Source: Ilumatobacteraceae bacterium (GTDB taxonomy: Bacteria; Actinomycetota; Acidimicrobiia; Acidimicrobiales; Ilumatobacteraceae). Taken from it: 64,000 bases of DNA. Below the pieces are notes generated by a model. It was not told the DNA's origin. It saw nothing but the letters and a program-made list of their open reading frames with translations, and did no database searches. Both the position numbers and the translations under genes were made by a program. The DNA lies in the NCBI GenBank assembly GCA_025463305.1, contig JAOBWK010000075.1, positions 24,095 through 88,094 on the forward strand, read 5' to 3'. Numbering within the stretch: the stretch's first letter is position 1; the number at the start of each line of letters is the position of its first letter. Below, piece after piece: positions 1 to 64,000 of this stretch.

Positions 1-2635
1 TGCTGCCGGCCTTGGCGAGGGCGGCGAGGGTGGCGACGACGACGCTGGCGGCATCGACCTCGAAGTGCTGGCGGAGGGCCTCACGGGTGTCGGAGCGACC
101 CATCCCGTCGGTGCCGAGCGGCACGAAGTCGCGGCCGGGCAGGAAGCGGGCCACCTGCTCGGGCACGATCTTCATGAAGTCGGTGGCGGCGATGATCGGC
201 CCGGGGGAGTTCTGCAGCAGCTCGGCGACGAGCGGGGTGCGCTGGTGCGCATCGGGATGCAGCCGGTTCCAGCGCTCGGCGGCGAGTGCGTCCTCGCGCA
301 GTGACTTGTACGACGTGGCCGACCACAGCTCGCAGCCGATGCCGTAGCTCGCCTGCAGGTCGGCGGCCGCCTCGCGCACTGCAGTGTGCGCAGAGCCGGA
401 GAACAGCAACGTGGCGCGCACGTTCGCCTCGGGCGCGTTCTGCCAGAGGTAGAGGCCGCGGACGATCTCGTCGGCGATGCCGTCGCGCGCCGGGATCGGC
501 GGCATGACGTAGTTCTCGTTGTAGAGCGTGAGGTAGTAGAAGATGTCCTCGTTGCCGACGCCGTACATCCGGTCGAGGCCGTTCTTGATGATCGCGGCGA
601 TCTCGTAGGCGAACGCCGGGTCGTAGGCCTGGACGGCCGGCACGGCGCTGGCGAGGAGCAGGCTCTGCCCGTCCTGGTGCTGCAGCCCTTCACCGAGGAG
701 CGTGGTGCGCCCGGCGGTGGCACCGAGCAGGAACCCCTTGGTGCGTGCGTCGGCGGCCTGCCAGATGAGGTCGCCCACCCGCTGGAACCCGAACAACGAA
801 TAGAACGTGTAGAAGGGCACCATCGGCACGCCACGGGTGGCGTACGCGGTGCCGGCGGCGATGAAGCTCGACAGCGCACCCGCCTCGGTGATGCCCTCCT
901 CGAGGATCTGGCCGTCGGCGGACTCCGCGTAGGACAGCAGCAGATCGTGGTCGACGGGCTCGTACTTCTGTCCCTGCGATGCATAGATCTTCAGCTCGCG
1001 GAACAGTGCGTCCATGCCGAAGGTGCGGGCCTCGTCGGGGATGATCGGCACGACTCGCTCGCCGAACTTGGGATCGCGGGCGAGACCGCGCAGCAGCCGG
1101 GTGAAGCCCATCGTGGTGCTCACGGACTGGGTGCCCGAGCCGGCGTTCAGCTCCTGGAACACGGCCGGATCCGGCATCTCGATGGCGCGCCGGACCCGGG
1201 TGGTGCGCTTGGGCAGGCTGCCCCCGAGCGCGCGACGGCGCTCGAGCATGTACTGGTGCTCGACGCTGTTGACCGGCGGCTTGTAGTACGGCATGTTGTC
1301 GTTCTCGAACGCGCTGTCGGGGATCTCGTCCTGCAGGAACAGCCGGTCGCGCAGGGTGATCAGCTGATCGGCCGTGAGCTTCTTGATCTGGTGGGTGGCG
1401 TTGCGACCCTCGACCGAGGGCCCGAGCGTCCAGCCCTTGATGGTCTTGCAGAGGATGACGGTGGGCGCACCGCTGCCGAGGTTGTCCTGGGCGGCCTTGT
1501 ACGCGGCGTACAGCTTGCGGTAGTCGTGCCCGCCGCGGGGCAGGTTGCGCAGGTCGTCGTCGCTGAGGTCCGACACCATCGAGCGCAGGCGTGGGTCGGG
1601 GCCGAAGAAGTTCTCGCGGATGTAGTTGCCGTCTTCCACCGTGTAGCGCTGGAACTGGCCGTCGACCGTGTTGTTCATCTGGTTGAGCAGCGCGCCGTCC
1701 TTGTCCTTGGCGAGGAGGTCGTCCCACTTGCTGCCCCAGATCACCTTGATCACGTTCCAGCCGGCACCGCGGAAGGTGGCCTCGAGCTCCTGGATGACCT
1801 TGCCGTTGCCGCGCACCGGACCGTCGAGGCGCTGCAGGTTGCAGTTGACGACGAAGATCAGGTTGTCGAGGCGCTCGCGGCTGGCCAGCGAGATGCTGCC
1901 GAGCGTCTCGGGCTCGTCGCACTCGCCGTCGCCGAGGAACGCCCACACCCGGCTCTGGCTCGTGTCGTCGAGGCGGCGGTTGTGGAGGTACCGGTTGAAC
2001 CGGGCCTGGTACAGCGCGGTGAGCGGCCCGAGGCCCATGCTCACCGTCGGGAACTCCCAGAACTCGGGCATCAGGCGCGGGTGCGGGTAGCTCGACAGGC
2101 CACGGCCACCGCGGCCGATCTCGCGACGGAAGTGGTCGAGGTCGTCCTCGGTGAGCCGGCCCTCGAGGAACGCGCGGGCGTAGATGCCGGGCGCCGCGTG
2201 GCCCTGGAAGTAGACGTGGTCGCCGGCGTTGCCGTCGTCCTTGCCGCGGAAGAAGTGGTTGAACCCGGTCTCGTACAGCGAGGCGCTCGACGCGAACGTG
2301 GAGAGGTGGCCACCGATGCCTTCGGCGTACTTGTTCGCCTTGACGACCATCATCGCCGCGTTCCAGCGGATGAAGGCGCGGACGCGCTGCTCGAGGTAGC
2401 TGTCGCCCGGGAACCACGGCTCCTGCTCGCGCGGGATGGTGTTGACGTATGGCGTGCTCACGGTTGCCGGGAAGCTGACCTGTGTGTCGCGGGCGCGCTC
2501 GAGGAGCTTGCTGAGCAGGAACCGAGCGCGAGTCTTGCCGTGCACGTCGACGACGGCGTCGAGGCTGTCCAGCCACTCCTTGGTCTCGCTCGGATCGGTG
2601 TCGGGAAGTTGGTTGACGAACCCGTCGAAGATCAT
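1..2635 (-). CDS. aceE: Pyruvate dehydrogenase E1 component, homodimeric type (3' end outside window)
   Basis: Thiamine-diphosphate E1 subunit that decarboxylates pyruvate and reductively acetylates the lipoyl domain of E2. About 878 residues are visible; the C-terminus runs off the left edge. The protein starts MIFDGFVNQLPDTDPSE. It has the conserved AceE blocks GIGGHLSTFASSASLYE, the ThDP/Mg signature GDGECDEPE followed about 28 residues later by NCNLQ, and HQIKKL in the middle domain. The single-chain length and these blocks separate it from the alpha2beta2 E1 type. An in-frame stop lies 13 nt upstream of the chosen ATG, which fixes the start. It is divergent from rnhA. Its likely E2 and E3 partners, the lipoyl genes at 14.4-19.1 kb, lie elsewhere in the window. 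Confidence 0.96.
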   Translation of the reverse strand, partial: MIFDGFVNQLPDTDPSETKEWLDSLDAVVDVHGKTRARFLLSKLLERARDTQVSFPATVSTPYVNTIPREQEPWFPGDSYLEQRVRAFIRWNAAMMVVKANKYAEGIGGHLSTFASSASLYETGFNHFFRGKDDGNAGDHVYFQGHAAPGIYARAFLEGRLTEDDLDHFRREIGRGGRGLSSYPHPRLMPEFWEFPTVSMGLGPLTALYQARFNRYLHNRRLDDTSQSRVWAFLGDGECDEPETLGSISLASRERLDNLIFVVNCNLQRLDGPVRGNGKVIQELEATFRGAGWNVIKVIWGSKWDDLLAKDKDGALLNQMNNTVDGQFQRYTVEDGNYIRENFFGPDPRLRSMVSDLSDDDLRNLPRGGHDYRKLYAAYKAAQDNLGSGAPTVILCKTIKGWTLGPSVEGRNATHQIKKLTADQLITLRDRLFLQDEIPDSAFENDNMPYYKPPVNSVEHQYMLERRRALGGSLPKRTTRVRRAIEMPDPAVFQELNAGSGTQSVSTTMGFTRLLRGLARDPKFGERVVPIIPDEARTFGMDALFRELKIYASQGQKYEPVDHDLLLSYAESADGQILEEGITEAGALSSFIAAGTAYATRGVPMVPFYTFYSLFGFQRVGDLIWQAADARTKGFLLGATAGRTTLLGEGLQHQDGQSLLLASAVPAVQAYDPAFAYEIAAIIKNGLDRMYGVGNEDIFYYLTLYNENYVMPPIPARDGIADEIVRGLYLWQNAPEANVRATLLFSGSAHTAVREAAADLQASYGIGCELWSATSYKSLREDALAAERWNRLHPDAHQRTPLVAELLQNSPGPIIAATDFMKIVPEQVARFLPGRDFVPLGTDGMGRSDTREALRQHFEVDAASVVVATLAALAKAGS

Positions 2636-2699
2636 GCGCTCAGTCTGTCAGGGTTACCGGGGAGTAGTGCCCCAACCGTGCCGGCTTGGGCCAGACTCG

Positions 2700-3176
2700 A
2701 TGCCCGTGATCACCGTGTACACCGATGGAGCTTGTGCTGGGAACCCGGGTCCGGGCGGATGGGCGTGGGCGGTGTCGCCCGAGGGTGCCCCGTCCGGCTC
2801 CGGTGGCGAGCGCAACTCGACCAATCAGCGGATGGAGATCCGCGCCGCGCTGGAGGCGATGCGCACGTTGGCGGGCGAGCTGATGATCGTGTCCGACAGC
2901 ACCTACGTCGTGAACTGCTTCAACAAGAAGTGGTACGTGAACTGGCAGCGCAACGGTTGGCGCAACAGCCAGAAGCAACCGGTCGCGAACCAGGACCTGT
3001 GGAAGCCGATGGTGGCGCTGTACGACCCGAAGGTGCACACCTTCCAGTGGGTGAAGGGTCACAGCGGCAACCGGATGAACGACCTCGTCGATCAGCTTGC
3101 CGTGGCTGCGAGCAAGGGTCCGTTCGACGAGCTGACCGCCACCACCGACCCCGAGCCGCCGAGCTCGCTGTTCTGA
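2700..3176 (+). CDS. rnhA: Ribonuclease HI
   Basis: Cleaves the RNA strand of RNA-DNA hybrids in the cytoplasm. The 158-residue product MPVITVYTDGACAGNPGPGG has all four carboxylates of the RNase HI active site: D9 (YTDGAC), E46 (RMEIRA), D66 (SDSTYV) and D128 (NRMND). It also has the loop histidine H121 (KGHSG) and the basic protrusion WQRNGW. Length is typical of bacterial RNase HI. The frame stays open upstream, but homology begins exactly at this ATG, so it is taken as the start. The 3' neighbour is an SDR gene on the same strand after a 49-nt gap. Confidence 0.96.
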   Translation: MPVITVYTDGACAGNPGPGGWAWAVSPEGAPSGSGGERNSTNQRMEIRAALEAMRTLAGELMIVSDSTYVVNCFNKKWYVNWQRNGWRNSQKQPVANQDLWKPMVALYDPKVHTFQWVKGHSGNRMNDLVDQLAVAASKGPFDELTATTDPEPPSSLF

Positions 3177-3225
3177 GCAGGCTCGAAGTGGTGGCGCGAC
3201 CGCGCAACTGCATAGTTTGACGTCC

Positions 3226-3998
<773 letters not shown>

Positions 3999-4002
<4 letters not shown>

Positions 4003-4106
4003 GCGACGAGGTCGCCGCGTGGTTCGACGAGGACCGTGCCGCCGCCGAGGCCGCCGAGCGTCAGCATGGCGGCTGGTTCGGCTACGACGACAGCGAGCCG
4101 TTCTGA
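3999..4106 (+). CDS. Small acidic 35-residue protein, translationally coupled
   Basis: A GTG-started frame of 35 codons ending in GYDDSEPF. Its start overlaps the preceding SDR stop (GTGA) and its stop overlaps the next ATG (TGATG). This double coupling is the main support for it being translated. The product is rich in Ala, Glu and Asp with two Trp-Phe pairs, and has no membrane segment or known motif. Function is unknown. It may serve mainly to carry ribosomes from the SDR into the exported protein gene, or may be a small accessory protein. Confidence 0.55.
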
Positions 4107-4738
4107 TGTTCACCTGGCTCGCTTCGGTCGTCACCGCGGCGATCGTGTGCCTGTGCGGTCCCGCGACCGTACAGATGCCCGCCGTCCGGGTCGATCCGCC
4201 GATCGCCCGCGTCCGCACGTGGGTCATCGGCGACTCGATCGGCTGGAACATCTGTCAAGAAGGGCTCGCCCCCAACGCGACGTGCATCAACTTCCCCGGT
4301 GCGTGGGTTGCGTCGGAGACGGGTGAGAACCAGGTCGACCCGTTCATCACGCGGGCCGTCACCGAAGGTCTCCACGCCGGAGACACGGTGATCCTGTCGT
4401 CGATCGCCGCGTACTTGACGCCCGCCTGTGACGCTGGGTGCGTCACCGCCCGGCAGGGTGCGATGCAGGCCCGGTTTGCCGACCTCGGTGTCCGGCTCGT
4501 CGTGCTCGTCGCGCCGCTGCCCACGTTCCCGAACTGCTCGCCAGCGGCGCTCGCTGTGGCCCCCGACGTGAACGGGTCGTGCTCGACGCAACTCATCATG
4601 AGCGACATCCAACACGGCTGGTGTCGTGCGGGGCTCGCACGGTGCGTCACGATCACGGGCCCGTACGAAGTCGATGGTCGCCACCCGACCGCGACCGCCA
4701 ACGTGGCGATAGCCGCAGCCCTCGGATTGGGCGCGTGA
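4106..4738 (+). CDS. Exported SGNH/GDSL-like hydrolase domain protein
   Basis: A 210-residue protein with an N-terminal hydrophobic segment (residues about 3-19) typical of a signal peptide or anchor. WVIGDSIGWN resembles the GDS nucleophile block of SGNH hydrolases, and DGRHPT near the C-terminus matches the DxxH block carrying the catalytic His. Six or more cysteines in the mature part suggest disulfides outside the membrane. It is probably an esterase or acyl-modifying enzyme acting on cell-envelope material; the substrate cannot be told. The ATG overlaps the stop of the small upstream ORF, so it is likely co-translated. Confidence 0.65.
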   Translation: MFTWLASVVTAAIVCLCGPATVQMPAVRVDPPIARVRTWVIGDSIGWNICQEGLAPNATCINFPGAWVASETGENQVDPFITRAVTEGLHAGDTVILSSIAAYLTPACDAGCVTARQGAMQARFADLGVRLVVLVAPLPTFPNCSPAALAVAPDVNGSCSTQLIMSDIQHGWCRAGLARCVTITGPYEVDGRHPTATANVAIAAALGLGA

Positions 4739-4825
4739 GGGGCCCGCCCGACCGGCCCGGTTCGAACCCGCCGCCCTCAACCCAGCACGGCTGCGGTCAC
4801 CACTGCAACCCGTAGGGTCAGGTCC

Positions 4826-5104
4826 ATGAGAGCAACGTGGAAGGGCGAGATCCTCGCCGACAGCAACAACACCGTGGTCGTCGAGGGCAACCAGTACTTC
4901 CCGAGCGACGACGTCAACTGGAGCCTCTTCACCGAGTCGAGCACGACGTCGGTGTGCCCGTGGAAGGGCACGGCCAGCTACTACTCGGTCACCGTCGACG
5001 GCCAGACCAACGCCGACGCGGCGTGGACCTACCCGACCCCGAAGGACGCCGCCAAGGAGATCACCGGCTATGTCGCCTTCTGGAAGGGCGTCGAAGTCGG
5101 ATGA
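4826..5104 (+). CDS. DUF427 family protein
   Basis: A compact 92-residue member of the DUF427 family. Signature blocks are MRATWKGEILADS at the start, NQYFPSDDVNW, TSVCPWKGTASYYSV in the middle and the terminal GYVAFWKGVEV. This is the usual length for a single-domain DUF427 protein. The biochemical role is not established. A second, longer DUF427 protein lies at 51.1-51.6 kb, also with a CEWKG-type block. The gene is convergent with argJ. Confidence 0.85.
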   Translation: MRATWKGEILADSNNTVVVEGNQYFPSDDVNWSLFTESSTTSVCPWKGTASYYSVTVDGQTNADAAWTYPTPKDAAKEITGYVAFWKGVEVG

Positions 5105-5196
5105 CGCGAGCATGAAGAGCGACGAGGGATCGTCGTGATCGAGGAGCGAGGGAGGACTTGTCCGACCGAGCGGCAGCGATCTCGAGCAGCACCAAA

Positions 5197-5210
5197 GGCC
5201 GCCTGCGGCC
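5197..5210. terminator. Possible short hairpin between convergent genes
   Basis: GGCCG-CCTG-CGGCC forms a 5-bp GC stem with a 4-nt loop in the 130-bp gap between the convergent DUF427 and argJ genes. There is no T-tract, so terminator function is only a suggestion from position and stem. Nothing else was recognised in this gap. Confidence 0.3.
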
Positions 5211-5234
5211 GGAGGTCCGTCGCGAGACAACTGA

Positions 5235-6404
5235 CTACGTGGTGTAGTCGGCGTTGATCCGGATGTAGCCGTCGGTGAGGTCGCAGCCCCAGACGGTGGC
5301 GGCCCCGTCGTCGATGCCGAGGCTGACGTGGATCTGGATCTCGTCGCCGCGCAGGTACTCGGCGAGGGCATCCAAGCCGGCCGCGTCGACCTCGGCCGGG
5401 TACGACTCGTACGGGCCGAAGCGGATGACGACGTCGTCCTCGTCGATGTCCGTCTCGTCGCTGCACTTGCCGATCGCCATCGCGACGCGGCCCCAGTTGG
5501 GGTCGGCGCCGTGGACGGCGGTCTTGACGAGCGGTGAGTTGACGATGGACTTGGCGACGCGCTTGGCCTGGTCGTCGTTCCGGGCGCCGTCGACGAGGAC
5601 CTCGATCAGCTTCTCCGCGCCCTCGCCGTCGCGGGCGACCTGCTTGGTGAGCGACAGCGCGACCTCGAACAGCGCCGCCACGAACGCGCCGGGATCGACG
5701 ACGCCGGCCGCTCCGCTGGCGAGCACGATCGCGGTGTCACTCGTGGAGGTGTCCGTGTCGATGGACACGCAGTTGAACGTGCGGTCGATGACGCTGCGGA
5801 AGATGAGGTCCAGCGCGCCCTGATCGATGGCAGCGTCGGTGAACACGAGCGTGATGAGCGTCGCCATGTCGGGCTCGATCATGCCGACGCCCTTGGCGAC
5901 GCCGACGACGACGGCGTCGCTGCCCTCGATGACAGCCGTGGCGATCTTCGGCACCGTGTCGGTGGTCATGATCCCGTTCGCCACGTCGTCGGCCGCGGTG
6001 CTGCCGGGGAACGGCCACGCCAGTGCGGCCACGCCCGCGCGCACGCGGTCCATCGGGTACTGGCGGCCGATCACACCGGTCGAGGCGATGAGCACCTCGT
6101 CGGCATCGCAGCCGAGCACCTCGGCGACACCGGCGACGACCTCGCGCGCGTTGTCGAGCCCCTGCCGCCCGGTGGCGACGTTCGCGTTCTTGGAGATGAC
6201 GACGACGGCGCGGGCGTGGTTGTCGGCGACGTGCTCGCGGCTGACGACCACGCTCGGGCCGGCGAAGCGGCTGCGGGTGAACACGCCGGCGGCGGCGCAC
6301 GGCGCGTCGGCGGCCACCACGACGAAGTCGTTGGTGGCGTCCTTGATGCCGACGTTCGCGACGTGTGCGGAGAATCCGCGGGGGAGAGGGATCGGTGCAG
6401 CCAT
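5235..6404 (-). CDS. argJ: Bifunctional glutamate N-acetyltransferase / amino-acid N-acetyltransferase
   Basis: Transfers acetyl from N-acetylornithine to glutamate in the cyclic arginine pathway. Bifunctional forms also use acetyl-CoA. At 389 residues it matches the family length. The self-cleavage site is visible as MATL, with the catalytic nucleophile Thr182 that becomes the N-terminus of the beta chain. STGVIG (around 108-113), KGVGMIEPDM (171-180) and DPNWGRV near the C-terminus are hallmark blocks. No other arg genes are in the window, so the locus is unlinked to an arg operon here. MarR lies 11 nt upstream on the same strand and may be co-transcribed. Confidence 0.96.
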   Translation of the reverse strand: MAAPIPLPRGFSAHVANVGIKDATNDFVVVAADAPCAAAGVFTRSRFAGPSVVVSREHVADNHARAVVVISKNANVATGRQGLDNAREVVAGVAEVLGCDADEVLIASTGVIGRQYPMDRVRAGVAALAWPFPGSTAADDVANGIMTTDTVPKIATAVIEGSDAVVVGVAKGVGMIEPDMATLITLVFTDAAIDQGALDLIFRSVIDRTFNCVSIDTDTSTSDTAIVLASGAAGVVDPGAFVAALFEVALSLTKQVARDGEGAEKLIEVLVDGARNDDQAKRVAKSIVNSPLVKTAVHGADPNWGRVAMAIGKCSDETDIDEDDVVIRFGPYESYPAEVDAAGLDALAEYLRGDEIQIHVSLGIDDGAATVWGCDLTDGYIRINADYTT

Positions 6405-6415
6405 GGCGGCTCAGG

Positions 6416-6880
6416 CTACGCGATCGTCAGGGAGAGCCCGAGGCCTTCGGCGACGGTGCCGAAGATGTCGCCGAGCGCCTCGACCTGCGTTTCGTCCAAC
6501 CGGTCGATGAGGTGTCGGCGCACGCTGGCGACGTGATCCTCGGCGGCGGCGCGCATGGCCGTCGCGCCGGCATCGTTCAGCGTCGCGAGCATCACCCGCC
6601 TGTCGGCGGACGACGGCTTGCGCTCGACGAAGCCGGCCTTGACGAGGCCGTCGAGGCGGCGGGTCAGCCCGCTCGGGGACAGGCCCAACCGCTCGGCCAG
6701 GTCACACATCCGCAACTGCTGGTCGGTGGCCTCGGAGAGCTGGACCAGGACCTCGTAGTCGCCGAACGTGAGGTGGTGCGGGGCGAGGTCGGCCTCGAGC
6801 GCCGACATCAGCTGGTTGTTGACCTCGGCGAACGCGCGCCAGGCGCGCATCTCCTGCGGGTTCAACCAGCGCACGGACAT
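6416..6880 (-). CDS. MarR family transcriptional regulator
   Basis: A 154-residue winged-helix regulator. The N-terminal dimerisation helix is followed by the HTH in MCDLAERLGLSPSGLTRRLD and the wing region DRRVMLATLND with the conserved DRR. It probably binds palindromic operators as a dimer and may control its own operon; no clear operator was identified. The argJ gene starts 11 nt after its stop, an unusual partner for a MarR protein. Ligand and targets are unknown. Confidence 0.9.
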   Translation of the reverse strand: MSVRWLNPQEMRAWRAFAEVNNQLMSALEADLAPHHLTFGDYEVLVQLSEATDQQLRMCDLAERLGLSPSGLTRRLDGLVKAGFVERKPSSADRRVMLATLNDAGATAMRAAAEDHVASVRRHLIDRLDETQVEALGDIFGTVAEGLGLSLTIA

Positions 6881-6976
6881 CGGGCCAGGTTATCGGTTGC
6901 GGCTGGCAAAGGTTGTGACCGCATGCTTTCCCACATCCTTGGCGTTCGCTGGCGCGCTGCGCCGCCGAACGTCGGT

Positions 6977-7870
6977 TCAGCGCGCCAGCACGCTGGCGAG
7001 GGCGCCGACCAGCGTCGGCTGCTGGAAGACGTAGCCGTCGGCCAGCAGCACGGCGGGGAGCACGCGCTGACCGGACAGCAGCAGGTTGTCGACGAGCTCG
7101 CCTCCGAGCAGCAGCTTCGGCCCGAAGCCCGGGATCGGCAGGATCGTCGGGCGGTGCAGCGCGCGGCCGAGCTCGTCGGCGAAGTCGGCCTGGGTGACCG
7201 GGTTGGGGGCGGTGAGGTTCACAGCGCCCTCGTGGGAACTGGTCAGCAGGTGGATGATGGCGCCGATCTCGTCGTCGAGCGTGATCCAGCTCTGCCAGGC
7301 CTTGCCCGAGCCGATCCGCCCACCGACGCCGAGCTTGAACAGCGGGAGCTGCTTCTTCAGGGCGCCACCGTGAGCGCTGAGCACGATGCCCGTGCGGAGG
7401 TGGCAGACGCGGACGCCGGCATCGCTGGCCGGCGCGGTGGCGGCCTCCCAACCGACGCACAGATCGGCGAGGAACCCGGTGCCCGGTGCGCTCGTCTCGT
7501 CGACCTCGGTGTCGCCGCGGTCGCCGTAGTAGCCGATCGCCGACGCCGACAGCAGCACGGACGGCTTGTGCTCGAGCCCGGCGATGGTGGTGGCGATGAG
7601 GTCGGTGCCGCGCTGGCGGCTCTCGACGAGCGTGCGCTTGTACTCGTCGGTCCAGCGGTGATCGCCGATGCCTGCGCCGGCGAGGTGGATGACGGCGTCG
7701 AGCGGTGGCAGCGAGGCGGTTTCGATCGTGCCCTGATCCGGGTTCCACCGGATCTCACCCGGTCGAGGTGTGCGCCGGACGAGTCGGGTGACCTGGTGAC
7801 CCTGGGCGCTGAGCTTCTTGACGAGCGCGCCGCCGACGAGGCCGCTGGAACCGGTGACGAGTACCTGCAT
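6977..7870 (-). CDS. TIGR01777-type NAD-dependent epimerase/dehydratase
   Basis: A 297-residue extended SDR of the YfcH/TIGR01777 group. MQVLVTGSSGLVGGAL is the NAD-binding glycine motif, INLAGA appears as VIHLAGAGIGDHRW, and LLSASAIGYYGDRG carries the catalytic Tyr block typical of this group. FNLTAPNPVTQ appears as VNLTAPNPVTQADF, and the C-terminal DUF1731-like part is present (GGELVDNLLLSGQRVLP). The physiological substrate of this family is not known; some members are linked to cell division or sugar chemistry. The ATG matches the family start; the frame stays open further upstream. Confidence 0.9.
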   Translation of the reverse strand: MQVLVTGSSGLVGGALVKKLSAQGHQVTRLVRRTPRPGEIRWNPDQGTIETASLPPLDAVIHLAGAGIGDHRWTDEYKRTLVESRQRGTDLIATTIAGLEHKPSVLLSASAIGYYGDRGDTEVDETSAPGTGFLADLCVGWEAATAPASDAGVRVCHLRTGIVLSAHGGALKKQLPLFKLGVGGRIGSGKAWQSWITLDDEIGAIIHLLTSSHEGAVNLTAPNPVTQADFADELGRALHRPTILPIPGFGPKLLLGGELVDNLLLSGQRVLPAVLLADGYVFQQPTLVGALASVLAR

Positions 7871-7941
7871 GCAGCGGACCCTACGACCATCGGGACGCCC
7901 CGTGCCTCGGACAGCTCGGGGACCACGCGTACAATCCCTGC

Positions 7942-9945
7942 ATGAGTGATTGGAACAACAACACCGGTCCGGGCGTTCCGCCACCCCCGACCCCGCCACC
8001 CACCGGTCAGGTGTTCCTCCCGCCGACGCAACCCGTGTACCAGGGCTCGCCCGGCGGACCCACGTACACACCGCCCGGTGGACCGACGCTGCAGCCCGGA
8101 CCCAGCCCTGACCCGAAGCGCAGCCGCGGCAAGATGGTGGGCGCGCTCGTGGGGGTGCTCGCGCTCGTCGGCGCCGGCACGTTCGCCGTCACCCAGATCA
8201 GCAGCAACAGCTCCGACGGTGGCGCGTCGAGCGCCAAGGACGTGGGCACGAAACTGGTGACCGCGCTCGACGGCGAGGACCTCCTCGGTGTCGTCGACCT
8301 GCTCCTGCCGGGCGAGCGCGAGACCCTGCGCCAGCCGATGATCGACCTCGCCAGCGAGCTCACCCGGCTCGAGGTCACCGACAAGTCGCTCGACCTGAAC
8401 AAGGTGCCCGGCTTCGACATCGCCATCGCGAACCCGAAGGTGGCGGTCGACACGACCAACGCCGACGACATCTCCGACGTCACCGTCGACGGCTCGGCCA
8501 CCGTCACGGTGAACGGCAAGGAGATCCCGATCGGCAAGCTGCTGATCGACCGTGTGTTCAACGGCGACCGCCCGGAGGTGGACTCGTCGCCGAAGGACTC
8601 CGACTTCCACGTCAAGTTCGCCGCGGTGGAGAAGAGCGGGCGCTGGTACCTGAGCTTGTTCTACACGGCGGCCGAAACCGCTCGTGGCGACCGCGACATC
8701 CCCAAGCGCGGCGTCGTCGCCGCCGGTGCCGACACGCCCGACGGCGCGCTCGACAACCTGATCAAGGCCGGCGCCGACTTCGACCTCGACGGCGTGATCG
8801 CCTCGCTGAACCCGAACGAGGCCGAGGCATTGCAACGGTATGCGCCGCTGTTCACCGACTCGGCGCAGAAGATGCTCGACAAGAACGAAGCGAAGGTCTC
8901 GATCACCGACAGCGAGTACACCGTCACGGGTACCGGAGACACCCGCCAGGTCGCCCCGACCAAGCTGACGATCAAGGTGTCGGCGGATGGGCACGACGGC
9001 GAGCTGACGTTGGACGGCAAGTGCCTCACCGGGAACTACGACGGCACCGACGTCAACACCTGCGGCGGCGACCAGGCCACCGACAGCAGCCTCGACGGCT
9101 ACCTCAACGACCTCGGCCTCAACTCCTCGCCGGAGTTCAAGAAGTTCGTCGATGACCTCCGCACGTCCTTCAGCGACTTCTCGATGCACGGGATCGTGGT
9201 CAACAAGGTCGGCGGCAAGTGGTACGTCAGCCCGGTCGGCTCCACGCTCGAGCTCGTCCTGTCCGTGCTGCGCGCCCTCGACCGCGACGAGATCGACACG
9301 CTGATCAACGACGGACGCGACGCGTTCAACAGCGTCCTCAGCGGTGTCTTCACCGGCGACGGCGGATCGACCGACGGCACCGACGACACGATCTTCCCCG
9401 ACGACACGGTCTTCCCGGACGACACGACGGCCACCGACGACACCGTCACTCCCGACACGAGCACGGTCGACACCAGCACGGTCGACACCAGCACCGACGA
9501 CACCGTCACCGACGACACGAGCACCGCGGACACGAGCACGTTCGACACCTCGACCGGCGGCAGCGACGACGCGAGCTACTGGTTCGACTGCGTCTACAAC
9601 GGAGGCACCAAGGACACCGCGGCAGCGTGCATCAAGGCCGACATCGCCAAGGGCTCCTACACCGCCGACGACGTGCCGGCGCCGTTCCTGTACCCGGACT
9701 GTGGGCTGTACGACTACTACCTGGGCAACGACCTCTACGACGACACCGCCGCCAAGTTCCACGCCACCATCGACCCGGCAACGTCCTGCATCGTCGCCGA
9801 TGCGGCCGCTGCCGGCGTGGACCTGAGCATCGCCAGCGAGGAGTTCGCCCGGCCCGATTGCTACGCCAACGTCAACCCGTACAACTTCTCCGAGGACTCC
9901 GACGCGATCTCGCAGGCCTACGTGTGCGCATCGTCGGAGCCGTGA
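7942..9945 (+). CDS. Large membrane-anchored protein with two repeated extracellular domains, unknown function
   Basis: 667 residues, not recognised as a known family. Layout: a Pro/Gly-rich cytoplasmic N-terminus (1-58), a basic stretch and one membrane helix (about 65-84), then two similar extracytoplasmic domains. The first starts near ALDGEDLLGVVDLLLPGE and ends near KSGRWYLSLFYTA. The second starts near FDLDGVIASLNPNEAEAL and ends near VGGKWYVSPVGSTLE. A Thr/Asp/Ser-rich linker follows (about 480-540, repeated DTSTVDTST units), then a Cys-containing C-terminal domain of about 120 residues with six or more cysteines. The acidic linker is probably an extended stalk. It is divergent from the epimerase, with a 71-bp gap. 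Membrane or wall display is inferred. Confidence 0.75.
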   Translation: MSDWNNNTGPGVPPPPTPPPTGQVFLPPTQPVYQGSPGGPTYTPPGGPTLQPGPSPDPKRSRGKMVGALVGVLALVGAGTFAVTQISSNSSDGGASSAKDVGTKLVTALDGEDLLGVVDLLLPGERETLRQPMIDLASELTRLEVTDKSLDLNKVPGFDIAIANPKVAVDTTNADDISDVTVDGSATVTVNGKEIPIGKLLIDRVFNGDRPEVDSSPKDSDFHVKFAAVEKSGRWYLSLFYTAAETARGDRDIPKRGVVAAGADTPDGALDNLIKAGADFDLDGVIASLNPNEAEALQRYAPLFTDSAQKMLDKNEAKVSITDSEYTVTGTGDTRQVAPTKLTIKVSADGHDGELTLDGKCLTGNYDGTDVNTCGGDQATDSSLDGYLNDLGLNSSPEFKKFVDDLRTSFSDFSMHGIVVNKVGGKWYVSPVGSTLELVLSVLRALDRDEIDTLINDGRDAFNSVLSGVFTGDGGSTDGTDDTIFPDDTVFPDDTTATDDTVTPDTSTVDTSTVDTSTDDTVTDDTSTADTSTFDTSTGGSDDASYWFDCVYNGGTKDTAAACIKADIAKGSYTADDVPAPFLYPDCGLYDYYLGNDLYDDTAAKFHATIDPATSCIVADAAAAGVDLSIASEEFARPDCYANVNPYNFSEDSDAISQAYVCASSEP

Positions 9946-9962
9946 TCGTCGGAGCGGTGATC
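9933..9962 (+). repeat. Two tandem 15-bp units spanning the stop codon
   Basis: GTCGGAGCCGTGATC is followed immediately by GTCGGAGCGGTGATC (14/15 identical). The first unit contains the TGA of the preceding gene, and the second repeats it 15 nt later in frame. It lies in the short gap before the convergent permease gene. Confidence 0.7.
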
Positions 9963-9978
9963 GTCGCTCGGGTCGGGC

Positions 9979-11826
9979 TCAGTCGACGATGACGGGCACC
10001 GAGGTCACGACGGTGTTCGGGCGATAGAGCAGCTTGGCCTTCAACGCGAAGGCCGACTGGTTGTGCAGCCACTGGCTGCTGATGTTCGTCACGAACTCGG
10101 GGATGACGACCGTGATCATCTCGTCGGCGTCCTGCTGGTCGAGCTCGTCGAGGTAGGCGAGCACGGGACCGGTGAGGTCGCGGTACGGGCTGCTGATCGT
10201 GTGCAGCTCGACCGGCACGGAGAACGCATCCCACTGGGTGCGGAGCGCGTGCTCCTCCTCGGGATCGGACACGACGGAGACGGCGATGAGCCGGTCGGGC
10301 GCCAGGCTGCGGGCGTACTGGACGGCGTTGAGCACGCCCTTGTTGACCGAGCCGACGAGGACGACGACGAGGTGCTGGTGGCGGTACGTCTTGTAGCCCG
10401 GCTCCACCGTGACGGCCGCCTTGACCCGCGTGTAGTGGCGGTTGATCGCCTTGAAGGCGACGGTGAGCAGGATGATCACGATGACGCTGATGTACGCGCC
10501 GCTGAGGAACTTGGTGGTGACGACGATGGCCGCGACGAGACCGGTGGTGAGCGCGCCGACGGCGTTGATCGCGAAGTTGAGCTTCCACCGCGGTTCTTTG
10601 ATCTTGGTGTGGTGCACGCACATGCCGACCTGGCTGAGCGTGAACCCGGTGAACACACCCACGGCGTAGAGCGGGATCAGCGCTCCGATCTCGCCGCCGA
10701 ATGCGACGACCAGGGCGATGGCCATCACGGCCAAGAAGATGATGCCGTTCGAGAACACGAGGCGTGAGCCGCGGTTGCCGAACTGACGGGGAAGGAAGCC
10801 GTCCTTGGCGATGATCGACGACAGCCGTGGGTAGTCGGCGTACGCCGTGTTGGCGGCGAGGATCAGGATCGCGAACGTGGCGAACTGGGTGATGAAGTAG
10901 AAGATGTTGCGGCCGCCGTAGATGTGCTCGGCGAGCTGCGCCAGCACGGTCTGGGGCTGATCGGGCACGGGCTGGAAGTGCTTGGCGATGACCGACAGGC
11001 CGAAGAACGTGCTGCCGAGGATGAGGCCCATCCAGATCAGCGTCGTGGAGGCGTTCTTCGATTCGGGCTTCTTGAACGCGGGCACGCCGTTGGACACGGC
11101 CTCGACACCGCTCAGCGCGACGGCACCGGACGCGAACGCCTTGAGGAAGATGAACAGCACGATGGGGTCGGAGTTGCTGAGCAGCTTCGCGGCGTCACCG
11201 GTGTGGGTGATCGCGGGCTCGTGCTGCACGTACACCCGCCACAGGCCGACGAGGATCAGCGTCGCCAACGACAGGATGTAGATGTAGGTCGGCGGCGCGA
11301 ACACAGCGCCGGATTCCTTCAGGCCACGCAGGTTGGCGATGGTCATCAAGAGAATGAATCCGACGCAGAGGAGCACCCGGTACTTCTCGAGGCTGGGGAA
11401 CGCGGACACGATCGCGGCCACCCCGCCGGCCACCGACACGGCGACCGTGAGGATGTAGTCGGTCAGCAGCGAGCTGCCGGCCACCAGCGACGGGATCTCA
11501 CCGAGGTTCTCGCGGCTGACCACGTAGGAGCCGCCGCCGCTCGGGTAGGCGAAGATCGTCTGCCGGTAGCTGATGACGACGACCGCCAGCAGGAACACGA
11601 CCATGATCGAGATCGGGACGAGCTTGGTGTAGGCGGCGACGCCCGCCGCAGCACCCGCGCTCGAGACCAGGAACACGCGGAGGATCTCCTCCGTCGCGTA
11701 CGCCGTGGAGGAGATGGCATCGCTGGAGAAGACCGGGAGAGCGATCTTCTTCGACAACCGCTGGTGCTGCTCGTCGGCGGAGGCGAGTGGCTTGCCGAGG
11801 AGAATTCGCTTGAGGGAACTTGCCAT
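9979..11826 (-). CDS. KimA-like APC-superfamily potassium/amino acid permease
   Basis: A 615-residue APC-superfamily transporter. SSDAISSTAYATEEIL near residue 35 is the TM1 signature of the KimA/YdaO K+ importer group. AYPSGGGSYVVSRENLG and about a dozen hydrophobic helices follow to about residue 460. The last 150 residues form a soluble cytoplasmic domain with a USP-like start (HQHLVVVLVGSVNKGV), as in KimA. It is divergent from two TrkA genes across a 154-bp gap. In mycobacteria a permease of this group also sits divergent to ceoB/ceoC, which favours K+ uptake. Amino-acid transport cannot be excluded from sequence. Confidence 0.87.
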   Translation of the reverse strand: MASSLKRILLGKPLASADEQHQRLSKKIALPVFSSDAISSTAYATEEILRVFLVSSAGAAAGVAAYTKLVPISIMVVFLLAVVVISYRQTIFAYPSGGGSYVVSRENLGEIPSLVAGSSLLTDYILTVAVSVAGGVAAIVSAFPSLEKYRVLLCVGFILLMTIANLRGLKESGAVFAPPTYIYILSLATLILVGLWRVYVQHEPAITHTGDAAKLLSNSDPIVLFIFLKAFASGAVALSGVEAVSNGVPAFKKPESKNASTTLIWMGLILGSTFFGLSVIAKHFQPVPDQPQTVLAQLAEHIYGGRNIFYFITQFATFAILILAANTAYADYPRLSSIIAKDGFLPRQFGNRGSRLVFSNGIIFLAVMAIALVVAFGGEIGALIPLYAVGVFTGFTLSQVGMCVHHTKIKEPRWKLNFAINAVGALTTGLVAAIVVTTKFLSGAYISVIVIILLTVAFKAINRHYTRVKAAVTVEPGYKTYRHQHLVVVLVGSVNKGVLNAVQYARSLAPDRLIAVSVVSDPEEEHALRTQWDAFSVPVELHTISSPYRDLTGPVLAYLDELDQQDADEMITVVIPEFVTNISSQWLHNQSAFALKAKLLYRPNTVVTSVPVIVD

Positions 11827-11980
11827 ACGGGTTTCGAGCCTGACTGTTGGGCCAACGGGAATGCAACACCTTCACGACTTCTTCACGGTACGGCAAGCGA
11901 AACCGCTCGAGGCTTTGCCTACGATTGGCCCGCATTTGTGCGTCCGCCGAGTGAGTCGGACGTCGTCGAAGGAGTATTGC
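11827..11980. promoter_or_regulatory. Divergent promoter region between permease and trkA genes
   Basis: A 154-bp gap between two divergent start codons must hold promoters for both directions. A clear ribosome site, GAAGGAG, lies just before the trkA ATG. A weak -10-like TACGAT lies about 50 nt upstream of that ATG. No ydaO/c-di-AMP riboswitch core was recognised. Confidence 0.4.
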
Positions 11981-12649
11981 ATGCACGTGGTGATCGTTGG
12001 ATGTGGGCGAGTCGGATCCGCCTTGGCCAAGGAGCTGGTGGAGGCGAATCACACCGTCGCGATCATCGATCGGCGGGAGGAGGCGTTCGCCCGTCTCGAC
12101 AGTTCCTTCACGGGGCAGAAGATCGTCGGCATCGGTTTCGACCGCGATGTTCTCGCCACCGCAGGCATCCAGCACTGCGACGCGGTGGCCGCCGTCACGA
12201 GCGGTGACAACTCCAACATCCTCATCGCACGCGTCGCCCGCGAGAACTTCGGGATCGAGCGCGTCGTCGCCCGCATCTACGATCCCCAGCGCGCCGCGGT
12301 GTACCAGCGGCTCGGCATCGCCACCGTCGCGACGGTGTCGTGGACGACCGAGCGGGTGCTCCGCCGGGTGCTCCCGCCGACCGCCGCCGTCGAGTGGGTC
12401 GATCCGAGCGCGCATGTCTCGCTCGTCGAGCGCCACATCGAAGGACCGAACGCCGGTCGCAAGTACACCGACATCGAAGACGCCGCAAAGGTCCGCGTCG
12501 TCGCCATCGCCCGCCTCGGTACGGCGATGCTCATGGCGCCCACCCTGGTCGCCCAGGAAGGCGACCTGATGTACCTGGCCGTCGCGTCGGGCGAGGTCGA
12601 CTCGCTCAACGACAAGCTCGCCCCGTCCGCTGCCCACTCGTCGCACTGA
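11981..12649 (+). CDS. trkA: TrkA-type K+ uptake regulatory subunit (first copy)
   Basis: 222 residues. The N-terminal RCK_N Rossmann domain has the NAD motif GCGRVGSALA, with the acidic strand end IIDRR and the block TSGDNSNILIARVARE. It is followed by an RCK_C domain (about 135-215). It should bind NAD(H) or ATP and gate a Trk/Ktr or KimA-type transporter from the cytoplasmic face. The gene begins with GAAGGAG at good spacing before ATG. The next trkA paralogue starts 14 nt downstream. No TrkH/TrkG pore gene is present, so the partner is probably the divergent permease or lies elsewhere. Confidence 0.93.
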   Translation: MHVVIVGCGRVGSALAKELVEANHTVAIIDRREEAFARLDSSFTGQKIVGIGFDRDVLATAGIQHCDAVAAVTSGDNSNILIARVARENFGIERVVARIYDPQRAAVYQRLGIATVATVSWTTERVLRRVLPPTAAVEWVDPSAHVSLVERHIEGPNAGRKYTDIEDAAKVRVVAIARLGTAMLMAPTLVAQEGDLMYLAVASGEVDSLNDKLAPSAAHSSH

Positions 12650-12663
12650 ATCCGGAGATCCCC

Positions 12664-13332
12664 ATGAAAGCATTGATCGTCGGTGGCGGCAGCGTCGGCC
12701 GGTTCATCGCCGAGCAGCTCGGCAGCACGGGCCACTCGGTCACCATCTTGGACAACGATCCCGGCGTGGTGAAGCAGTACGCCGCGCTCGGCGTCCCCGG
12801 TGTCACGTGGGTGAAGGGCGACGGCTGTGAGCTCGGCGCGCTGAAGACCGTCGGCGCCTCCGAGTGAGACGTCGTCGCCGCAGTCACCGGTGACGACGAG
12901 GACAACCTCGTCGTGTCGCTGCTGTCGAAGCAGGAGTTCGGTGTGCCGCGGGTCGTCGCCCGCGTCAACAACCCGAACAACGAGTGGATGTTCAACGAGA
13001 TGTGGGGCGTCGACGTCTCCGTCTCCACCCCGCACCTCATCACCGGTCTGGTGCAGGAGGCGGTGGCGGTGGGCTCGTTCGTCCGCCTGCTGTCGTTTGA
13101 GGGTGGCAAGGCCAAGCTGGCCGAGGTCACGCTCGCCGAGGGATCACCGGCCGCCGACAAGGAAGTCGTCGAGCTGCGCTTCCCACGTGAGGCCACCGTC
13201 GTCGCGGTGCTGCGCAAGGACCGCGTGGTCGTCCCCCGTGGCGACACCGTGCTGCGCGTGGGCGACGAAGTGATCGTCCTCGTCGCCGGCGACAGCGAAG
13301 AAGAAGTCCGCAAGATCCTGATCGGCGCCTGA
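12664..13332 (+). CDS. trkA: TrkA-type K+ uptake regulatory subunit (second copy), interrupted by an in-frame TGA
   Basis: Reads as a complete 222-codon RCK_N-RCK_C protein except for a TGA at 12865-12867 (codon 68). Before it: MKALIVGGGSVGRF, ILDNDP, GDGCELGALKTVGASE. After it, in the same frame: DVVAAVTGDDEDNLVVSLL, RVVARVNNPNNEW, GVDVSVSTP and an RCK_C domain. Homology is uninterrupted on both sides, so there is no frameshift. In Streptomyces TrkA sequences that I recall, this residue is Cys (RCNVVIAATGDD). A hairpin starts 2 nt after the TGA. Explanations are a selenocysteine codon, a nonsense mutation, readthrough, or a base-call error. Reinitiation at the GTG at 12913 has no ribosome site. 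Confidence 0.8.
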
Positions 13333-13346
13333 CCGCGCCGGGGGCG

Positions 13347-13703
13347 TCAGCCTTCGATCAGCGTGTAGGCGGGGTTGAGCATGATCCGGCGGCCGCGCTC
13401 CTCGCGCGCCACGCCTTCGATCACCATCGCCCGCCCGTGCTCGACACCGGCGATCGAGCGCCGGCCGGTGAACACGGCCACCGCGTCGCCGGTGCCGTCG
13501 CCGACGACCACTTCGAACGACGGAACGCCCTGACGCGGGGTAACGCTCATCCGCTTCACCTCGCCGCCGACGCGTGCCTTCGTGCGACACGCGAGCTCGC
13601 CGATGGGCGTGAGGCCGAAGCCCTGGAAGCGGTGCTGCAGGCGCTCGCTGTCGAGCACGGAGGAATCGGCCTTCAGTCGCTTGGCGAGATCACGGATGCC
13701 CAT
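13347..13703 (-). CDS. OB-fold nucleic-acid-binding protein
   Basis: 118 residues beginning MGIRDLAKRL, with a single OB-fold: GEVKRMSVTP, FEVVVGDGTGDAVAVFTG and GVAREERGRRIMLNPAYTL are its strand blocks. Homologues of this size sit beside ceoB/ceoC in mycobacteria, and the same neighbourhood is seen here. It is probably a small ssDNA or RNA binder; the role in K+ homeostasis, if any, is unknown. It is convergent with trkA, with a 14-nt gap. Confidence 0.8.
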   Translation of the reverse strand: MGIRDLAKRLKADSSVLDSERLQHRFQGFGLTPIGELACRTKARVGGEVKRMSVTPRQGVPSFEVVVGDGTGDAVAVFTGRRSIAGVEHGRAMVIEGVAREERGRRIMLNPAYTLIEG

Positions 13704-13748
13704 GGGGCCACGCTACCTCGTCGTCTCCCGGGCTCGTATCCTGGTCCG

Positions 13749-14183
13749 GTGAAGACGAGAACGCTGCTCCTGCTCGCCGTCAGCTGCGGACTCGTGATCC
13801 TGATCGCCGGCAGCATCAAGGTCTTCCTGATCGCCGACGACTCGACGCCTGCGCACCTTGCGATCGGCCAGCGCGCCCAGGTCGGCGACATGCACGTCAC
13901 CGTCACCGGTTCGCAGCACAGCGCCGGCCAGACCATCGTCGACGTCACCATCGGCGGCGTCGACGACTCCGACGGCGCGACCACCTTCTTCTACGGCGTC
14001 GGTGGCACCAAGGAGCTCCGTCCGGTCAGCCCGGGCGGCAGCGCCGGATCGACGTGCGAGGCCACCCACCAGTCGACCGACGTGCGCTGCGTGCTCGCGT
14101 TCGACACCTCGGCGCCGGGTGGCGTGCTGCGCTACGAGCGGGCCGGCGCGACACCGGCTCGATGGGACATCGTCTCGTCCTGA
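13749..14183 (+). CDS. Secreted or membrane-anchored small protein, unknown function
   Basis: 144 residues from GTG. The N-terminus MKTRTLLLLAVSCGLVILIA is a signal anchor. The remaining part looks like one beta-rich extracytoplasmic domain with a pair of cysteines (STCEATHQ, VRCVLAF), probably a disulfide. It resembles DUF4352-like immunoglobulin-fold domains (AIGQRAQVGDMHVTVTG) by pattern, but this is a weak suggestion. It is divergent from the OB-fold gene across 45 bp. Confidence 0.65.
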   Translation: MKTRTLLLLAVSCGLVILIAGSIKVFLIADDSTPAHLAIGQRAQVGDMHVTVTGSQHSAGQTIVDVTIGGVDDSDGATTFFYGVGGTKELRPVSPGGSAGSTCEATHQSTDVRCVLAFDTSAPGGVLRYERAGATPARWDIVSS

Positions 14184-14358
14184 TCCTGCGGTGAGCCGAC
14201 CCTGAGCCGACCCGGCTCCGGCCGGATCGCGTGGTGGTGGGGCCACCCGGTTCGCTGCCGGGCGATCAGTGTCTGGTGATGGCCGCCCCGCTACCGTGAG
14301 GTGCAGGAATCCGCCCGTTCACGACGTGGTGACGGGCTCGATGGAGGTGATGGTCCAC

Positions 14359-15771
14359 GTGGCCGAGCAGTTCGATCTGGTGATCATTGGTGGCGGCCCC
14401 GGAGGATATGGCGCAGCGTTCTACGCCGCCTCCGCCGGCTTGACGGTGGCGATCGTCGAGAAGGACACGATGGGCGGGACGTGCCTCAACCGGGGCTGCA
14501 TCCCGGCCAAGTCGTTCCTCGAGGCGGCCGCCGTGTTCCGCGAGGTGAAGCATGCGGCCGACTTCGGCGTGCAGTCCAGCGCGCCCACCATGGACTTCGC
14601 CGTGGCCCAGGCCCGCAAGCAGAAGATCGTCGACGGTCTCGTCAAGGGCATCGGCGGATTGATCAAGGCCCGCAAGGTCAGCGCCTACGTCGGTACCGGT
14701 TCGCTCGGCCCCGACCGCACGGTCACCATCCAGCAGGGCGACGGCACCACCACGCAGATCCAGGGGCGCGGCATCATCCTCGCCGCCGGCTCGGCACCGC
14801 GGACCATCCCCGGCTTCGACCGGGGCGGCGCGATCATGACCAGCGACGAAGTGCTCATGCTCGACTACGTGCCCGCCCGCGTGGCGGTCATCGGCGGCGG
14901 GGCGATCGGCTGCGAGTTCGCATCCACGTTCGCCGACCTCGGCTCCACCGTCACCATCCTCGAGGGATTGCCGAAGATCCTCCCGGGGCTCGACAGCGAT
15001 GTCGCCAACGTCGTCGTGCGCAGCTTCCGCAAGAAGAACATCGACATCCGCACGGGTGTGCGCGTGGTCGGCCACACTCCGAACCCGGCCGGTGGCACGA
15101 CCGTGCACTTCGGTGTCGACGAGAACAGCCCCGAGCAGCTCGAGGTCGATGTCGTCATCGTGTCCGTCGGTCGTCGTCCGTATGCCGACGAGCTCGGCCT
15201 CTCCGGCACGGGCGTGGTCCTCAGCGAGCGTGGCTTCGTCGAGGTCGATCCGTACTGCCGAACCGCAGAGCCCGGCGTGTTCGCGATCGGCGACCTGATC
15301 AACACCCCGCAGCTCGCCCACGTCGCCTACGCCGAGGCCATCCTGGTCGTCAAGCAGCTGCTCGGCGAGAACCCGATGCCGGTCATGTACGACAAGGTCC
15401 CATGGGCCATCTACTGCGATCCCGAGGTCGCGTTCGCCGGTCCGGGTGAGGAAGCGGCACGGGCCCTCGGCTACGACGTGGTCGTCGCCAAGCACCAGTT
15501 CCGGGCCAACTCGCGGGCCCAGATCATCAACCAGACCGATGGTCTCGTGAAGGTCATCGCCCAGAAGAACCCCGATGGCACGGCGGGCACGGTGCTCGGT
15601 GTGCACATGGTCGGACCATGGGTGACGGAGCAGCTGAGCGGCGGTTATCTCGCCGTCAACTGGGGCGCGACGGTGGCCGAGGTGGCCGAGTTCATCCAGC
15701 CCCACCCGAGCTTGACCGAGCTGTTCGGGGAGACGATGCTGTCGCTCACCGGTCGCAGCCTCAACACCTGA
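14359..15771 (+). CDS. lpd: Dihydrolipoyl dehydrogenase (E3)
   Basis: FAD-dependent E3 that reoxidises dihydrolipoamide in 2-oxoacid dehydrogenase complexes, 470 residues. The FAD motif DLVIIGGGPGGYGAAF is followed by the redox-active disulfide GGTCLNRGCIPAKSF, the NAD motif VAVIGGGAIGCEFAS, the FAD-binding AIGDLI and the catalytic His-Glu pair HPSLTE at the C-terminus. GGAGG at 14343-14347 gives 11-nt spacing to the GTG at 14359 but only 2 nt to the ATG at 14350, so the GTG is preferred. It is followed by the E2 gene and lipB-lipA, an evident lipoate operon. Confidence 0.95.
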   Translation: MAEQFDLVIIGGGPGGYGAAFYAASAGLTVAIVEKDTMGGTCLNRGCIPAKSFLEAAAVFREVKHAADFGVQSSAPTMDFAVAQARKQKIVDGLVKGIGGLIKARKVSAYVGTGSLGPDRTVTIQQGDGTTTQIQGRGIILAAGSAPRTIPGFDRGGAIMTSDEVLMLDYVPARVAVIGGGAIGCEFASTFADLGSTVTILEGLPKILPGLDSDVANVVVRSFRKKNIDIRTGVRVVGHTPNPAGGTTVHFGVDENSPEQLEVDVVIVSVGRRPYADELGLSGTGVVLSERGFVEVDPYCRTAEPGVFAIGDLINTPQLAHVAYAEAILVVKQLLGENPMPVMYDKVPWAIYCDPEVAFAGPGEEAARALGYDVVVAKHQFRANSRAQIINQTDGLVKVIAQKNPDGTAGTVLGVHMVGPWVTEQLSGGYLAVNWGATVAEVAEFIQPHPSLTELFGETMLSLTGRSLNT

Positions 15772-15828
15772 TGACGTTCTCGAACCCGATTCGAACCCCC
15801 TACGACACATCTCCTTCGAGAGGAACCA

Positions 15829-17349
15829 ATGGCTGACATCACACTGCCGCAACTCGGCGAAACCGTCACGGAGGGCACCATCACCCGATGGTTCAAGAAG
15901 GTCGGTGACACGGTTGCTGCGGATGAACCGCTGTTCGAGGTGTCGACCGACAAGGTCGACACCGAGGTTCCGTCACCCATCTCCGGCGTCCTCAGCGAGA
16001 TCCGCGCGCAAGAGGGCGACACCGTGCCGGTCGGCGCCGTGATCGCCGTCGTCGGCAGCGACGCACCCGCTGCCGCACCCGCCCCGGCTCCTGCTTCGGA
16101 GCCGGCACCCGCACCTGCGCCGGCCCCTGTCGCCGAGGTCCCCGCACCGCCGCCGGCTCCGGCACCCGAACCCGCCCCGGCACCCACTCCGGCACCGGTG
16201 GCCGACGCGCCCACTCCGGCCCCGACGCCCGCTCCGGCCCCCGCCGCGCCGGCCGCCGAGGCCGCTGCTCCCGCCGTGTCGGCCGTCAACGACAACCGGC
16301 TCCTCTCGCCCGTCGTTCGTCGACTGGTCAGCGAGCACGGGCTCGACATCTCCACCCTCACGGGCACCGGCCCCGGCGGGCGGATCACCCGTGAGGACGT
16401 CCTCGATCACATCGACGGCCTCGCCTCGGCACCGGCCGCCTCCGCTCCGGCGCCAGCACCCGCGCCCGCTGCGCCAGCCCCTGCGCCTGCGCCAGCACCC
16501 GTTGCGGCCGCCCCCGCACCGGCCCCCGCACCGACGCCGGCCCCTGCGCCCGTCGCCGCGGCCCCGGCTCCGGTCGCCCCTGCGCCCGCGCCAACACCCG
16601 CTCCGGCGCCAGCCGCCACGGCCGCCACGGCCGGCGATCACGACACGGTGGTGCCGCTCAGCAAGATCCGCAAGCTCACCGGTGCGCACATGGTGATGAG
16701 CCTCGACGTCACACCGCACGCGTTCAGCGTGGTCGAGGTCGACTTCGCCAACGTCGACGCCACTCGCGGCAAGGTCAAGGAGCAGTGGAAGGCGTCCGAG
16801 GGCTTCAGCCTCACCTACCTCAGCTTCGTCGCCCGGGCGGTCGTCGATGCCCTCGCCGACTTCCCGAACCTCAACGCATCGGTCAGCGGCGACAACCTCA
16901 TCGTGCACAACTTCGTCGACCTCGGCATCGCCGTCGACCTCGAGTACACCGGCCTGCTCGTGCCGGTGGTGCGCAGCGCCGAGACCAAGCGCCTCCGTGC
17001 GATCGCTCGCGAGATCAACGATCTCGCCAGCCGCGCCAAGGCCCGCAAGCTCGGCCCCGACGAGATCTCCGGCGGAACGTTCACCATCAGCAACAACGGC
17101 TCGGCCGGCAGCGTGCTGACGATGGCCATCATCAACCAGCCGCAGGTGGCGATCCTGTCCACCGACGCGATCGTGCGCAAGCCGGTCGTGGTCAGCCTGC
17201 CCGACGGCAGCGAGAGCATCGCCATCCACCCGGTCGGCAACCTCGCGATGAGCTGGGACCACCGTGCGTTCGACGGCGCCTACGCCGCCGGGTTCCTGGT
17301 GAAGATCAAGGAAGTGCTGGAGACCCGCGACTGGGGCGCCGAGCTCTGA
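15829..17349 (+). CDS. sucB: Dihydrolipoamide acyltransferase (E2) of a 2-oxoacid dehydrogenase complex
   Basis: 506 residues. One N-terminal lipoyl domain (1-80) carries the lipoylated K42 in STDKVDTEV. An Ala/Pro linker (about 80-145) leads to a peripheral subunit-binding domain (SPVVRRLVSEHGLDI, TGPGGRITREDV, 150-190), a second Ala/Pro linker (about 198-265), and then the catalytic core. The core ends in SWDHRAFDGAYAAGF with the active-site His and Asp. Whether it takes acetyl or succinyl groups cannot be decided from sequence alone; actinobacterial relatives are usually named SucB and can serve PDH. The linkers are almost pure Ala-Pro-Val. Its stop overlaps the lipB start (TGATG). Confidence 0.93.
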   Translation: MADITLPQLGETVTEGTITRWFKKVGDTVAADEPLFEVSTDKVDTEVPSPISGVLSEIRAQEGDTVPVGAVIAVVGSDAPAAAPAPAPASEPAPAPAPAPVAEVPAPPPAPAPEPAPAPTPAPVADAPTPAPTPAPAPAAPAAEAAAPAVSAVNDNRLLSPVVRRLVSEHGLDISTLTGTGPGGRITREDVLDHIDGLASAPAASAPAPAPAPAAPAPAPAPAPVAAAPAPAPAPTPAPAPVAAAPAPVAPAPAPTPAPAPAATAATAGDHDTVVPLSKIRKLTGAHMVMSLDVTPHAFSVVEVDFANVDATRGKVKEQWKASEGFSLTYLSFVARAVVDALADFPNLNASVSGDNLIVHNFVDLGIAVDLEYTGLLVPVVRSAETKRLRAIAREINDLASRAKARKLGPDEISGGTFTISNNGSAGSVLTMAIINQPQVAILSTDAIVRKPVVVSLPDGSESIAIHPVGNLAMSWDHRAFDGAYAAGFLVKIKEVLETRDWGAEL

Positions 17350-19121
17350 TGACGCGATCGACCGAGCCGCTGCACGTGCGGTGGCTCGGTCGCGTTCCCT
17401 ACCGGGAGGCGCTCGCCGTCCAGGAGTCGATGTTCCGTCACGGCACCGACAACCACCTGTTGCTGCTCGAGCACCCGCACGTGTTCACCCACGGTCCACG
17501 TGCCGACCTGGGGATCAACGTGCTCGTCGAGCCGGCCTCCGTCGGAGCGGAGCTCGTGAGCGTGCAGCGCGGTGGCGACGTCACCTATCACGGCCCGGGT
17601 CAGCTCGTCGGCTACCCGATCGTCTCGCTGCCGTCCAAGCACGGTGGCGTCGGCGGTCCTCCCGACACGGTGGCCCACGTGTGCAGCGTCGAGCAGCTGA
17701 TCATCGACACCCTGGCCGAGCTCGGACTGCCGAACGCCGGCCGTCTCACTGACTTCCCGGGGGTGTGGCTCGACGCCGACGGCCCGAACCCACGCAAGAT
17801 CTGCGCCATCGGCGTGCGCGTGTCGCGGGGGCGCACGATGCACGGGTTCGCGCTCAACGTCGCCACCGACATGCGCTACATGCGCGAGTACATCATCCCG
17901 TGCGGCATCGCCGATCGGCCGGTGACGTCGCTCGCCGAGGAGGGCATCGACGCATCGTTGGCCGACGTCGTCGAGGTCGTCGCCCGCCTGGCTGCAGTGC
18001 GCTGGGGGCCCCAGAGCGAGGTGGCACAGCTCGATCGACAGGACGTCGCGTGGCATCGCCGGCCGGAGGACCTCTCGGCGTTCTCGCGTGGCGAGGGCCC
18101 GGGCCGCGCCGTGCGCACCGCAGCCGATCACGGCGTCGCCGGCGAGCCGACGCTCGAGCGTGCGCAGCCGGTGCGGCTCCTCGGCCGGTTGGCGTCGGCC
18201 GGTGTCGACGAGTCGGTGGGGATCGCCTCGCGCAAGCCCGAGTGGTTGCGCCCGAAGGTGGTGCACGGTCCCGAGGTGCTCGCGCTGAAGAAGACCGTGC
18301 GCGACCTCGACCTGATCACGGTGTGCGAGGAAGCCGGCTGCCCGAACCTCAGCGAGTGCTGGTCCGACGGCACGGCGACGTTCATGGTGCTCGGCGAGTC
18401 CTGCACCCGGGCGTGCGGGTTCTGCCTGGTCGACACGCACAAGCCGCTCGCGCCCGACGCCGACGAGCCACGGCGTGTCGCCGAGGCCGTCGTGCGCATG
18501 GGTCTGGAGCACGCGGTGCTGACGATGGTGGCCCGCGACGACCTCGTCGACGGCGGGATGGCGCACGTCGCGGCGTGCGTCGAGGCCATCCGCCTCGCCC
18601 GGCCGGCGACGCGCATCGAGACGCTCATCTCCGACGCGAAGGGCGACGCAACATCGCTGCAGCTCCTGTTCGCAGCGGGCCCGGACGTGCTCAACCACAA
18701 CATGGAGACCGTGCCACGCCTGCAGCGGGCGGTGCGCCCATCGGCCGGATACGCGCGCAGCATGAGCGTGCTCGCCCAGGCCAAGCTCGCCGGGCTCAGC
18801 GTGAAGTCGGGCCTGATCGTCGGGATGGGCGAGACCTCGAACGAGGTCGACGGCGCGCTCGCCGACCTCGCCACGATCGGCGTCGACATCGTCACCATCG
18901 GCCAGTACCTGCGTCCGACCTCGAACCACCTGCCGGTGCACCGCTGGGTCGACCCGCACGAGTTCGACCGCTGGAAGGCGGTCGGCGAGGGCCTCGGCAT
19001 CGGCCACGTCGAGGCCAGCCCGCTGACGCGCAGCAGCTACCACGCCCGCCAGTCCGCCGAAGCCGTTCCGTCAGCAGCAGGCGCTCGGATCGGCGTCGGT
19101 GTCGGCAACCGCGTCGGCTGA
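17349..19121 (+). CDS. lipB-lipA: Fused octanoyltransferase and lipoyl synthase (LipB-LipA)
   Basis: One 590-codon frame covers both steps of lipoate biosynthesis. Residues 1-225 are LipB (octanoyl-ACP:protein transferase): RGGDVTYHGPGQLVGYP, K150 in RKICAIGV and the acyl-accepting C185 in IIPCG. Residues 275-575 are LipA (radical SAM sulfur insertion): the auxiliary cluster CEEAGCPNLSEC (326, 331, 337), the SAM cluster CTRACGFC (352, 356, 359) and the terminal RSSYHA. About 50 residues (226-274) link them. No stop separates the halves. In-frame GTGs at 18111 and 18171 could start a separate LipA, but no good ribosome site precedes them. The start overlaps the E2 stop. Confidence 0.9.
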   Translation: MTRSTEPLHVRWLGRVPYREALAVQESMFRHGTDNHLLLLEHPHVFTHGPRADLGINVLVEPASVGAELVSVQRGGDVTYHGPGQLVGYPIVSLPSKHGGVGGPPDTVAHVCSVEQLIIDTLAELGLPNAGRLTDFPGVWLDADGPNPRKICAIGVRVSRGRTMHGFALNVATDMRYMREYIIPCGIADRPVTSLAEEGIDASLADVVEVVARLAAVRWGPQSEVAQLDRQDVAWHRRPEDLSAFSRGEGPGRAVRTAADHGVAGEPTLERAQPVRLLGRLASAGVDESVGIASRKPEWLRPKVVHGPEVLALKKTVRDLDLITVCEEAGCPNLSECWSDGTATFMVLGESCTRACGFCLVDTHKPLAPDADEPRRVAEAVVRMGLEHAVLTMVARDDLVDGGMAHVAACVEAIRLARPATRIETLISDAKGDATSLQLLFAAGPDVLNHNMETVPRLQRAVRPSAGYARSMSVLAQAKLAGLSVKSGLIVGMGETSNEVDGALADLATIGVDIVTIGQYLRPTSNHLPVHRWVDPHEFDRWKAVGEGLGIGHVEASPLTRSSYHARQSAEAVPSAAGARIGVGVGNRVG

Positions 19122-19181
19122 AACATCTCGTTGCCGGTGCGGCATGAGTGATGTGTGCGAGACCGTGGGACGAGCCGAGGG

Positions 19182-19742
19182 GTGAGCGAGCCGGACGCGA
19201 GCGCGACCGATGCGGTGCTGCTGCGGCGCGCCGAGCACGACGCGCACGCCTTCCGCATCGTCTACGACCGCCACGCCGAAGCGATCTTCGGGTCGTTCCG
19301 TCGGCGTGGCGTCGACCATCACACGGCGCTCGACCTGACCGCCGAGACGTTCGCCGAGGCCTGGCTGTGCCGGCATCGGTTCACCGATCAGTTCGACGGC
19401 TCCGCCCGGCCGTGGCTGTCGGGCATCGCCCGCAACGTGCTGTCCCACGCCGCGCGGCATCGCGCCGTCGTGACCGCCGCCCGCGATCGGCTGCAGATGA
19501 CGGTCGATGCGCGTCCCGTCGACCGCGAGACCGAGGCCCTGCTCGAGCGGCTCGACGGACTGGACCCGGCGCTGCTGCGCGGGCTCGACGACCTCCCCGC
19601 TGCGTCGCGCCACGCGGTCGAGGCGCGGGTCGTGCACGGCCAGTCGTACGAGGAGATCGGCGCGGCGTTGCACTGCACACCGCTGGCGGCGCGCATCAAG
19701 GTGTCACGCGCGATGAGCGCACTACGTGAGGAGCTGGCGTGA
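19182..19742 (+). CDS. ECF-type RNA polymerase sigma factor
   Basis: 186 residues of sigma-70 type with regions 2 and 4. Region 2: AFRIVYDRHAEAIFGSFRRR, TAETFAEAWL and PWLSGIARNVL. Region 4: LPAASRHAVEARVVHGQSYE, then EIGAALHCTPLAARIKVSRA as the HTH. GTG at 19182 is chosen for the preceding purine-rich site and because homology starts after it; a GTG 27 nt earlier is also in frame. Its end overlaps the next gene by 4 nt, the usual arrangement for a sigma factor and its membrane regulator. Target promoters are unknown. Confidence 0.88.
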   Translation: MSEPDASATDAVLLRRAEHDAHAFRIVYDRHAEAIFGSFRRRGVDHHTALDLTAETFAEAWLCRHRFTDQFDGSARPWLSGIARNVLSHAARHRAVVTAARDRLQMTVDARPVDRETEALLERLDGLDPALLRGLDDLPAASRHAVEARVVHGQSYEEIGAALHCTPLAARIKVSRAMSALREELA

Positions 19743-20326
19743 TCGAGGACCTGCAACACATCGGGGACGCGCTGGAGCTGGCGATCGCCCGCGACGTCGC
19801 GGCGAGTCGAAACAACGTGACGTCGCTCCGGCATGTTCCGGTCGACCACACCGACAGCCCCGAGGAGGCCACTGTGCTCACCGAAACATCTCCCATCGTC
19901 ACCCTCGACTCCCGCCGGCGTCGTGTGCCGCGCCGCACCGTCGTCATCGTTGCGGCACTCGCCACCCTCGGCATCGGCGGTGTCGCCGCGGCCACGGCGA
20001 TCCACCTCTCGAGCGACGAGGTCAGCCACGGACTGCCGGGTGGATCCGCGATCTTCGAGGGCACGGGCCCGTCGTGCGCGACCACCGGTGACGGCAACGT
20101 CTTCACCTGCACGCTGGCTTCGGCGCCGACCCAGGACGTCGAGACGAACTACACCGGCACGCTCGAGACGTTCGTCGACGGCACGTCCCACATCGCCGGC
20201 GGTTGCATCGGTGACACGGCTGACGGCCTGCACTGGACGTGCTACGCCGGCCAGCTCGCGGTCGACAAGGGCATCATGGTCCAGGACATGCTCGGCTTGC
20301 TGCAGACCGCTCCGTCGCACGGCTGA
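19739..20326 (+). CDS. Single-pass membrane protein coupled to sigma factor, possible anti-sigma
   Basis: 195 residues from a GTG that overlaps the sigma-factor stop. A cytoplasmic part of about 65 residues ends in the basic stretch SRRRRVPRRT. One membrane helix follows (about 67-88), then an extracytoplasmic part with four cysteines (SCATTGD, FTCTLAS, GGCIGD, WTCYAG). Coupling to the sigma gene and this topology fit an anti-sigma factor, but the zinc-binding HxxxCxxC motif is absent, so it would be a non-ZAS type. It could instead be a sensor or cargo protein of the regulon. Confidence 0.65.
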   Translation: MIEDLQHIGDALELAIARDVAASRNNVTSLRHVPVDHTDSPEEATVLTETSPIVTLDSRRRRVPRRTVVIVAALATLGIGGVAAATAIHLSSDEVSHGLPGGSAIFEGTGPSCATTGDGNVFTCTLASAPTQDVETNYTGTLETFVDGTSHIAGGCIGDTADGLHWTCYAGQLAVDKGIMVQDMLGLLQTAPSHG

Positions 20327-20364
20327 GGACCCCGCCGCTCGCCGGTGGCTGGCAGAATGGCCCG

Positions 20365-21501
20365 ATGAACACCGCTGGTGCCCCCGCCCCGCTGCCCACC
20401 GCCGTCTACCTCGAGCGCATGGAGCGGGCCCGGGCCCAGATGGAGGCCAAGGGCATCGACGTGCTCCTGCTCTCGCTCGGCCTCGACCTGCCGTACATCA
20501 CCGGCTACCACGCGATGCCGCTGGAGCGGCTGACGATGCTGGTCGTGCCTCGCGACGGCGAGGCGCGACTGGTCATCCCGCGCATGGAGGCGGCGCGGGT
20601 GGTGCCCCAGCCGGGCGTGTTCGAGGTGCGCCCGTGGGGCGAGACCGAGAACCCGGTCGAGATCGTCGCCGAGCTAACCAAGGCCGGTGGCGCCGCCGAG
20701 TCCGTCGCGATGGGCGATCAGACGTGGGCCCGGTTCCTGATCGAGCTGCTGCCGCTGCTGCCGAAGGCGTCGTACAGCCGCGCCGACGTCGTGACGTCGA
20801 TGCGGATGACCAAGGACGCCGCCGAGATCGCTGCGCTGCGCAAGGCCGGTGCCGCGGTCGATCGCATCGCGGCGCAGCTGCAAGCGGGCGAGATCCCCCT
20901 CGTCGGTCGCACCGAGGCCGCCGTGTCGGCCGACATCTCCGAGCGGATCATCGCCGAGGGCCATCAGGTCGTGAACTTCGCGATCGTCGCCGCCGGACCG
21001 AACGCGGCGTCGCCCCACCACAGTGCGAGCGAGCGCGTCATCGGCCGCGACGAGATCCTGCTGTGCGACTTCGGTGGCACGATGGACGGATACTGCAGCG
21101 ACATCACCCGCTGCGTGTACCTCGGCACGCCGCCCGCCGAGGTGGCCGACGCCTACGCCGTGTTGCACGAGGCCCAGCGCGCCGCTTCGCTCGCGGGCAC
21201 GGTGGGCACGTCGTGCGAGGACGTCGACCGCACCGCCCGGAGGATCATCGCCGACGCCGGCTACGGCGAGTACTTCTTCCATCGCACCGGCCACGGCATC
21301 GGCCTCGAGGGCCACGAGGATCCGTACATCGTCGAAGGCAACTCGCTCCCGCTCGCCGCCGGCCACGCGTACAGCGTCGAGCCCGGGATCTACATGGAAG
21401 GCAAGTGGGGCATGCGCCTCGAGGACATCATCGTCGCCACCGCCGACGGCCCGCTGCCGATGAACACCGCCAACCACGACCTCGTCGCTCTGGACGTCTA
21501 G
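20365..21501 (+). CDS. pepQ: M24 family metallopeptidase, Xaa-Pro aminopeptidase-like
   Basis: 378 residues with a creatinase-like N-terminal domain and a pita-bread M24 catalytic domain. Metal ligands are visible in CDFGGTMDGYCSDITR (two Asp), RTGHGIGLEGHED (His), SVEPGIY (Glu) and MRLEDIIV (Glu). It should remove N-terminal residues preceding proline or cleave Xaa-Pro dipeptides in the cytoplasm. The pepQ name is the nearest family match; pepP-like activity is equally possible. The ATG at 20365 follows a 38-nt gap. The gene is convergent with a thiolase, with a hairpin between them. Confidence 0.9.
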   Translation: MNTAGAPAPLPTAVYLERMERARAQMEAKGIDVLLLSLGLDLPYITGYHAMPLERLTMLVVPRDGEARLVIPRMEAARVVPQPGVFEVRPWGETENPVEIVAELTKAGGAAESVAMGDQTWARFLIELLPLLPKASYSRADVVTSMRMTKDAAEIAALRKAGAAVDRIAAQLQAGEIPLVGRTEAAVSADISERIIAEGHQVVNFAIVAAGPNAASPHHSASERVIGRDEILLCDFGGTMDGYCSDITRCVYLGTPPAEVADAYAVLHEAQRAASLAGTVGTSCEDVDRTARRIIADAGYGEYFFHRTGHGIGLEGHEDPYIVEGNSLPLAAGHAYSVEPGIYMEGKWGMRLEDIIVATADGPLPMNTANHDLVALDV

Positions 21502-21511
21502 GAAACCCGAA

Positions 21512-21537
21512 GTGCCGGGGCCGTGAGCCCGCGGCAC
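21512..21537. terminator. Hairpin between convergent genes, likely bidirectional terminator
   Basis: GTGCCGGGGC-CGTGA-GCCCGCGGCAC forms a 10-bp GC stem with a 5-nt loop and one bulged G. It lies 10 nt after the peptidase stop and 3 nt before the thiolase stop. There is no T-run, but position and stability support a role in ending both transcripts. Confidence 0.55.
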
Positions 21538-21540
21538 GGA

Positions 21541-22743
21541 CTACGCCGCTGACTTCTCCAGGATGTGGATGCCGCAGGCGGAGCCGAGGCCGATGACGTG
21601 GGCCAGGCCGACCTTGGCGCCCTCGATCTGACGATCGCCGGCCTCGCCACGGAGGTGGTGGCAGATCTCCCAGATGTTGGCGATGCCGGTGGCGGCGATG
21701 GGATGGCCCTTCGACTCGAGGCCGCCGGACACGTTGACCGGGGTCTTGCCGTCGCGCCAGGTGGCGCCGCTGTCGAAGAACGATCCGGCCTCGCCGGGTG
21801 CGCAGAGCATCAGGTTGTCGTAGTGGACGAGCTCGGCGGTGGCGAAGCAGTCGTGGAGCTCGACGAGGTCGAGGTCCTCGGGGCCGACGCCGGCGAGGCT
21901 GTAGGCCTGCTCGGCGGCACGGCGGGTGAGGGTGTTGACGTCGGGCAGCACCTGGCACGACTCCTGCCACGGATCCGAGGTGAGGATCGACGCCGAGACC
22001 TTGACGGCGCGCCGCTGCTGCTCGAGCGAGAGCGTCTTCAGCTTGGCGCCGCTCACGACCACCGCAGCGGCCGCACCGTCGCAGTTGGCCGAGCACATCG
22101 CCCGCGTGTTCGGGTAGGAGATCATCAGGTCGTTCTTGATCTCGTCGAGCGTGAACCGCTTCGAGTACGCCGCCAGCGGGTTGAGCGTGGAGTGGGCGTG
22201 GTTCTTCTCGCTGATCTTCGCGAAGGTGTCGAAGTCGACGCCGCCGTAGGTGTTCGCGTACTGCATGCCGACCTGGGCGAAGACGCCGGGCATGGTGTCG
22301 GTGCCGATGCGACCGTCGGTGCCACCGACGGCGCCGTAGCGACCGGCCGGGGTCCAGTTGGCGTCGGCCTTGCGGCTGCCACCGGCGAGGAGGCCGGCGC
22401 CGGAGAGCTTCTCGACACCGACCGCGAGGCCCATGTCGCACTCGCCGGCCTTGATCGACAAGATCGCGGTGCGCAGCGCTGTGGCGCCGGTGGCGCAGGC
22501 GTTGGACACGTTGAACACGGGGATGCCGGTCTGGCCGATCTGCTTCTGGATCTGCTGGCCGATGCCGGCGCTGGCCTGCATCAGACAGCCGGCGGCGAGG
22601 ACGCCGATGTCGGCCATCGTCACGCCGCCGTCGGCGAGCGCGGCCATCGCCGCCTGCGAGGCGAGGTCCACCGTGTCCTTGTCCGGGTGCTTGCCGAACT
22701 TGGTCATGTTGATCCCGAGGATCCAGATGTCGTCGCTGGCCAT
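21541..22743 (-). CDS. SCPx-like thiolase / lipid-transfer acetyl-CoA acetyltransferase
   Basis: 400 residues of the SCP-x/Ltp thiolase group. The acyl-accepting Cys83 lies in VSNACATGATALR, LHDCFATAELVHYD is a block specific to this group, and ESKGHPIAATGIANIWE has the catalytic His. A C-terminal Cys block GSACGIHILE is present. These enzymes cleave or condense 3-ketoacyl-CoA of branched or steroid side chains, often with a DUF35 partner, and such a partner lies directly upstream. A strong AAGGAG precedes the ATG at 22743. The exact substrate is inferred only. Confidence 0.9.
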   Translation of the reverse strand: MASDDIWILGINMTKFGKHPDKDTVDLASQAAMAALADGGVTMADIGVLAAGCLMQASAGIGQQIQKQIGQTGIPVFNVSNACATGATALRTAILSIKAGECDMGLAVGVEKLSGAGLLAGGSRKADANWTPAGRYGAVGGTDGRIGTDTMPGVFAQVGMQYANTYGGVDFDTFAKISEKNHAHSTLNPLAAYSKRFTLDEIKNDLMISYPNTRAMCSANCDGAAAAVVVSGAKLKTLSLEQQRRAVKVSASILTSDPWQESCQVLPDVNTLTRRAAEQAYSLAGVGPEDLDLVELHDCFATAELVHYDNLMLCAPGEAGSFFDSGATWRDGKTPVNVSGGLESKGHPIAATGIANIWEICHHLRGEAGDRQIEGAKVGLAHVIGLGSACGIHILEKSAA

Positions 22744-22838
22744 GTGAGCAGCTCCTTGTGCGAGGTGTGTGGTGGAGGAAACGGTACGGGGAAATCGAGC
22801 GCCGAGGTGGCGATGTTCAGGACTGAAGCGGCCGAGGG

Positions 22839-23234
22839 TCAGGCAGCGGGTTCGAACCCGAAGTTGATGGCTTCGGTGCCGGCCTCGTCGGTGCCGACGG
22901 GCACGGTGGTGAGGCGGACCTTCATGCCGAGCGTGACGTGCTCGGGATCGGGGGTGACGTTGGCGAGGTTGCCGCGCACGCTCGTGCCGCCGCAGTCGAC
23001 GAGGGCGGCGACGAACGGCACCGGCACACCGGGTGCGGCGAAGGCGACGATGGTGAAGGCCTTGACGGTGCCCTCGGTGGGGATGTCCACCTTGCGGAAC
23101 TCCGTCTTGAAGCACGACGCACAGGCGTTGCGGCGATCGAAGAAGCGCGCACCGCAGGAGGTGCACTCGTTGGCGACGAGGTGAGGGTGATCGCCGAGCA
23201 CCAGGTAGTCGACGAAGGGGATCTGTTCAGACAC
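22839..23234 (-). CDS. DUF35 zinc-ribbon/OB-fold acyl-CoA-associated protein
   Basis: 131 residues from GTG. A rubredoxin-like zinc ribbon (ECTSCGARFFDRRNACASC, four Cys) is followed by an OB-fold containing PFVAALVDCGGTSVRGNL. DUF35 proteins partner SCPx-like thiolases and aldolases of steroid and polyketide metabolism, where the OB-fold helps bind CoA substrates. It directly precedes the thiolase, which fits a two-subunit complex. The start follows from homology to the family N-terminus (QIPFVDYLVLG). Confidence 0.88.
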   Translation of the reverse strand: MSEQIPFVDYLVLGDHPHLVANECTSCGARFFDRRNACASCFKTEFRKVDIPTEGTVKAFTIVAFAAPGVPVPFVAALVDCGGTSVRGNLANVTPDPEHVTLGMKVRLTTVPVGTDEAGTEAINFGFEPAA

Positions 23235-23321
23235 GGCCTCAGTCTTCAAGATCGGGGTGTCCCGGTGCAACGTGGAGTCCCCGAGGTGCCTAACGTCGCA
23301 TGCTGAGCAAGGGGGTCCGCG

Positions 23322-25031
23322 ATGTTGGACGTTGTCATCACCGGAGGAACCGTCATCGACGGCACGGGCGCCGAGCGGGTGCGCGCCGATGTCGGGATCC
23401 GCGACGGGAAGATCGTCGAGATCGGCGACATCAGTGAGCCCGCCACGCGCACGGTCGACGCGACCGACCAGATCGTGGCCCCGGGGTTCATCGACATCCA
23501 CACCCACTACGACGCGCAGGCGTTCTGGGACAGCTCGCTGAGCCCGTCGCCGCTCCACGGCGTCACCACCGTGATGGGCGGCAACTGCGGCTTCACGATC
23601 GCCCCGCTCACGCCCGAGGACGGCGACTACCTGATGCGCATGCTCGCCCGTGTCGAGGGCATGCCGCTCCAGTCGCTGCAGCAGGGCGTGCCGTGGGACT
23701 GGCGCAGCACCGCCGAGTACCTCGACCGGCTCGACGGCACACTCATGCCGAACGCCGGGTTCCTCGTCGGCCACTCGGCGATCCGCCGGGTGGTGATGAA
23801 GGACGCCGCCACCGAACGGGTGGCCACGGCCGACGAGCTCGAGCAGATGAAGCGACTGCTCCGCGAGGGCCTCGCCGCCGGCGGGATGGGCTTCTCGTCG
23901 ACGTGGTCCACCTCGCACAACGACCACGTCGGTCAGCCGGTTCCCTCGCGCCACGCCAGCCGCGAGGAGCTGATGGCGCTGTGCAGCATCGTCGGCGAGT
24001 TCCCCGGCACGACGCTGGAGTTCATCCCCCAGGTCGGCCCGTTCAGCGATGCGACCTTCGAGCTGATGGCCGACATGAGCGTCGCCGCGAACCGGCCGCT
24101 CAACTGGAACCTGCTCGCCGTGCAGGCCCAGAACTGGGACACCGTGCAGCACCAGTTGACCGGCGGCGACATCGCCGAGGCCAAGGGCGGACGTGTGCTC
24201 GCGCTCACGCTGCCCGACACGTTCCGGCTCCGCCTCAACCTGCGCAGCGGCTTCATCCTCGACATCCTTCCCGGTTGGGACAAGCTGATGGCGCTGTCGC
24301 CGGAGGCCAAGCTGGCGATGTTGCGCGATCCTGCCGGCCGCGCCGAGATGGACCGTCTCGCCCAGTCGGCGGTGAACCTGCGCGGCCTCGCCAACTGGAC
24401 CACCTACTCGTTGCTGGAGACGTTCAGCGCGAAGTGGAAGCCGTACGAGGGGCGCACGCTCGGGGCCATCGCCACCGAGCTCGGGTCCACGCCGTGGGAC
24501 GTGCTGTGCGACGTCGCGATCGACGACGACCTGAACACCGTCATCGCCAGCGCCGACACCGGCCAGACCGATGCGAGCTGGGAGAAGCGGGTCGAGGTCT
24601 GGCGCGATCCTCGGGCGATCGTCGGCGCGTCCGATGCCGGGGCGCACCTCGACATGATCGATAGCTTCAGCTACGCCACCACCCTCATCGCGCGCACCAC
24701 CGTGGACCGGTCGCTGCTGCCGCTCGAGGAGGCCGTGCACTACCTCACCGGATCACCCGCGGCGCTCTACGGGCTGAAGGGCCGGGGCGTGCTCGCCGCT
24801 GGCAACGCCGCCGACATCGTGATCTTCGACCCCACCCGCATCGGGCCGGGCGAGGTGTACACCAAGTTCGACCTCCCGGGTGGCGCCGGACGCGTCTACG
24901 GCGAGGCGAACGGCATCACCAACGTCTTCGTCAACGGCGTCGAGTGCGTGGCCGAGGGTGAGCTGCTCGATGCCCGTCCCGGCACCCTGCTGCGCAGCGG
25001 CCGCGACACGGACACCGTAACGGCTCACTGA
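23322..25031 (+). CDS. N-acyl-D-amino-acid deacylase family amidohydrolase
   Basis: 569 residues of the amidohydrolase superfamily, D-aminoacylase type. The composite beta-sandwich part begins LDVVITGGTVIDGTG. The metal site starts at APGFIDIHTHYDAQAFWD, with a conserved GGNCGFTIAPL loop and the late Asp in GASDAGAHLDMI. SPAALYGLKGRGVLAAGNAADIV is the usual C-terminal block. Substrates may be N-acyl-D-amino acids, but many members with this sequence pattern act on other amides or cyclic compounds. It is divergent from the DUF35-thiolase pair (87-bp gap). Confidence 0.87.
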   Translation: MLDVVITGGTVIDGTGAERVRADVGIRDGKIVEIGDISEPATRTVDATDQIVAPGFIDIHTHYDAQAFWDSSLSPSPLHGVTTVMGGNCGFTIAPLTPEDGDYLMRMLARVEGMPLQSLQQGVPWDWRSTAEYLDRLDGTLMPNAGFLVGHSAIRRVVMKDAATERVATADELEQMKRLLREGLAAGGMGFSSTWSTSHNDHVGQPVPSRHASREELMALCSIVGEFPGTTLEFIPQVGPFSDATFELMADMSVAANRPLNWNLLAVQAQNWDTVQHQLTGGDIAEAKGGRVLALTLPDTFRLRLNLRSGFILDILPGWDKLMALSPEAKLAMLRDPAGRAEMDRLAQSAVNLRGLANWTTYSLLETFSAKWKPYEGRTLGAIATELGSTPWDVLCDVAIDDDLNTVIASADTGQTDASWEKRVEVWRDPRAIVGASDAGAHLDMIDSFSYATTLIARTTVDRSLLPLEEAVHYLTGSPAALYGLKGRGVLAAGNAADIVIFDPTRIGPGEVYTKFDLPGGAGRVYGEANGITNVFVNGVECVAEGELLDARPGTLLRSGRDTDTVTAH

Positions 25032-25059
25032 CCGACGTTCGCCGGTCGCTGCGACGGTG

Positions 25060-25719
25060 TCAGCCGGCGACGGTGGTCGGTGTGAACAGCGACTGGTCGG
25101 CACCCGTCGTGAGCGCGGTCAGGTCGACGCGCACGTCGGGCGTGTCCTGCTGGGCGAGCAGACCGTCGGCCAGCGCGCAGTAGGTCTTGCTGCCGTCGGT
25201 GAAGAACACCTGGGCGCACGTCGCAGGCTGGCCGGCGATGGTCTTGGTCGACGGCGTCGCCGCGCTGACCATCGTGTTCACGTCCTGGCGCAGGCGCAGC
25301 GACGCGGACGAGGAGTAGAAGTCGTGGGTCAGCTGGGTGTCGCTGACCGACTGGTCGAGGATCCCGGTCTGGCACACACCGGTTGTCAGCTCGCACGTCT
25401 GCGCGCCGGACGGCTGGTCGAGGAAGCGGACGTGGCCGATGGTGATCGAGCGGGTGTCGGGGGCGCTCTGGGCCACGATGGCCGTGCGGGTGGTGTTGCC
25501 GTACTTGGTGATCACGGTGTAGGTCGCCGTGTACTGGCTGGTGTTGGCCGCGCCGAGGTTGGTCAGCACGGCCTGGATGGCCGGGTCGCTGACCGCGGCC
25601 GACGCGGCGTCGGCGTCGTTCGCGAAGTGGCCGCGCTTGCCGGTGAAGCACCCGGTGAGCAAGACGGTGGACAGAGCAGCGATGGCGAGCGTGGAGGCGA
25701 GCGAGCGAGCTGAGCGCAT
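25060..25719 (-). CDS. Lipoprotein of unknown function
   Basis: 219 residues. The signal peptide ends in a lipobox, LLTGC (Cys near 24), so the protein is probably tethered to the outer face of the membrane. The mature part is one domain with four cysteines (QTCELTT, GVCQTG, ATCAQVF, KTYCALA) and ends in a Thr-rich tail. No family was recognised. The ATG at 25719 is chosen because the signal peptide begins there; an earlier in-frame ATG would put 11 polar residues in front. It is convergent with the amidohydrolase. Confidence 0.75.
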   Translation of the reverse strand: MRSARSLASTLAIAALSTVLLTGCFTGKRGHFANDADAASAAVSDPAIQAVLTNLGAANTSQYTATYTVITKYGNTTRTAIVAQSAPDTRSITIGHVRFLDQPSGAQTCELTTGVCQTGILDQSVSDTQLTHDFYSSSASLRLRQDVNTMVSAATPSTKTIAGQPATCAQVFFTDGSKTYCALADGLLAQQDTPDVRVDLTALTTGADQSLFTPTTVAG

Positions 25720-25790
25720 ATCGCACGGAGCGTAGGGGCTGTGACATGGCAAACGGTGGCGTGTCCGGCGGGCCGCCCTATCGTCGTTCC

Positions 25791-26645
25791 GTGATCCGCG
25801 TCGACGCTGCCACCGTGCTGTTGCAGTGGGCCACCGGTGGGTTGCTGTTCCTCTGGTTCACCACACGGCGCCGTCTCGTCGGCATCGGCTACGGCTGGCT
25901 GCTGCGCGGCACGTACCTGCTGATGGCGGCCGGCTCGTTCGCCTGCGGCCTCGCGTTCGGCGTCGAGCCGGTGCGCGAAGCGGCCTCCATCGGCGTCACC
26001 GTCGCTGCGCTCGTGGCCTTCGTCGTCTCGGTGGCGCGCCGCAAGGCGGGTGTGAGCGGCCAGGCCGACGAGCACGATCGGCGCACCGAGCGGGTTGCGG
26101 CGATGACGGGCATCGAGCGAGACGCGCCCGTGCGCGTCGACGGCGGCGCCGAGTTCCCACCCGTGCTGGACCTGATCGCGCCGATCATCGGCGTGGTCGG
26201 CCTGGTCGCCGCCGGCGTCGGCGCCGGCGGCAACGACGCCGTCGCGATCGTGCGCACCATCGTCGGAGCGGCGTTCCTCGGGGCGATCACCGACGCGATG
26301 CTGCTCGGCCACTGGTACCTCGTGCAGCCCGGCCTGCCGCGTGGGTTGCTGAACGAGCTGGTGAGCGTCACCAAGTACGTGCTGCCCGTCGAGGTCGCGG
26401 CGATGCTGCTGCCGACCGGGATGATCAGCGTGCTCAGCGGGCACATCTCCGATGGCTGGAACGGCACGCTCGGGTACTTCTGGGTGGCGTGCGCCGTCAC
26501 CACGTTCATCCTGTGCGTGGTCACCCAGCGGGCGTTGCGCGAGAAGTACTACTCCGCGGTGATGGCGGCCACCGGGTTGCTGTACCTGGCGATCCTGACG
26601 GCGTTCGGCACCGACCTGGTCGCTCGCGCCGTGCTCGCCGGCTGA
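25791..26645 (+). CDS. Multi-pass membrane protein, unknown function
   Basis: 284 residues from GTG at 25791, with about seven hydrophobic helices. A hydrophilic loop of about 50 residues lies after the third (RRKAGVSGQADEHDRRTE). Two His-Trp/Glu features stand out: LLGHWYLVQPGLPRGLLNEL and VLPVEVAAML. An ATG 45 nt earlier is in frame, but it would encode a Gly/Pro-rich lead and fall close to the divergent lipoprotein start. The function is unknown; the conserved His-Trp-Tyr inside a helix could be a cofactor or ligand site. Confidence 0.7.
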   Translation: MIRVDAATVLLQWATGGLLFLWFTTRRRLVGIGYGWLLRGTYLLMAAGSFACGLAFGVEPVREAASIGVTVAALVAFVVSVARRKAGVSGQADEHDRRTERVAAMTGIERDAPVRVDGGAEFPPVLDLIAPIIGVVGLVAAGVGAGGNDAVAIVRTIVGAAFLGAITDAMLLGHWYLVQPGLPRGLLNELVSVTKYVLPVEVAAMLLPTGMISVLSGHISDGWNGTLGYFWVACAVTTFILCVVTQRALREKYYSAVMAATGLLYLAILTAFGTDLVARAVLAG

Positions 26646-26678
26646 GCCCTGCGCGGCTGATGCGGGGCGACTGAGTCG

Positions 26679-28064
26679 TCAGGCGCCGGTGGCGAGGACC
26701 GACCGGCTGCGCACCCCGCGGCTCGCCACCAGGCCGAGGCAGGCCAGCGCGCCGGCGATCCCGAAGTTGATCCCGAGCGCGCCGCGCAGGCCGAGCGACG
26801 TGTGGTCGGCGTAGGCGACGGTGGCGCCGCCGACGATGCTCATGATGCCGAAGCCGAGTGAGTCGCAGAGGTGGACCTGGCTGCTGACGGTGCCCTCGTG
26901 GCCGTCGACGGCGTAGCTCATCGAGGCGACGGTGGTGGGGTTGAAGAGGATGCCGATGCCGAGGCCGCCGATGCACCACGAGGCGAAGGTCAGCGACAGC
27001 GGCCAGCTCGGCGCGAGCACCGGGGCCGTGAGCGCGGCACCCATCAGCAGCAACCCGAAGCCCAACGCCGCACCACGTTGGGGCAGCAGGCGCACACCGC
27101 GCCGCGCGGCCCAGGCCTGCCCCGCGCTCCAGAACACGGCCGCGCCGGCGACGACGAAGCCCTGCACGATCGGTCGTGCGCCGTGGAAGCGGTCGGCGGC
27201 GAGCGGGATGAAGCTGTCGACGCCGAGGAACGTCGCAGTGACAAGGAACCGCACGGCCAGGATGGCCGGCAACCCGCGCCGAGCGCTGAACGTGCCCTCC
27301 GGCAGCAGCGACCGCAACGCCGGGACGGCGATCAGCGCGCCGACGAGCCCGCCCGTGGCCGTGACGAGGATGTGCTGGCTCTGCAGCCCGAACGCGATGA
27401 GGCCGACGCCGGCCGCGGCCTGCACGGCCCGCGGCAGTCGTGACGGCACGGCATCGGTCGGCTCGGGACGGGCCAACCCACCCATCGCGCGCGACGTCAG
27501 CAGGGCGACCACGAGGGCCAGGGGAGCGATGCCGATGAACACCCAGCGCCATCCGAAGGAATCGGTGATGATGCCCGCGACGGCGGGCGCGATCAGGCTC
27601 GGCAGCACCCACCCGGCGCTGAGGTAGGCGTACATCGTGCCCTGGCGCGACTCGGGGAACGCCCGCCGCACGGCGATGTAGGAGAGGGGAGCGAAGCCGC
27701 CGCTGCCCGCGCCCTGCAGGAACCGGCCGACGACCACCACGATCATCGACTGCGCGGTGGCCGCCACGATCAGGCCGGCCAGGAAGAACCCGATGCAGAC
27801 CAGGAACGGCGTGCGCACGCCGCGGCGATCGGCCGTCTCGCCGGCCCAGACGAGCGCCATCAGGTCGGCGAGCATGTAGGCCGCGATCGTCGTGCCGTAC
27901 AGCGACAGCCCGTGCAGCTCGTCCGTGATCGTCGGCAGCGCGGTGATGACCGCGGTGGTCTCGAACGCGACGAGCGTGACGCTGAGCACCAGCCCGATGG
28001 CAAGGGCTCGCTGGGCGGCGTCGAGGCGCGGCGCCGCGCTCGGGGACGTCCGCGCCGTGACCAT
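26679..28064 (-). CDS. Major facilitator superfamily transporter, drug-efflux type
   Basis: 461 residues, 12-14 membrane helices. The TM1 block VAFETTAVITALPTI and the loop 2-3 motif AGETADRRGVRTPFL are those of the DHA2 (EmrB/QacA) proton antiporters, and the motif C-like region is VLPSLIAPAVAGIITDSFGW. Function is probably export of a small hydrophobic compound; the substrate is unknown. No TetR/MarR regulator is adjacent. It is followed 33 nt further by the amidase gene start region on the same strand. Confidence 0.9.
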   Translation of the reverse strand: MVTARTSPSAAPRLDAAQRALAIGLVLSVTLVAFETTAVITALPTITDELHGLSLYGTTIAAYMLADLMALVWAGETADRRGVRTPFLVCIGFFLAGLIVAATAQSMIVVVVGRFLQGAGSGGFAPLSYIAVRRAFPESRQGTMYAYLSAGWVLPSLIAPAVAGIITDSFGWRWVFIGIAPLALVVALLTSRAMGGLARPEPTDAVPSRLPRAVQAAAGVGLIAFGLQSQHILVTATGGLVGALIAVPALRSLLPEGTFSARRGLPAILAVRFLVTATFLGVDSFIPLAADRFHGARPIVQGFVVAGAAVFWSAGQAWAARRGVRLLPQRGAALGFGLLLMGAALTAPVLAPSWPLSLTFASWCIGGLGIGILFNPTTVASMSYAVDGHEGTVSSQVHLCDSLGFGIMSIVGGATVAYADHTSLGLRGALGINFGIAGALACLGLVASRGVRSRSVLATGA

Positions 28065-28097
28065 GGCGAGCAGTCTACGAACGCACCCCCGAGGTGC

Positions 28098-29507
28098 TCA
28101 CGGGGTTCGAGCGACGACCGACGGAGCGACGAGCGGCCACGGCTCGTTGCGCTCGACGAGCAGCGCCGCGTCGAGCAGGAGCTGCTCGGCGTAGTGGCGG
28201 CCGACGATCTGCAGGCCGACGGGCAATCCGTCGACCGTGCCGGCCGGAACCGAGACGGCCGGGTTGCCGTGCATGTTGGCGGGGAAGGTCAGCCGGCCGT
28301 TGTTGCCGGCGCCGGCCTCGATGCCGCCGAAGTTCGACGGCAGCGGGCCCTCGGCAGCGAACGCGATGTCGGGGTTGCTGGCCGTCATCACGAGATCGAC
28401 CTCGCCGAAGATGGCTGCCATCCGCTCGTTGAGCTCCATCCGGCGCGCTTCGATCTTCACCCGTGCCTCGAGGTTGTAGCGCTCCTGGGTGAGCCGCACG
28501 CCGCCACGGATCTCCGGCGTCAGCACGTCCTTGCACTCGGGGAGGTAGGGGGCGAGCTGGCCGTAGCTGCCGATGCCGCCGCTGATGCTCCAGGCCGCGC
28601 CCATGCTCGGCAACGACGTGTCCACGCCGTTCACGCGCATCATGCCGGCCGCCGCGATGAGGCGATCGGCTGCCGCGTCGAGCACGTCCCACATCGCCGG
28701 CGACACGGTGGCGCCACCCCAATCGGGCACGACCGCGACGCGCAGACCATGCAGCTCGCCGGTGTGGCTTCCCAGCTCGCGCTCCCAGCCGTCGGTGCGC
28801 GGCAGGCTGAACTGATCGCGTGCGTCGTACCCGTTGGCGACGTCGAACCACCGGGCCGTGTCGCGCACGGAGCGGGTCAGGCAGCCGACCGTGACGGTGT
28901 AGTTGCCGTTGAGCGCGCGCGGGCCGCGCGGGATGCGGCCGTAGGTGGACTTCAGCCCGAACAGCCCGGTGAACCCGGCCGGGATGCGGATCGACCCTCC
29001 ACCGTCGCCGCCCGTGCCGAGGGTGACGAGGCCGCCGGACACGGCCGATGCGGTGCCGCCGCTCGAGCCGCCGGGCGTCTTCGCGGTGTCCCACGGGTTG
29101 CGGGTGACGCCGTGGAGCACGGTGCGGGTCACGTTGACGCCGCCGAACTCGCTGGCGGTGGTGAGCCCGGCGAGCACGGCGCCTCCGAGATCGCGGATGC
29201 GCTGCACGTTGATGGAGGTCTGCTGGGCGATGCGGTCCTCGAACACGACGCATGCGTCGGTGGCGGGCCAACCCTCGACGTCGTCGAGCTCCTTGACGCC
29301 GATCGGCACGCCACCGAACGGCAACGAGACGTCGGCGCGCGCGGCGGCCTCGAGGGCGAGCTCGCGTGGCGTGTGGCAGAAGGCGTTCAGCTCGCTCGCG
29401 TCGATCGCGGTGTAGGTGGCCTGCAGCTCCTCCACGGGCGAACGCTCGCCGGATCGGAACGCGTCGACGAGCGAGCAGGCGTCGCCCAACCATGGGGTGT
29501 CGGTCAT
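28098..29507 (-). CDS. Amidase signature family hydrolase
   Basis: 469 residues with the Ser-cisSer-Lys triad. The Lys is in GVPIGVKELDD, the Ser-rich block is TPGGSSGGTASAVSGG, and GGDGGGSIRIPAGFTGLFG carries the nucleophile. PAVSVPAGTVDGLPVGLQI is the typical C-terminal block. It hydrolyses carboxamides in the cytoplasm; GatA is unlikely because no gatB/gatC genes are near and length and middle region differ. ATG at 29507 is taken because family homology begins there. It is divergent from the thioesterase gene. Confidence 0.9.
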   Translation of the reverse strand: MTDTPWLGDACSLVDAFRSGERSPVEELQATYTAIDASELNAFCHTPRELALEAAARADVSLPFGGVPIGVKELDDVEGWPATDACVVFEDRIAQQTSINVQRIRDLGGAVLAGLTTASEFGGVNVTRTVLHGVTRNPWDTAKTPGGSSGGTASAVSGGLVTLGTGGDGGGSIRIPAGFTGLFGLKSTYGRIPRGPRALNGNYTVTVGCLTRSVRDTARWFDVANGYDARDQFSLPRTDGWERELGSHTGELHGLRVAVVPDWGGATVSPAMWDVLDAAADRLIAAAGMMRVNGVDTSLPSMGAAWSISGGIGSYGQLAPYLPECKDVLTPEIRGGVRLTQERYNLEARVKIEARRMELNERMAAIFGEVDLVMTASNPDIAFAAEGPLPSNFGGIEAGAGNNGRLTFPANMHGNPAVSVPAGTVDGLPVGLQIVGRHYAEQLLLDAALLVERNEPWPLVAPSVVARTP

Positions 29508-29574
29508 CGCGGCGACGTTACCCGCGAGCGGAGCACCCATCGGTTCGCAGCGCGTCTCGTAGAGTCGGCGCGAC

Positions 29575-30420
29575 ATGGATTCACGTGCGTTCCTCGATCT
29601 CCGCCCGAGCCACAACCCCTACCGGTGGAGCCTGCCCGTCGTGCCGACGCTGACGACCGGCGGCGGCTTCCTGTTCGGCGGCTGCGCCCTCGGGGCAGCG
29701 ATCACCGCGCTGGAGGCGACGTCGGGTCGGGAGTGCGTGTGGGCCACGGCGCAGTACCTGTCGTACGCGTCGCCGGACGAGGTGATGGACATCGACGTGA
29801 CCATCGCGGTCGAAGGGCGCCAGATCACCCAGGCCCGCGCAGTCGGCCACGTCGGCAACCGCGAGATCCTCACCGTCAACGCCGCGCTCGGCCACCGCGA
29901 CATCGGCATGGCCGGGCAGTGGGAGCAGATGCCCGACGTGCCGCCACCGGACCAGTGTGCGACCCGCGAGTGGCGGTTCCCCGCAGCCGGCACCATCAAC
30001 GAGCGGCTCGAGCAGCGGATGGTCAAGGGTCGGCCGCTGAGCTCGCTCGACGGCTCGCACGGTGACGGTCGCACCCGGCTGTGGGCGCGCATCCCCGGTG
30101 TGATCGACGGCGTCGACGCAGCCACGCTCGCGATCCTCGGCGACTTCGTACCGATGGCCGTGGGCCAGGCGCTCGGCATCCGCGGCGGCGGCAACAGCCT
30201 CGACAACACCCTGCGCGTCGCCAAGCTGGTGCCGACCGAGTGGGTGCTGCTCGACATCCGGGTGCACGCCGTGGAGCGCGGCTTCGGCCACGGGCTGGTG
30301 CAGATGTTCGCCCAGGACGGCACGCTCATGGCCACCGCCAGTCAGAGCTGCATCGTGCGGCTCTGGAAGGGTGAGCCCAAGGACTGGGACCGATTCGTAC
30401 AAGGGGGACAGGATGAGTGA
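29575..30420 (+). CDS. Double-hotdog acyl-CoA thioesterase (TesB-like)
   Basis: 281 residues forming two hotdog domains. The first contains GGGFLFGGCALGAAITALEA and WATAQYLSYASPDEVMDIDV. The second contains the catalytic-type block RGGGNSLDNTLRVAK and WVLLDIRVHAVERGFGHG. It would release free fatty acid from acyl-CoA. Its stop lies inside the start of the next gene (8-nt overlap), so it is translationally coupled to the LLM oxidoreductase. Confidence 0.87.
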   Translation: MDSRAFLDLRPSHNPYRWSLPVVPTLTTGGGFLFGGCALGAAITALEATSGRECVWATAQYLSYASPDEVMDIDVTIAVEGRQITQARAVGHVGNREILTVNAALGHRDIGMAGQWEQMPDVPPPDQCATREWRFPAAGTINERLEQRMVKGRPLSSLDGSHGDGRTRLWARIPGVIDGVDAATLAILGDFVPMAVGQALGIRGGGNSLDNTLRVAKLVPTEWVLLDIRVHAVERGFGHGLVQMFAQDGTLMATASQSCIVRLWKGEPKDWDRFVQGGQDE

Positions 30421-31435
30421 CACGGCCGCGACGGTTGCCGGGACGACCACCGGGGTGATCCCCCGTCGACCCGGGATGACGGTGCCGCTGCCCGGCCCGC
30501 TGCACTCCCACCGGGACAAGCTGATCGAGCTGGCCGACCTCGGCTACACCGACATCTGGTCCGCCGAGTCCGACGGCGCCGACGCGTTCACGCCGTTGGC
30601 GATGGCGGCGGCGTGGGAGCCACGACTGCGGCTCGGCACGGCGATCGTGCCCGCATACACGCGCTCGCCGGCGTGCTTCGCGCAGAGCGTCGCCAGCCTG
30701 GCCGACGCGGCGCCGGGCCGGTTCGCGATCGGCATCGGGTCGAGCAGCAACGTGATCGTCGAGCGTTGGAACGGCATCCCCTTCGTCGAGCCGTACAAGA
30801 AGGTGCGCGACGTCGTGCGGTTCCTGAAGGACTCGCTCGGCGGTGAGAAGGTGACCAAGCAGTACGACACGTTCGCCGTGAGCGGCTTCCGGCTCGGGGT
30901 TCGCCTGGAGCAGCAGCCGCAGATCCTGGTGGCAGCGCTGCGTGAGGGCATGTTGCGCCTGGCGGCACGTGAAGCCGACGGGACGATCATCAACTGGCTG
31001 TCGGCCGGCGACGTGAGCAAGGTGGCCGCCGTGGTGCACGACGCCGCCGGTGGCGTGCCGAAGGAGATCGTCGCCCGGATCTTCGTCTGCCCGAGCGAGA
31101 ACGCCGAGGTGGTGCGCGCCGCCGGTCGGTTCGCGATCGCCGCCTACCTGAACGTGCCCGTGTACGCCGCGTTCCACGAGTGGCTCGGCCGCGGCCCGCT
31201 GCTGCAGCCGATGTGGGATGCCTGGAAGGCGGGTGACCGCAAGGCGGCCCTGGCTGCGATCCCGGACGAGGTCGTGGACGACATCATCGTCCACGGCTCG
31301 GCGGCGGAGTGCCGGGCGAAGATCCAGGCCTACTTCGACAACGGGGTGACCACCACCTCGCTGGCGATCCTGGGCCTGGACCCCGAACTGGACCACTGGC
31401 AGGCGGTGCGCGACCTGGCGCCATCCGCTGGTTGA
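30413..31435 (+). CDS. LLM-class (F420-dependent type) oxidoreductase
   Basis: 340 residues of the bacterial luciferase-like monooxygenase fold. Blocks typical of F420-using actinobacterial members are LGYTDIWSAESDGADAF, LRLGTAIVPAYTRSP, APGRFAIGIGSSSNVIVERW and GVTTTSLAILG at the end. The cofactor is inferred as F420 rather than FMN. The ATG at 30413 is preceded by GGGGGACAGG and overlaps the thioesterase stop, suggesting a common role in lipid or xenobiotic turnover. Its last codons form the first unit of a tandem repeat. Confidence 0.88.
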   Translation: MSDTAATVAGTTTGVIPRRPGMTVPLPGPLHSHRDKLIELADLGYTDIWSAESDGADAFTPLAMAAAWEPRLRLGTAIVPAYTRSPACFAQSVASLADAAPGRFAIGIGSSSNVIVERWNGIPFVEPYKKVRDVVRFLKDSLGGEKVTKQYDTFAVSGFRLGVRLEQQPQILVAALREGMLRLAAREADGTIINWLSAGDVSKVAAVVHDAAGGVPKEIVARIFVCPSENAEVVRAAGRFAIAAYLNVPVYAAFHEWLGRGPLLQPMWDAWKAGDRKAALAAIPDEVVDDIIVHGSAAECRAKIQAYFDNGVTTTSLAILGLDPELDHWQAVRDLAPSAG

Positions 31436-31484
31436 CAGGCCGCTGGTTGAGTGGCCGCTGGTTGACCGGCCGCTGGCTGTTGGG
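31425..31484 (+). repeat. Four tandem 15-bp units beginning inside the LLM gene end
   Basis: CCGCTGGTTGACAGG, CCGCTGGTTGAGTGG, CCGCTGGTTGACCGG and CCGCTGGCTGTTGGG follow each other without gaps. The first unit contains the TGA of the preceding gene. Units two and three repeat the TGA in frame at +15 and +30. There is no sign of CRISPR structure. Confidence 0.85.
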
Positions 31485-31490
31485 TCGCGA

Positions 31491-31703
31491 TCACGCCGCG
31501 ATCCGGTGATCGCCCCGGGACGGGCGGGTCGTGGTGGTGCGGCGGGCCGCGGCCTGGGCGGCCATGATGGCCCGCAGCTCGGCGACGTGCTGGAGGCCGG
31601 AGCGGCGGGTGCGCTCGTCGAGGCGGAACTGGAGGGGAACCGACGGGGTGTCGAGCAGTGAGAGCTGCTCGGGGGTGGCGTTGGGGGTGCCGTTCGTGCT
31701 CAT
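31491..31703 (-). CDS. Small conserved-type hypothetical protein
   Basis: 70 residues: MSTNGTPNATPEQLSLLD, a middle RLDERTRRSGLQHVAELRAI and an Ala/Arg-rich tail. The LDERTRRxGLxHVAELRA pattern with basic and acidic helix faces looks like a real helical small protein. It begins 4 nt after the stop of the large regulator on the same strand, so it is likely in its transcript. No function can be assigned. Confidence 0.6.
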   Translation of the reverse strand: MSTNGTPNATPEQLSLLDTPSVPLQFRLDERTRRSGLQHVAELRAIMAAQAAARRTTTTRPSRGDHRIAA

Positions 31704-31707
31704 GGGT

Positions 31708-34700
31708 TCAGGATGACAGAGGGGTGTGACACAGTCGTCGGGACGCCTCGAGCGCCCGATCCAGCCAACCGGTCATCCCCAGTTCGGTGAAGCGCCGGCC
31801 GGACTCGGCGAAGCGGTCGGCGGCCTCGTCGGTGAGCCCGATCCGGGCCATGAGCAGGGCTTCGTCGAATCCGACGATGGCGTGCAGCGGCCGGGCACGC
31901 TGGTCGGCGAGCCGATCCCGAGCAGCCGCGAAGGCGTCGAGGGCGCCGTCGAGGTCGCGGCGGACCCCGAGCAGGCGCCCGAGGGCGTGCTGACCGTCGA
32001 CCATCGGGTAGCGGAAGTCAGGTGCGATGACCTTGTCGCGCAGCGAGCGCTCGATCACGTCGATGTCGTCCTGGCGATCGAGGTACCACAGCGCCTCGGC
32101 GACATCGCACGCCATCCGGCTGTAGTTGATCGCCCAGCCCGGTGCGACGGCCAGGAACGGCACGACGGCGCTGGCGAACCCGAGGCTCTCCTCGACGAGG
32201 TCCGGATCGTGGGCGAAGATCCGCGCCGCCGCGGCGAAGAACGCAGCGAGCGCCGAGCGGTTGGTCGGCTCCGCTGTGTCGAGCAGCGCGGCGCCGCCGG
32301 CTGCCTTCATCGCCGGCCAGCCGTCGCCGATGGCGCTGCTCAACTCGTCGTCGGCGGCGAGGAGGTTGTGGTGGTGCGGTGCCGCAGAGCCCAGTCGATC
32401 GCCCATCGCGTGGGCGCGGTCGAGCAGCGCCCTGGCTGCGCCGAACTCGCCGACGGCGATGCGACAGCGTGCCGCGTTGGCGAGGCACGACGACGCCCAC
32501 GACTGCTGGCCATCGGCGAGCGCGGCCTCGGCGAGCTGCTCCATCCGACGCCGGCTGCTGACGTACTCGCCGCACCAGAAGGCGGCGACACCCGGGAAGC
32601 GGTTCGCATGGTCGAGCAGCTCGGCCCGGCCCGATGCACCCGAGGTGACGAGCTCGGAGTGCCACGGCGTGGGCGAGTCGGCGGCGACGATGGTGGCCGC
32701 GAGGTGCCGGTCCGGATGATCGACGGGCACGCCGGGATGATCTGGGTCCAACGCATCGATGGACTCCAGCTCGAGTGAGCGCAGCTCGGCCCAGACGAGG
32801 TTGCGCTCGTCGCCGACGTGATCGAGGCCGATCCGCGCGACCGTCCAGGAGAGGTCGGTGTTGCCCATCCCGATCGCGGCGTTGGCGACGTCGAGCGCCA
32901 GGGAGGCCACGCGCATCGGGTCCGTCGTGCCGATGCGATGGGCGGCCTGGGTGAGTGCCGGGACGACCTCCGCCCAGCGCGTGGCGAAGGCGAGCGCGAC
33001 GGGCAGCTCCGTCAGCGCGTCGTCGCGCTCGGTGCTCGGGTCGTCGGCCAGTTCCAGGGCGATGTGCAGCTGCTCGATCGATTCGTTGAAGGCCCCGCTG
33101 CGGAGCGCGAACGTCGCAGCGGTGAGCGCGAACGCCGCGCCGGCCGAGGCTCCCGGCAGCTCGCGGCTGAGCAGGTAGTGACGCGCCACCTCGGCCGGCA
33201 GCGCGTTCGGGCCGGCCTCGCTCAGCGCCACCGCGACACGGCGGTGCAGCCGGAGCCGGCGCGAGGAGCTGAGGTCGGCGTACAGCACCTCGCGGACGAG
33301 GTCGTGCGAAACCTTGTACATGTCGGCGCGCGGACCGGGATCCACCACCCGGCTCTCCAGCAGCTCGTCGATCGCGTCGAGCGCGACGCCCTCGTCGAGC
33401 CCGGCGACGTCGCGGACGGTCTCGAAGAGGAACAACCCGTCGTGGACGACGGCCGGCCCGAGCAGGCTCCTCGCGGCGGCACCCAGCCGCCGGTAGCGGT
33501 GCACCACCACAGCCCGGATGGTGGGTGGGACCGACGGGCGCACGCTGCGATCGGCGAGGTTCAGGGCGAGCTCGCGGGCGAACAACGGGTTGCCCTCGGC
33601 GCGCTCGATGACAGCGTCGATGACGGTCACCGGCAGGTCGTCGCCGGCGATCGCGGCGACGAGACCGGCCATCGCGTGGTCGTCGAGCGGACCGAGCAGC
33701 AGCTGGTGCGATCCGACGATGCGACCGAGCTGATCGAGCGCTGTCGTGGCCGGGTGATCCGGGCCGAGCTCGCCGGAGCGGGCGACACCGAGGATCACGA
33801 TCGGATGTTCTTGCATCGCCCGCGAGAGGTGGGCGATCACCGACGCCGTGGCCTGATCGGCCCAGTGCAGGTCGTCGAGCACCAACAGCACCGGTCGTCG
33901 GGCCGACGCTGCCATGAGGAACTGGGCGACGCCGTCGAGTGTGCGGGCCGCCGCCTCGCTGAGCACGCCGGCCCCGGACACGGGCGTGAGGCCGGCATCG
34001 ACGAAGGGCTGGTACGGCATCGCCGCGCCCTCGTCGCAGCGGCCGTACAGCACGGTGGCGCCGGTCGAGCTCACGGCTGCGGCGACGGCCGCGGCGAGGC
34101 GGGTCTTGCCGATACCGGGATCGCCCGTCACGGTCACCAGCCGGGGCGACGACACGGTCGCTCCGGCGAGTCCGGACCGGACGACGTCGATCGTGGCTTC
34201 CAAGGTCTCGGTTCGACCGACCCACGGCGTGGCCGCGGCGGTGGTCAGTGGCGCCGGGAGCGCGGTGGGCTCATCGACGTCCACCGGCGTGGCGACCGCC
34301 GTTGCCGTGCGGGGCGCAGGATCGGGGTCACCGGCGAGCACCGCCTGCTCGGCGGCGCGCAGTTCTGGCCCTGGCTCGAGGCCGAGGTCGTCGACGAGCA
34401 CGGCGCGGGCGCGCTGGTAGGCGCGCAGCGCGTCGGCCGTACGACCGCAGCGGTGCAGGGCGTCGATCAGCTGCACCCAGCGGTGCTCGCGGAGCGGCTG
34501 CTCGCCGACGGCTTCCTCGAGGAGCGGCACGAGCGCGGCGTGGTCGCCCGTGGCGAGGCGGGCGTCGAAGAGCGCGTCCTGCGCGGCGGCAGCCATCTCC
34601 TGGAAGCGCACGACGCGCGTCGCGTTGGTGGCGGCGATGTCGGTGAGCGGATCGTCGCGCCACAGCGACAGCGCCTCGCGGAGCGCGACGATGGCTCGCG

Positions 34701-35046
34701 CCGGATCGCCGGCCGCCATCGCATCGTGGCCGCTGCCGACGAGCCGCTCGAACCGGCGGGCGTCGATCTGGTCGGGTTGGATGTTGAGCGCGTAACCACC
34801 GGCGACGGTGAGCAGCACGCCCTGGGGCAGCAGCTGGCGGAGGCGCATCACGTAGGTCTGCAGGGTCTTCGCGGCGGTGCGAGGAGGTGTGTCGCCCCAC
34901 ACCGACTCGACCAGCGCGTCGACCGCGACACGTCGAGGTGCCGCGAGCGCGAGCGTGGCCAGCACGGCACGCTCTTTCGCGCTCTTCGGTGAGCGCGTGC
35001 CCGTTTCGTCGGAGACGACGAGTGGTCCGAGGACGCGCACGAGCAC
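31708..35046 (-). CDS. SARP/AfsR-type transcriptional regulator with AAA ATPase domain
   Basis: 1112 residues. An N-terminal OmpR-like winged helix (1-90: VRVLGPLVV, KERAVLATLAL, TLQTYVMRLRQLL) leads to a bacterial transcriptional activator domain (95-240, ending DDLGLEPGPELRAAE). A STAND/AAA ATPase follows, with Walker A GDPGIGKT (308-315) and Walker B VLLVLDDLHWAD (386-397). A long helical TPR-like C-terminal half (about 600-1112) completes it. There is no C-terminal LuxR HTH, so DNA binding must come from the N-terminus. It is divergent from the channel-like gene with only 54 bp between starts. Target and inducer are unknown. Confidence 0.9.
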   Translation of the reverse strand: MLVRVLGPLVVSDETGTRSPKSAKERAVLATLALAAPRRVAVDALVESVWGDTPPRTAAKTLQTYVMRLRQLLPQGVLLTVAGGYALNIQPDQIDARRFERLVGSGHDAMAAGDPARAIVALREALSLWRDDPLTDIAATNATRVVRFQEMAAAAQDALFDARLATGDHAALVPLLEEAVGEQPLREHRWVQLIDALHRCGRTADALRAYQRARAVLVDDLGLEPGPELRAAEQAVLAGDPDPAPRTATAVATPVDVDEPTALPAPLTTAAATPWVGRTETLEATIDVVRSGLAGATVSSPRLVTVTGDPGIGKTRLAAAVAAAVSSTGATVLYGRCDEGAAMPYQPFVDAGLTPVSGAGVLSEAAARTLDGVAQFLMAASARRPVLLVLDDLHWADQATASVIAHLSRAMQEHPIVILGVARSGELGPDHPATTALDQLGRIVGSHQLLLGPLDDHAMAGLVAAIAGDDLPVTVIDAVIERAEGNPLFARELALNLADRSVRPSVPPTIRAVVVHRYRRLGAAARSLLGPAVVHDGLFLFETVRDVAGLDEGVALDAIDELLESRVVDPGPRADMYKVSHDLVREVLYADLSSSRRLRLHRRVAVALSEAGPNALPAEVARHYLLSRELPGASAGAAFALTAATFALRSGAFNESIEQLHIALELADDPSTERDDALTELPVALAFATRWAEVVPALTQAAHRIGTTDPMRVASLALDVANAAIGMGNTDLSWTVARIGLDHVGDERNLVWAELRSLELESIDALDPDHPGVPVDHPDRHLAATIVAADSPTPWHSELVTSGASGRAELLDHANRFPGVAAFWCGEYVSSRRRMEQLAEAALADGQQSWASSCLANAARCRIAVGEFGAARALLDRAHAMGDRLGSAAPHHHNLLAADDELSSAIGDGWPAMKAAGGAALLDTAEPTNRSALAAFFAAAARIFAHDPDLVEESLGFASAVVPFLAVAPGWAINYSRMACDVAEALWYLDRQDDIDVIERSLRDKVIAPDFRYPMVDGQHALGRLLGVRRDLDGALDAFAAARDRLADQRARPLHAIVGFDEALLMARIGLTDEAADRFAESGRRFTELGMTGWLDRALEASRRLCHTPLSS

Positions 35047-35100
35047 GACTGGATCGTAGTGGCCGAGCAGCGTGGGTGACCCCTGTGCGAGAGTGGCGCC

Positions 35101-36225
35101 GTGATCGTGGTGCGCGTGCTGGTGGGACTGCTCGGATTCGGGCTGGTGGTGTGGACCATCGGGTCCGCGGTGAAGACCGTCGTGCTGCCGCGTGCCACGT
35201 CGTCGGTGCTCACTCGCGCGACGTTCATCAACGTGCGCCGGGTGTTCGACGTGATCGCCGGCCCGCGTCAGACGTACGAGTTCCGCGACCGCATCCTCGC
35301 GATGTACTCACCGGTGGCGCTGCTCGCCCTCCCTGCGCTGTGGGTGGCGCTCGTGCTCACGGGCTTCATGGGCGTGTTCTGGGGGATGGGCGTGCGCCCG
35401 TGGTCGGAGTCGTTGATCATCTCCGGCTCGTCGCTGCTGACGCTCGGCTTCGATCGCCCCTTCGGCGTGTGGCGGACCGCAGTGTCGTTCGCCGAAGCCG
35501 GCATCGGGCTCGGCCTGGTGTCGCTGATGATCTCCTACCTGCCGAGCATCTACGCCAACTTCAGCCGGCGCGAGGCGCTCGTCGGGATGCTCGAGGTGCG
35601 TGCCGGACTACCGCCGAGCCCGTCCGAGCTGCTCGTCCGATACCACCGCATCGGCTGGGGTGACAAGGTCCACGACGATCTGCTGACCCGTTGGGAACAA
35701 TGGTTCATCGAGGTCGAGGAGAGCCACACCAGCCAGCCGTCGCTCGTGTTCTTCCGCTCGCCGCACCCGCAGCGGAGCTGGATCACGGCCGCCGGCTGCG
35801 TGCTCGACACGGCAGCGATCATCGCCTCGACGCTCGATCGCGAGCACGATGCGCAGGCCGACATCATGCTCCGCACCGGATGGTTCTGCCTGCGCCGGAT
35901 CTGCGACTTCTACGGGATCCAGTACGTCGCGGATCCCGCGCCCGACGATCCGATCTCGATCACGCGGGAGGACTTCGACATCGTGTGCGCGCAGCTCGCG
36001 GCAGCCGGAGTCGAGCTCAAGCCCGATCGCGATCAGTGCTGGCGCGACTTCGCCGGCTGGCGGGTCAACTACGACACTGCGCTCACGTCACTGTGCTCGC
36101 TGATCGATGCCCCGCCGGCGAAGTGGTCGAGCGACCGGGCTCCGATCAAGCGGATCAAGCCGAAGGTGTTCCGCAGTGACAAGAACCGGGTCAGCCGCAA
36201 CTGGTCCCGCAACTCGCTGGGCTGA
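35101..36225 (+). CDS. Channel-like membrane protein with two membrane segments and a pore-loop-like motif
   Basis: 374 residues from GTG. Hydrophobic segments lie at about 3-23, 70-93 and 126-150. Between the last two sits ISGSSLLTLGFDRP (107-120), which resembles the pore loop of two-TM K+ channels (TLGYGD) without the exact filter. The 220-residue cytoplasmic C-terminus has no known domain, but is rich in Trp and contains a run of basic residues at the end (KRIKPKVF). It may be an ion channel or a sensor. It is divergent from the SARP regulator. Confidence 0.65.
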   Translation: MIVVRVLVGLLGFGLVVWTIGSAVKTVVLPRATSSVLTRATFINVRRVFDVIAGPRQTYEFRDRILAMYSPVALLALPALWVALVLTGFMGVFWGMGVRPWSESLIISGSSLLTLGFDRPFGVWRTAVSFAEAGIGLGLVSLMISYLPSIYANFSRREALVGMLEVRAGLPPSPSELLVRYHRIGWGDKVHDDLLTRWEQWFIEVEESHTSQPSLVFFRSPHPQRSWITAAGCVLDTAAIIASTLDREHDAQADIMLRTGWFCLRRICDFYGIQYVADPAPDDPISITREDFDIVCAQLAAAGVELKPDRDQCWRDFAGWRVNYDTALTSLCSLIDAPPAKWSSDRAPIKRIKPKVFRSDKNRVSRNWSRNSLG

Positions 36226-36313
36226 CCCCGCCGACGGGTCCGCAAGCGAAACCGCACAGAAGGGGCCGAAGCTCGTACACGTCCTGGCTGCGGCGGCCGC
36301 TCCTGGCACAAAC

Positions 36314-36370
36314 CGCGCCCACGGGCGCGATCTGTGCGGGAACGTCGCGCAGATCCACCCCGTGGGCGCG
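36314..36370. repeat. Compound palindrome (long imperfect hairpin)
   Basis: The outer arms CGCGCCCACGGG (36314-36325) and CCCGTGGGCGCG (36359-36370) are perfect complements over 12 bp. Inside, after a 3-nt internal loop, GATCTGTGCG (36329-36338) pairs with CGCGCAGATC (36346-36355) over 10 bp with one G-T pair and a 7-nt loop. It could end transcription from both sides or act as a mobile repeat. Confidence 0.7.
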
Positions 36371-36484
36371 AAACGGGCGGGACGCGACGGACCCGGCCGA
36401 CCTGGTGCGAGCGAGGAGCGCCCCCTTCGCTGCTCGTTCCGCGCACGAGTGCGCGAACTGAGCAACCTGTCCGCGCACATCGCG

Positions 36485-36517
36485 CACGCGTGAACGATCT
36501 GTGCGGCCCGAGCGGCC
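36485..36517 (+). repeat. Dispersed intergenic module, copy A
   Basis: A 33-nt segment matching 29 of 33 positions at 50269-50301. The shared core reads CGATCTG-Y-GCGG followed by CCGAG-M-GGCC, preceded by CACGCGTG. A shorter relative lies at 36320-36340. Confidence 0.65.
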
Positions 36518-36546
36518 TCCCACTGGTGTGGCCGCCGACGCCCGGC

Positions 36547-37407
36547 TCAGCCGGTGACGCCGACGCTGATCGCGATCGAGATCAGGCCGACGGCGACGGG
36601 GGCGGCGTAGATGGCCCACTTGGGGACGGGCTTCCACTTCGGGGCCATCATCACCATGCTGCAGGCCACGCCGGCGACGATGCCACCGAGGTGGCCGCCG
36701 ATCGAGATGCCGCCGATGACGAAGGTGAGCACGAGGTTGATCGCGAGCGTGCGGCCGATGCCGGTCTGCATGATGTTGATGCCCTGACGATGCATGGAGA
36801 AGGCGGCGGCGGCCATCAGCCCGAAGATCGCGCCGGAGGCCCCTCCGCTGATCGCGTTCTGGTTGATGATCAGCACGCCGGCCGATCCGCCGAGCAGGCA
36901 GGCGAAGTAGATGAGCGTGAACTTGGCCCGGCCGAGGTTGCGCTCGAGCAGCTGGCCGAGCAGGTACAGCAGGTACATGTTCAGCGCGATGTGGAGCACG
37001 CCGAAGTGCAGGAAGCCGCTCGTGACCAGGGTGTACCAGTGATGGGTCTGGTGCAGCACGTCGCGGTTCAGGCCGAGGTCGTACTGCTGCTTCGAGACCG
37101 TTCCGTCGCCGCCGATGCCGCCGCCGAGCGTGGACGTGTCCTTGGCGCCGACGTACAGGAACACCAGGATGTTCGCCGCCATCAGCAGGTACGTCATCAG
37201 CACGGGCTGGCGGGCGTTGGCGTACTTGACGCGGGTCTTCAGGTCGGGCTGGGCGGCCTTGGCGCAATCGAGGCAGTGCGATCCGACCTGGGCCTGGATC
37301 AGGCAGTCGCTGCACGCCGGCTTGCCGCAGCGGGTGCAGCGGCGACCGGTCTCACGGTCCGGGTGGCGGTAGCAATGCGTGATCGTAGGCGGCTGAGGCA
37401 ACGACAT
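36547..37407 (-). CDS. Rhomboid family intramembrane serine protease with N-terminal zinc finger
   Basis: 286 residues. The cytoplasmic N-terminus carries a B-box-like zinc-binding Cys set (Cys 12, 24, 27, 32, 35, 45, 48). A six-helix rhomboid core follows: HFGVLHIALNMYLLYLLG (oxyanion His/Asn region), the nucleophile Ser191 in GGASGAIFG and the general base His239 in SIGGHLGG. It cleaves transmembrane substrates within the membrane; its targets are unknown. It is the last of a run CPBP - DUF971 - rhomboid on the minus strand, with 21 nt to DUF971. Confidence 0.93.
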   Translation of the reverse strand: MSLPQPPTITHCYRHPDRETGRRCTRCGKPACSDCLIQAQVGSHCLDCAKAAQPDLKTRVKYANARQPVLMTYLLMAANILVFLYVGAKDTSTLGGGIGGDGTVSKQQYDLGLNRDVLHQTHHWYTLVTSGFLHFGVLHIALNMYLLYLLGQLLERNLGRAKFTLIYFACLLGGSAGVLIINQNAISGGASGAIFGLMAAAAFSMHRQGINIMQTGIGRTLAINLVLTFVIGGISIGGHLGGIVAGVACSMVMMAPKWKPVPKWAIYAAPVAVGLISIAISVGVTG

Positions 37408-37428
37408 GCGGGCCAGGGTACAGGCGAG

Positions 37429-37776
37429 TCAACGCTCGTCTTCGGCGGCCTCGATCGCGTGTTGGAAGCCGGTCTCCCACCATCGGCGCAGGTTCGCCCA
37501 GGCGTAGATGCCCGTGTCGTGGCCGTCGCTCCAGGTGATCGACACGCCCCACGCGCCGCTGAACGCGGCGTCGCGGATGGCGATCTCGTCGGACTGGCCG
37601 ACCCGCGGCCAGGCGACGCCGCCCCGCTCGCGGAACCCGCGGCAGGTGGCGCACGGGCAGGCCGCCCGGAGCTCGCCGACGCCGAACGTGCAGACCAGGC
37701 CGTCGTCGAACGTGATGACGACCTTCTCGGTGCGCTCGATCGTGACGTCGACGACGTCGGGCGCGTCGTTGCTCAC
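37429..37776 (-). CDS. DUF971 family protein
   Basis: 115 residues from GTG, matching the DUF971 domain also found at the N-terminus of gamma-butyrobetaine hydroxylase. VTFDDG appears as VITFDDGLVCTFG, the Cys-rich loop is CPCATCRGFRERG, and YAWANLRRWW is near the end. The cysteines may hold zinc or an iron-sulfur centre. The GTG overlaps the stop of the CPBP gene by 4 nt, so translation is coupled. The function is not known. Confidence 0.82.
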   Translation of the reverse strand: MSNDAPDVVDVTIERTEKVVITFDDGLVCTFGVGELRAACPCATCRGFRERGGVAWPRVGQSDEIAIRDAAFSGAWGVSITWSDGHDTGIYAWANLRRWWETGFQHAIEAAEDER

Positions 37777-38432
37777 TGGAACGCCGCCACGATGACGACC
37801 ACGATCACGAAGCCGACGATCAGCGCGTTGTACGTGGTGTGCGCGCGGGCCGATTCGATCGTCGCGGCGCCGGCCGAGCCCGTGGCGGCGTACGACCGCA
37901 GGTAGGTCTGCATGAAGTACGCCCCGCCGATGCTGAGCGCGATCGCGGTGCCGATGGGGATGCCGATGAGGGTGTGCACCAGCCCGAACTGCACGACCTT
38001 GAGCGCCCGCTTGCGCTGGCTCCAGTGCTCCGCGCCGCGCCGGAACATCTGCTCCTCGGCGTAGGCGAACAACGGCAGCGCGGGGATGAGCAGCAACAGG
38101 AACAGCGCCGGGACGAGCCACTCCCACACGGTGCCGCTGGTCGAGTCGCTCGATCCGAACACGGGGTTGCCCTGGCCGCCGATGGCCGTCCACCAGCCCC
38201 AGTCGAGGATCGGCAGGCGGATCAGCGTGGTGGCGACGACGATCACCCCGGACAGCACGAACGGCACCGGCCAGACGTGACGCCAGCCGATCTTCGACAC
38301 GATGATCCGTGCCGTGGCGCGCCCGTCGCCGCTCATCGAACGCCGCAACCCGTTGAACAATCGTGCGCCGACGAACGTCAGCACGGCCACCGTGAGCACG
38401 TCGTCGAAGTGGCTGTCGAGCTCGGCGATCAC
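37773..38432 (-). CDS. CPBP family intramembrane metalloprotease-like protein
   Basis: 219 residues from GTG with about five hydrophobic helices. EEQMFRRG matches the EExxxR motif 1 of the CPBP (CAAX protease / bacteriocin-processing) family, and QFGLVH gives the FxxxH motif 2. Members cleave prenylated or other peptides or control regulators in the membrane. Placement with a rhomboid protease two genes on is notable. The soluble loop between helices 2 and 3 (GGQGNPVFGSSDSTSG) is longer than usual. Confidence 0.72.
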   Translation of the reverse strand: MIAELDSHFDDVLTVAVLTFVGARLFNGLRRSMSGDGRATARIIVSKIGWRHVWPVPFVLSGVIVVATTLIRLPILDWGWWTAIGGQGNPVFGSSDSTSGTVWEWLVPALFLLLLIPALPLFAYAEEQMFRRGAEHWSQRKRALKVVQFGLVHTLIGIPIGTAIALSIGGAYFMQTYLRSYAATGSAGAATIESARAHTTYNALIVGFVIVVVIVAAFQ

Positions 38433-38455
38433 CGGCTCAGTGTATGAACCCGACG

Positions 38456-40519
38456 TCAGATGGGGGTGGGTGCCGGGAAGTCGGACTTGCGGCCGGCGCG
38501 GGCGGAGGCGGCGAACGCGTCGGCCGGGCAGGGCTCGCCGAACAGGAACCCCTGGGCCATGTCGCAGCCGAGCATCTTCAACCGGTACAGCTGATCCGGG
38601 GCGGTGACCCACTCGGCCACCACCACCATGTCGAGCGCGTGGGCGAGCTGGATGATGGAGCGCACGATGGGATCGTTGCCCTCGTCGTTGCCGAGGCTGG
38701 AGGCAATGGAGCCGTCGAGCTTCAGCGTGTCGGCGCGGTAGTCACGCAACGCGGTGAGCGAGGAGACGCCGGTGCCGAAGTTGTCGAGTGCGATGTTGAC
38801 GCCGAACCGGCGCAGCGTCTGCAGCGCCCGCATCGTGGTGGGCTGATCGGCGTAGAGCGTGTCCTCGTCGAAGTCGAGCGTCAGCTGCTGGGGCAGCAGG
38901 TCGAGCTCGCGGATGGTGTGGCTGACCCGTTCGACGAACGCGCCCTCCGCCATCTGCCGCCCGCTGACGTTGACGTGCACGCTGAACGAGCGCTCGACCA
39001 GGCCGGCGTCGATCCAGGCGCGGGCGTCGACGCACGCCTGGCGGATGACCCAGTCGCCCATCGGCACGATGGCGCCGCTCTCCTCGGCGAGCGACACGAA
39101 GTCGCTCGGCATGAGCAGCCCGCGTTCGGGGTGGTTCCAGCGCAGCAGCGCCTCGGCCGCCACCATCCGCCCGGTGTGGGTGGAGACGATCGGCTGGTAG
39201 GCCAGGCGCAGCTGGTCGGCGGCGATGGCCTGCTCGAGCGACGCCGACAGCACCTTGCGGTCGCGGGCGGCCCGACTCATCTCGGCGGTGAACAGCTCGC
39301 AGCGCGAACGGCCGCGCCGTTTGGCCCGGTACATCGCCGTGTCGGCGTTGCGGACGAGCGCCAACGCCTCATCCGTCGTCGTGGCCTCGAGCGGGTTGGC
39401 GGGGTCGGACAACGCGACACCGATGCTGACGCTGAGGTCGACTTCGACGCCGTTGAGCATCAGCCGGCCGGTGAGGGCTTCGCGGACCCGGTCGGCGACC
39501 TCGAGCGCGCTCTGCTCGTCGATGCCCCCGTCGCACAGCACGACGAACTCGTCGCCGCCGATGCGGGCGATCACGTCGGCCGGACGGGTGGCCGAGGCCA
39601 GCCGGCCGGCGATGGTGGCGAGGAGGAGGTCGCCGACGTCGTGGCCGACGTTGTCGTTGACGTCCTTCAGCCGGTCGAGGTCGAGGAACAGCACGGCGAT
39701 CTGGTCGCGCTGGTGGCGGGCTCGGTCGAGCGATTCGGCGAGGGTGCGCAGCAGGAGCACGCGGTTGGGCAGCCCGGTCAGCGCATCGTGGGTGGCCTGG
39801 TGCTGCAGGGCGTTCTGCACCTGCTTCGACGTCGTGACGTCGCGCATCTGCCCGGCCCAGAACTCGATCGCCCCATCGGGGGCGCGCTGGACGTACACGG
39901 TGACGTTCAGGGTGCGGGTCAGGCCGTTCGGGCCGCGGTAGATCGCCTCGCCCGTCCAGTCACCACTCTCCGTGTGGTTGATGGCCTCACGCGGGATCTG
40001 GTCGCGCAGCGTCTGCAGCAGCGTGCGCAGCGCCGGCTCGCGGATGAGGTCCACCGCGTCATCGACGTCGAACAGCGCGCGGGCCGCCGCGTTGGTGAAC
40101 GTGGGCGCGCCGTGACGATCGATGATGAGCACGGCGTCGGGGCTCGCGGCGAGGAGCCCGGTGAGCCGCTCGCTGATCTCGCGCTGGTGCTGTTCTTCGG
40201 TGATGTCGGCGATGGAGCCGAAGTAGCCGAGCTGCTGGCCGAACGCGTCGATCTTCGGACGAGCGTCGAGGCGCAGCCAGACCAGCTTGTTCGCGCTGGT
40301 CCAGACCCTGAACACGAGTGTGATGTCCTCGCCGGCCTCACGCTGGCGCCGCCAGGTGACCTCCGACGCTGCTCGATCAGCCGGGTGGGCGTTGCCCCAC
40401 GGTGCAGCTCCGGAGGGGATCGCCGCTCCGCCGAGAGCGAGCGCCCGGAAGGACTCGTCGGCCGAGAGCAACCGTCCGGTGACGTCGGTCTCGAAGAGGC
40501 CAACGGGAAGCGAACTCAT
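38456..40519 (-). CDS. PAS-PAS-GGDEF-EAL cyclic-di-GMP signalling protein
   Basis: 687 residues. Two PAS domains (about 1-245, the second starting LLAASPDAVLIIDRHGAP) precede a GGDEF domain with intact RIGGDEFVVL and HDALTGLPNRVLLL. An EAL domain follows, starting AAEALLRWNHPERG. The cyclase site looks active. The EAL part departs from consensus: DNFGTG for DDFGTG, LTLDFDED where LELEITE is usual, and AEWVT for AEGVE. ATG at 40519 is preferred to one 39 nt earlier because the codons between are unlike the gene (GGA, GAA, GTA). There are no membrane helices, so it is a cytoplasmic sensor. Confidence 0.93.
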   Translation of the reverse strand: MSSLPVGLFETDVTGRLLSADESFRALALGGAAIPSGAAPWGNAHPADRAASEVTWRRQREAGEDITLVFRVWTSANKLVWLRLDARPKIDAFGQQLGYFGSIADITEEQHQREISERLTGLLAASPDAVLIIDRHGAPTFTNAAARALFDVDDAVDLIREPALRTLLQTLRDQIPREAINHTESGDWTGEAIYRGPNGLTRTLNVTVYVQRAPDGAIEFWAGQMRDVTTSKQVQNALQHQATHDALTGLPNRVLLLRTLAESLDRARHQRDQIAVLFLDLDRLKDVNDNVGHDVGDLLLATIAGRLASATRPADVIARIGGDEFVVLCDGGIDEQSALEVADRVREALTGRLMLNGVEVDLSVSIGVALSDPANPLEATTTDEALALVRNADTAMYRAKRRGRSRCELFTAEMSRAARDRKVLSASLEQAIAADQLRLAYQPIVSTHTGRMVAAEALLRWNHPERGLLMPSDFVSLAEESGAIVPMGDWVIRQACVDARAWIDAGLVERSFSVHVNVSGRQMAEGAFVERVSHTIRELDLLPQQLTLDFDEDTLYADQPTTMRALQTLRRFGVNIALDNFGTGVSSLTALRDYRADTLKLDGSIASSLGNDEGNDPIVRSIIQLAHALDMVVVAEWVTAPDQLYRLKMLGCDMAQGFLFGEPCPADAFAASARAGRKSDFPAPTPI

Positions 40520-40596
40520 GTGCAGTACATCTTCCTCTCCCGTCGCGACCACCGTCATTTCTACTCGATGGATCGGCCCATTGGCTCAAGACTTGG

Positions 40597-41241
40597 TCAA
40601 GGTGTCGCGTACACACCCGTCACCTGAGCTGCCCCGATGGCCGAGGAATCGATGACGGACTGCAGGTCGGAGGCACTCGAACCGGTGGGCAGCTCGACCT
40701 GCTGGCTCAGCGCGTAGAGGGTGGCGCGGTAGTGGTGCGTGGCCCCCGCCGGCGGGCACGGACCCTTGTAGCCGACCGACGGAACGGTCGCCGTGCTGAA
40801 CCCGTTCAGGCCCTCGATGGCGCCGACCGGAGCGGATCCCTGGGGGATCGACGGGTTCGTCGGGTCGAGCCCGGCGATGATCCAGTGCACGAAGTTGTTC
40901 GCGTCGGTGTCGACGAGCTCGAGCGCCATCTCCACCGTGCCGTCGGGTGCGCCGAGCCAGCTCACGGCCGGGCTGACGTCGGCGCCGTTGCAGGTGTAGG
41001 TGGCATCGATCGCGCCACCGTCGGCCCACGGCATGTGCAGCACAAAGGCCAGCGCCGGCGCATCGGTCACCGGGACGTACGCCGTCGCCACCGTCGAGGT
41101 GGTGGCCGGCACCGTCGTGGTGGTGGGCGTGTAGACGCTCTGGTTCTGCGACGGCAACGCGGGGCGCAGGGTGCGGCCGTCGCTGTTGCAGGCGGCGAGG
41201 CCGACGACGGTCAGGACACAGCAGCAGACTCGGAAGCGCAC
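40597..41241 (-). CDS. YbhB/PEBP family lipoprotein
   Basis: 214 residues from GTG. The lipobox LAAC ends a short signal peptide with an unusual CCC run. A Thr-rich linker (TPTTTTVPATTSTVATA) leads to a phosphatidylethanolamine-binding-protein fold: NGADVSPAVSWLGAPDG, LELVDTDANNFVHWIIAGL and YKGPCPPAGATHHYRATLYAL are the anion-pocket blocks. It is probably displayed on the outer face of the membrane. Ligand and role are unknown for bacterial members. It is divergent from mca. Confidence 0.88.
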   Translation of the reverse strand: MRFRVCCCVLTVVGLAACNSDGRTLRPALPSQNQSVYTPTTTTVPATTSTVATAYVPVTDAPALAFVLHMPWADGGAIDATYTCNGADVSPAVSWLGAPDGTVEMALELVDTDANNFVHWIIAGLDPTNPSIPQGSAPVGAIEGLNGFSTATVPSVGYKGPCPPAGATHHYRATLYALSQQVELPTGSSASDLQSVIDSSAIGAAQVTGVYATP

Positions 41242-41299
41242 GGGGCCAGAGCCTACGGGGCCGGGCCTCCCCTCACGGCGCGGCCGGTATCGTGTCGTG

Positions 41300-42223
41300 G
41301 TGCCCGAACAGCAACGCTGCATCCTGACGGTCCACGCCCATCCCGACGATGAGGCCTCCAAGGGCGCGCCGACGCTGGCGATGTACCACGCGGCCGGCGT
41401 TCGCACCGTGCTGGTGTGCTGCACCGGCGGCGAAGAGGGCGATCTCCAAAACCCGAAGCTGCGCGCGGAGGGTGGTCCTTTCTTCGGGCTGACACCCGAG
41501 CAGGACAAGGCCAAGATGGCTGAGCTGCGCCCGCTCGAGCTGGCCGAGTCGGCGCGCATCATCGGCTTCGACGAGGTCGACATGCTCGGCTACCGCGACT
41601 CGGGCATGGCCGACACGGAGCCGAACAACAACCCGGCCTCGTTCCACATGGCCCCCCTCGACGAGGCCACCGGGCGGCTGGTGGCCACGATCCGCCGCAA
41701 CCGTCCGCAGGTGCTCATCACCTACAGCGACGATCAGTCCGGCTACCCGCATCCCGACCACCTGAAGGTGTACGACATCTCCGTGCTCGCCTTCGAGCGC
41801 GCCGGCGATCCGGAGTGGTACCCCGAAGCGGGCGAGCCGTTCCAGCCGTCGAAGATGTACTACACGACCTGGTCGAAGGGCCGCATGCTCGCCATCCATC
41901 AGGCGATGATCGACCTGCGTGGCTCCTCGCCCTTCGACGACAAGTGGATGGACCGTCCCGACAACGACGACCGGATCACCACCAAGATCGACGTGAGTGG
42001 CTACATGTGGGCGCGCACGCTGGCGCTGAAGGCCCATGCCACCCAGGTGGATCCCGAGGAGTCGTGGTGGTTCGGGCTCACCGACGAAGAGCTCGATGTC
42101 GTCTACCCGTACGAAGATTGGGTGCTCGGCCGCTCGCTGGTCGGCGATGTGCCGCCGGGCGAGATCGAGACCGACCTGTTCGCCGGCGTCACCAGCGATC
42201 AACCGTCGCGGAGCCTGTCGTGA
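41300..42223 (+). CDS. mca: Mycothiol S-conjugate amidase
   Basis: 307 residues of the PIG-L/LmbE deacetylase family, closer to Mca than to MshB. The zinc site is HAHPDDEASKG (H14, D17) and YPHPDHLK. TGGEEGDLQNP replaces the TGGERGE of mycobacterial Mca, GYRDSGM and AGEPFQPSKMYYTTW are Mca blocks, and ETDLFAGV ends the protein. It cleaves mycothiol conjugates to a mercapturic acid and GlcN-Ins during detoxification. Either of two adjacent GTGs (41297, 41300) may start it. It overlaps the next gene by 4 nt. Confidence 0.92.
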   Translation: MPEQQRCILTVHAHPDDEASKGAPTLAMYHAAGVRTVLVCCTGGEEGDLQNPKLRAEGGPFFGLTPEQDKAKMAELRPLELAESARIIGFDEVDMLGYRDSGMADTEPNNNPASFHMAPLDEATGRLVATIRRNRPQVLITYSDDQSGYPHPDHLKVYDISVLAFERAGDPEWYPEAGEPFQPSKMYYTTWSKGRMLAIHQAMIDLRGSSPFDDKWMDRPDNDDRITTKIDVSGYMWARTLALKAHATQVDPEESWWFGLTDEELDVVYPYEDWVLGRSLVGDVPPGEIETDLFAGVTSDQPSRSLS

Positions 42224-42468
42224 GCGGAGCGAGCGCCACGGTGCAGTACCGGGTCGCGTTCGGCAAGAAGGACGAAGTGGTCGAGGGGCCCGATGACGCC
42301 GATGTCGTGATCTCGGTCGGCGCCGCCGACGCCGGGCTCGATCCGCAGGTCGCGTTCATGCGCGGCAAGCTGAAGTCGACCGGGTCGACGGGTCAGCTGT
42401 TCGAGCTGTTCAAGACCGGTTCGGTGGCCGAGACGCTGGCCCGCATGGCGTCGCGCAGCGCCCTGTAG
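42220..42468 (+). CDS. Short SCP2 sterol-carrier-like protein
   Basis: 82 residues from a GTG overlapping the mca stop. AFMRGKLKSTGSTGQLFELF is the SCP2 signature helix-strand (the Gly-Lys-Leu block before the lipid tunnel), and DADVVISVGAAD the preceding strands. It is shorter than typical SCP2 domains (about 100 residues), lacking the first helix. It may bind acyl or sterol-like ligands. Its last 76 nt overlap the 3' end of the convergent ChbG-like gene. Confidence 0.7.
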   Translation: MSGASATVQYRVAFGKKDEVVEGPDDADVVISVGAADAGLDPQVAFMRGKLKSTGSTGQLFELFKTGSVAETLARMASRSAL

Positions 42469-43268
42469 CCGATCACCGTCGCGCCGCTGGCCGACAGCAG
42501 CTCGCGCAGATGAGGGTCGGTGGTGACGAGCGCGAGGTCGTCGATCCAGCCGGGCGCCGCGTCGGAGATCGCATGGACCTCGGGCGTGTCGATGGCCGGC
42601 TGCACGTGGATCTCGGTGACCCCGGGGGCGAGGTGCTCGATCGCCTCGTAGACCCGCTCGCGGCTGCCCGCCCGCCAGTCGTGGTCGAAGTGATCGGGGA
42701 ACAGCACGCCCTCGGCTGCGGCGAGGTCGCGGAACGGGAAGCCGGCCTGGTCCTTGGTGATGGTGGACGGCAGGCGGATCGGCAGCTGGAACTCGACGGC
42801 CAGCTCGAGGTAGACGTCGAAGAACTCCGGGCGCAACGTGATCGCGGTGAGGTGCGGGGCGAGGTGGGTGACGTCGATGTCCCACGCCAGGGCGCGCTCG
42901 ATCTGGGCCCGGCACTCACGCAGCACCTCCTCGGGGTCGGCGTGCTCCCACAGGTCGTCGACGCTGCGCGGGAATCCGGCCTCGCCGCTGTGCAGCGACG
43001 GTGCGTGGGTGATGGGACCCCAGCGATACGTGGGGTACTCGCAGTTGAGCGTGAGGTGCACGCCGATGTCGTCGGTCGGCACGATGTGCATCGCCGCGTG
43101 GCGGGCCCACGGTGCGGGCACCATCAGCGATGCGCACGAGGCCACGCCGTCGTGCAGCGCCGCGAACACGCCCTCGTTCGCCGCGTGGCAGGAGCCGAGA
43201 TCGTCGCACGAGATGATGACGAGACGGGCGTCAGCCGGGTGTCCCAGACGTTCGGCGAGGGTTTCCAT
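42393..43268 (-). CDS. ChbG/YdjC-type carbohydrate deacetylase family protein
   Basis: 291 residues of the ChbG/HpnK family. LVIISCDDLGSCHAANEGV has the metal-binding Asp pair, IGVHLTLNCE and THLAPHLT supply the His ligands, and EIHVQPAIDTPE is a late family block. It likely removes an acetyl group from a sugar such as an N-acetylhexosamine. It overlaps the SCP2 gene tail to tail by 76 nt, and the region past ATVIGYRAL falls in the overlap and is not conserved to my eye. A nuclease gene ends 11 nt upstream of its start. Confidence 0.85.
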   Translation of the reverse strand: METLAERLGHPADARLVIISCDDLGSCHAANEGVFAALHDGVASCASLMVPAPWARHAAMHIVPTDDIGVHLTLNCEYPTYRWGPITHAPSLHSGEAGFPRSVDDLWEHADPEEVLRECRAQIERALAWDIDVTHLAPHLTAITLRPEFFDVYLELAVEFQLPIRLPSTITKDQAGFPFRDLAAAEGVLFPDHFDHDWRAGSRERVYEAIEHLAPGVTEIHVQPAIDTPEVHAISDAAPGWIDDLALVTTDPHLRELLSASGATVIGYRALRDAMRASVSATEPVLNSSNS

Positions 43269-43279
43269 CGGCGTGGACG

Positions 43280-43807
43280 CTATCCGCTGCACGCGCCCCA
43301 GAGGCCGACGTCGGCGGCTTCGGCGGCCGACGCAGCGGCCACGAACTCCGGTGCGTGGGCGTCGTTCGGGCGGATGGTCAGCGGGCGCGCATAGCCCTCG
43401 ACGGCGAGCTCGAGGTTCACGAACAGCCCGTCGCCGGTGCGGTAGACGTAGCCGAGCAACCGGCCGTAGATGTCGCGCGGCTCGACGTCGCGAACGATCA
43501 GGATGGCGGTGCCCGGTGGCAGCGCGTGCTTGGTGTAGTCGCTCGCCTCCGGCCCGTAGCACTGCACCGGCGTGTTCGGCTTCTTGGTCTCCGGCGTGTC
43601 GATGCCGATCAGGCGCACGCGCTCGGTGGCGCCGCGGATGCGGGCGTCGATCGTGTCGCCGTCGATGACGCGCACGACCGTCGCGTTCGGCCGCAGCGAG
43701 GCCGGGTCGGCGGGATTCGGGTTGGAGGTGGTGGGGGACGGGCCGGCGTGCGCACCGGACCCACATGCGGCAGCCAACACCACGAGCCAGCCAGGCCACA
43801 GCTTCAT
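43280..43807 (-). CDS. Thermonuclease-family (SNase) lipoprotein
   Basis: 175 residues. Signal peptide with lipobox LAAAC. After a Pro/Asn/Ser spacer, the nuclease OB-fold starts at ATVVRVIDGDTIDARI. Catalytic and metal residues are in DGDTID, RVRLIGIDTPE and RDIYGRLLGYV. It is a surface-tethered Ca-dependent nuclease that may degrade extracellular DNA or RNA for nutrient use. It is in line with the ChbG-like and VOC genes on the minus strand (gaps of 11 and 12 nt). Confidence 0.9.
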   Translation of the reverse strand: MKLWPGWLVVLAAACGSGAHAGPSPTTSNPNPADPASLRPNATVVRVIDGDTIDARIRGATERVRLIGIDTPETKKPNTPVQCYGPEASDYTKHALPPGTAILIVRDVEPRDIYGRLLGYVYRTGDGLFVNLELAVEGYARPLTIRPNDAHAPEFVAAASAAEAADVGLWGACSG

Positions 43808-43819
43808 CTGCCGACAGTT

Positions 43820-44185
43820 CTACCCGGAGGGTGTCGCCTCGCGGCAGATGCAGAACTCGTTGCCCGCCGGATCGGCCATCACGCAGAACCAGTCGGCGTC
43901 GTCGTCGTGCAGGTGCACCGTCGCCGCACCGAGTGTGGTGGCGTGTTCGATCCAGTCCTCGGGATCGTCGACGAAGACGTCGAGGTGCAGTCGGTTCTTG
44001 ATCGCCTTCTCCTCCGGCACACGCTGCAGGTTGAGCACCGGCAGTCCGGCCGGCGGGACGAGGTTGACCCATCGCGCATCGAGCGGACCGGACGCCGTGT
44101 AGCCCAGGAACGCCGACCAGAACGTGGCGACCGGTTCTGGCTCGACGACATCGATGCACACCTCGACGGCTCTGACGGGCTTCAT
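43820..44185 (-). CDS. VOC (glyoxalase/bleomycin-resistance fold) family protein
   Basis: 121 residues, one VOC domain of two beta-alpha-beta-beta-beta units: VEVCIDVVEPEPVATFWSA, RLHLDVFVDDPEDWIEHA, and DPAGNEFCICRE at the end as in the Glyoxalase_6 subgroup. The His and Glu positions of the metal site are partly kept (HLDVF, NEFC). The substrate is not known. It may be co-transcribed with the downstream nuclease gene. Confidence 0.85.
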   Translation of the reverse strand: MKPVRAVEVCIDVVEPEPVATFWSAFLGYTASGPLDARWVNLVPPAGLPVLNLQRVPEEKAIKNRLHLDVFVDDPEDWIEHATTLGAATVHLHDDDADWFCVMADPAGNEFCICREATPSG

Positions 44186-44208
44186 CCCGCAGACGGTACA
44201 TTCGCCCG

Positions 44209-44724
44209 ATGAGCGTTGCGAGCGTGGGTGAGGACGAGGTCCGGTCGGCCGTCGAGGCGTTGGGTGTGGAGTTCGAGATCGTCCAGTGCGATCCGGATCT
44301 CGCCGACACAGCGGCGTTCTGCGAGGCGTACGGATACCTGCCCGAGGACTCGGCCAACACGATCATCGTGATCGGCAAGACCGACCCACCGAGGTACGCC
44401 GCGTGCGTCGTGCTCGCCACCACCCGCCTCGACGTCAACAAGGCGGTCCGCCAACGCTTCGGCGCGAAGAAGGCGTCGTTCGCCTCCGGTGATCAGACGG
44501 TGGAGATGACCGGGATGATGATCGGCGGCGTCACGCCGTTCGCGCTGCCGGCCGACCTGCCCATCTGGGTCGACTCACGCGTCGTCGCGCGTGAGCGCCT
44601 GCTGTTCGGCGGCGGCAGCCGCAGCTGCAAGGTCGTCGGCCCCCCGACCCTGCTGACGAACCAGCCCCAGGTCGAAGTCGTCGACGACCTCGCCATCATC
44701 CCCGAGCCCAAGCCTGTGGAGTAG
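44209..44724 (+). CDS. YbaK/EbsC family aminoacyl-tRNA deacylase-like protein
   Basis: 171 residues with a YbaK/ProX editing domain: NTIIVIGKTDPPRYAACVVLA, KAVRQRFGAKKASFAS with the key Lys, TGMMIGGVTPFALP, and IWVDSRVVARERLLFGGGSR. Such stand-alone domains hydrolyse mischarged aminoacyl-tRNAs such as Cys-tRNAPro. The ATG at 44209 lies 23 nt from the divergent VOC start. It is convergent with a thiolase. Confidence 0.88.
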   Translation: MSVASVGEDEVRSAVEALGVEFEIVQCDPDLADTAAFCEAYGYLPEDSANTIIVIGKTDPPRYAACVVLATTRLDVNKAVRQRFGAKKASFASGDQTVEMTGMMIGGVTPFALPADLPIWVDSRVVARERLLFGGGSRSCKVVGPPTLLTNQPQVEVVDDLAIIPEPKPVE

Positions 44725-44773
44725 CGACTCCGCTGCAACGCCCCCTTCGGTGCAGGGGTTCAGGCGTGACGCG

Positions 44774-45967
44774 CTACAGCCGTTCGATGATGGTGCCGGT
44801 GCCGAGACCGCCGCCGCAGCACATGCTGATCAGGCCGTAGCGGCCCTCGGTGCGCTCGAGCTCGTAGAGCGCCTTCGTGATCAGGAACGCTCCGGTGGCA
44901 CCGAGCGGGTGGCCGAGCGCGATCGCTCCGCCGTTGGGGTTGGTCTTGTCGAGGTCGGCGCCGACCTCGCGGGACCAGGCGAGCACGATGGAGGCGAACG
45001 CCTCGTTGATCTCGAACACGTCGATGTCGCCGATGGCGAGGCCGGTGCGCTCGAGCAGCTTCTTGGTGGCGTCCATCGGGCCGGTGAGCATGAGCACCGG
45101 ATCGACACCGACCAGACAGGTGTCGATGATGCGCGCCCGCGGCGTGAGGCCGAGCTCGGCCGCCTTCTCCTCGGTCATGATCAGCACGGCGGCAGCGCCG
45201 TCGCTGATCTGCGAGGAGTTGCCAGCCGTGTGCACGCCGTTCTCGCGTGCGACCGGCTTCAGCGTGGCCAGTTTCTCGAGCGTGGTCTCGCGCAGACCTT
45301 CGTCCTTGCTGACGGTGTGGAAGCTGCCGTTGGGCTTGCCGTCCTCGCCGAGGTCGGGTGCCTCGACGCTGATGTACTGGCCGGCGAAGCGGTCCTCGGC
45401 CCAGGCCTGGATGGCGCGCTGCTGGCTGGCGAGGCCGAACGCATCGGTGTCGGCACGCGTGACGCCCCACTTCTCGGCGATGCGCTCGGCGCCCTCGAAC
45501 TGCGAGGTGACCTCGTACTGCTCGAAGTACGTCTTCGGTATGGGCACGCCGAAGCCGAGCGCCTTGCCGCCGCTCGACCCGATCGGGATGCGGCTCATGC
45601 TCTCGACACCACAGGCGATGGCGATGTCGACCACGCCGGCACCGACGAGCGCGGTGGCGAGACCCGTGGCCTGCTGGCTGGAGCCGCACTGGGTGTCGAC
45701 CGTGGTGTTCGGCACGCTCATCGGCAGGCCGGCGGCGAGCCATGCGGTGCGCCCGATGTTGAACGCCTGCTCGCCGACCTGGCTAACGCAGCCGGTGACG
45801 ACCTGGCCGACGATGCTCGGGTCGATGCCGGTGCGCTCGATGAGCGCCTTCTGGACGGCGCCGAGCAACTCGGCCGGGTGCAGCGACGAGAGGCCGCCGT
45901 TGCGCTTGCCGATCGGCGTGCGGACGGCATCGACGATCACGACATTGCTGGACTTGAGGTTCGCCAT
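44774..45967 (-). CDS. Acetyl-CoA acetyltransferase (thiolase)
   Basis: 397 residues of degradative/biosynthetic thiolase I-II type. Nucleophile C94 lies in TVDTQCGSSQQA, INEAFASIV is the conserved NEAF block, the catalytic His is in GGAIALGHPLGATGA, and the second Cys in MCCGGGLGTG. VDAVRTPIGKRNGGLS is the N-terminus. The variant DTQCGSSQQA (rather than NxxCxSG) is common in actinobacterial FadA-type enzymes acting on steroid or fatty acids. It stands alone, convergent with YbaK and divergent from nudC. Confidence 0.92.
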   Translation of the reverse strand: MANLKSSNVVIVDAVRTPIGKRNGGLSSLHPAELLGAVQKALIERTGIDPSIVGQVVTGCVSQVGEQAFNIGRTAWLAAGLPMSVPNTTVDTQCGSSQQATGLATALVGAGVVDIAIACGVESMSRIPIGSSGGKALGFGVPIPKTYFEQYEVTSQFEGAERIAEKWGVTRADTDAFGLASQQRAIQAWAEDRFAGQYISVEAPDLGEDGKPNGSFHTVSKDEGLRETTLEKLATLKPVARENGVHTAGNSSQISDGAAAVLIMTEEKAAELGLTPRARIIDTCLVGVDPVLMLTGPMDATKKLLERTGLAIGDIDVFEINEAFASIVLAWSREVGADLDKTNPNGGAIALGHPLGATGAFLITKALYELERTEGRYGLISMCCGGGLGTGTIIERL

Positions 45968-46039
45968 GACCGCACGCTAGCTCTACCACGCTCGCTCTGG
46001 CACGGGGGTGCGTCGCCCGTGGCGTGCCATGCTGGAGAC

Positions 46040-46849
46040 GTGCCAGACAAGCCCTCCACGTTCGTGCCGCTCGTCGTCCTCCCCGCCGATGCGGCGGCCA
46101 ACGGATCGCTCACCCATCGCTACGTCCACGTGGTCGGTTCGGCCGTGTGGATCGACGACGAGCCGGCGGATCCAGCATGGGGACAGCACTTCCTCGGGCT
46201 GCTCGACGGTGCCGCGATCTGGGGTGTCGACGTCCCGTTCGGCACCGATCCGGCCGACGGCGCGGCCGTCGACCTCTACAGCTACTTCAGCCGCGCCAGC
46301 GAGAACGAGTGGCTCGTCGCCGGGCGTGCCGTGCAGATCGTCGAGTGGGCGCGCACCCACCGCTTCTGCGGTCGCTGCGCGACGCCAACCGAGCTGTCGC
46401 CGAGCGAGCGGGCGATGAAGTGCCCGACGTGCGGGCTCCTCGCGTTCCCCCGTCTCGCGCCGGCGATGATCACGCTCGTGACCCGTGGCGAAGGTGCCGA
46501 CCAGGAGGCGCTGCTCGCCCAGGGCATCAACTTCCGCGGGCCGATGTACAGCTGCCTCGCCGGCTTCGTCGAGCCCGGCGAGTCGCTCGAGGGAGCGGTG
46601 GTGCGCGAGGTGCGCGAAGAGGTCGGCATCGACGTCGCCAACGTGCGCTACTGGGGCAGCCAGCCGTGGCCGTTCCCGCACAGCTTGATGCTCGGCTTCC
46701 ACGCCACGTACGCCGGCGGCGACATCGTGTGCGAGCCGACGGAGATCCTCGACGCCAACTGGTACCGGCGCGATGCATTGCCCGCGATCCCGCCCGGCAT
46801 CAGCATCGCCCGCAAGCTGATCGACGCCTGGCTGCGCGACGAGGTCTGA
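46040..46849 (+). CDS. nudC: NAD+ diphosphatase / RNA decapping hydrolase NudC
   Basis: 269 residues from GTG. The N-terminal domain is followed by a zinc ribbon (C110, C113, C128, C131) and then the Nudix box GFVEPGESLEGAVVREVREE (175-194) with VGI next. SQPWPFPHS (207-215) is the NudC-specific block that separates it from other Nudix enzymes. It hydrolyses NAD(H) and removes NAD caps from RNA. Its stop region is duplicated (AGGTCTGAG twice, 13 nt apart). Confidence 0.94.
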   Translation: MPDKPSTFVPLVVLPADAAANGSLTHRYVHVVGSAVWIDDEPADPAWGQHFLGLLDGAAIWGVDVPFGTDPADGAAVDLYSYFSRASENEWLVAGRAVQIVEWARTHRFCGRCATPTELSPSERAMKCPTCGLLAFPRLAPAMITLVTRGEGADQEALLAQGINFRGPMYSCLAGFVEPGESLEGAVVREVREEVGIDVANVRYWGSQPWPFPHSLMLGFHATYAGGDIVCEPTEILDANWYRRDALPAIPPGISIARKLIDAWLRDEV

Positions 46850-46891
46850 GGGCCAGGTCTGAGCCGGCGCTCGTCGTGGAACGATGAGCGG

Positions 46892-47401
46892 GTGGACATC
46901 AACGAACTGCTCATCGAGTTGCACGGCCGCATCGCAGGACACGTGGACGAGGTCCTCGACGGGCTCGATCCGGCGCTGCTGACCGCGTCGCCCGCCGATG
47001 GCACGAACACCATCGGCTGGCTGATCTGGCACCTCACGCGGGTGCAGGACCACCATGTGTCCGAGCTGCTCGAGGACGACCAGCTGTGGGTCACGGGCGA
47101 CTTCGCCCATCACTTCGGCATGGAGCCGGATCCCGACAACACCGGCTATGGACACGACGCCGACGACGTCTCGGCGATCCGCCCCGACGGCGTCGACGCG
47201 ATGCGCGACTACTACGCGGCGGTCGCCCAGCGCACCGAAGCGTTGCTCGCCCGAACGACCGCGTCGGATCTCGATCGCGTCGTCGACGAACGGTGGGATC
47301 CGCCGGTGACCTTGGGCGTACGACTCGTCAGCGTGATCGACGACGACGTCATGCATGCCGGCCAGGCTGCGTACGTCAGGGGTTTGCTGGAGCGAGGCTG
47401 A
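46892..47401 (+). CDS. DinB/MDMPI-fold protein, possible mycothiol-dependent S-transferase
   Basis: 169 residues forming a four-helix DinB fold. Metal-binding His positions are in IGWLIWHLTRVQDHH and DDDVMHAGQAAYVRG. Actinobacterial members of this size (DUF664 group) include mycothiol S-transferases, which fits the Mca and isomerase-like genes in the window. GTG start. Its last 26 nt overlap the convergent S9 peptidase gene. Confidence 0.82.
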   Translation: MDINELLIELHGRIAGHVDEVLDGLDPALLTASPADGTNTIGWLIWHLTRVQDHHVSELLEDDQLWVTGDFAHHFGMEPDPDNTGYGHDADDVSAIRPDGVDAMRDYYAAVAQRTEALLARTTASDLDRVVDERWDPPVTLGVRLVSVIDDDVMHAGQAAYVRGLLERG

Positions 47402-49406
47402 GCTTGTCGGCGAACCAGTCGAGGATGATCTCGGCGCGCTGCCGGCGGTGCACCGGCGAGCCACTGCGTGACAGCTCGTGGCTCTCCGCGGGGAAGCGGT
47501 AGAACGTGACCTCACGTCGCAGGATGCGCAGCGCCATGAACAGCTCCTCGGCCTGCGAGATCGGGCAGCGCAGATCGTCCTCGCTGTGGATCAGCAGCAT
47601 CGGCACGTGGATGTCGCGCACGAACCCGATCGGCGACATGCGTGCGTACTCCTCGGGATCGTCGATGTGCGACGGACCGTGCTCGATGCGGAACGCCGAG
47701 CCGATGTCGCTGCTCCACTCCTCGCTGAGCATGTTGTTCACGGCCCGCTCGCTGCAGATGCCCTGGAACCGCTCGCCGTGGCGACCGGCGAGCCACGTCG
47801 CCATGTAGCCGCCGTAGCTGCCGCCCTGCATGCCCACCCGGGCCCGGTCGCAGAACGGGTAGCGATCGAGCGCGGCGTCGAGCACGGCGAGCACGTCGTC
47901 GACGTCGACGGTGCCCCAGCCGGTGCCGGGCGCCACGGGGTGCTTCGGCCCGAGGATGGCCTGTCCCCACGACTGCTCGCGCCCGCTGCCGCCACGGGGG
48001 TTGCTCATCAGCACGACGAAGCCGGCCGCGGCCTGGAACTGGGCCTCGTCGAAGAACGTCTCGCCGTACTGGGTGTGCGGGCCGCCGTGCACGTTGAGGA
48101 TCACCGGGTACTGCTTGTTCGCGTCGAAGCCGGCGGGGCGCATGATCCAGGCGTCGATCTGCAACGTGCCGTCGGTGGTTGGCACGGTGAAGCGCTCCCA
48201 GGGCAGCGGCTTCACGTCGGCCACGTAGGCGTCGGACAGATGGGTCAGCTGTCGCTCGACGCCGCCGATCGAGACGAACAGCTCGGCGGGCCGGTCGACC
48301 GAGCTGATCGCCATCGCGAGCGTGCCGCCCTTCGCGTCGAACGACCGCACCCACCGCTGGCCCGTCGTGAGCTGGGCGACCGCCTTCGAGGCGTCCGCGG
48401 TGAGGCGGAAGACGTGCCCCCGGCCGCGGTCGTCGGCGGCGGCGAGCAGCGTGTCGTCGTCCAGCCACACCGGGGTCGACGCGCCGGCGGTCGAGGCGAA
48501 CGTGCGGTCGAACGCCTTGCTGATCCAGCTCGTCTCGCCGGTCGCCAACGACATCACCGCGACGTGCTGGTTCTGGGGATCGGTGGTGGGATCGTCGGCG
48601 CCGAGGTAGGCGACACGGGTGCCGTCGGGCGACACGCTCGGCGCGTAGTAGCTGCCCGTCTGGGACGTGAGCGCCGTGATCTCGCCGCCGTCGAGCGGCA
48701 CCCGGTAGAGGTCCACCGCCATGTCGAGGTCCCAGGTTTCGTGGCGCTGGGCGCTGGTGACGATCGCCGACGAGTCGGCCAGCCATGCGGCGCCGTCGTG
48801 CTGGAACGGCCCCGGTGTGAGGTTGCGCGGCGCGGCTGTGCCGTCGGCGGGCACGACGTGCACGTGCGACGGGCGGTCGAAGATCCAGCCTTCGCCGTTC
48901 AGCCGGCTGAAGAACCGCTCGATCTTGCGCGGCGCCTGCCACGACTCGTCCTTGGCCTCGTAGCGGGCATCGCGCGTGCGGCTGGTGAACGCGATCCACC
49001 TGCCGTCGGGGCTCCAGCTGACGCCGGCGACACCGTCGGGCATCGTCGCCACGGTGCGCACCTCGCCCGGGCCGTCCATCGGCAGCACGTGCAGCGTCGA
49101 CTCGCCCTTCTTCTCGCTGCGGCTCGACACGAACGCGAGGCTGGAACCGTCGGGCGACCAGCACGGTTGGGTGTCGCTCTGCTGGCCGCTGCTCAGCGGA
49201 CGGGGCGGCGTCGAGCCGTCGGCCGCGGCGACCCAGACCTGCGCGCGGGTGCGGTTGGCCGGGAAGTCGACCTTGCTGACGACGAACGCGATGCGCGACC
49301 CGTCCGGCGACACCTTCGGGCTGCTCGCCGACACGACCCCACCGATGATGCGCTCGGCGAGTGCTGCGTGGGTGCTCTGGTCGGCGGGTGCTGCGGGATC
49401 GCTCAT
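47376..49406 (-). CDS. S9 family (acylaminoacyl/oligopeptidase-type) serine peptidase
   Basis: 676 residues. An N-terminal beta-propeller with repeated SPDG motifs (KVSPDGSRIAF, CWSPDGSSLAF, SWSPDGRWIAF, SVSPDGTRVAY) precedes an alpha/beta-hydrolase domain. The triad is Ser in GGSYGGYMATW, Asp in IHSEDDLRCP and His in ESHELSRSG. It cleaves short or N-acylated peptides in the cytoplasm. ATG at 49406 is preferred to a GTG 9 nt upstream. It is divergent from the isomerase-like gene. Confidence 0.92.
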   Translation of the reverse strand: MSDPAAPADQSTHAALAERIIGGVVSASSPKVSPDGSRIAFVVSKVDFPANRTRAQVWVAAADGSTPPRPLSSGQQSDTQPCWSPDGSSLAFVSSRSEKKGESTLHVLPMDGPGEVRTVATMPDGVAGVSWSPDGRWIAFTSRTRDARYEAKDESWQAPRKIERFFSRLNGEGWIFDRPSHVHVVPADGTAAPRNLTPGPFQHDGAAWLADSSAIVTSAQRHETWDLDMAVDLYRVPLDGGEITALTSQTGSYYAPSVSPDGTRVAYLGADDPTTDPQNQHVAVMSLATGETSWISKAFDRTFASTAGASTPVWLDDDTLLAAADDRGRGHVFRLTADASKAVAQLTTGQRWVRSFDAKGGTLAMAISSVDRPAELFVSIGGVERQLTHLSDAYVADVKPLPWERFTVPTTDGTLQIDAWIMRPAGFDANKQYPVILNVHGGPHTQYGETFFDEAQFQAAAGFVVLMSNPRGGSGREQSWGQAILGPKHPVAPGTGWGTVDVDDVLAVLDAALDRYPFCDRARVGMQGGSYGGYMATWLAGRHGERFQGICSERAVNNMLSEEWSSDIGSAFRIEHGPSHIDDPEEYARMSPIGFVRDIHVPMLLIHSEDDLRCPISQAEELFMALRILRREVTFYRFPAESHELSRSGSPVHRRQRAEIILDWFADKLSLAPANP

Positions 49407-49447
49407 CCGCGTCACGGTAGCCCGGGTCCTTCGGCCATGCTGGACCC

Positions 49448-50188
49448 ATGGAATCCTCCCGGCTCGACCGCGACACGTACCTGACGGCGATCGGTCGCGA
49501 CGGCGCTGCGTTCCGCGCCGCAGCGGCCGCCGGCGCCCTCGACACGCCGGTGCCGTCGTGTCCCGGTTGGGACGTCGCCGATCTCGTCCGCCACCTCGCC
49601 GACGTGCACTACTTCTGGGCGACCGTCATCGAGCACCGCGCGACGGGCCCGCACGACGTCGAGCGGCCGGAGCCGTTGACCGACGGAGAGCTGTTCGCTG
49701 CCTACGACGCCCGCCTCGCCCACCTGCTCGAGGTGCTCGCCGCGAACGATCCGGCGACCGAAGTGTGGACGTGGGCCGACGACCACTCCGTCGGGTTCGT
49801 CCTGCGGCGGATGGCGATCGAGACCGCGATGCACGCGTGGGACGCTGCGTCCGCCGCCGGTGCACCTGTGCCGATCGAGCCGACGCTGGCGAGCGACGGC
49901 ATCGACGAGTTCGTCGAGCACATGCTCCCCGACATCGCCGACGACGCAGAGCCGGTCGGCGGTTCGGTGCACATCCATTGCGGCGACGTCGCGGGCGAGT
50001 GGACCATCCGCCCGGCCGGCGACGAGTTCGACGTCACCCGCGAGCACGCCAAGGGCGACTGCGCGTTGCGCGGCGACGCGAGCAACCTGCTCCTCGCCCT
50101 CTGGCGGCGCGTCGGCGCCGAGGCGATCGACGTGGTCGGCGATGCCGACGTCGCCCGTCGCTTCCTCGCCTCGACCAACGTCACCTGA
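49448..50188 (+). CDS. Maleylpyruvate isomerase family mycothiol-dependent protein
   Basis: 246 residues. The N-terminal DinB-like metal-binding domain has the signature VPSCPGWDVADLVRHLADVH. His ligands are also in RRMAIETAMHAWDA. A C-terminal MDMPI_C domain contains HIHCGDVAGEWTI and LRGDASNLLLALWRR. The family includes mycothiol-dependent maleylpyruvate isomerase, but most members have unknown substrates. It follows the S9 peptidase divergently. Confidence 0.88.
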   Translation: MESSRLDRDTYLTAIGRDGAAFRAAAAAGALDTPVPSCPGWDVADLVRHLADVHYFWATVIEHRATGPHDVERPEPLTDGELFAAYDARLAHLLEVLAANDPATEVWTWADDHSVGFVLRRMAIETAMHAWDAASAAGAPVPIEPTLASDGIDEFVEHMLPDIADDAEPVGGSVHIHCGDVAGEWTIRPAGDEFDVTREHAKGDCALRGDASNLLLALWRRVGAEAIDVVGDADVARRFLASTNVT

Positions 50189-50268
50189 GCACGGGCCACC
50201 GTGGCCCGCGTCTCGCGCAAATCGCCCACGCGTGCGCGTGTGGCGCGACCCGGGTTGCTCAGACCGAT

Positions 50269-50301
50269 CACGCGTGCGCGATCTGCGCGGGCCGAGAGGC
50301 C
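50269..50301 (+). repeat. Dispersed intergenic module, copy B
   Basis: A 33-nt segment matching 36485-36517 at 29 of 33 positions. It is preceded 42 nt earlier by a second CACGCGTGCGCG (50227-50238). It lies in the 190-bp gap between the isomerase-like and methyltransferase genes. Confidence 0.65.
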
Positions 50302-50308
50302 GACCTCT

Positions 50309-50363
50309 CGCGGACTGGTTGCGATTCGACCGCACAGTCCGGCGGAAATGCAACCAGTCCGCG
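50309..50363. repeat. 14-bp inverted repeat upstream of methyltransferase
   Basis: CGCGGACTGGTTGC (50309-50322) is the exact reverse complement of GCAACCAGTCCGCG (50350-50363), with 27 nt between. It ends 15 nt before the GTG of the methyltransferase. It could be an operator, an RNA hairpin hindering translation, or the end of a mobile repeat. Confidence 0.75.
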
Positions 50364-50378
50364 GTTACGGTTCGGCTG

Positions 50379-51119
50379 GTGCGCGACGGGGAGTTTCGTG
50401 ATCCGCGGATGGTGGCGGTGTACGAGGCCGAGACGCCGTGGTCGCGTGAGGACGATTGGTTCGTCGCTGCATTGGATGGCTGCGTCCGAGTGCTCGATCT
50501 CGGTTGCGGCACGGGACGGCTCGCACTGGGTCTGATGGATCGCGGACGAGTCGTGACGGGCATCGATCCTGCCGCTGCGTCGCTCGCGCTGGCGAGAGCG
50601 CGGCCGGGTGCGGATCGTATGAACTGGATCGAAGGTGATGCGACGAGCGCGCCCTCAAAGTCCTTCGAAGCGGCGGTGATGACGAGCCACGTCGCCCAGG
50701 TGTTCGTCGACGACGAGACGTGGATGCACGCGCTCGCGGAGCTGGCCCGAGCGATCGTCGCCGGTGGACGGCTGGCGTTCGACACGCGAGATCCACGAGC
50801 GCGTGCATGGGAGTGGTGGACACAGGAGCGGAGGCGAACCGTGGCGCTGACCGGCGGTGAGCTCGTCGAGACGTGGGCCCAGCTGTCGAGGGTCGTCGAA
50901 CGCGGCGAGGGCGTTGTCGTCGACTTCACGTACCACCATCGGCACACCGATGGCATCGAGCTCGTCAGCGAGTCGACGCTGCGGTTCCGCTCCGAGGCCG
51001 AGGTGCGAGCGTCCCTCGAGGCGGCCGGCTTCGTCGTCGACCACATCGTCGGCGGGTGGAACGGTGAACCCGTGGGCGCCGGGGACGGAGAGTTGCTGGT
51101 GATCGCCCGGCGGGAGTGA
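50379..51119 (+). CDS. Class I SAM-dependent methyltransferase
   Basis: 246 residues from GTG. The SAM motif I is VLDLGCGTGRLALGL, motif II acidic end VTGIDPA, motif III region WIEGDATSA, and the post-I block MTSHVAQVFVDDETW. The C-terminal part (TYHHRHTDG, SESTLRFRS, GFVVDHIVGGW) is a beta-rich half seen in small-molecule methyltransferases. The substrate is unknown. Codon use of the first line (CGTGATCCGCGG) is less biased than that of neighbours. It ends directly beside the convergent DUF427 stop, with no gap. Confidence 0.87.
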   Translation: MRDGEFRDPRMVAVYEAETPWSREDDWFVAALDGCVRVLDLGCGTGRLALGLMDRGRVVTGIDPAAASLALARARPGADRMNWIEGDATSAPSKSFEAAVMTSHVAQVFVDDETWMHALAELARAIVAGGRLAFDTRDPRARAWEWWTQERRRTVALTGGELVETWAQLSRVVERGEGVVVDFTYHHRHTDGIELVSESTLRFRSEAEVRASLEAAGFVVDHIVGGWNGEPVGAGDGELLVIARRE

Positions 51120-51620
51120 CTACCAGTGCATGGTGCCGGGGTCGCCCTTGAAGGGGCCGACGACGTGGCTGGTGATCCAGCCGCCGTAGAACGAGCCGGG
51201 GTTGGCGACGACCTGTTCGTCGCCGACCCAGCACTCGTCGAGCAAGCGTGCGTAGAACGCGAGGTGGCCGCGGATCGCGGTGAACGGGGGAGTGGGATCC
51301 TCGTAGCTCCACGCGGCGTTCGGCACGACGACATCGCCGACGGCGACCGACCAGTACGTGGACGGGCCCTTCCACTCGCAGAACGAGTTGCCCGAGCCGG
51401 CGACGATGTGCTCGTCGGCGACGTCCGCTCGCGGGATGTAGAACGCCGGTGGCTGGCTGGTCTCGAGGACGCGGATCGCGTGGGTGGTGTCGGCGATCGT
51501 GGCACCGCGGTGCACGATGCGGACGCGATCGATGGTGGGCACCACGGCCGGCGGGCGCGGGTAGTTCCACACGCTCTCCTGGCCCGGCCCGGGTTGCACG
51601 CGCTCGACGCTTCGGCCCAT
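51120..51620 (-). CDS. DUF427 family protein, two-block form
   Basis: 166 residues beginning MGRSVERVQPGPGQESVWNY, the usual start for longer DUF427 proteins. Key blocks are YPRPPAVV, FYIPRADV, NSFCEWKGPSTYWSV and GSFYGGWITS with the PFKGDPGTMHW end. Its role is unknown. ATG at 51620 matches the family start. The stop codon abuts the methyltransferase stop, and the gene is divergent from the hydrolase across 34 bp. Confidence 0.88.
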   Translation of the reverse strand: MGRSVERVQPGPGQESVWNYPRPPAVVPTIDRVRIVHRGATIADTTHAIRVLETSQPPAFYIPRADVADEHIVAGSGNSFCEWKGPSTYWSVAVGDVVVPNAAWSYEDPTPPFTAIRGHLAFYARLLDECWVGDEQVVANPGSFYGGWITSHVVGPFKGDPGTMHW

Positions 51621-51654
51621 GACCCGAACGTACGGCGAATTAGCGTGACGTGCC

Positions 51655-52449
51655 GTGCCCAGCGAACATCTCAACGGAATCGATGTGTACTACGAGCGCT
51701 CCGGCGTCGGGCGTCCGCTGCTGTTCATCAACGGCTCGGGCAGCACCCTCGCCGCGGCCCGGCCGCTGCTCGGCGTGTTCACCACGCAGTTCGACGTGCT
51801 CGCCCACGATCAACGCGGGCTGGGGCTGACGTCGGTGCCCGAGGGTCCGTACACGATGGCCGAGTACGCGGCCGACGCCGCGGCGCTCGCCGAGGCCATC
51901 GGCTGGGAGCGCTACTCCGTCGTGGGCGTGAGCTTCGGCGGGATGGTGGCCCAGGAGCTGGCGGTCACGTTCCCCCAGCGGATCGACCGGCTGGCGCTGA
52001 TCTGCACGTCGTCCGGCGGGGCCGGCGGTGCGTCGTACCCGTTGCACACGCTGGCCGACAGGACCGATGCCGAGCGGGCCGAGATCGGTCGGCTGCTGCT
52101 CGACACCCGCTTCACGCCGGAGTGGTTGGCCGACCACGACGGTGACCGGGCGCTGGCGGCGATGATGGGCGATCGAACCTCGGCCGACAAGCCCGCCGAG
52201 GTCCTGCGCGGCGAGCGACTGCAGCTCGAGGCGCGGTCGCACCACGACGTGTTCGATCGTCTGGCGAACATCACGTCGCCGACGATCGTCGCATCAGGCC
52301 GCTTCGACGGCATCGCGCCACCGGCAAATGGCGAGGCCATCGCGTCGCAGATCCCCGACGCGCGGTTCGAGGTGTACGAGGGCGGCCACGCGTTCTTCAT
52401 CCAGGATCGCCGGGCGTTCCCCGACGTCGTTGCCTTCCTGGCGGGTTGA
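51655..52449 (+). CDS. Alpha/beta hydrolase
   Basis: 264 residues from GTG. Nucleophile S93 is in VVGVSFGGMVAQ, the oxyanion block is LLFINGSGS, the acid likely Asp in ASGRFDGIAPP, and the His in EGGHAFFIQD. It resembles 3-oxoadipate enol-lactonase-like and other small-ester hydrolases; the substrate cannot be set. Its stop region is repeated with decay 15 nt later (CTGGCGGGTTGAC / CTGGCCGGCTGAT). Confidence 0.88.
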   Translation: MPSEHLNGIDVYYERSGVGRPLLFINGSGSTLAAARPLLGVFTTQFDVLAHDQRGLGLTSVPEGPYTMAEYAADAAALAEAIGWERYSVVGVSFGGMVAQELAVTFPQRIDRLALICTSSGGAGGASYPLHTLADRTDAERAEIGRLLLDTRFTPEWLADHDGDRALAAMMGDRTSADKPAEVLRGERLQLEARSHHDVFDRLANITSPTIVASGRFDGIAPPANGEAIASQIPDARFEVYEGGHAFFIQDRRAFPDVVAFLAG

Positions 52450-52476
52450 CGTCTGGCCGGCTGATCCGGTCGAGCT

Positions 52477-53488
52477 CTACTCGTCGATGCCGACGGGACG
52501 CTCGTCGATGATCTGATCGAGGTACTCGCTCAACCCGTAGCCGGTGTGGCCGTCCATCTGCCAGCGGGTCATGCCTTCGCTGATCCGCGTGGTCAGCCAG
52601 TTGCCGTCGGGATCCTGGCGACGGTTGCGGAGCGGGATGAGGTTCATCACCTCGCCGCTGAACGTCCACTCACGATTGCTCCGCGACGAGCGCAGCAGAC
52701 CCGTCAGACGGCGGTGGTAGGTGCCCTCGCCGGCGAACTCGGTGCTCACCTCGGCGTGGTCGCACAGGTGCAGTCGACCGTTCTCCCAGACGAACCCGCC
52801 GCGCGTGCCGGGACCGTCCTTCTTCGCCACGCGACTGGCCATGAACCCGAGGTCGGGGCCGAAGTTGGCGGTGAGCCACCGGTAGTACCACGGCGCCTGC
52901 CAGTACCGCGGACCCCACGAGTGGTCGCGCAGGCCGCAGCCCTGGATCTGCCACTCCTGATCGCCCACGCGGATCGAGCCAGTGGCCTCGACGAGCTGCT
53001 CGTAGTGGCCCTTGGCGAACTCCTCGCCGGGGGTCTCGTGGGACACGTCGGGCTCGCCGCCGAACATGCTCGGGTCGACCCTGCCCGGTGAACGTGAGCT
53101 CCACCTCGCACACCGCCGTCGGGTTGTCGGTGAACGCCTCGCGCGGGTTGGCCATCTGCAGCGGCTCGTCGAGCAGCACCACCTTGCCGCTGTAGGAGAT
53201 CCGCAGCTCCTCGAACGGCGTCACGATGGTCCAGCGCAGGCCGCCCGCGTCGAACGCGTCGTTGTTCGAGATCGCCGGCCGCTTGAACGTGAACCCGACC
53301 CGACCATCGGGCAGGTACAGGCACACGGTCATCTCCGCCGAGCCCTCGTTGGCGCGGTTGCCGATGCGGAACCAGCCGCCGATCTGCTGCACGGGATCGA
53401 AGCAGTTCACGTACATGCTCTCGTTGAAGTTGGACTCCGGTCCGAGCGGATGCATGTACTCGTCGGCGGGTTCGAGGCGCACTCCCAT
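52477..53488 (-). pseudogene. Lipocalin-like (CrtC/AttH-like) protein split by a single-base frameshift
   Basis: Two frames join into one protein of about 336 residues. The first (from ATG 53488) reads MGVRLEPADEYMHP to CEVELTFTGQ. The second continues MFGGEPDVSHETPGEEFAKG to the stop at 52477. Dropping one base from the CCC run at 53079-53081 (GGG on the coding strand) restores VELTFTGQVDPSMFGGEPD. The Trp/Tyr-rich beta pattern (LRDHSWGPRYWQAPWYYRW, FNESMYVNCFD) resembles CrtC/AttH lipocalin-like proteins of lipid or steroid pathways. It is either a recent mutation or a base-call error. Confidence 0.75.
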
Positions 53489-53524
53489 GCGCGGGACCCT
53501 AGATCGCCGCCGGGCGACCGTGGT

Positions 53525-53791
53525 TCACCAGAGCGACAGCTGCTCCCACGTGATGGCGACGACGCCCACGTTCTGCCACGTCAGCCGGCCACGTCCGCCC
53601 GGGCGGCGAACCTCGAGCCGGTCAGGGCGCAGCGAGCGCGCCGCGCCCTGCGGCACGTCGTGCAGCATGATGCTGCCGTCGGCGCTGATGCCGGCGATGC
53701 GTCCGGCGATCCATCGACCGGAATCGCCCTTGCGGAAGCGCACCGGTTCGCCGGCGCGGAGCCCGATCTGCTCGAGCACGACAGGATCCAT
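53525..53791 (-). CDS. Small hypothetical protein with SH3-like N-terminal pattern
   Basis: 88 residues. LRAGEPVRFRKGDSGRWIAG followed by RIAGISADGSIMLHD looks like an SH3/KOW-like small barrel, then RPDRLEVRRPGGRGRLTWQ and the ending TWEQLSLW. It lies 9 nt upstream of an SDR stop on the same strand. No function is known. Confidence 0.65.
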   Translation of the reverse strand: MDPVVLEQIGLRAGEPVRFRKGDSGRWIAGRIAGISADGSIMLHDVPQGAARSLRPDRLEVRRPGGRGRLTWQNVGVVAITWEQLSLW

Positions 53792-53800
53792 GCGCGTGCC

Positions 53801-54607
53801 TCAGGCCTCGCCGGAGATCCGCGCCTGCAGCTTGCGCATGCCCGCCAGCCAGCGGTCGTAGTCGGTGACCTTGCGGCCCCAGTAGGTGAGCACCTCGGGA
53901 TGCGGGGCGATCAGGAACATCTCGGCCTCGATGACGCCGAGCGCGATCTCGGCCACCTCGGCCGGCTCGAGGACGTTGCCGGCCGAGCGGACCACGCTGC
54001 TGCTCACGCCGGCCTCGGGGGCCGTGCTGTTGAGCATGTTCGTGTTCACGCCCTGGGGGCACAGGCAGCTGACCCGGAGGCCGCGCGAGCCGTAGGTGAG
54101 GCTCATCCACTCGGCGAACGCGACGGCTGCGTGCTTGGTGAGGCTGTACGGCGCCGAGCCGATCTGGGAGAGCAGGCCGGCCGCCGACGCGGTGGAGCAG
54201 AAGTAGCCCTCGCCGCGGTCGAGCCACGTCGGGAGGAGGTGCTTGGCGGCCCAGCGGTGGGCGTGGGTGTTCACGTTGAACGCCAGCTCCCACACGTCTT
54301 CGGGCGTCTCCAGATCGGTGCCGACGCCGACGCCGGCGTTGGCGAAGAACAGGTCCACCGTGCCGAACGCGGCCTCGGCGGCGCGGATGAGGTCGATGTT
54401 GCCCTGCTCGGAGCCGACGTCGGCCGGCACCCCGGCGGCGCTGTCGGGGCGGATGCCGTTGAGCGCCGCAGCGACCTCGGCGGTGCGCACGGCATCGATG
54501 TCGGACACCACGACGTCGGCCCCGGCGCGGTGGAACCGCTCTGCCAACGCCTTGCCGATGCCGTTCGCTGCGCCGGTGACGACCACGTGCTTGCCGGTGA
54601 GATCCAT
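53801..54607 (-). CDS. Short-chain dehydrogenase/reductase
   Basis: 268 residues of classical SDR type. TGAANGIGKALAERF is the NAD(P) motif, DLFFANAGVGVG replaces NNAG, and STASAAGLL with PYSLTKHAAVAF gives Ser, Tyr and Lys. VSCLCPQGVNTNM is the post-catalytic block. The C-terminus (VLTYWGRKVTDYDRWLAGM) is extended and Trp-rich. ATG at 54607 is chosen; another 9 nt upstream is possible. Substrate unknown, perhaps an alcohol of lipid metabolism given its neighbours. Confidence 0.88.
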   Translation of the reverse strand: MDLTGKHVVVTGAANGIGKALAERFHRAGADVVVSDIDAVRTAEVAAALNGIRPDSAAGVPADVGSEQGNIDLIRAAEAAFGTVDLFFANAGVGVGTDLETPEDVWELAFNVNTHAHRWAAKHLLPTWLDRGEGYFCSTASAAGLLSQIGSAPYSLTKHAAVAFAEWMSLTYGSRGLRVSCLCPQGVNTNMLNSTAPEAGVSSSVVRSAGNVLEPAEVAEIALGVIEAEMFLIAPHPEVLTYWGRKVTDYDRWLAGMRKLQARISGEA

Positions 54608-54764
54608 GGCCCGCATGGTAGGTCGCGAGCGGCTCGGCGATGTTCGAATCGGGCGCGATCCGGAAACGTGATGTTCACGATTAGCATGCAGTCCGAGCGG
54701 TCGGCACCGGGTTACGGTGACGAACGTGAGCAGCCCAACCGATGTACCGACAAAGGAGCATTCG

Positions 54765-54929
54765 ATGACCGACACGAACGAGGCAGTGATCACCGAAGCC
54801 TTGGCAGTCATCGACACGGCGTTGGCACAGATGCTGCGCCGCGAACTCGTGTCGTCGGGTGAAGTCGCCGACCTCCTCCTCGACGTGCGGTCGCTGCTGA
54901 CCCACCCCGCGGCGGTCGTTCCCGCCTGA
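54765..54929 (+). CDS. Small helical protein, 54 residues
   Basis: MTDTNEAVITEALAVIDTAL begins a single amphipathic helical protein (LAQMLRRELVSSGEVADLLL). A strong AAAGGAG at 54752-54758 precedes the ATG at good spacing, which supports translation. The function is unknown. The stop context CCGCCTGATC is repeated 14 nt later. Confidence 0.7.
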   Translation: MTDTNEAVITEALAVIDTALAQMLRRELVSSGEVADLLLDVRSLLTHPAAVVPA

Positions 54930-54964
54930 TCGGGTCCGCCTGATCCGGTTGGTCGCCGTTCGCC

Positions 54965-56356
54965 TCAGAGGGCGAGCAGGTCCGCGAACGCGCCGGTCAT
55001 GCACCGGTGCAACAACTCGGGTTCTGTCACGGCCGCAGCGTCGATGTTGAGGCCCATGTCGAGGCTGCCGAGGTAGCTGAGCAGCGTGAGGTTGAACGCC
55101 ACGCCGCCGAGCGGTCCGACGGGGTAGTTCTCCAGCAGCTGCGCGCCGGCCATGTACATCGCGATCGGCGCGCCGCGCACGTTGCTGGTGGCGAAGTCGA
55201 CCGTCTGGGCCTGCGTCCGTGCGAGCCGCGTGACGAGCGACGTCGGCAGCGTCGAGGCGACCGCGGCAAGCGTCTCCAGCGACGCCGAGTTCGATCCACC
55301 GCGTGCGCTCGACGCCGCCTCGTTGATCAGCGCGAACCGCTCGGCGATCGGCATCTCACCGGTGGGCACGATCAACCGCACGAGCGAGAACGCGTTCGCG
55401 CCCGACGTCTCGCTGCGGGTGCTGATGGCCATCGACGACCGCAGTGACTGCACCGGCGCACCGAGCTCGATGTGGTAGCGGCTCGCCGCTTCGGCGGCGA
55501 CGGTGATGAACGCCGTGTTCAGCTTGCCGCCGAGCCGTCCGGCCACTTCCCGGGTCTCCGCATACGGCGCGCGGAGCACTTCGATCCGCCGGCGCAGCGA
55601 GCGCTTGGTCCACAGCGGCGACCGGGCGTGCTCGACGTCGCTGAGCTGGCTGAGCACGCCGCGGATGGTGTCGGCTGCCGCGTTGCCGGCGTCGGGGATC
55701 TGCGTCGGGTCGGCGATCAGTTCGCGCACCTGGCGGATCAGGCTGAGCGGCATCCGGAGGCTGCCGGCCAGCAGCTCGCGCCAGACGTCGCCGTTCGCCG
55801 TGGTTGCGGCGGCGGCCTCGGTGATGGCGTCGGCCGTGTCCTGATCGAGTGGAGGCGGTTCGGGCGCATCGGCGGCGAAGTCCAAGAACGCGAGGCTGAG
55901 CTTCACCATGCCCTCACCGTCGGCGATGGTGTGGTGCAGCTTCTCGATGAGCGCGGCCTTGCCGCCGCGCAGGCCCTCGACCACCACGAACTGCCACAGC
56001 GGCCGGGTGCGGTCGAACGGATCGTTGGCGATCAGGCTGGCGAGGTCGAGCAGTTGGCGCAGTGAGCCGGGCTTGGGAAGCGCGATGCGCCGCACGTGGT
56101 AGTGGATGTCGAAGTTCGAGTCGTCGACCCACACCGGCGACGTCAGGTTGGCCGGCGCCGGCTGCACCCGCTGGCGCAGCCGCGGCACGATCCAGGTGCA
56201 GTGCTCCATCCGCCGGACCAGCCGGTCGAAGTCGGGCTTGTGGTCGAGGATGCTGACGTTCGCGAAGGTGGACGACAGGTGCGGATCCTTCTCCATCCGC
56301 CACATCAACCCCTCGGCGTCGGACATCTTCACATCGAACGCGGGCAGGTCGACCAT
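54965..56356 (-). CDS. Wax ester synthase / diacylglycerol O-acyltransferase (WS/DGAT)
   Basis: 463 residues. The catalytic HHxxxDG is KLHHTIADGEGM (H141, H142, D146). The N-terminal block is MSDAEGLMWRME, and DFATSNVRGAPIAMYMAGA with NYPVGPLGGVAFNLTLLSYLG are the C-terminal family blocks. It esterifies acyl-CoA to diacylglycerol or fatty alcohol for storage lipid. The usual ND motif is present (NDPFDRTRPLWQ). A PAP2 gene on the same strand 81 nt upstream could supply diacylglycerol. Confidence 0.92.
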   Translation of the reverse strand: MVDLPAFDVKMSDAEGLMWRMEKDPHLSSTFANVSILDHKPDFDRLVRRMEHCTWIVPRLRQRVQPAPANLTSPVWVDDSNFDIHYHVRRIALPKPGSLRQLLDLASLIANDPFDRTRPLWQFVVVEGLRGGKAALIEKLHHTIADGEGMVKLSLAFLDFAADAPEPPPLDQDTADAITEAAAATTANGDVWRELLAGSLRMPLSLIRQVRELIADPTQIPDAGNAAADTIRGVLSQLSDVEHARSPLWTKRSLRRRIEVLRAPYAETREVAGRLGGKLNTAFITVAAEAASRYHIELGAPVQSLRSSMAISTRSETSGANAFSLVRLIVPTGEMPIAERFALINEAASSARGGSNSASLETLAAVASTLPTSLVTRLARTQAQTVDFATSNVRGAPIAMYMAGAQLLENYPVGPLGGVAFNLTLLSYLGSLDMGLNIDAAAVTEPELLHRCMTGAFADLLAL

Positions 56357-56384
56357 GGCCGCAGGCTACGTCACCACCGCTGGG

Positions 56385-56416
56385 CCGGCATCTCGGTGGA
56401 CCGGCATCTCGGTGGG
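56385..56416 (-). repeat. Two tandem 16-bp units
   Basis: CCGGCATCTCGGTGGA is followed directly by CCGGCATCTCGGTGGG (15/16 identical), in the 81-bp gap between the PAP2 stop and the WS/DGAT start. Confidence 0.7.
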
Positions 56417-56437
56417 CAGGAATGCCGCGGCAGGTGC

Positions 56438-56977
56438 TCAGGGGAGCAGGCGACGGGTGAGACGCACCGTGACAGCACCGAGGACCAGGCCGACCAGCGC
56501 ACCCGCCACCACGTCGCTGGCGTGGTGGATGCGCACGTAGGCGCGACTGAGCCCGACGACCACCGCGATGCCGAACCACAGTGGTGCGGTGCGCCTGCCG
56601 CCCCAACCGGTGAGCACGCTGGCGGCCACGAAGGCCGACGACGCGTGACCGCTGGGGAAGCTGCTGGTGGTGGGACGACGCACGACGAACCGCTCGTCGC
56701 CGGTCTCGGTGGGACGGGTGCGCCGGAACAGGCGCTTGATGCCCTGGTTGACCACGACGCTCTCGACACCGAGCACCAACGAGAGCAGCAGCGCCTGGTC
56801 GGCGCGCTCGTCGCTGGTGAGCCCACGGCTCAGCCCGATGATGTGCCAGATCACGCTGAAGTCGCCGAGGTGGCTGGCGTTGCTGAACAGGAAGTCGGCA
56901 GCGGGGTTCCCCCGCAGCGACTCGAGCAGTTCGTCGGCCCAACGGTCGAACGCGTGGACGTGATCGATGACGGGCAT
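56438..56977 (-). CDS. PAP2-family phosphatase
   Basis: 179 residues with about four membrane helices. The three PAP2 motifs are KRLFRRTRP, FPSGHASS and SRAYVRIHHASD, with catalytic His in each of the last two. It dephosphorylates phosphatidate or an isoprenyl diphosphate at the membrane. The ATG overlaps the stop of the RecB-like gene by one base (TGATG), so the two are coupled. Its place before WS/DGAT suggests a step toward storage lipid, though that is inference. Confidence 0.9.
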   Translation of the reverse strand: MPVIDHVHAFDRWADELLESLRGNPAADFLFSNASHLGDFSVIWHIIGLSRGLTSDERADQALLLSLVLGVESVVVNQGIKRLFRRTRPTETGDERFVVRRPTTSSFPSGHASSAFVAASVLTGWGGRRTAPLWFGIAVVVGLSRAYVRIHHASDVVAGALVGLVLGAVTVRLTRRLLP

Positions 56978-57798
56978 CAGGCGGCGACGGCCGACCCGAA
57001 CACGACGGGCGCCTCCGCCGCGGCGAGCTCGGGGTTGCCGCCGAACGCCGGGCACCACTGCTTGAACGAGCACGAGCCGCACAGCGAGCTGACCCGCGGC
57101 TGGAACGTGCCGCTGACGCACGCCTTCTCGACGGCCTTCAGCACGGCAGTGGTGCGGGTGGTGACGAACCGCACCGACTGCGCGGACGGCGTGGCCTCGA
57201 TGACCTCGCCGGTCTTGAGGTACATCAGCCGGATCTTCGACGGGATCCGCCCGAACAGCGCCTGGCACAGGAACGAGTAGAAGTGGACACCGGTCATCTT
57301 GCCCTGTTCCCAGTTGGCGCTGGGGGCCCGGCCCGTCTTGTAGTCGACCACGATCAGGTTGCCGTCGTCGTCGAGATCGAGCCGGTCGATGATGCCGCGC
57401 AGGGTGAGGTCGCCGACCGCGGCTTCGAGCCGGAGCTCGAGCCCGATGTCATGGATGGCCCGCGGGTCCTCCATCTGCAGGTACTTGTGCACCAGGTCCA
57501 GCGCCTCGGCGAACAGCACCGACGCCTGCGGATCGCTGAGGCGGAGATCGAGGAACTCGGGGTCGACCCGGTACTCGGCAATCGCCTCGTCGAGCGCGAC
57601 GACGGCTTCCTCGGCGGTGCGCAGGTGGGCGGGGCGGGTGAACAGCAGCTCGAGCGCGCGGTGCACCAGCGAACCGCGGGTCATGTGGACCTGCGGTGGC
57701 TCGGCGATCTTCTCGATGCTGGCGAAGCGGAACTGCATGGGGCACGAGAGGAACGACTCGACCCGGCTCGGCGAGAGGCTGGTCGGCACCGGGAACAT
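56977..57798 (-). CDS. RecB-family PD-(D/E)XK exonuclease-like protein
   Basis: 273 residues. LSPSRVESFLSCPMQFRFA is the Cas4/RecB N-terminal block with the first cluster Cys. GSLVHRALELLF holds the early His. The PD-(D/E)XK core is GIIDRLDLDD then NLIVVDYKTGRAP. The last three Cys of a Cas4/AddB-type 4Fe-4S cluster are in SLCGSCSFKQWCPAFGG. It is a single-domain nuclease with iron-sulfur motif, not part of a CRISPR locus here. It is coupled to the downstream PAP2 gene. Confidence 0.9.
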   Translation of the reverse strand: MFPVPTSLSPSRVESFLSCPMQFRFASIEKIAEPPQVHMTRGSLVHRALELLFTRPAHLRTAEEAVVALDEAIAEYRVDPEFLDLRLSDPQASVLFAEALDLVHKYLQMEDPRAIHDIGLELRLEAAVGDLTLRGIIDRLDLDDDGNLIVVDYKTGRAPSANWEQGKMTGVHFYSFLCQALFGRIPSKIRLMYLKTGEVIEATPSAQSVRFVTTRTTAVLKAVEKACVSGTFQPRVSSLCGSCSFKQWCPAFGGNPELAAAEAPVVFGSAVAA

Positions 57799-57839
57799 GC
57801 CCCCATCGTACGCAATGGGTGTGACAGCGGGGTGGAGGG

Positions 57840-58151
57840 CTACTTCACCGACGGCTCTTGTTGCTGCTTGCGACGACGCCACCAGAGCGTGAACAGCCGA
57901 TCGAGACCGACGCCGATCACCAGCGCGACGCCGATCGTGGCCCACACCTTGGCGGTCTTGGTGAAGAAGAGGAAGTGGGTGCGGACCTCACCACGGTTCT
58001 GCAGCACGAACGTCACGGCGAGGGCGATGAGGATCAGCAGGGCGATCAGCGCCGCGCTCGGACCGTTCGTGCCGCTCGCCGCGGATTCGTGCCGGACGAA
58101 CTTCTTCTCGCCCGGTTCGTGCTGGGGAACGGAACTGTCGTCGTAGCTCAT
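57840..58151 (-). CDS. LapA-domain membrane protein
   Basis: 103 residues with two hydrophobic helices (ALIALLILIALAVTFVL and WATIGVALVIGVGLDRLF) joined by QNRGEVRTHFLFF, the pattern of LapA (YciS-like) domain proteins. A charged C-terminus RRRKQQQEPS follows. The function in actinobacteria is unknown. It lies between the RecB-like gene and the acyl-CoA dehydrogenase on the same strand (41- and 13-nt gaps). Confidence 0.8.
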   Translation of the reverse strand: MSYDDSSVPQHEPGEKKFVRHESAASGTNGPSAALIALLILIALAVTFVLQNRGEVRTHFLFFTKTAKVWATIGVALVIGVGLDRLFTLWWRRRKQQQEPSVK

Positions 58152-58164
58152 GCTTCATTCAATC

Positions 58165-59259
58165 TCACCGGGGGAGCCCGAGTAGACGCTCGGCGACGAT
58201 GTTTCGCTGCACCTGGCTCGTGCCGCCGGCGATCCGCCCGCCGGGTGCCGCCAGCATGCCGGCCGATTCCGGGCCGTCGAGCATCGCCGCCGCGCCGAGC
58301 AGGCCGCCGCGCAGCATGGCCGCGTCGAACATCATCTCGGTGATGCCGAGCTTCATCAGCGAGGCCGCGGTCGACGCGACGGGGCCTTGGCGTTGGCCCA
58401 TCGCCTTGAACGCGTTGCCGCGGCTGAGCAGCACCGCGAGCTGCTGGCGCTGCAGTGCATCGAGCGGGTGATCGGCGCCCAGCCCGGCCATCGCCGCCAG
58501 TCGGCGTTCGAGCCCGATCACGCTCGCGCCGATGTGGCCGCGCTCGTTCGTCAGCACGGCCATGCCGACGCCCCATCCGCCGTGCTCCGGCCCGAGGAGG
58601 TGATCGGCGGGCAGCTCGACGTCGGTGAAGAACACCTCGTCGAACTCGGCCTCGCCCGTCATCTGGCGCAACGGGCGGATCTCGATGCCCGCGAGGTCCA
58701 TCGGGATCAGGAAGAACGAGATGCCCTCGTGCTTGCGCGCGGCTGGATCGGTGCGCGCCATGAGGATGCCCCAGTCGCTGTACCGACCGCCGCTGCACCA
58801 GACCTTCTGCCCGTTGACGATGTACCGGTCGCCGTCGCGCTCCGCACGGGTGGACAGCGCGGCGAGGTCGCTGCCGGCGCCCGGCTCGCTGAACAGCTGG
58901 CACCAGACTCGACTCGCCTCGAGCGTCGGACGCAGGTGCGCGGCCTGCTGTTCCGGTGTGCCGAAGCGCATGATCGACTGGCCGGCCAGCACGAGACCGA
59001 CCATGTTCAGGAACGGCGGCACGCCAACCCTTGCGCAGGCCTCGATCCACGCCGCCTGGTGCGCCGGCGTGAGCCCTCGGCCACCGTGCTCGACCGGCCA
59101 GTGGATGCCGGCGTAGCCGGATGTGTGCAGCAGCTGCTGCCAGGCGATGCCCTGCTCGACGAGGTCCGGTGGGCAGATCGCGCCGTAGTCGCGCGGCGCT
59201 GCTCCGTGGTGCGCCGCCAACCAGTCGACCGCAGCCGAGCGGAACTCGTCGATGTCCAT
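58165..59259 (-). CDS. Acyl-CoA dehydrogenase
   Basis: 364 residues. FAD/substrate blocks are WCQLFSEPGAGSDLAAL, YIVNGQKVWCSGG, GISFFLIPMD, FDEVFFTDVELP and the C-terminal GGTSQVQRNIVAERLLGLPR. The order and GRGLTPAHQAAWIEACAR fit the FadE heterotetramer-type enzymes of cholesterol or long-chain catabolism; a catalytic Glu is not evident at the usual C-terminal position. The start is 5 nt from the SDR stop, so they form one operon. Confidence 0.92.
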   Translation of the reverse strand: MDIDEFRSAAVDWLAAHHGAAPRDYGAICPPDLVEQGIAWQQLLHTSGYAGIHWPVEHGGRGLTPAHQAAWIEACARVGVPPFLNMVGLVLAGQSIMRFGTPEQQAAHLRPTLEASRVWCQLFSEPGAGSDLAALSTRAERDGDRYIVNGQKVWCSGGRYSDWGILMARTDPAARKHEGISFFLIPMDLAGIEIRPLRQMTGEAEFDEVFFTDVELPADHLLGPEHGGWGVGMAVLTNERGHIGASVIGLERRLAAMAGLGADHPLDALQRQQLAVLLSRGNAFKAMGQRQGPVASTAASLMKLGITEMMFDAAMLRGGLLGAAAMLDGPESAGMLAAPGGRIAGGTSQVQRNIVAERLLGLPR

Positions 59260-59264
59260 GGGAC

Positions 59265-60173
59265 CTACTTCATGAAGGGCAGGAAGAGTGCCGTCTCCTC
59301 GCCGAGGTTCGCGGGCACGGCGTAGCCGTTGCGATCGGTGATGGTGGACCAGTTGTCGCGCACGTCCTCCGGGCTGAGCGAGGCGTGGTGGTAGCCCTGG
59401 GTCTCGGCGATGAACACCTCGGCGACGCGGCCGCCGCCGACGCTGAACACGCGGCCCGTCGGCTCGCACTCCTCGCTGGCGAGGTAGGTGACCAACGGCG
59501 AGATGAGGGCCGGATCGAGCTTCTCGCCGAGCGGGCCGAGCAGATCGACCGTCATGCGGGTCAGCGCGAGCGGGGCGATGGCGTTGGCCTTGATGTTGTA
59601 CTTCGCACCCTCGACGGCGAGCACGCGGGTGAAGCCGACGAGGCCCATCTTCGCCGCGCCGTAGTTGGCCTGGCCGAAGTTGCCGAAGATGCCGGCGGCC
59701 GACGACGTGCTGATGACGCGGCCGTAGCCCTGGGCGCGCATGTGCGGCCATGCCGCCTGGGTGACGTTGAACGCGCCCTTCAGGTGCACGGCGAGCACCG
59801 CATCGACCAGATCCGGCGTCATGTTGTGGAACGACTTGTCGCGCAGGATGCCGGCGTTGTTGATGACGATGTCGATCTTGCCGAACGCATCGATCGCGGT
59901 CTGGACGATGGCGGCGCCACCTTCGGGCGTGGAGACGCTGTCGGCATTGGCGACGGCCTCGCCGCCGGCGGCCTTGATCTCGTCGACGACGTGGTCCGCC
60001 GCGCCTTTGTCGCTGCCGCTGCCGTCGACAGCGCCGCCGAGATCGTTGATCACCACGAGCGCGCCCCTCGACGCCATCAGCAGCGCGTGCTGCCGCCCCA
60101 GGCCGCCGCCTGCCCCGGTGATGATCGCTACCTTGCCGTCGAAACCAACCTGTGATGTTTGGGCATCGCTCAT
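59265..60173 (-). CDS. MFE-type 3-hydroxyacyl-CoA dehydrogenase (SDR)
   Basis: 302 residues, matching the dehydrogenase domain of peroxisomal multifunctional enzyme type 2 (HSD17B4). TGAGGGLGRQHALLMASRGA, VVINDLGGAVDGSGSD and NNAGILRDKSFHNM are strongly diagnostic, with YGAAKMGLVGFTR as catalytic Tyr/Lys. ANAIAPLALTRM replaces the usual ANAIAP block. The gene is followed by an acyl-CoA dehydrogenase and preceded by a palindrome at 69 nt. It acts in beta-oxidation of long or steroid side-chain acyl-CoA. ATG at 60173 is set by homology. Confidence 0.92.
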   Translation of the reverse strand: MSDAQTSQVGFDGKVAIITGAGGGLGRQHALLMASRGALVVINDLGGAVDGSGSDKGAADHVVDEIKAAGGEAVANADSVSTPEGGAAIVQTAIDAFGKIDIVINNAGILRDKSFHNMTPDLVDAVLAVHLKGAFNVTQAAWPHMRAQGYGRVISTSSAAGIFGNFGQANYGAAKMGLVGFTRVLAVEGAKYNIKANAIAPLALTRMTVDLLGPLGEKLDPALISPLVTYLASEECEPTGRVFSVGGGRVAEVFIAETQGYHHASLSPEDVRDNWSTITDRNGYAVPANLGEETALFLPFMK

Positions 60174-60241
60174 GGAACAAGAAGCTACCGACGCAGCCCC
60201 GATGCCCACCAACCTCCCGTCCGACGCCCGCAACTTCTCGC

Positions 60242-60293
60242 CGTTCGTGTCACCGCACATCATCAACTTCGATGATGTGCGGTGACATGAACG
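60242..60293. repeat. 52-bp palindrome, copy 1 (downstream of nuclease gene, upstream of SDR)
   Basis: Arms of 23 nt (60242-60264 and 60271-60293) pair fully, with one G-T pair, around the loop AACTTC. The stem core is GTCACCGCACATCATC. The same loop and right arm occur in copy 2. Directly to the right lies AGGTGACGGGCGGGATCA (60295-60312), which includes the stop codon of the nuclease gene and recurs beside copy 2. Confidence 0.92.
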
Positions 60294-60309
60294 AAGGTGA
60301 CGGGCGGGA

Positions 60310-61221
60310 TCACAAGCCGAGGGCCCGGCGGGTCGTGTCGACGGTCGAGGCCGGGTCGTCGACCACCTGGTCGTAGGTGAACTGAAAGCCGCGGAAGCCG
60401 TCGAGCTGGAGCTGGTTCAACCGCTCGGCGTCGCGTCGCATCTGCTCCTTGGTCCGGTGCCAGCGGTAGCCGAGCAGCTCGACGACGACGTCGGTGCCCT
60501 CGAAGTGGCAGTCGACGCGCACGAGGTGGTCGCCGGCTCGGGTGAGCGTCACCTCGGTCTGAGGTGCGGGCAGCCCCGCGGCGGCGATGAGCTCGAGGTA
60601 GCGCCGTTCGAGCCAGCTCGGTCGACCGCCGCTGATCTCCTCGCCCTCCAGCACCTTCACCAGTCGGCGGCAGCCTGCTCGTCCGCTGCCGCGCAGCGCG
60701 ACGATTCGTTGATGGAGGAACAGCTCGGAGCTCCGCCCGTCACGGAACGCCGAGGCGATCGCGACGAGCAACGCGTCGGGATCGGTCGACGCGGCGAGAT
60801 CGATGATCGTCCGGGTCGGGCTGGTGACCGCGAGACCATCGACCACGGCTCGGTCGATGAGCGGCAACGTCGAGCTGGTGTGGATGTGCGCACCGGCGCG
60901 TTGGATGTTGCGCCCGCGAACCACCGTGGCGTGGAACGGCGGACGGAGCACGAACCCGTCGAGCTTGTGGAGCGCCGCTGCCGTCCGATGGGACGCCCAG
61001 CCCTCGCCGATGTCGAGGAGGAGGTCCGACAGATCGCTGCGTACCGAGTGGGGGCTCATCGGGTCTCGGTACGTGTGAGACCCGGCCTTGACGAGGCGGT
61101 CGCTCTGGATCCGACCACGAAGCACGCCGTTCGAGATCTCGGCCTTCGTGGCCTGTGATCGGGTGAACGCACCGTACTGACCTGTCGCGATCGCCGAGAT
61201 CCGGCGGTTGCCTGCAGGCAT
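60310..61221 (-). CDS. AbiEi-like / DUF559 (Vsr-fold-like) nuclease-domain protein
   Basis: 303 residues. The N-terminal half looks like an AbiEi-type winged helix (GQYGAFTRSQATKAEISNGV, RLVKAGSHTYRD, SHRTAAALHKLDG). The C-terminal 80 residues form a DUF559, PD-(D/E)XK/Vsr-like domain: VDCHF (D237), VVVELLGYRWHRT (E248, H255), RRDAERLNQLQLDGFRGFQF. Such proteins are numerous and often solitary in actinobacterial genomes; their role is not known. Here it is in line with lipid genes of unrelated function and is framed by two copies of a 52-bp palindrome. No cognate AbiEii toxin gene is adjacent. Confidence 0.85.
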   Translation of the reverse strand: MPAGNRRISAIATGQYGAFTRSQATKAEISNGVLRGRIQSDRLVKAGSHTYRDPMSPHSVRSDLSDLLLDIGEGWASHRTAAALHKLDGFVLRPPFHATVVRGRNIQRAGAHIHTSSTLPLIDRAVVDGLAVTSPTRTIIDLAASTDPDALLVAIASAFRDGRSSELFLHQRIVALRGSGRAGCRRLVKVLEGEEISGGRPSWLERRYLELIAAAGLPAPQTEVTLTRAGDHLVRVDCHFEGTDVVVELLGYRWHRTKEQMRRDAERLNQLQLDGFRGFQFTYDQVVDDPASTVDTTRRALGL

Positions 61222-61266
61222 GCATCCGGATTCAACCGATGGGCACCCGGGATCGCAACATTTCTG

Positions 61267-61318
61267 CGTTCATGTCACCGCACATCATCAACTTCGATGA
61301 TGTGCGGTGACATGAACG
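61267..61318. repeat. 52-bp palindrome, copy 2 (upstream of nuclease gene, downstream of FadD)
   Basis: Perfect 23-nt arms (61267-61289 and 61296-61318) around the loop AACTTC. It differs from copy 1 by a single base (A for G in the left arm). The shared 18-mer AGGTGACGGGCGGGATCA lies at 61346-61363 and includes the stop codon of the acyl-CoA synthetase gene. Relative to copy 1, 26 extra nt separate palindrome and 18-mer. Confidence 0.92.
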
Positions 61319-61360
61319 AAAGGGCTGGGGGTGGCTCGGGGGCTCAGGTGACGGGCGGGA

Positions 61361-63004
61361 TCAGCGGGTGGGCGGCGCGGTGGCAGACTCCGCGAAGGCC
61401 TTGAGGCGGCGGTAGTCGAGCTTGCCGTTGGCGGCGCGGCCGATGGTGTCGATCTCGAGGACCCGCTTGGGGGCCTTGTACGCGGCGAGGGTGGTCTTGA
61501 CGTGCAGGATCAGTGCCGCTTCGTCGATGGTCGCTCCGTCGGCGGGCTCGACCAGCGCGGTGATGGCTTCACCGAAGCGTTCGTCGGGGAGGCCGACGAC
61601 CGCAGCATCGGCGACGCTCGGGTGGAGCTTCAACGCCTCCTCGACCTCCTCGGGGTAGACCTTCTCGCCGCCGGTGTTGATGCACTGGCTGCCCCGGCCG
61701 AGGAGCTTGACCGTGCCGTCGGCTTCGACCTCGGCGAAGTCGCCGGGGATGCTCCAACGCACGCCCTCGAACGTCACGAAGGTGGAGGCGGACTTCTCCG
61801 GATCCTTGTAGTAGCCGATCGGCGTGCGACCGCGCAGCGCCACCCGGCCGCGCTCGCCACTGCCGGGCGCGACTTCGCGACCGTCGTCGGTGAGCACCTT
61901 GGTGTGCGCGGTGAGCACGAACTTGGCCGTCTGCCCCGCGCCGTCGGCGCTCGTGGTGTTGTTCGCCATCCCGATCGCCTCACTGGAGCCGAGGCTGTCG
62001 ATCATGATCAGCCGCGCGTTGTGGCGCAGCAGGCCGGCCTTGGTCTCCGCCGACCACATCACGCCGCTCGACACGATGACCCGCATCGAGGAGAAGTCCC
62101 ACCGATCCGGCTCCGCGTCGAGGGCACGCAGGATCGGCTTGGCGAACGCGTCACCGACGATCGACATGCTGTTCACCCGATGCGTCTGCACCGTGTCGAG
62201 CAGCTCGATCGGATCGAAGCTGCGGCCCGTCATCGTCACCACCGCGCCGGCGAGGGCGAGGTTCCACATCGCGTTGAACGCGCCGGTGCCGTGCATCAGC
62301 GGTGCGGCGGGGAGGTTGCGTGGACCCGGCTTGGTGACCCGGGCATCCATCGCGTCCCAGCCCGGCACCGTCGGCAACGGCTGACGCGACGCCGCGTCGA
62401 GGCTGCCGATCACGTCGTCCTGACGCCACATCACGCCCTTCGGCATGCCCGTGGTGCCACCCGTGTAGAGCATGTAGAGATCGTCGGGGGAACGGCCCCA
62501 TGGCGGCACGACGCGCCCGGTGCCGGATGTCTCCGCGTACGCGGCGGCGACCTCGTAGTCGACCGCCCAGTCCGGGCACGCACCCGTGCCGTCGTCCACC
62601 CAGATCCACGTGCGGATCGCCGGCAACCGCTCGCGCAGCGCGGCACAGCGATCGACGAACGTGCCGTGGAAGATCACCCCGACCGCGTCCGCGTTGTCCC
62701 ACAGGTACACGATCTCGTCGTCGGTGTACCGGTAGTTGGTGTTCACCGGAACGAGCGCGGCCTTGTACAACCCGAACATGCTCTCCAGGTACTCCGGCGC
62801 GTTGTACAGGTAGTGGGCCACCTTGTCCTGATGCACGACACCGGCCGCCAGGAACGTCGCCGCGATGCCGTCCGCGCGCCGATCGAACTCGCGCCACGTG
62901 AACGAACGATCGCCCGAGATCTGCACCGTCGCGTCCGGGAACCGGTCGGCCTGGTGCTCCCAGATCTCCGCGAAGTTCCAACCTGCCGTCTGCTCCGTGG
63001 CCAT
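61361..63004 (-). CDS. Acyl-CoA synthetase (AMP-forming, FadD type)
   Basis: 547 residues. The AMP-binding P-loop is YMLYTGGTTGMPKGVMWR, A5-like DSLGSSEA, A7 VRWSIPGDFAEVE with the adenylate Asp, and the hinge with LLGRGSQCINTGGEKVYPEE. The terminal catalytic Lys is in GRAANGKLDYRRLK. GIGYYKDPEKSA appears as PIGYYKDPEKSA. It resembles actinobacterial FadD enzymes activating long or steroid side-chain fatty acids. ATG at 63004 is set by homology (WNFAEIWEHQADRFPD). It is divergent from the next acyl-CoA dehydrogenase. Confidence 0.93.
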   Translation of the reverse strand: MATEQTAGWNFAEIWEHQADRFPDATVQISGDRSFTWREFDRRADGIAATFLAAGVVHQDKVAHYLYNAPEYLESMFGLYKAALVPVNTNYRYTDDEIVYLWDNADAVGVIFHGTFVDRCAALRERLPAIRTWIWVDDGTGACPDWAVDYEVAAAYAETSGTGRVVPPWGRSPDDLYMLYTGGTTGMPKGVMWRQDDVIGSLDAASRQPLPTVPGWDAMDARVTKPGPRNLPAAPLMHGTGAFNAMWNLALAGAVVTMTGRSFDPIELLDTVQTHRVNSMSIVGDAFAKPILRALDAEPDRWDFSSMRVIVSSGVMWSAETKAGLLRHNARLIMIDSLGSSEAIGMANNTTSADGAGQTAKFVLTAHTKVLTDDGREVAPGSGERGRVALRGRTPIGYYKDPEKSASTFVTFEGVRWSIPGDFAEVEADGTVKLLGRGSQCINTGGEKVYPEEVEEALKLHPSVADAAVVGLPDERFGEAITALVEPADGATIDEAALILHVKTTLAAYKAPKRVLEIDTIGRAANGKLDYRRLKAFAESATAPPTR

Positions 63005-63065
63005 GGGTTGGACACTACGCGTCGGCGCGGACCAGGGCTGCGCCGATGAGTCGTAGTGTCCGGGC

Positions 63066-64000
63066 ATGGACTTCCTGCTGCCGGCCGACGACGACCCGAT
63101 GCGTCACGCAGTGCGCGAGTGGCTGGCCGAGCATCCGCACCCGACGGGTGCCGAGCTGGCCGAAGCCGGGTACGTCGCGCCGCACTGGCCGGCGCCGTGG
63201 GGGCGCGGAGCGGATCCCATCGAGCAGCTGGTGATCGACGACGAGCTGGTCGCCGCCGGGGTGCGCCGCCCGATCAACCCGATCGGCATCGGCTGGGCCG
63301 GGCCGACGCTGCTGTACGCGGGCACCGATGCGCAGAAGGACCGCTACCTGACGCCGCTGCTCAGTGGCGCCGAGTTCTGGTGCCAGCTGTTCAGCGAGCC
63401 GAACAGCGGTAGCGACCTCGCCAGCCTCGCGACCTCCGCGGTCCGCGACGGCGACGAGTTCGTCATCAACGGCCAGAAGATCTGGACCAGTGGCGCGCAG
63501 TTCGCGCAGTTCGGCATCCTCATCGCGCGCACCGATCCGACGGTGGCCAAGCACCGTGGCATCTCGTACTTCATCTGCCCGATGGACGTGCCGGGCATCG
63601 AGGTCCGCACCATCACCGAGATGACCGGCGGGCACACGTTCAACGAGGTGTTCTTCACGGACGTGCGCATCCCGGCTGCGAACCTGGTCGGCGATCTCAA
63701 CGACGGTTGGCGACTCGCCAAGGTCACGCTCGGCAACGAGCGGGTGTCCCTCTCGACCGGCGGGGTGCTGTGGGGCGGTGGTCCGACGGCGCTGCAGATG
63801 CTGGATGCAGTGCGGGCGCACGGTCCGGTGACCGACCCGTCGATGCGCCAGCGGCTCGCCGCGATCCACACCGAGCACGTCCTGCTCGACCTCATCCGGC
63901 TGCGCACGCTCTCGGCGAAGCTGCGCGGCGAGCAGCCGGGCCCGGAAGCCAGCATCCGCAAGATCATGGCCGACGAGCACGGCCAGCACGTGATGGCCGC
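63066..64000 (+). CDS. Acyl-CoA dehydrogenase (3' end outside window)
   Basis: The first 311 residues are visible. Blocks are WCQLFSEPNSGSDLASLA, FVINGQKIWTSGAQFAQFG, GISYFICPMDVPGIEVR, HTFNEVFFTDVRIP and LVGDLNDGWRLAKVTLGNER. It is a paralogue of the enzyme at 58.2 kb but in the opposite orientation, separated from fadD by 61 bp of divergent control region. Paired FadE subunits often form heterotetramers in steroid side-chain oxidation; whether these two interact is unknown. Confidence 0.93.
   Translation, partial: MDFLLPADDDPMRHAVREWLAEHPHPTGAELAEAGYVAPHWPAPWGRGADPIEQLVIDDELVAAGVRRPINPIGIGWAGPTLLYAGTDAQKDRYLTPLLSGAEFWCQLFSEPNSGSDLASLATSAVRDGDEFVINGQKIWTSGAQFAQFGILIARTDPTVAKHRGISYFICPMDVPGIEVRTITEMTGGHTFNEVFFTDVRIPAANLVGDLNDGWRLAKVTLGNERVSLSTGGVLWGGGPTALQMLDAVRAHGPVTDPSMRQRLAAIHTEHVLLDLIRLRTLSAKLRGEQPGPEASIRKIMADEHGQHVMA

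What the first reader, a model, noticed from the sequence alone, without database searches (positions are those of the whole stretch)
60229..61363. Solitary AbiEi/DUF559 nuclease gene framed by two near-identical palindromes plus a shared 18-mer: candidate mobile cassette
Seen: two 52-bp palindromes (23-bp arms, loop AACTTC) differ by one base and sit on both sides of one gene inside a lipid-oxidation gene run. Next to each lies AGGTGACGGGCGGGATCA, which in both cases contains the stop codon of the upstream gene. On the other side, weaker similarity continues (CGCAAC then TTCT). So the whole spacer appears duplicated around the nuclease gene. Known: DUF559 belongs to the PD-(D/E)XK/Vsr-like group, which includes homing-type enzymes. 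Inference: the gene plus one spacer copy inserted by recombination at a palindromic spacer, perhaps by a homing-like route, leaving the FadD, SDR and FadE genes intact.
Basis: partly seen in the sequence, partly recalled or inferred. Interest (0 to 1): 0.85.

Follow-up and report, generated by a model that had tools for sequence, protein, structure and literature searches.

The report
Nuclease genes bracketed by private palindromes
A gene for a probable DNA-cutting enzyme in an actinobacterium sits between two copies of a 52-letter palindrome, and many of its relatives are bracketed by palindromes of their own that can also be found alone elsewhere in the genome, which looks like an undescribed repeat-plus-enzyme system that resembles, but is not related to, the known REP/RAYT system.

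Summary
In detail: two 52-bp palindromes (23-bp arms, loop AACTTC) bracket one 303-aa gene. The protein is modelled as an AbiEi-like DNA-binding part joined to a Vsr/homing-endonuclease-like part with invariant D237, E248 and H255. It is not a one-off. In 57 homologue loci from 17 family genomes, strong palindromes are about 62 times denser near the nuclease gene than elsewhere in the same loci (43 in 23.8 kb against 5 in 171.9 kb), at near-constant distances, with sequences that differ between paralogues. In 30 of 52 loci the two flanks match better than 99% of control pairs. The four types searched by pattern all have solo copies and were each found in only one to three of the genomes searched; one of those genomes (G001) has 27 copies but no close cognate gene in its assembly. 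Between two related genomes one palindrome-gene-palindrome cassette is inverted in a collinear locus. fadD-SDR spacers show occupied, solo-palindrome and empty states. Five of six genomes show no Y1 transposase match. Best reading: a REP/RAYT-like system with a non-homologous enzyme. Binding, cutting and movement are inferred. The paper searches listed nothing that links this family to palindromic repeats.

The parts
60242..60293 (.). downstream palindrome (23-bp arms, one mismatch, loop AACTTC); 16 bases lie between it and the nuclease stop codon
60295..60312 (.). 18-mer copy 1, holds the nuclease stop codon; not seen in relatives
60310..61221 (-). 303-aa protein: AbiEi-like part (about 3-195) plus Vsr/I-Bth0305I-like part (about 200-303; D237, E248, H255 invariant in 35 aligned sequences)
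61222..61266 (-). 45-bp leader between upstream palindrome and ATG; in homologues 17 of 23 upstream palindromes end 40-54 bp before the start
61267..61318 (.). upstream palindrome (23-bp arms, perfect, loop AACTTC)
61346..61363 (.). 18-mer copy 2, holds the fadD stop codon
59265..60173 (-). flanking SDR dehydrogenase (PF00106); the listed ORF reaches 60266, the ATG at 60173 is our choice
61361..63067 (-). flanking AMP-binding acyl-CoA ligase (FadD-like, PF00501)

Best explanation
The window holds one member of a REP-like repeat system. Many AbiEi/Vsr-like nuclease genes are bracketed by two copies of a 40-55 bp palindrome of their own type, and for the types searched that palindrome also exists as solo copies elsewhere in the genome. 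Shown: the bracketing, the differing types, the dispersal limited to few genomes, one cassette inversion, and variable occupancy of one spacer. Inferred: the AbiEi-like part binds the palindrome arms, about one monomer per arm; the Vsr-like part nicks or cuts there; repair of that break copies or converts palindromes, and recombination between the two flanking copies can flip the gene. The gene itself seems mostly vertically inherited, as reported for RAYT genes.
For: Enrichment: 43 palindromes in 23.8 kb near the gene against 5 in 171.9 kb elsewhere (57 loci), with near-constant spacing. Own flanks match above the 99th percentile of cross-locus pairs in 36 of 52 loci, and above the 99th percentile (26) of 703 non-nuclease pairs in 30 of 52. 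Dispersal at up to 3 mismatches: type A in 3 of 221 family genomes with 27, 5 and 2 copies; type B 11 in G001, one weak match in 12 other genomes; type C 9 in G218 and 5 in G002, none in 11 others; G113 type 9 in G113, none in 6 others. Cassette inverted between G218 and G002. A solo palindrome of G196's own nuclease type lies in the fadD-SDR spacer, which is empty in G219-G221. AbiEi fold and homing/Vsr fold. AbiEi binds 23-bp inverted repeats (PMC7319586 passages), the arm length here. No Y1 match in 5 of 6 genomes.
Against: No binding, cutting or movement was tested. No clean solo insertion was found: one G218 solo site has a different palindrome in G002, and one G001 site faces two whole extra genes in G218 and G002. 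Type A reaches 27 copies in G001, where no close cognate gene was found (best 56%); the fadD-SDR locus was not found there either. 22 of 52 family loci and 20 of 27 phylum-wide loci do not pass the stricter flank threshold. Only one inversion was seen, and plain homologous recombination could explain it. Covariation in type A is modest.
Confidence: 0.55

Rival explanations
1. Operator model: the palindromes are binding sites of an autorepressor or regulator of the AbiEi kind, and the solo copies are a regulon. The nuclease does not move anything.
For: AbiEi binds two 23-bp inverted repeats 3 bp apart in its promoter, about 49 bp in all, and Rv2827c binds similar pairs (PMC7319586 passages); this fits the size of these palindromes. 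The upstream palindrome sits at a near-constant distance from the start. Type A copies keep pairing through some two-sided changes.
Against: A copy also sits at the stop codon in many loci, which an operator does not need. Of 29 solo copies placed between predicted genes only 2 are in divergent spacers and 9 in convergent ones. It does not predict the attached nuclease part or the cassette inversion.
Confidence: 0.23
2. Homing cassette in the strict sense: the gene plus one palindrome inserts into pre-existing solo palindromes; the palindromes themselves arose otherwise.
For: Nuclease part resembles I-Bth0305I. Occupied, solo and empty states occur at one spacer. Two like flanks are expected from insertion into a copy.
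Against: No pair of genomes was found with the same solo palindrome empty in one and filled in the other. In G218 only one gene of the window's type was seen (79%; the next match is 55%), against five type A palindromes. No match of the protein in the plasmid or phage records.
Confidence: 0.12
3. Hairpin insulator: the palindromes are terminators or mRNA hairpins that shield a toxic nuclease gene from read-through, and solo copies are ordinary terminators.
For: Stable hairpins. Solo copies lie mostly between genes, often close to gene ends.
Against: The scan found no T-run terminator-like site in 59200-62500. A generic terminator would not differ between paralogues yet match on the two sides of one gene. 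Elsewhere in the same loci such palindromes are rare (5 in 171.9 kb).
Confidence: 0.07
4. Passive repeats: the palindromes were duplicated by chance around this gene and spread by an unrelated transposase.
For: Solo type A copies exist in G001 without a close cognate gene in the assembly.
Against: The bracketing recurs with different palindromes around many paralogues. No Y1 match in 5 of 6 genomes; other transposases were not searched.
Confidence: 0.03

Closest known systems
REP/REPIN and RAYT (REPtrons)
   Same: gene bracketed by palindromes, each gene with its own palindrome type, scattered further copies, gene single-copy per type (PMC3116915 and PMC3733652, passages)
   Different: enzyme is an AbiEi-Vsr-like protein, not a Y1 HUH transposase; unit is one near-perfect 40-55 bp palindrome; five of six genomes have no Y1 match
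Homing endonuclease I-Bth0305I and Vsr endonuclease
   Same: fold of the last 100 or so residues, with invariant acidic and histidine residues
   Different: gene lies between chromosomal genes and carries an AbiEi-like part; introns and inteins were not looked for; homing not shown
AbiE type IV toxin-antitoxin antitoxin AbiEi / Rv2827c
   Same: N-terminal fold, PADLOC AbiEi models, 23-bp inverted repeats upstream
   Different: fused to a nuclease-like part; neighbours are FadD and SDR genes
CGTC-tagged REPs, reported to lack a dedicated transposase (PMC3733652, passages)
   Same: short palindromic repeats without a RAYT
   Different: reported in other lineages; whether a DUF559-type gene accompanies them was not tested

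Membership tests
REP/RAYT | gene flanked by the palindrome, with solo copies elsewhere in the genome | tested here: met
   for the window's own type in G218. The window's own genome is not held
REP/RAYT | associated protein is a Y1 (PF01797) HUH transposase | tested here: not met
   no Y1 match in Pfam; fold is AbiEi plus Vsr-like; no PF01797 match in 5 of 6 genomes
Homing endonuclease | homing-type nuclease fold with conserved acidic residues | tested here: met
   (fold and conservation only, not activity)
Homing endonuclease | gene copied into an empty allele of the same site | tested here: inconclusive
   occupied, solo and empty spacers seen but no matching filled/empty pair
AbiE toxin-antitoxin | AbiEi-like DNA-binding part | tested here: met
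   (similarity; binding not tested)
AbiE toxin-antitoxin | adjacent AbiEii (DUF1814) toxin gene | tested here: not met
   the two neighbours are FadD-like and SDR
Intrinsic terminator | GC-rich stem followed by a T run | tested here: not met
   0 sites in 59200-62500

The most novel reading that the evidence does not exclude
A second, independently evolved class of REP-like mobile palindromes in Actinomycetota, whose mobiliser is an AbiEi-domain, homing-type (Vsr-like) nuclease instead of a HUH transposase. Each paralogue recognises its private palindrome, converts and spreads copies of it, and can flip its own gene between the two flanking copies.
Probability: 0.4. Interest if true: 0.9.

Novelty: categorically new. 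Interest (0 to 1): 0.82.

Why it matters
If true, mobile palindromes need not depend on HUH transposases, and a common 'orphan AbiEi / DUF559' protein family (737 homologues at E 0.001 for this one query among the 7998 candidates scored) gains a testable role. It would offer matched protein-palindrome pairs in which specificity has diverged many times, so recognition and mechanism can be read from swaps between paralogues. It also gives a concrete candidate to look for beside REP families reported to have no transposase (PMC3733652).

Tried and rejected
Rfam: weak microRNA-like hits over both palindromes, all far below gathering scores; hairpin artefacts. NCBIfam: no family up to E 10. DUF559 (PF04480) is below its Pfam cut-off, so the nuclease assignment rests on fold and conservation.

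Hunt for a clean solo insertion: the G218 solo copy L102 has a different, largely self-complementary palindrome at the same place in G002. The G001 copy L014 faces two extra genes and no palindrome in G218 and G002. L113/L109 share a position, but about 440 bp beside it are found in only one of the two.

Nuclease versus palindrome co-divergence (27 loci): Pearson 0.44, 0 of 2000 permutations as high; Spearman 0.24, 3 of 2000; two orthologous pairs carry much of it, so it is not main evidence. Covariation in 21 type A copies (16 distinct): covariation score reached by 3 of 500 shuffles and two-sided cells by 7 of 500, but pairs with a two-sided change by 179 of 500 and further pair types by all 500.

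G113's nuclease beside FadD was first taken as the orthologue; the tree puts it in another clade with moderate support, so it may be a separate arrival. The exact type A palindrome gave no match in viral contigs; the protein gave none in plasmids or phages. Nine paper searches listed no paper that, by title and abstract, joins DUF559 or this gene family with palindromic repeats; two searches showed only part of their 18 hits each, the library is open-access papers only, and only three papers were opened (passages).

Rows dropped: of 60 nuclease loci (L030-L089), L051 (same place as L055), L087 and L089 (short partial matches) were left out, leaving 57; 5 more lacked 110 bp on both sides (52). 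One search read 28 loci, 27 with both flanks. In one search, 2 of 40 solo loci could not be placed, and only 12 of G001's 27 type A copies had been fetched. The 17 genomes were chosen by me from the 221, by size. The three pattern searches were for types I chose.

Full report
WHAT IS THERE. Two 52-bp palindromes (60242-60293 and 61267-61318; 23-bp arms; loop AACTTC; one base apart) bracket a minus-strand gene, 60310-61221. No further copy of the core occurs in the window with up to 3 mismatches, and shuffles give none. The shared 18-mer is real but is not in register with the palindromes (1 base between on one side, 27 on the other) and has no exact match in the 208 loci fetched.

THE PALINDROME ELSEWHERE. 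A scan of the genome collection for the exact arms found 9 stretches: 8 in one actinobacterial MAG and 1 in an Ilumatobacteraceae MAG. The DNA held for those nine loci shows no nuclease match. Among 221 family genomes, 3 hold the type with up to 3 mismatches: G001 with 27 copies, G218 with 5 and G002 with 2. But in G218 the orthologous SDR-nuclease-FadD locus (nuclease 79% identical) has both palindromes at the same places. Both G218 copies share an A-T in place of G-C at one arm position and loop AACGTC, against G-C and AACTTC in both window copies. In G002 the gene (80%, beside the SDR gene) has the downstream copy; its contig ends inside the gene.

A GENERAL RULE. Homologues were collected from 3 genomes and from the 14 of 17 further family genomes that had a match at E 1e-8; I had chosen those 17 by size. 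In 57 loci, palindromes of score 12 or more number 43 within 220 bp of the gene ends (23.8 kb) and 5 in the other 171.9 kb, which is largely coding. Of 23 upstream ones, 17 end 40-54 bp before the start codon; of 20 downstream ones, 16 begin between -11 and +25 of the stop codon. The sequence differs between paralogues but tends to be alike on the two sides of one gene. Own-pair similarity averages 29.7 against 12.4 for cross-locus pairs; it exceeds their 99th percentile (21) in 36 of 52 loci and ranks first in 38 of 52. A stricter control, 703 pairs of non-nuclease stretches from the window and contigs of G001 and G218, averages 16 with a 99th percentile of 26 and a maximum of 32; 30 of 52 own pairs exceed 26 and 21 exceed 32. 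Across the phylum (80 genomes, 21 with matches, G218 among them) the signal is weaker: 10 of 27 loci above the cross-locus 99th percentile, 7 of 27 above 26, 9 of 27 counting either strand; and 7 palindromes in 12.0 kb near the gene against 5 in 89.2 kb elsewhere (28 loci). One distant locus, L154, has 48-50 bp palindromes on both sides, the upstream one again ending 45 bp before the start. The other loci show no clear bracket.

DISPERSAL IS LIMITED TO FEW GENOMES. Type B (L056): 11 copies in G001, 2 of them flanking its gene; among 12 other genomes one weak match. Type C (L037/L038): 9 in G218 and 5 in G002, two in each flanking the gene; none in 11 others. These are lower bounds: BLAST later showed at least two more type C-like places in G002. 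The G113 type: 9 copies, two on each side of its gene and five elsewhere; none in 6 others. Type A is the exception to strict pairing: G001 has most copies, yet its best nuclease match is 56%, and its assembly lacks the fadD-SDR locus. Of 38 solo copies placed against genes predicted by a simple script, 29 lie between genes (9 convergent, 18 in line, 2 divergent), 3 inside a predicted gene and 6 at contig edges.

SIGNS OF RECOMBINATION. The type C locus is collinear between G218 and G002 outside the cassette (84-87% identity), but the stretch from palindrome to palindrome (about 1049 bp) aligns in inverted orientation only. The fadD-SDR spacer shows several states: gene with two palindromes (window, G218; G002 in part); in G196 a solo palindrome of that genome's own nuclease type, beside an acetyltransferase-like ORF (named by eye), with the nuclease gene on another contig; no gene and no palindrome seen in G219, G220 and G221; and, in the more distant G113, a nuclease of another clade beside FadD with tandem palindromes of its own type, the SDR gene lying 4 kb away. 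At another site G218 and G002 carry different, largely self-complementary palindromes at the same place.

MECHANISM. AbiEi binds two 23-bp inverted repeats separated by 3 bp in its promoter, and Rv2827c binds comparable repeats (PMC7319586; passages, abstract passages included). The arms here are 23 bp with a 6-bp centre. I therefore infer that the AbiEi-like part reads the arms and the Vsr-like part acts at the palindrome, as duplex or as extruded hairpin. A break there, repaired from another copy, would convert or spread palindromes; recombination between the flanking copies would flip the gene. None of these steps is shown. The main rival is a pure operator model. It explains the size of the palindrome and the upstream copy well, but not the copy at the stop codon, the inversion, or the shortage of solo copies in divergent spacers.

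COMPARISON. REP/RAYT systems have a similar architecture (PMC3116915 and PMC3733652; passages), so this works like them. It is not a member: the protein is not a Y1 transposase, and five of six genomes searched have no PF01797 match; G113 has five (four over cut-off), none near its nuclease. It is not an AbiE operon, because the neighbours are FadD-like and SDR genes. Strict homing is open. The exact palindrome was not found in viral contigs, nor the protein in plasmid or phage records. Nine paper searches listed no report of this pairing; most hits were judged by listing, and subscription papers and preprints are not covered. I rate it categorically new as a protein-repeat pairing, with the caution that its function is inferred.

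LIMITS. Absence of a gene from such an assembly is weak evidence. Start codons were chosen by script.

Noticed in passing
window 50309-50363: An imperfect 55-bp palindrome (CGCGGACTGGTTGC ends) of another sequence, the only other one of score 12 or more in the window; possibly a solo copy of another type.
   Followed up: no
L030-L089, the 45 bp before the start codon: By eye, two recurring leader motifs in distant paralogues: TGTCACACCC followed by a GCACGAT-like box, and TTTTCC followed by GAAGCACTCAGTG; possible promoters or operators of the family.
   Followed up: no
L144 5130-6440 (G113): Tandem palindromes, two on each side of the nuclease gene.
   Followed up: partly
L055 1135-2183 (G218:C374): A nuclease gene whose match is split between two reading frames, still bracketed by palindromes of one type; looks like a decayed cassette.
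   Followed up: no
L111 1501-1545 (G002:C280): A solo palindrome whose left arm resembles type C and whose right arm resembles the L035 type, as if arms had been exchanged (by eye).
   Followed up: no
L168, L171: In two distant actinobacterial loci the flanks match as inverted rather than direct copies (scores 42 and 77 on the opposite strand).
   Followed up: no
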